From assembly GCA_016193065.1 (NCBI GenBank), contig JACPSX010000064.1:1-14028 (forward strand): a stretch of 14,028 bases of DNA, in the 5' to 3' direction. The notes beneath the pieces are model-generated. The model did no database searches and was not told the DNA's origin. It worked only from the letters and a program-made list of their open reading frames with translations. This DNA is from Candidatus Tectimicrobiota bacterium. GTDB lineage: Bacteria; JACPSX01. Each line of letters starts with the position of its first letter. Position 1 is the stretch's first letter. A program made the translations under genes and the position numbers. Of the stretch, positions 1-14,028 are shown one piece after another.

Positions 1-1698
1 AATCTGGGTTTTAACCTGGTCGCAAAGAGAAAGCTTCCACTGGAATCTCACAGCATCCAGGATCTAACTGCCTTGCAGAACCTAGCTGCGCTTTCCGGAC
101 CATTTCTGAAGGAAGATGCCCCGAGCTCCAAGCATGTAGCGGTCATCGGCTCCGGCGTTGCGGGCATGACCTGCGCTCACGACCTGGCAATCCTGGGAAA
201 CCGGGTAAGGGTCTTTGAGGCGCAGCAGGTTCCCGGGGGCATGCTGGTTCTCGGGGTGCCAGAGTACCGCCTCCCGAGATCTCTCATCCGGGCGGAGATT
301 GACGCGATCCTCGATCTGGGCGTTGAAATCAGGTTCGGGCAGACACTGGGGAAAGACTTTTTGATTCGTGACCTCTGGTCTCAGGGCTTCGATGCCGTCT
401 TCCTTGCTATCGGAGCCCATAAGAGCCGGGAATTGCGGATGGAAGGGGTAGAGCTGGACGGGGTCTTTCGGGCCCTCGAATTCCTGCTCAACGTGAATCT
501 GGATTATAGGGTCAATCTGGGCCGCCGTGTTGTGGTTGTGGGTGGAGGGGATGTGGCCATGGACGCCGCCCGGTCCGCGGCCCGGGAACTTCTCGCGGAG
601 GAAGTGCGGCTCTCCACCGCGCACGTGGGAGTCATCAACGGGTCCCTGGATGCTGCCTCGGCCATGCGAGAGGCCATGGATGTGGCCCGGGAGGCCATGA
701 GACGGGGGACCCGGGAAGTGCAGGTGGTCTGTCTGGAAAGCTGGGAAGAGATGCCCGCCCAGCGGTTTGAAGTGGAAGAAGCTATCGAGGAGGGAGTGAT
801 GCTCCACACCCGCCTGGGTCCCAAGCGAATTCTGGGAGAAGACGGAAAAGTGCGGGGGATCGAGATGCTCGCGGTGCGCTCCGTTTTTGATGAAAAGGGC
901 CGCTTCAACCCCGCCTTCGTGGAAGGCTCCGAGCAAGTCATGGAAGCGGATTCCGTCATCCTGGCGGTGGGTCAGACTTCCGACCTGTCCTTCCTGACCC
1001 CCGAGGACAGCGTGGAATTGACGCCGCGGGGGACGATCAAGGTGGATCTGGAAACCATGGCCACCACGGCCCCGGGGATTTTTGCGGGCGGCGACGTGGC
1101 CCTGGGCCCGCGCATCTTCATCGAAGGGGTGGAGACCGGCCACCGGGCCGCCCGGGGGATCCACGAGTATCTCTCGGGGCGGAAAATCCGGGTTGAAAAA
1201 AGAGAGCACTGGGCCGGGATCGACTTCCGGGAGCAGCACTTCTTCGGCGCCGCGGAGACGCGAAGGCCCTGGCTCCCCGTCGTTCAACAGGGCTACGAGA
1301 AGATCCCGCGGGAATCCCCGCCCGCCATCCCCGTCGACCGCCGGATCGGAATCGCCGAGGTGGAGCTCTGCTACGGAGAAATGGAAGCCCGGCGCCAGGC
1401 CAGCCGCTGCCTGCGCTGCGGCATGAATCCTATTTTTGACGCGACCAGATGCATCCTGTGCGGGGGGTGCGTGGACGTATGTCCGCACTGGTGTCTGCGC
1501 ATGGTCCCGCTGCCGGAAATCGAGGAAGGGGAAACGCTTTCCCGGCTTGTGGAGGCTCCATTGGGATCGCCTGCGGGCAGCGCGATGATCATGGACACCA
1601 CAGCCTGCATCCGCTGCTCCCTCTGCGCCCTGCGCTGTCCCACGGGGGCCATCACGATGGAGAGCTTCCAGTTTGTGGAGGAATTAACCTATGAGTGA
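1..1698 (+). CDS. GltD-like FAD/NAD(P) oxidoreductase with C-terminal 2x[4Fe-4S] ferredoxin module (5' partial)
   Basis: Flavoprotein of the glutamate synthase small-subunit type, probably the soluble electron-input/output subunit of the Rieske/cytochrome b complex encoded downstream. The frame is open from base 1 and reads like protein, so the gene probably starts upstream; a TTG at 73 is an unlikely alternative. Numbering from base 1 (565 residues): FAD-binding GSGVAG at 50-55, NAD(P)-binding GGGDVA at 181-186, a second FAD contact GGDV near 363-366. The C-terminus has CxxC (470, 473), then ferredoxin cysteines 484/487/490/494 and 536/539/542/546, enough for two [4Fe-4S] clusters. The Tyr-Arg-Arg that holds NADPH in many GltD proteins is replaced by Leu-Glu-Ser (245-247), and there is an insert of roughly 35 residues between the second Rossmann motif and that site. 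The N-terminal cysteine cluster of true GltD is not visible. The stop overlaps the Rieske gene by 8 bp. Family assignment is firm; partner and direction of electron flow are inferred. Confidence 0.9.
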   Translation, partial: NLGFNLVAKRKLPLESHSIQDLTALQNLAALSGPFLKEDAPSSKHVAVIGSGVAGMTCAHDLAILGNRVRVFEAQQVPGGMLVLGVPEYRLPRSLIRAEIDAILDLGVEIRFGQTLGKDFLIRDLWSQGFDAVFLAIGAHKSRELRMEGVELDGVFRALEFLLNVNLDYRVNLGRRVVVVGGGDVAMDAARSAARELLAEEVRLSTAHVGVINGSLDAASAMREAMDVAREAMRRGTREVQVVCLESWEEMPAQRFEVEEAIEEGVMLHTRLGPKRILGEDGKVRGIEMLAVRSVFDEKGRFNPAFVEGSEQVMEADSVILAVGQTSDLSFLTPEDSVELTPRGTIKVDLETMATTAPGIFAGGDVALGPRIFIEGVETGHRAARGIHEYLSGRKIRVEKREHWAGIDFREQHFFGAAETRRPWLPVVQQGYEKIPRESPPAIPVDRRIGIAEVELCYGEMEARRQASRCLRCGMNPIFDATRCILCGGCVDVCPHWCLRMVPLPEIEEGETLSRLVEAPLGSPAGSAMIMDTTACIRCSLCALRCPTGAITMESFQFVEELTYE

Positions 1699-2182
1699 GT
1701 CGAAAAAAGGCGGCATCTTCAGCCGGCGCGGTCTGCTGGGAATCGGCTGGTTTAGCTTCATTGTTTCCATGGTGGGTCCCGCCCTGGCCAACATCCGCTT
1801 TCTCTTCCCCAACGTGGTGTATGAACCCCCCAGCCGGGTCAAGCTCGGCAAACCGGAAGAGTACGCCCGCGGCTCCGCCACTTTCGTGGAGGACCAGAGG
1901 TTTTACTTGTTCCGGGATGGAGAGGGGTTCCGGGCCATCTCCGCCGTGTGCACCCACCTGCGCTGCACGATCAACTCCTTTGGACCCGCGGACGCCGAGT
2001 ACGGGGAACCCCACGCCCACTGTCCCTGCCACGGCAGCGTGTTTGCGCAAAAAGACGGCCGGGTCCTGAAAGGCCCCGCTCCCGTCGCCCTGGAAATATA
2101 CGAGGTCGGCCTGGCACCCGACGGCCGGCTCGTGGTGGACACGGCCCGGCGGGTGGACGCCGGGTTCCGGTTCAGGGTCTAG
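1691..2182 (+). CDS. Rieske [2Fe-2S] iron-sulfur protein
   Basis: High-potential electron acceptor of a cytochrome bc-type complex, taking the first electron from quinol at the Qo site and passing it to cytochrome c. The 163-residue protein has both cluster-binding boxes, C87-T-H89-L-R-C92 and C111-P-C113-H114-G-S116, with the two histidines and two cysteine ligands plus the disulfide pair, and a Pro-loop (KGPAP, 127-131). The N-terminus has SRRGLLG followed by a hydrophobic stretch (residues 11-34), consistent with Tat export and retention as a membrane anchor. The ATG lies inside the end of the upstream gene and is preceded by GGAGGAA with 7 bp spacing, which supports this start. It is 17 bp from the cytochrome b start, so the two are certainly co-transcribed. 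Identification is certain; length is normal for bacterial Rieske subunits. Confidence 0.96.
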
Positions 2183-2199
2183 CAGGGGAGAAGAAGAAC

Positions 2200-3666
2200 A
2201 TGGCCAAACTCACCGAGAACCGCTTCTGGCGCTCCCTGTTCCGCAGACCGCTCCCTGACAGCGACCTCGACCGCATGCTGACCATGTTCAGCAACTTCTT
2301 CCTCCATATCCTGCCCGCCAAGGTCCACCGCCACAGCTTGAAGCCCGGCGCCACCTGGGGCCTCGGGGTGATCTCGTTCGTCCTGTTCCTGGTCCTCATC
2401 GTCACCGGCGTTCTGCTGATGTTTTTCTACGTCCCCTCGGTGGAGAGGGCCTACCGGGATATGAAGGACCTCAAGTACGTGGTTTCCTACGGAGTCATCC
2501 TGCGCAACATGCACCGCTGGGCGGCCCACGGCATGGTGGCGGCGGTCTTTCTTCACATGGTGCGGGTGTTCTTCACGGGTTCGTACAAGCCGCCGCGGGA
2601 ATTCAACTGGGTTCTCGGGATCCTCCTCTGGGGGATCACCCTGCTGTTGAGCTTCACGGGCTACCTGCTCCCCTGGGACCAGCTCGCTTACTGGGCGATC
2701 ACCGTGGGGACGAGCATCGCCAGCTATCCCCCCTGGATCGGAGAGAAGATCCGCGTCCTTCTTCTGGGAGGGAACATTGTCGGGGAAAGCGCACTGCTGC
2801 GCTTCTATGTGCTCCACGTGGTATTTCTCCCCATGGTCTTGATGGTCCTGGCGGCCGTCCATTTCTGGAGAGTCCGCAAGGACGGCGGCATCGCCCGACC
2901 CATCGCCCTGGCTCTCCACCCCGTTGCCGGCGGGGGCCCCACTTCGGCGGAAGCGACGGCGCGCTTCGTGCCGGGTCCCCTCAAGACCTACACCCTGGTG
3001 GAGCTTGTCCGTGGGACCTCGCCTCAGGTCGGCATCCAGGCTCCTGAGGAGGAGGTACCCTCCTGGCCCCATCTCACCATGCGCCTGCTCATCGTGTTCG
3101 AGCTGGTCCTCGTTGTGCTCACGGCCGTAAGCTTCCTGTTCGATGCCCCGCTGCTGGAACAGGCGAATCCGGTGCGGCCCGACAATCCCGCCAAAGCCCC
3201 CTGGTACTTCCTGGGGATTCAGGAGCTCGTCAGCTACTCGGCCCTGGTGGGAGGGGTCCTGGTCCCTGCCATCGCTCTTCTGGGACTCATGAGTATCCCT
3301 TACATGGATCGGGATCGATCAGACCAGGGGATCTGGTTCGGGAGTCCGGCGGGAAAACGAGCCGCATGGATCTCGTTCCTCCTCACGGTTCTGGTGATCC
3401 CCGCTCTTCTCTTCCTGGACTCCCGCTTTGGCGTGCGCCAGGTGGCCCCCGGGGCTCCCCAGTTTTTCACGGATCTTCTAAACCCGGCCAGCGTCCTTAC
3501 CACTCTTATGGCCGTGAGTTCCTTTCTCACCTGGCGCGCAACCCGCTCCCGGCGCCTGGGCGCCATGGTGCTCTTCACAGCCTTCGTTTCGGCCTACCTG
3601 GTCTTTACGGTCATCGGGACCTATTTCCGGGGGCCGAACTGGGTATGGGTCTGGCCATGGCAGTAA
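2200..3666 (+). CDS. Fused full-length cytochrome b of a Rieske/cytochrome b complex
   Basis: Diheme quinol-oxidising membrane subunit, 488 residues. I chose the ATG at 2200 over the longer open frame because GGGGAG precedes it and the upstream extension runs inside the Rieske gene. Heme ligands are H105 and H119 (HRW...LH, 13 residues between) and H206 and H221 (14 residues between); the 14-residue spacing in helix D is the b6-type rather than the mitochondrial type. Unlike b6f, the N- and C-terminal halves are fused in one chain, with helices near 52-77, 108-127, 136-157, 200-223, 292-314, 345-366, 388-406, 432-446 and 455-474. The Qo-site motif reads A-P-W-Y (333-336) instead of P-E-W-Y, so the usual catalytic Glu is absent. 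The protein has no cysteine, so a covalent heme ci like that of b6f is not expected. It sits between the Rieske and cytochrome c genes, as expected for such a complex. Confidence 0.95.
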
Positions 3667-3709
3667 AACGGTTGCGGAAACTTCTTCCCTCGGACCTCGG
3701 AGGGTTCTG

Positions 3710-5008
3710 ATGCTGCGCATCTATCGCCTGTTCGCCCTGATGAGCCTGATCACACTGGCTCTTTTTCTCCTCTCTCTGTGGAAGGACTCTAACCGGGAGT
3801 GGAAGAAGTACCAGGATGAGTACCGGAATCTCCTGATCGCCAAGGCCAAAGACGCCGACCAGCGCCGCGCGGCTGAAAACGTCGGATACGAGTTCGCCCA
3901 GGTCAGCGTCGCGGAAGGGGCTCGGGTGGACCGCTGCATCATGTGCCACAGGGCCGTCGAGGACCCCAGGTTTGTGGACGCCCCCCAACCCCTGCGCGCG
4001 CACCCGAAGATCCCCTCCCACCCCTTCGAGCGCTTTGGCTGTACCGGTTGCCATGGGGGGGACGGCAGCGCCACGGAGGTCCAAGCGGCCCATCAGGGGA
4101 TCCAGAAAAAAGAAGGGGCCGTTCTTCCCGATGGCCGGATCGTTTACCTAACCGAGAGGGAAGAACCCCTTCTGCCCGGCAATCTGGTCCAGGCTTCCTG
4201 TGGATCCTGTCACCTGACGGAGGACCCGGGGAAGATCGGGGCTCCCGTGCTATCCCGGGGCAAGACCCTGTTTCAAGAAAAGGGGTGCATCGGCTGCCAC
4301 CGGGTTGGTAGAATTGGAGGAAAGGTGGGACCCGAGTTGACTTTTGCCGGGGAAAAGCGCTCGGACCCGGAATGGTTGCTCAAACACTTCCGGGATCCTG
4401 AGTCCCTGGTTCCAGACTCGGCCATGCCTTCCTACAAGAATCTTGGAGAAGAGGAGTTGCAGGCTTTGACCGCTTTTGTTCTGAGTCTCCGGGAGGTTCC
4501 CTTTACGTTGATCGCTTCGGCTCCCCTGCAACCACAGACCGTCGTTGCCTTGACCCCGCCTCCGGTGCCCCGGGAAGCCCACTGGGAAGCCCCCCGAAAC
4601 GAAAACCTCCGGCCGAATCCTGTCCCGGCTAGTGCGGAGTCCGTAGCAAACGGGAAAAAGCTCTACGGCAAGTACTGCGCGGGCTGCCACGGGGAGTCGG
4701 GCAAAGGAGACGGGCCCGGGGCGCCGAAAGACTTGAAGCCGGAACCCGCGAATTTTGCCGACCCCCGCATGATGGCCCACGAGCGGGAAGGCGGACTCTA
4801 CTGGAAGATCACCCGCGGCCGGGGATTGATGCCGGGCTGGGAAGCCACGATCCCCCAAAAAGACCGCTGGGATCTGGTCAACTTTCTCCGCACTCTGCCG
4901 CCGAAAGTCCAGATGCCTCCCGGCATGATGGAGCAGCCCCACGGCGCAATGGGAGGGGAGAAAGAGCCCGCCGGTCACATGGAGGAATCCCGGCCCGGCG
5001 GTCATTAG
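3710..5008 (+). CDS. Membrane-anchored pentaheme cytochrome c subunit
   Basis: Periplasmic multiheme cytochrome, 432 residues, likely taking the place of cytochrome c1/f in the complex. One N-terminal hydrophobic segment (about residues 5-24) acts as an uncleaved anchor. Five CxxCH heme sites are visible: 76-80, 111-115, 164-168, 193-197 and 323-327. The first three form a module with many nearby histidines. The fourth and fifth sit in class I-like cytochrome c domains with candidate Met ligands M239 (AMPSY) and M374 (LMPGW). A Pro-rich linker (about 270-305) separates the last domain. The C-terminal tail is rich in Met, His and Gly. The ATG follows GGAGGG at 5 bp spacing and lies 43 bp after cytochrome b. 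The next gene, a histidine kinase, starts 10 bp after the stop. Cytochrome identity is certain; membership in the complex is inferred from gene order. Confidence 0.94.
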   Translation: MLRIYRLFALMSLITLALFLLSLWKDSNREWKKYQDEYRNLLIAKAKDADQRRAAENVGYEFAQVSVAEGARVDRCIMCHRAVEDPRFVDAPQPLRAHPKIPSHPFERFGCTGCHGGDGSATEVQAAHQGIQKKEGAVLPDGRIVYLTEREEPLLPGNLVQASCGSCHLTEDPGKIGAPVLSRGKTLFQEKGCIGCHRVGRIGGKVGPELTFAGEKRSDPEWLLKHFRDPESLVPDSAMPSYKNLGEEELQALTAFVLSLREVPFTLIASAPLQPQTVVALTPPPVPREAHWEAPRNENLRPNPVPASAESVANGKKLYGKYCAGCHGESGKGDGPGAPKDLKPEPANFADPRMMAHEREGGLYWKITRGRGLMPGWEATIPQKDRWDLVNFLRTLPPKVQMPPGMMEQPHGAMGGEKEPAGHMEESRPGGH

Positions 5009-5018
5009 CCAAGGTCCC

Positions 5019-6974
5019 ATGGAAGATCTGCAGCCATCACGCTTGAAAGATCCGAGACCTTTTCCCGGCAGGATCGGCCGGAAGCTCAGCCTTTCTCTCG
5101 CGGTGATCATCACCCTGGTTCTGATCGTGGGAGGAGTTTCCCTGTTGCTGGCCCGTTCCATTTCCCGCACCAACCAGGAGATCAAGCAGCAAAGCCAGCA
5201 CACGGAGGTGATGAGCGCTGTCCAGTTCCAGGCCCAGCAATTGATCGTGGAAGTAACACAGGTGGTCGTTACCGGCGACGGGACCCGCACTTCTCGAGTT
5301 GACTCTCTAGCTCAGCGTATCGTCTCCTTGCTGCAGGAGTACGGAGAAATTCACGAATCCAAAGAAGACTTCCCTGAAAAGCGCCGGGAGCAAAGGGCAA
5401 TTGTAGAAGTACGGGCCACCATCTCGAAACTTCTCCCAGTCTCTCGCAAGGTCCTGGAGACTCTGAGCGCCGGGAAAACCATCGACCGCCAGACGATCGA
5501 TTTCCTGAACGGCGTGAACCTCAGGATGCCCGCTCTCTTTGGCGAAGTGAACGAGATCCACCAGGCCAAGATCCAGCGGCTGATCGGCGACAGCAGCAAC
5601 CGGATGAACGTCTTGCTGGGCATCTACCTGGCCTTCGTTCTCGTAGGAGCCGCCCTGCTCATCGGGGGCAGCGTGATTTTCTCGAGAAGGATCGTTTCCC
5701 CGATCCAGATCCTGGCGGAAGCCACCCGGGAGATCGCCCGGGGGAATCTGGATCGCGAGGTCCCGGTGACCTCCGGGGATGAGATCGGAGAACTTTCCCA
5801 TTCCTTCAACCAGATGGCCAGAAAGCTGGAGGAGCACGAACGGCAGTTGCACGAGGTGAACCAGCAGCTGCAGAGCAGGGTGCGGGAGGCCCAAGCGCTG
5901 AACTGCATCGGAGTGGAAATCTCCAAGCTCCTGGACCTGGACAAGATTCTTCAGTCCGTGGTAGAGCGGGCGCGTGAACTCCTGCAGTGTGAGGTGGTGG
6001 CTCTGTGTCTGGTGGAAAATGGCGACCGCTTGGTCCTCAAGGCCACCAGTGGCCCTCCGGAGGCATTTTCCACCCGACTCGACAGCAGCGGATCAGAGAA
6101 GTCAGTCGGTGTCCCGGCGGACCTGCCGGACCATCTGGTGCTCTGCTCCTTGATTGCGGAAAAATACCGAAGCGTCCACTGTGCGGTCCCACTAAAATCC
6201 GGAGAGAATGTTGTCGGCGCGCTGTGCGCGGCAGACAGCCGGCCCCGTGACTTTTCCGAAGCAGAGAGAGAACTTCTCGCCGGCCTGGCCACCCAGGCGA
6301 CCATCGCCATACAGAATGCCCGTCTGTACGAGCAGATGCAGGGCCTCGCGGTCCTGAAAGAAAGAGAACGCATCGCCCGGGAGATGCACGACGGGCTGGC
6401 GCAGAGCCTGGGTTACCTCCATCTCAAGATCCGATCCGCCGAGAACCTGCTGGGACCGTCGCCGGACCCGAAGGTGGCCGAGGAAGTGCGCGCCATGCGC
6501 AGGGTGATCGAGGAAGCCTACGAAGAGGTCCGCCAGTCCATCTTCGGATTGCGGACCATGGTTTCCCGCGGCCTGGGCGTGATCCCCACCCTGACCGAGT
6601 ATCTCCACGACTTCAGTGAGCGGAACGGAATCCCGGTCGATCTGCAAATTCCGACGGGACAGGAGATCTCATTCCCTCCCGCCGGGGAAGTGCAGCTCAT
6701 CCGGATTATCCAGGAAGCCCTGGCCAACGTGCGCAAACACGCCCAGGCGAAGCGCGCCCGGATCGCCTTTGAGGTGAACGGCACTTCCACTCAAGTCACC
6801 GTCGCGGACGACGGGCGGGGATTCGACCCGAAGGAGACCCTGAAGGCGGGCCGGCTCCAGTTCGGGCTGCAGACCATGCGGGAAAGGGCTGAATCCCTGG
6901 GAGGGAAGCTGGAGGTGATCAGCGCGCCGGGAAAGGGGACCCGGGTTCTCGTCCACATCCCCCGGGGCGCGTGA
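5019..6974 (+). CDS. NarX/LiaS-class sensor histidine kinase (TM-sensor-TM-HAMP-GAF-HisKA_3-HATPase)
   Basis: Membrane sensor kinase, 651 residues, expected to phosphorylate the response regulator encoded 12 bp downstream. In order: TM1 (about 25-46), a mostly helical periplasmic domain (about 47-197), TM2 (about 198-221), HAMP linker (222-275), coiled coil (265-292), GAF domain (about 295-435), HisKA_3 dimerisation helix with the phospho-acceptor H457 in REMHDGLAQ, and an HATPase domain with an N-box around 566-574 and DDGRGF at 597-602. The periplasmic part lacks a recognisable nitrate P-box, so a nitrate sensor role is not supported. All six cysteines of the protein (296, 324, 330, 376, 388, 403) fall in the GAF region, which suggests a redox, metal or heme signal. 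Only a weak AAGG precedes the ATG. The 10-bp gap to the cytochrome gene argues for one operon with the respiratory complex. Confidence 0.93.
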   Translation: MEDLQPSRLKDPRPFPGRIGRKLSLSLAVIITLVLIVGGVSLLLARSISRTNQEIKQQSQHTEVMSAVQFQAQQLIVEVTQVVVTGDGTRTSRVDSLAQRIVSLLQEYGEIHESKEDFPEKRREQRAIVEVRATISKLLPVSRKVLETLSAGKTIDRQTIDFLNGVNLRMPALFGEVNEIHQAKIQRLIGDSSNRMNVLLGIYLAFVLVGAALLIGGSVIFSRRIVSPIQILAEATREIARGNLDREVPVTSGDEIGELSHSFNQMARKLEEHERQLHEVNQQLQSRVREAQALNCIGVEISKLLDLDKILQSVVERARELLQCEVVALCLVENGDRLVLKATSGPPEAFSTRLDSSGSEKSVGVPADLPDHLVLCSLIAEKYRSVHCAVPLKSGENVVGALCAADSRPRDFSEAERELLAGLATQATIAIQNARLYEQMQGLAVLKERERIAREMHDGLAQSLGYLHLKIRSAENLLGPSPDPKVAEEVRAMRRVIEEAYEEVRQSIFGLRTMVSRGLGVIPTLTEYLHDFSERNGIPVDLQIPTGQEISFPPAGEVQLIRIIQEALANVRKHAQAKRARIAFEVNGTSTQVTVADDGRGFDPKETLKAGRLQFGLQTMRERAESLGGKLEVISAPGKGTRVLVHIPRGA

Positions 6975-6986
6975 GGAGGCTCAAGA

Positions 6987-7658
6987 TTGGACCCCATCCG
7001 AGTCCTGCTGGTTGACGATCACGCCCTGTTTCGCCAGGGAGTCCGCAGCGCACTGGAAAGCGAAGCCGACATCGAAGTAGTGGGCGAGGCGCGCACCGGG
7101 ACCGAGGCCATCGTGAAATCCCGGGAGATCATGCCCGACGTCATCTTGATGGATATCTACATGCCCGAGGCCGACGGCCTGGAGGCGACCCGAAAGATCA
7201 TGTCCGAGATCCCTTACGTGAAGATCATCATGCTGACGGTGGCCGAGGAAGACGCGAAGCTATTTGAGGCGATCAAGGCCGGGGCCAAAGGCTATCTCTT
7301 GAAGAACATTGATCCCAAGGATCTCCTCGAGATGGTCCGCGGGGTGTCTGGAGGGGAGGCCCCGATCAGCCGCGTGATGGCGGCAAAGATCCTTGGGGAA
7401 TTTTCCCGGCAGGGCAGAGATGATGTCGTCTGTCCGGCATCCGGGGGGAAATTGAGTCCCCGGGAGATGGAGGTTCTGAAGCATCTGACGGATGGGGCAA
7501 GTAATCGGGAGATCGCCACCGCCCTGGGGATCAGCGAGAACACGGTGAAGAATCATCTGCGGAACATCCTGGAGAAGCTGCACCTCCAGAACCGCGTGCA
7601 GGCCGCCGCCTACGCCCTGCGGCAGGGGCTCACCGGCCCCCCCCGGGGCCCGGAGTAG
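6987..7658 (+). CDS. NarL/FixJ-family response regulator
   Basis: DNA-binding response regulator, 223 residues, partner of the kinase just upstream. The receiver domain has the acidic pair D10/D11, phospho-acceptor D56, T84 and K106. The C-terminus has a LuxR-type helix-turn-helix (about 155-212; LSPREMEVL and the recognition-helix region ISENTVKNHL). The start is a TTG at 6987 supported by GGAGG at 6975-6979 with 7 bp spacing; it directly gives the usual IRVLLVDDH beginning, and no ATG or GTG fits. Its last 29 bp overlap, tail to tail, the end of the glutaredoxin-like gene on the other strand, so there is no intergenic terminator. A GC-rich 6-bp-stem hairpin (7635-7650) lies there but has no T-tract. 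The target genes are unknown; the co-transcribed respiratory complex is the natural candidate. Confidence 0.94.
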   Translation: MDPIRVLLVDDHALFRQGVRSALESEADIEVVGEARTGTEAIVKSREIMPDVILMDIYMPEADGLEATRKIMSEIPYVKIIMLTVAEEDAKLFEAIKAGAKGYLLKNIDPKDLLEMVRGVSGGEAPISRVMAAKILGEFSRQGRDDVVCPASGGKLSPREMEVLKHLTDGASNREIATALGISENTVKNHLRNILEKLHLQNRVQAAAYALRQGLTGPPRGPE

Positions 7659-7908
7659 GAGTCTTCCCTTTCTCGCGGGCAAGCCGCCGGCGCAAGGTTT
7701 TCTCGTCCACCCGAAACTTGAATGCCAAGCGTCCGTTGAGAAAAACCAATGGGATCCGCTCCTTGTAGGTCTCGTAGAGCTCCGGCGTGGACTCGATGTC
7801 GATCTCGCGGAGATCAAATGGGATCTCTCGCTGGACCTTGCGCAGCGTCGCCTTCACCTCCTCGCACAGATGGCACTCGCGCTTTCCATAGATCTCAACG
7901 TGAATCAT
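7630..7908 (-). CDS. Small glutaredoxin-like thiol-disulfide protein (copy 1)
   Basis: Predicted cytoplasmic thioredoxin-fold protein of 92 residues. It has a CxxC redox site (C12-H-L-C15) directly after the first beta strand and a cis-Pro candidate in RIPLVF (P53), the layout of the short 'glutaredoxin family protein' group (DUF836-like). The ATG at 7908 is preceded on the minus strand by GAAGGTG and lies 9 bp after the methyltransferase stop, so the two form an operon. The Pro/Gly-rich last 12 residues overlap the response regulator gene on the opposite strand and look like an unselected tail. The first 80 residues match 64 of 80 positions of the glutaredoxin-like part of the fusion gene at 11400-12035, so the two are paralogues. 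The substrate is unknown. Confidence 0.85.
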   Translation of the reverse strand: MIHVEIYGKRECHLCEEVKATLRKVQREIPFDLREIDIESTPELYETYKERIPLVFLNGRLAFKFRVDEKTLRRRLAREKGKTPTPGPGGGR

Positions 7909-7917
7909 TCCACACCT

Positions 7918-8583
7918 TCACGGTTTCACCTCGCCGGACGAACGTGTCTCGTCGAGAAGCCGCCGCCACTTTTCGCGGCTTGGGAAGAACATGGGAACGC
8001 GATGACGGTAGGCCAGGTACTCGTCGCCAAACCGCTCGATCATCCGGGCTTCCTCCTTCCGCGCGAGCCGCACGTAGGCCCACACGATGATCGGGAAGAG
8101 CGCGAGCGTGGGGATCGTCGGCCAGTGGATAAGCTGGCCAAACACCGCCAGGAAGATCCCCGTGTACTGCGGGTGCCGGACCACGCCGTAGAGACGGTCG
8201 GTAGCCAGACGCCCCTCCCGCCTTGCATGGTACACCTCCCACCATCCCTTGATCACCAGGGAAAGTCCGAAGAAGAGGAAGCCGTACCCGAGCATCATCT
8301 CGACGATTGCACCAAGATCACCCCATCCGAACAAAGTCGCCCAGAGATGGCCGCTCTGGTGGAGCCAGGGGATGTCCAAACCCAGGAAACCGCTCAAGAC
8401 GTAGATGGTGAGCGGGAAGCCGTACATCTCGGCGTAGAGGGCGATGATGAAAGCCTGGACCAATCCAGCTCGGCTCCATTCCCGCCACCCCTTGGGGGCC
8501 ACATAGCGATAGAGGAGCCACGAGGCGATCACCACCATGATCACCGTGACTTCCCAATATCCGGTTTCCTTTGCGGCTTCCAT
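7918..8583 (-). CDS. Membrane methyltransferase, isoprenylcysteine methyltransferase/NnrU-like family
   Basis: Integral membrane protein of 221 residues in the ICMT/PEMT-like methyltransferase family. Hydrophobic helices lie near 10-28, 42-66, 88-112, 141-153 and 158-172. The family signature is clear: R136-H-P-Q-Y-T-G (RHPxYxG), then EE at 177-178 and FGDEYLAYRHRVP (185-197), which together form the S-adenosylmethionine site in known members. The methyl acceptor cannot be told from sequence; bacterial members act on lipids or are uncharacterised. The start at 8583 has a purine-rich GGGAAGAG upstream. The glutaredoxin-like gene follows after 9 bp. The family call is firm, the reaction is not. 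Confidence 0.87.
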   Translation of the reverse strand: MEAAKETGYWEVTVIMVVIASWLLYRYVAPKGWREWSRAGLVQAFIIALYAEMYGFPLTIYVLSGFLGLDIPWLHQSGHLWATLFGWGDLGAIVEMMLGYGFLFFGLSLVIKGWWEVYHARREGRLATDRLYGVVRHPQYTGIFLAVFGQLIHWPTIPTLALFPIIVWAYVRLARKEEARMIERFGDEYLAYRHRVPMFFPSREKWRRLLDETRSSGEVKP

Positions 8584-8728
8584 TCTTCTCTTCCCGCTCC
8601 CTTAGGAGTTCAGCATCAATGCGGTCGTCGCGATGACTCCAACCCATCGTGGGGTGCGCATTTTCTCGGGCCCTTCTCACTCTCACTCAGGTGCGTTCTC
8701 ATGGCTGTGCCACGCTTCCGCGAACAGA

Positions 8729-9166
8729 TCACATAGTCCCGCCCTCGCCCTCCGCCGAGTTGGTGGCCGAAGCGTGCGGCGCTCGAATGCCGCGGCGAGC
8801 CAGGGCCTTGCGGGCCGCCATGAGGATTTTGTCGCGGTGCACGGACTTGCTGAGATAATCCTCGCAGCCGCAGTCCAAAGCCTCAATGTAAGTGGTCCAC
8901 TCTCCGAAAGCAGTGAGAATCAGCACGGGCACGTGGGGGCTCATGGCCCGGATGCTCCGGAGAAGCTCCAGGCCGTTCATGCGCGGCATCTCCAGGTCGG
9001 TGATGACCAAGTCAAAGGGCCGGTCTGTCAGTATCCTTAGAGCCTCCTGGCCATCGCCGGCGGTGCACACGCGGTACCCGGCACGCTCAAAGATCTTGGC
9101 CAGTGCACGACTGTACTCCCGGTTGTCATCCACAACGAGGAGGGTCGGCGTCCGTTCCGGATTCAT
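8729..9166 (-). CDS. Single-domain (CheY-like) response regulator
   Basis: Receiver domain protein of 145 residues with no output domain. Phosphorylation residues are all present: D13/D14, phospho-acceptor D57, T85 and K107 (YLSKS). The C-terminal tail after about residue 125 is Ala/Gly-rich and probably disordered. The ATG follows AAGGAG on the minus strand. It lies 67 bp after the Tim44-like gene and is probably in the same transcription unit. No cognate kinase is next to it; the kinase on the other strand already has its own regulator. It could take phosphate from an orphan hybrid kinase or act by protein-protein contact. Confidence 0.9.
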   Translation of the reverse strand: MNPERTPTLLVVDDNREYSRALAKIFERAGYRVCTAGDGQEALRILTDRPFDLVITDLEMPRMNGLELLRSIRAMSPHVPVLILTAFGEWTTYIEALDCGCEDYLSKSVHRDKILMAARKALARRGIRAPHASATNSAEGEGGTM

Positions 9167-9233
9167 GACCCAAAGGCTCCTTTTCCGCCAAGTTCAGTCC
9201 AAAAATTTCATGGCCATACGCCTCAGTTCGAGC

Positions 9234-10250
9234 TCATTGGGGCTGCTGGATCGCTGTGAGCTGCCAGTCTGCCCCGCCCGAAGGCCGGACGAAGGTCCAG
9301 TACTCCTCAAACTTCACCGGATTCTCTTTGCTCCCACTCACCAGGCGTCCACTTTGCTCTTCAACCGTATAGTCCAGCAGATTCGCCAGGAAGCGGATCG
9401 TGACGAACGCTGTCCCGGCCTCGACCCAGGCCTCCTCAATTTCGCTGCGGCGCACGGCGATGTTTTCCAGGCGATTGATCTTCCCCTGGGACTTCAATTC
9501 ATCGATACCCCGCTGGAGCTCCTGTCGAACCTCCGGGGCCAGAAGATCGCTGACCAGATCGAGATTGCGATTGGCCCAGGCCCCCTGAATCCGGAAAAAG
9601 ATGTCCATGGCCTCCTCCGGGAAGCGCTCGACGTTAAAATCGGGTACGACCATGCTCACCTTGTCCAGCCCCCGCTGGAGGTCCGCCAACTCGGGCGGTT
9701 CTTCCACAGCCGTGTCCGTGCGATCTGCATAAGAGGAACCACAGCCCCCTGCGTAACCGCCAGACCCCATGGTGTAATGCCCTCCATGGGCTCCCGCCAA
9801 TCCCTCCTGTCTCCGACGCCGGAAATAAGACACCACCCCAAATGCGATGGCCCCAAACAAAAGGATCTCCAGGAGACCGATGCCTCCTCCCCCACCCCCC
9901 AAGCCGCCGAAGCCAGCGCCAAACCCCAGGCTGCTGAAGAGCAGCGATCCCAGGAAGCCCCCGGCAATTCCTCCGGCAAGACCTCGTAGGAATCCGCCGC
10001 CGCCCGCCGGCTGGCTAGCTGGGGCGCTCGGTGTAGCCGGTTGTCTCGGCGTCTGGCTCGATCGGTACTGGTCTCGTTGAACCGGGCTTCGATTACTCCT
10101 GTACGGTGCGGAGTAGGAGCGGGAGCTGCCACCGCCAAAGGAGCGGCCACCGCCCGCCCGAGCCCAGGCATCCAGTTCCAGGACGCCCAAGAAAAGGAAC
10201 AGAACCATTGCCATCACCGCGCCAACTCGCCATCCACGACCATGTTTCAT
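9234..10250 (-). CDS. Tim44-like domain protein with signal peptide and Gly/Ser-rich linker
   Basis: Predicted exported or membrane protein, 338 residues from the ATG at 10250. This start is chosen because AAGGAGGG lies 6 bp upstream and the product then opens with a signal peptide or anchor (residues 1-31). A low-complexity Gly/Ser/Pro/Gln region follows (33-125), then a hydrophobic segment (about 124-143) with an RRRR stop-transfer. The C-terminal 205-338 resembles the Tim44/MRPL45 fold (AMDIFFRIQGAWANRNLDL, then the strand-rich end with FEEYWTFVR and ADWQLTAIQQ). In bacteria this domain is thought to bind lipids or support membrane protein assembly, but a specific role is not known. The single-domain response regulator follows 67 bp downstream. 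Confidence 0.85.
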   Translation of the reverse strand: MKHGRGWRVGAVMAMVLFLFLGVLELDAWARAGGGRSFGGGSSRSYSAPYRSNRSPVQRDQYRSSQTPRQPATPSAPASQPAGGGGFLRGLAGGIAGGFLGSLLFSSLGFGAGFGGLGGGGGGIGLLEILLFGAIAFGVVSYFRRRRQEGLAGAHGGHYTMGSGGYAGGCGSSYADRTDTAVEEPPELADLQRGLDKVSMVVPDFNVERFPEEAMDIFFRIQGAWANRNLDLVSDLLAPEVRQELQRGIDELKSQGKINRLENIAVRRSEIEEAWVEAGTAFVTIRFLANLLDYTVEEQSGRLVSGSKENPVKFEEYWTFVRPSGGADWQLTAIQQPQ

Positions 10251-10617
10251 GATCTCCCTCCTTAAGTAGTGCGCTCCATGTGGCCCCACAGGGCATCTGA
10301 CAATAAGGGAAGCAAGAGGGATGCCAAAAAGCGGGCATCGGTGACCAGTATCGGCTGACTTTGCAAACTCTTATCGTAACAAGGGTTGCGGCGCCTGTGG
10401 GTCAATGAGGATTCCTCACCCTCGATCAGAAACTTGGCCTTTGACAGATTGGCAAAGAGAGGGAATTTCACGGAATTCAGCAGGACTCAATGTCAATCGA
10501 ACGGAAGCACAATCTGAAGCTCCACACTGAGAGGCCGGACGGGCTGAAATCTCCGGCGACAACAACGTGCAAAGGCTGCAGCGGTTGCCATGGTGAGGGT
10601 CGCCACTATAGTTCAGG
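10251..10617. other. Gene-poor intergenic stretch
   Basis: This 367-bp gap between the Tim44-like gene and vapC is visibly lower in GC than its surroundings. I see the candidate promoter at 10300-10327 and a small inverted repeat, but no convincing gene. A GTG-started frame of 69 codons (10262-10471, minus) has no Shine-Dalgarno site and no recognisable motif. No tRNA-like or terminator structure was found. Confidence 0.6.
10300..10327 (-). promoter_or_regulatory. Candidate sigma70-type promoter for the Tim44-like gene
   Basis: On the minus strand, TTGGCA (10327-10322, 5 of 6 to consensus) is followed after 16 bp by TATTGT (10305-10300, 4 of 6). The predicted start of transcription is about 45 bases ahead of the ATG at 10250. 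A short GATGCC/GGCATC inverted repeat (10320-10325 and 10334-10339) overlaps the -35 region. Read by eye only. Confidence 0.35.
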
Positions 10618-11025
10618 CTATGCTTTTGAGGCCCAGTTTTCCACGCGAAGGCCCGGCACCTGTCTGAATTCCTTCTCGTTGCTGGTGACCAGGCGCGCAC
10701 CCAGACTCAGTGCGTGCGCGGCGATCAGCAGGTCCATCGCGCCTATCGGACGGCCCCTCTTTTTGAGTCCTGCCCTGATTCTGCCATAGGCTGCAGTTGC
10801 CTGCCGATCAAAAGCGGCCACCTCGAGCGGAGACAGGAACAGATCCAGGGCTTCCTGATTCCTCTTCGGCTGGCTGCTCTTGCTGACGCCATACTGGAGC
10901 TCGGCAAGAGTAATGACGGAGATTCCTATGTCGCCGATCGAAAAGGAGCGAAACCGATCCAGAACAGAGAGAGGACGCTGTTTGATGAGGTAAATGCAGA
11001 TGTTGGTGTCCAGCATGAGCTTCAC
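10618..11025 (-). CDS. vapC: VapC-type PIN-domain ribonuclease toxin
   Basis: Toxin of a type II toxin-antitoxin pair, expected to be a Mg2+-dependent RNase that cuts specific RNA (in known cases tRNA or rRNA). The 135-residue protein has the PIN acidic residues D6 (MLDTN), E42 (LAELQYG), D98 (AMDLLIAAHA) and the fourth position as N116 (VTSNEKEF), which is common in this family. The end (VPGLRVENW) is typical of the VapC group. The start is GTG at 11025, overlapping the vapB stop as GTGA, so translation is probably coupled. Length and all key residues are normal, so it looks intact. Confidence 0.94.
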   Translation of the reverse strand: MKLMLDTNICIYLIKQRPLSVLDRFRSFSIGDIGISVITLAELQYGVSKSSQPKRNQEALDLFLSPLEVAAFDRQATAAYGRIRAGLKKRGRPIGAMDLLIAAHALSLGARLVTSNEKEFRQVPGLRVENWASKA

Positions 11026-11258
11026 GGAAATGTCCTGGTCCTTTTCTGGAGGCGCGGCTGATTCCGGCCACTCTGCATAAAGTCATCCGTGAACTTGTCC
11101 AGGCTTTTGCTGAGGGCGGCCCAGGATCTCTTCTTTGGCCGGAGCAGCAAGCATTCCCCCTGGCGTTGAATTTCCGCCTCATCGCCTTCCATCTGAAATT
11201 CCTTGGGAATTCTTACCGCCTGGCTGTTCCCGCTGCGAAAAATCCTTACGGTCTTCAC
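11022..11258 (-). CDS. vapB: VapB-type antitoxin, SpoVT-AbrB fold
   Basis: Antitoxin of 78 residues that would bind VapC and repress the operon. The N-terminal 45 residues are a swapped-hairpin AbrB domain (IFRSGNSQAVRIPKEF, then the LLLRPKK end of the DNA-binding part). The C-terminal part (RSWAALSKSLDKF..DFM) is the usual toxin-binding tail. The start is a GTG at 11258 with GGGAGGAA 8 bp upstream. An upstream in-frame start at 11315 would put the promoter and operator inside the gene and is rejected. The stop overlaps vapC by 4 bp. Confidence 0.92.
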   Translation of the reverse strand: MKTVRIFRSGNSQAVRIPKEFQMEGDEAEIQRQGECLLLRPKKRSWAALSKSLDKFTDDFMQSGRNQPRLQKRTRTFP

Positions 11259-11275
11259 GGCTGATTCCTCCCGAT

Positions 11276-11295
11276 GTATATACAACAGGATATAC
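11276..11295. promoter_or_regulatory. Inverted repeat, likely VapB/VapBC operator
   Basis: GTATAT (11276-11281), 8 bases, ATATAC (11290-11295): a perfect 6-bp inverted repeat that covers the -10 box and the probable transcription start of vapBC. AT-rich inverted repeats of this kind in this position are the usual binding sites for autoregulating VapBC complexes. Confidence 0.6.
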
Positions 11296-11315
11296 GGAGG
11301 CAAGGAATCTGTCAA
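11287..11315 (-). promoter_or_regulatory. vapBC promoter
   Basis: Minus strand: perfect TTGACA (11315-11310), 17-bp spacer, then TATCCT (11292-11287, 4 of 6 to TATAAT). Transcription would start about 20 bases ahead of the vapB GTG. The -35 box overlaps the stop codon of the HMA remnant, so the module sits tight against the neighbouring pseudogene. Confidence 0.65.
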
Positions 11316-12035
11316 TTCCTCTGGGCCGTCGCCCCCTCGGTCCGGTAACCCGCGTCGCGAACGGCCCGCTCCAGCGCGGGCAAACCGACCCGGGTCGGGT
11401 CATAGAGCCTTCTCCACGGCCTGTACGCAGCGGGCGCAGGTGAGGCCGAAAACTGGCAACTCCACCCGCTGGGGACCGGCGAGACCCTCCCGCACGCCCG
11501 TAGTCGCCGAGGGGACATGTCGCCCACGCTGGGCTGCCGGCTCACCCGCATATCTGCCCGGGTCGACGGCGAACGCCGCCTCGCACTTCGCCGAGCAGAA
11601 AAAGAAGGTCCGGCCGGCGTGTTCCCGCCAGGCATGAGCCTTCTCCTCCTCGACCTCCATCCCGCAGACCGGGTCCCTCACCATTTTCCATCCCCCCGAC
11701 AGGGCGACCGTCATGAATTTTAACCTCCCCGTTCCCATGGACTTCTCCGCCCGCAATGCGATTGTCTCAGGGCCGGTCCCTGCCAGTTCCATCTCCTTCT
11801 CTCGTGCGAGCCGCCGGCGAAGAGCCGCCTCATCCACCCGGAACTTGAATGCCAGCCTCCCGTTGATGAAGACCAGCGGGATTCGCTTCTTGTAGGCCTC
11901 GTATAACTCTGCCCTGGATTCAATATCGATCTCGCGGAGATCGAAGGGGATCTCGCGCCGGACCTTGAGGAGGGTTGCCGTAACCTCCTCGCAGAGGCAG
12001 CAGTCGCATCTTCCGTAGACCTCAACGCGGATCAT
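11312..12035 (-). pseudogene. Glutaredoxin-like / YHS / HMA fusion with broken HMA domain
   Basis: The open frame 11400-12035 gives 211 residues. Residues 1-80 are a glutaredoxin-like domain (C12-C-L-C15) 80% identical to the protein at 7630-7908. Residues 121-161 are a YHS-type metal-binding domain (DPVCGM, then FFFCSAKC). Residues 191-211 begin a heavy-metal-associated domain (GLTCARC, C200 and C203). The frame then stops, but the minus-strand frame at 11404-11312 carries the expected end of an HMA domain (YDPTRVGLP..AVRDAGYR, then stop). About 20 residues in the middle are missing together with the frame, so the gene has an internal deletion. The ATG at 12035 is set by the match to the paralogue and by GGAAGGTGG upstream. 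A second start for a separate YHS-HMA protein is possible at 11684, where GGGGGG lies 7 bp before an ATG. The first two domains may still be made. Likely ancestral role: metal or thiol handling. Confidence 0.75.
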
Positions 12036-12125
12036 CCACCACCTTCCCGGCAAAGATGGGACCTTCCGGCTCCCGGTCGCATTGGTGACATGGTGCAGAT
12101 TGTGGTAATCATGAATCGGACTCAA

Positions 12126-12527
12126 TTACTTTGCCTTGGGAACATGGAGATAGGAGATTAGATCAGCCATCTCGCCATGCTCGAAGTGGTCTTCAGTTTT
12201 CATGTGGGCGGCGTGATTCCACAACTTCCCCGCCATATCAACGAGTTCCCTGGGCTGAAGTTTACCCTCCATCGAATCCAAAGCAGGGGCACTTCTCCCG
12301 CCAACTCCTCTCAGGCTGTGGCACTGCAAACAGGATTTCTCCCCGCTGAGGACCAGCGCGCGCCCCAGCACGGGATTGCCGGGCAGTTTCAAAGCTCGCC
12401 AGTTCCTGACCGGCTGGGGGAGATTGGAAAGAGAGCTCTCCTGCCCTGCCACCCTACCGTCAAAAGGAAACACTAACAGTGGAATCATCAGAACCATTAT
12501 GACGAAGGCTGCAAAAATCTTTCTCAT
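12126..12527 (-). CDS. Small periplasmic monoheme cytochrome c
   Basis: Class I-like cytochrome c of 133 residues. A signal peptide covers about residues 1-28, followed by one heme site C66-L-Q-C69-H70. The C-terminal half has KLWNHAAHM and GEMADLISYL, a pattern seen in small cytochromes where the Met in the first motif (M109) is the probable sixth ligand. It would carry electrons in the periplasm. GAGGG lies 9 bp before the ATG. The glutaredoxin fusion starts 90 bp downstream on the same strand. Just upstream (12541-12624) lies a short frame that looks like the end of another gene. Confidence 0.9.
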   Translation of the reverse strand: MRKIFAAFVIMVLMIPLLVFPFDGRVAGQESSLSNLPQPVRNWRALKLPGNPVLGRALVLSGEKSCLQCHSLRGVGGRSAPALDSMEGKLQPRELVDMAGKLWNHAAHMKTEDHFEHGEMADLISYLHVPKAK

Positions 12528-12540
12528 AGGAAAAACCCTC

Positions 12541-12624
12541 TCACTTTAGCTGAACCAGGTAGAAGACCGGAGCCTCCAGCTCTTCTTGGGACAGCTCTTT
12601 TAGGCCAGCATCGATGGCTGAAAT
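12541..12624 (-). pseudogene. Possible C-terminal gene remnant
   Basis: A minus-strand frame of 27 residues ending KELSQEELEAPVFYLVQLK then stop reads like the last helix of a small cytochrome c or similar protein. It is preceded by an in-frame stop and has no start codon. In another frame just upstream, an ATG after AGGGGATG begins a 24-residue reading frame (12674-12603) ending in the same place. Together they may be scraps of a gene shortened by deletion or frameshift. The fragment is too short for a firm call. Confidence 0.35.
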
Positions 12625-12653
12625 TCATGGCCTTCGGATCCTGAATGAATTTC
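12620..12653. repeat. 9-bp perfect inverted repeat
   Basis: GAAATTCAT (12620-12628) and ATGAATTTC (12645-12653) with a 16-base loop. It lies about 95 bp ahead of the small cytochrome c gene and could be a regulator site or a hairpin. Confidence 0.45.
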
Positions 12654-12670
12654 TTGGTTCATTCTATTGC

Positions 12671-12738
12671 TCATGATGCATCCCCTATGGCGTTACGTAT
12701 TAGTTGTCATGAACCGTTGGTCCACCCGTGCATCATGA
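12671..12738. repeat. 10-bp perfect inverted repeat with long spacer
   Basis: TCATGATGCA (12671-12680) and TGCATCATGA (12729-12738) enclose 48 bases. The arms could be the ends of a tiny element or a regulator site; no transposase-related sequence lies between them. Confidence 0.4.
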
Positions 12739-12801
12739 AAATCCCCCCACTGAAGAAAATCCCCCTGCTCCCCCCTTTAAAAAGGGGGGAAGGGGGGATT
12801 T
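12737..12801. repeat. C/G-tract palindromic repeat (hairpin)
   Basis: The left part has two copies of GAAAATCCCCC (12737 and 12755), running into CCCCCCTTT; the right arm is AAAGGGGGGA followed by AGGGGGGATTT (12781-12801). The two arms (about 12757-12778 and 12781-12801) can pair into a long G/C hairpin. It resembles the short palindromic intergenic repeats found in many copies in some environmental genomes. It may also end transcription of the permease operon. Confidence 0.6.
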
Positions 12802-12829
12802 GCGATAAGTTGAAATGGAACGCACGGCA

Positions 12830-12883
12830 ACTCCCTCCTTCCATACCCTCCCGCACCCAGAGAGTACTCGGGGGGAGGGGGTG
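12830..12883. repeat. Second, imperfect C/G-tract palindrome
   Basis: C-rich runs (12831-12858) face G-rich runs (12870-12881) around a perfect GAGTACTC core (12862-12869). Pairing of the flanks is imperfect. It sits about 30 bp from the first palindrome and is probably the same class of intergenic repeat. Confidence 0.4.
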
Positions 12884-12967
12884 AACAGAGCATTTTCTGA
12901 GCAGTCGGCATGACGGTATATGGACACCACGACGGATGAAAAATTGCATTTTCGTGACAGGTATTAG

Positions 12968-13925
12968 TCAGCCGATCTGCCGTCCGAACCGCCAGAGACC
13001 CAGGGCAAAGATTGCAAGACCGATGCCTCCCATGGCCAGGGCCTGAGAGGAGCAGCGCTTGCTGAAGGTTCTGAGCGAGCGTTCCCCATAGGAGACCCAG
13101 GCCCAGGCTGCTGAACAGGAAAAGGACGGAGAGCACGAAGAAGAGGAGGAGGCTTCCCCGGATCGACACCTCGAACCACCATGGTACCCAAAGGGCCAGG
13201 GCCAGGGAGACCAGGCTCACGACAAAGGTGGGAACCACCTTCGCGAGCATGATCTCCCACGGCCGCAGCGGCATCACGAGCAGTTGCTCGATGGTCCCCG
13301 CTTCCTTCTCCCATGCCAGACCAGCCGCCGGCAGAATGACGGCGATCATCATCACCGCCAGGGTCAGCATGGAGACCACCTCGAAGTCCACGCTCCGCAG
13401 GGCGGGGTTGTACCAGGCGCGGCGCTGGTTCCTTACCGCTGGGAGGTATGTGGGTTTCCCTGCCGAGGCAAGGAGTCTCTCCCGATCCAGCTCCTGCGAA
13501 TACTGCCGGACAATCCCGGTCGCGTAGCCGAGGGCGATGAGAGCCGAGTTGGAGTTGGAGCCGTCCAGGAGCAGTTGCGCGGAGGCGGAAAGCCCCTGTC
13601 CAAGCTGGCGGGAGAAGTCCGGAGGGATGACCAGACCCACGGTGGCCCGGCCGCTCTCCAGGAGGTCGTCAAGATCCCGGGAGCTCTGAGGCCAGTAGCC
13701 AGCGTCAAAGTACTCCGTTTGGGAAAAGCGGGCGATCAGTTCGCGGCTCTGCGGCGAGCTGTCCAGGTCCTGGACCGCCAGGCGGAGGTGAATCACGTCA
13801 TAGGTGATACTATAGGCGCAGATGGCGATCTCCACCGCGATCGTCCAGACGATCAGGATGATCAGCGGCTTCCGCCGGAAGAACTGGATGAACTCTTTCT
13901 TGATGAGCGCGGCTAGCGAGCCCAT
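12968..13925 (-). pseudogene. ABC-2 type transporter permease with internal deletion and frameshift
   Basis: Second membrane subunit of an ABC-2 exporter of the YbhS/YbhR/YhhJ kind. From the ATG at 13925 the frame is good for about 294 residues: TM1 (20-42), a large periplasmic domain (43-180), helices near 184-202, 228-248 and 258-282, and the conserved WEKEAGTIEQLLVMPLRPWE coupling region (205-224). After NLQQALLLS the frame turns into non-permease sequence. In a different minus frame, 13048-12968 reads as the normal end of such a permease (QALAMGGIGLAIF, then WRFGRQIG and stop). About 50 residues, probably two helices, are missing at the joint near 13040-13050. It starts 3 bp after the stop of another permease. 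Loss of function is likely unless the joint is an assembly error. Confidence 0.8.
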
Positions 13926-13928
13926 GGC

Positions 13929-14028
13929 TCAGCCGATCTTCTTCCGGAAGCGGAGTGTCGCCAGGGACAGTACCGCACTCCCGTACGCCAGGAGGAGGAC
14001 CGCGCTGGGCCAGAGGCGCTCCAGGCCG
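13929..14028 (-). CDS. ABC-2 type transporter permease, C-terminal end (partial)
   Basis: The last 32 residues of a permease whose start lies beyond the window. They form one hydrophobic helix (PSAVLLLAYGSAVLSLATL) followed by RFRKKIG and stop, the same kind of ending as the neighbouring permease (WRFGRQIG). The stop is 3 bp before the next ATG, the usual tandem arrangement of two permease genes in HlyD/ATPase/permease/permease export operons. The ATPase gene would then be outside the window. Confidence 0.75.
   Translation of the reverse strand, partial: GLERLWPSAVLLLAYGSAVLSLATLRFRKKIG

Follow-up and report, generated by a model that had tools for sequence, protein, structure and literature searches.

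In bioenergetics it is an open question how electrons are raised from quinol to NADH in lithotrophs, and with the locus described here one may ask whether an answer proposed for anammox bacteria also applies elsewhere. The described system that comes nearest is that of Kuenenia stuttgartiensis, with the Rieske/cytochrome b complexes Kuste4569-4574 and Kustd1480-1485 (Hauser et al., 2025, PMC12954380), and for the Rieske/b-NAD(P) oxidoreductase complexes of this organism a bifurcation of quinol electrons to NAD(P)+ has been proposed (Kartal et al., as cited in PMC12954380). Support for this anammox proposal comes from Rieske potentials and from AlphaFold3 models, and anammox organisms are difficult to work with.

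The window, which is the whole 14,028-nucleotide stretch analysed, is one complete contig of a 2.9-Mb MAG and begins inside a flavoprotein gene, leaving that reading frame open at its 5' end. Judging from contig C226 and L184, approximately 110 N-terminal residues lie off the contig, including an N-terminal Fe-S domain. The genes occur in the order Fe-S flavoprotein, Rieske protein, fused cytochrome b6/subunit IV and pentaheme cytochrome c, followed by a NarXL-like pair (Table 1), with no real gaps between them: flavoprotein and Rieske genes overlap by 8 bp, 17 bp separate the latter from cytochrome b, and 43 bp separate cytochrome b from cytochrome c. The histidine kinase gene starts 10 bp past cytochrome c and probably belongs to the same transcription unit, and the NarL-type regulator follows 12 bp beyond it. 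The four genes of the cassette were confirmed where the first-pass annotation had placed them; its wording "fused by operon" holds for their adjacency but not for the proteins, which are not fused to one another. The ends of C226 and the window overlap by 471 bp, but joining them into one gene was rejected, as the overlap is only 80% identical at the nucleotide level and therefore represents two genes (or two strains).

Table 1. Features of the cassette and the adjoining regulatory genes in the window.
Feature	Coordinates	Strand
GltD/NfnB-type Fe-S flavoprotein, 5'-truncated; FAD, predicted NAD(H) site, 2x[4Fe-4S] domain at the C-terminus	1..1698	+
CLES motif in place of the NADP-binding YRR motif; Glu246 codon	736..738	+
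C-terminal Fe-S domain of flavoprotein; invariant Cys 470, 473, 484, 487, 490, 494, 498, 536, 539, 542, 546	1408..1638	+
Rieske [2Fe-2S] protein, N-terminal twin-arginine anchor	1691..2182	+
Fused b6-type cytochrome b and five-helix subunit IV part, 488 aa, Met1 at 2200	2200..3666	+
His36 codon (His35 if Met1 is not counted), counterpart of proposed third-heme-b ligand	2305..2307	+
Gly54 codon at the heme cN cysteine position of b6; Cys absent	2359..2361	+
Arg226-Lys227 of RKDGG motif	2875..2880	+
Membrane-anchored pentaheme cytochrome c	3710..5008	+
HAMP-GAF NarX/NarQ-like histidine kinase	5019..6974	+
NarL-like response regulator	6987..7658	+

A second complete copy of the cassette was identified in the same genome, on contig C148, and the gene order is kept in Nitrospirota, Acidobacteriota, Zixibacteria, Thermodesulfobacteriota and Bacteroidota, the conservation that the first-pass annotation had proposed looking for in genome collections. 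Given this recurrence, the cassette is not a chance arrangement. Among 290 sampled genomes, a cytochrome b of this type adjoins 18 of the 19 best flavoprotein matches, and a flavoprotein occurring mostly apart from Rieske/b genes, named earlier as the point that would count against the reading, was thus not seen. Flavoproteins of the cassette group together in a clade (35 of 36, SH-aLRT 99) that leaves out other GltD-like proteins. Distances between flavoproteins correlate with those between cytochromes b (r = 0.74; 0 of 2000 permutations), a value uncontrolled for kinship of the organisms, though the trees mix phyla, and presence of the flavoprotein changes five times on the cytochrome b tree as against 25 in shuffles. 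It could be supposed that the operon co-regulates two separate enzymes, an ordinary quinol:cytochrome c reductase alongside a soluble NADH oxidoreductase. Homologous complexes do occur without a flavoprotein gene nearby, and His36 of cytochrome b is invariant in these also; however, the exclusive clade, the joint inheritance and the order kept over several phyla argue against separate enzymes, as does the reported comigration of all subunits of the Kuenenia counterpart (PMC12954380), making this explanation very improbable.

The flavoprotein was matched by Pyr_redox_2 (1.1e-27) and at two Fer4 sites, with PRK12771 as best NCBIfam match (1.5e-109), which bears out its earlier description as a GltD-like flavoprotein with two ferredoxin-type cluster sites. 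As it has no transmembrane helix, and its full-length homologues have no signal peptide, it is taken to be cytosolic. The predicted fold of this flavoprotein type matches NfnABC/StnABC (BfuABC; PDB 9bov, 9n5u, 8oh5) over residues 15-630, including the C-terminal ferredoxin region, with Z of 36-37 and 36-39% identity in the aligned part. Those proteins are soluble electron-bifurcating transhydrogenases without cytochromes or quinone, and their partner subunits are missing from the cassette. The same domain plan of N-terminal clusters, FAD/NAD(P) domain and C-terminal 2[4Fe-4S] domain is found in DsrL, an NAD(P)H:acceptor oxidoreductase of sulfur metabolism (PMC7596348). The partner of DsrL, however, is DsrAB and not a cytochrome b, DsrL-2 carries the NADP motif YRR, and no dsr genes were found among the scanned neighbours (Rieske/b/c genes and the two-component pair), so that the dsrAB linkage of DsrL is absent.

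Enzymes of the GltD/NfnB type that use NADPH carry YRR for NADP, whereas the window has CLES. Glu occupies the position of Glu246 in 97% of the cassette clade and Arg in 11 of 15 other flavoproteins. With YRR replaced by LES, NADH is the predicted substrate, and from these residues we infer NAD rather than NADP. The invariant cysteines, six N-terminal and 11 C-terminal, are fit for an Fe-S chain, and Arg538 in the C-terminal Fe-S domain is diagnostic of the cassette clade. A Lys at the position of NfnB Glu117, without the first CxxC pair, occurs in 34 of 35 cassette flavoproteins (the N-terminus being cut off in the window); as an exclusive mark of the cassette it was rejected, being present in nine of the 15 other flavoproteins as well. 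The flavoprotein might instead let ferredoxin or some other carrier, and not NAD(H), deliver or withdraw electrons at the N side, as happens at b6f in cyclic electron flow. Its C-terminal 2[4Fe-4S] domain would suit such a role, as would the small gene for a dicluster ferredoxin-like protein that adjoins a related flavoprotein-free complex (L210), but the FAD and dinucleotide-binding domains are intact with invariant glycines, and the C-terminal clusters more plausibly serve as wiring within the protein; exchange with such a carrier is accordingly considered improbable.

Cytochrome b (PF00033, 2.5e-42) has all four heme-b His residues, and its subunit IV part has five transmembrane helices near residues 290-312, 347-368, 382-409, 428-447 and 450-474 as judged from hydropathy and a structural model, the predicted structure being poor (pLDDT 66). 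Split b6, three-helix subunit IV and heme cN Cys, which define the canonical cytochrome b6f complex, are all absent; this Cys was found in only two of 37 flavoprotein-linked cytochromes b. Among NCBIfam models, the b6 part matched ExtP best (1.2e-81), the b-type cytochrome of selenite/tellurite reduction operons (NF040969), at a score of 273.5, below the curated cut-off of 290.

The counterpart of the proposed third-heme ligand was identified as His36 through the His-Arg spacing of 204 residues, which the split group shares with the heme site proposed in Kuenenia, and both His36 and Arg226/Lys227 are conserved. His36 is invariant in 116 of 116 cytochromes b, with and without flavoprotein, including all 79 with no flavoprotein gene near. 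It was therefore rejected as a mark of flavoprotein-linked complexes, and the His alone does not indicate a link to NAD; its equal invariance in unlinked complexes counts against an NAD+-reducing reading. This also places a limit on the published Kuenenia model: complexes with no NAD module encoded close by conserve the proposed ligand just as well, so the heme, if real, would predate NAD(P) reduction or extend beyond it. His36 may also have a role other than heme ligation, such as at an N-side quinone site. No clear docking signature was found on cytochrome b, as the positions that distinguish complexes with the flavoprotein from those without it are mainly in the membrane region and track clade membership.

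The Rieske protein (PF00355, 4.7e-13; CTHLRC...CPCHGS) has as its best PDB matches the two Kuenenia Rieske structures, 9rk4 and 9rk3. Of the two Kuenenia proteins included in a Rieske tree, Kustd1480 and Kuste4569, only the former took a resolved position, in the split clade. The potential-raising Ser is present, as in Kuenenia, and Phe stands in place of the Tyr (CHGSVF), a substitution shared with Kustd1480; absence of this potential-raising Tyr counts against the reduction of NAD+. Cytochrome c has an N-terminal anchor helix and five CxxCH motifs, at residues 76, 111, 164, 193 and 323.

Kinship to the Kuenenia complexes, the part of the earlier interpretation that stood, is supported by these Rieske matches, by the five-helix subunit IV part present in both, and by NfnABC as nearest fold, as reported for Kuste4570; NADP and free ferredoxin, also put forward as substrates, found no support, the NADP motif being replaced and the ferredoxin-like clusters built into the flavoprotein. 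Both systems bring together genes for a Rieske protein, b6-like cytochrome b, subunit IV, multiheme cytochrome c and NAD(P) oxidoreductase. They also share a cytosolic oxidoreductase with an Nfn/BfuABC-like fold and the His and Arg/Lys (propionates) of the proposed third heme b. An N-terminal cluster of the Kuenenia flavoprotein lacks a fourth Cys and has a Lys near it, and homologues suggest a Lys in the equivalent place, next to the FAD-proximal cluster, here too. They differ in that b6 and subunit IV are fused here and split in Kuenenia, the heme cN Cys is absent here whereas heme cN is modelled in Kuenenia, the cytochrome c is pentaheme with no HAO-like octaheme protein, the flavoprotein gene comes first, and the window cytochrome b lies in another branch than the Kuenenia-like split/204 type.

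What the sequences show are the genes, the cofactor motifs, their joint inheritance and the pattern of conservation, whereas a physical complex, its electron path and its direction are inferred. The likeliest reading, with the chances evenly balanced, is a quinol-bifurcating, NAD+-reducing membrane complex working as proposed for Kuenenia. Quinol would be oxidised at the P (periplasmic) side of cytochrome b. One electron would pass through the Rieske cluster and the pentaheme cytochrome c to a high-potential acceptor, and the other by way of hemes bP and bN, possibly also of a third heme b that His36 would hold at the dimer interface, to the Fe-S clusters of a flavoprotein docked on the cytoplasmic side, from which FAD would reduce NAD+ to NADH. 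The favourable branch of quinol oxidation would then pay for NAD+ reduction (quinone-based bifurcation). Heme-copper oxidase family genes and complex I, both present in the genome, fit this reading, but complex I is also another route to NADH and as such counts against it.

The same parts could run in the opposite direction, with the flavoprotein oxidising NADH, electrons entering cytochrome b and quinone being reduced at an N-side site; with a Q cycle then feeding the pentaheme cytochrome, the complex would be an NADH:cytochrome c oxidoreductase and not a generator of NADH. All parts are reversible, the flavoprotein motif is of the NADH type, Arg/Lys occupies the N-side quinone-site position with no heme cN blocking it, and the genome has heme-copper (terminal) oxidase family genes and a respiratory chain. 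The NADH-to-quinone step would, however, be wasted although complex I is present, for which reason the Kuenenia authors likewise reject this direction (PMC12954380), and we consider it unlikely.

Until now this design had been proposed for anammox bacteria; its occurrence here in at least five further phyla makes the idea of NADH from quinol testable outside anammox. No flavoprotein-linked complexes outside anammox were found in the open literature, though the review of ten Brink et al. (2013) may mention some. A similar assembly, passed on as a unit in several other phyla, offers many more sequences for complex modelling and may also offer culturable hosts. That a respiratory complex widespread beyond anammox delivers quinol electrons both to cytochrome c and to NAD+, with hemes wired directly to Fe-S clusters and heme cN absent, is a tentative proposal that we hold somewhat in doubt; if true, reverse electron transport would have one more solution besides complex I and Rnf. 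As to the host, rpoB of the window genome is nearest, among 31 named genomes, to that of Nitrospirota (63%), with Zixibacteria at 60%.

Complexes of the kind encoded in the window have already been proposed for anammox bacteria, and the window cassette of flavoprotein, Rieske, cytochrome b and pentaheme cytochrome c genes is a distinct variant, characterized by a fused cytochrome b, lack of heme cN, a pentaheme cytochrome c, a motif of NADH type and a wide distribution. A search of open-access literature found no description of such a complex outside anammox bacteria. Gene calling and family scans of the window bore out the four genes and coordinates of the first-pass annotation. Base 1 falls within the flavoprotein gene, and the protein lacks about 110 N-terminal residues. 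Downstream on the same strand are the Rieske, cytochrome b and pentaheme cytochrome c genes, then those for a histidine kinase (HAMP-GAF) and a NarL-type regulator; the successive spacings are -8, 17, 43, 10 and 12 bp.

The window is an entire contig of a 2.9-Mb MAG (294 contigs, 86% complete), which holds a second complete cassette flanked by kinase/regulator genes (contig C148), as well as a complex with an octaheme cytochrome and no flavoprotein (C173). The end of contig C226 carries the 5' part of a third flavoprotein gene, encoding the N-terminal part of another protein of the same clade (L223); it may belong to a third cassette or to a variant strain.

Use of the cytochrome b as query against genome contigs gave 80 loci. 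The order flavoprotein-Rieske-b-c was found under the MAG-record names Nitrospirota (L007), Acidobacteriota (L008-L015, L043, L065), Zixibacteria (L045, L061), Thermodesulfobacteriota (L026) and Bacteroidota (L024), while L055, labelled Deferribacteres, has the flavoprotein only as a fragment. A second set, of 290 genomes, was searched with the flavoprotein; of the 19 top-ranking matches, 18 adjoined such a cytochrome b, the lone exception (G204) grouping with unlinked proteins. One clade of the flavoprotein tree (SH-aLRT 99) holds 35 of 36 linked proteins; the odd one, at L201, is encoded 3' of the cytochrome c gene and appears to have been recruited separately. Flavoprotein presence mapped on the cytochrome b tree with 5 changes, compared to 25 in shuffles, being lost or absent in large branches of Bacteroidota/Aminicenantes, Chloroflexota/Calditrichota and Myxococcota. 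Distances of the two proteins were correlated (r=0.74), exceeding all 2000 permutations.

The flavoprotein was assigned to the GltD/NfnB superfamily by family scans (PRK12771, 1.5e-109, under that model's cut-off). Across residues 15-630, the predicted structure of the L184 homologue (pLDDT 84) aligns with NfnABC and StnABC (Z 36-37), with NfnI and GltD ranking lower (Z about 30); NfnABC is likewise the reported structural match of Kuste4570 (PMC12954380). Six N-terminal Cys are invariant or nearly so in full-length cassette homologues (34 rows) and eleven C-terminal Cys are invariant among cassette flavoproteins (36 rows), which are also marked by an additional Cys following the first ferredoxin motif (window Cys498) and an Arg within the second (window Arg538). 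At the position of YRR in NADP enzymes, cassette proteins possess (C/S)LES or similar, the Glu occurring in 97% of them and Arg instead in 11 of 15 unlinked relatives. As this motif replaces YRR, NAD(H) is the predicted substrate. A ferredoxin role for the flavoprotein is less likely.

The cytochrome b (Met1 at base 2200) is b6-like, with the subunit IV part in the same chain. Hydropathy and the predicted model give this part five helices, which agrees with the Kuenenia models and sets it apart from b6f (PMC12954380). All four heme b His are kept; the heme cN Cys position of b6 is Gly, a difference from the Kuenenia complexes, and this Cys is absent from 35 of 37 flavoprotein-linked cytochromes b. 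An AlphaFold3 study of Kuenenia proposed a third heme b with ligand His43 (or His62) and, 204 residues further, Arg247 (or Arg266/Lys267) close by (PMC12954380). In our alignment, cytochromes b with separate b6 and subunit IV have an RK pair exactly 204 residues after a His, and from this shared spacing we infer His36 and Arg226/Lys227 to be the window counterpart. His is found at this position in 116 of 116 cytochromes b; the spinach b6 reference sequence has Lys there. It is equally constant with a flavoprotein gene (37/37) and without one nearby (79/79, some on short contigs), so the site is a real conserved feature but by itself no marker of an NAD link. In the cytochrome b alignment (L007-L086, L183-L222), about 80 complexes with no NAD flavoprotein nearby keep the His without exception, and it may serve a different purpose there.

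The best PDB matches of the window Rieske protein are 9rk4 (Kuste4569) and 9rk3 (Kustd1480). It retains the potential-raising Ser and has Phe for Tyr, as does Kustd1480, with a measured potential of +335 mV (PMC12954380). A tree built on short Rieske domains places Kustd1480 within the split, 204-spaced branch and leaves Kuste4569 unplaced; the window complex would thus belong to a branch neighboring that of the Kuenenia complexes, not clearly the same one.

By analogy, the simplest reading is that the window complex works as proposed for Kuenenia. Quinol would be oxidized on the P side, one electron passing through Rieske and multiheme cytochrome to a strong oxidant and the other through the b hemes and cytosolic Fe-S flavoprotein to NAD+. 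Several heme-copper oxidase family genes in the genome would offer routes to strong oxidants. Complex I subunit genes are present, so the window complex would be an additional NADH route; the opposite direction, with NADH electrons entering the quinone pool, is rather unlikely. Molybdopterin oxidoreductases lie 3' of the cytochrome c gene in some cassettes, which suggests candidate periplasmic partner enzymes that differ between relatives.

At L016 and other Bacteroidota/Aminicenantes loci without a flavoprotein, the Rieske gene adjoins a divergent octaheme cytochrome gene, whose product also contains TPR and HEAT repeats. Split-type complexes at L204 and L215 lie directly 3' of genes resembling a molybdoenzyme, Fe-S subunit and chaperone, an arrangement that looks nitrate/nitrite oxidoreductase-like.

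Positions of further features in the window and at related loci
Feature	Locus	Position	Strand	Remark
Glutaredoxin-like protein	window	7630-7908	-	family scans
Glutaredoxin-like protein	window	11400-12125	-	family scans; closely similar to the preceding
PIN-domain toxin, MazE-type antitoxin	window	10618-11315	-	genes overlap by 4 bases
ABC-2 permease	window	12777-13925	-	family match ends at residue 294 of 382
Flavoprotein fragment	C226	17362-17832		overlap with window 1-471 exactly 471 bp, 80% nucleotide identity; both contig ends
Molybdopterin oxidoreductase	L007	10350-13010		
Molybdopterin oxidoreductase	L008	8947-12723		NarH-like Fe-S subunit in addition
Molybdopterin oxidoreductase	L043	9196-12636		
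Octaheme cytochrome	L016	3072-5414		TPR, HEAT repeats

Past its glutaredoxin-like part, the longer of the two glutaredoxin-like reading frames encodes a YHS domain and then a metal-binding-like tail; it could be the product of a fusion or a frameshift. The permease sequence beyond its family match resembles a different frame, which points to a probable break or assembly error in the gene at that place.
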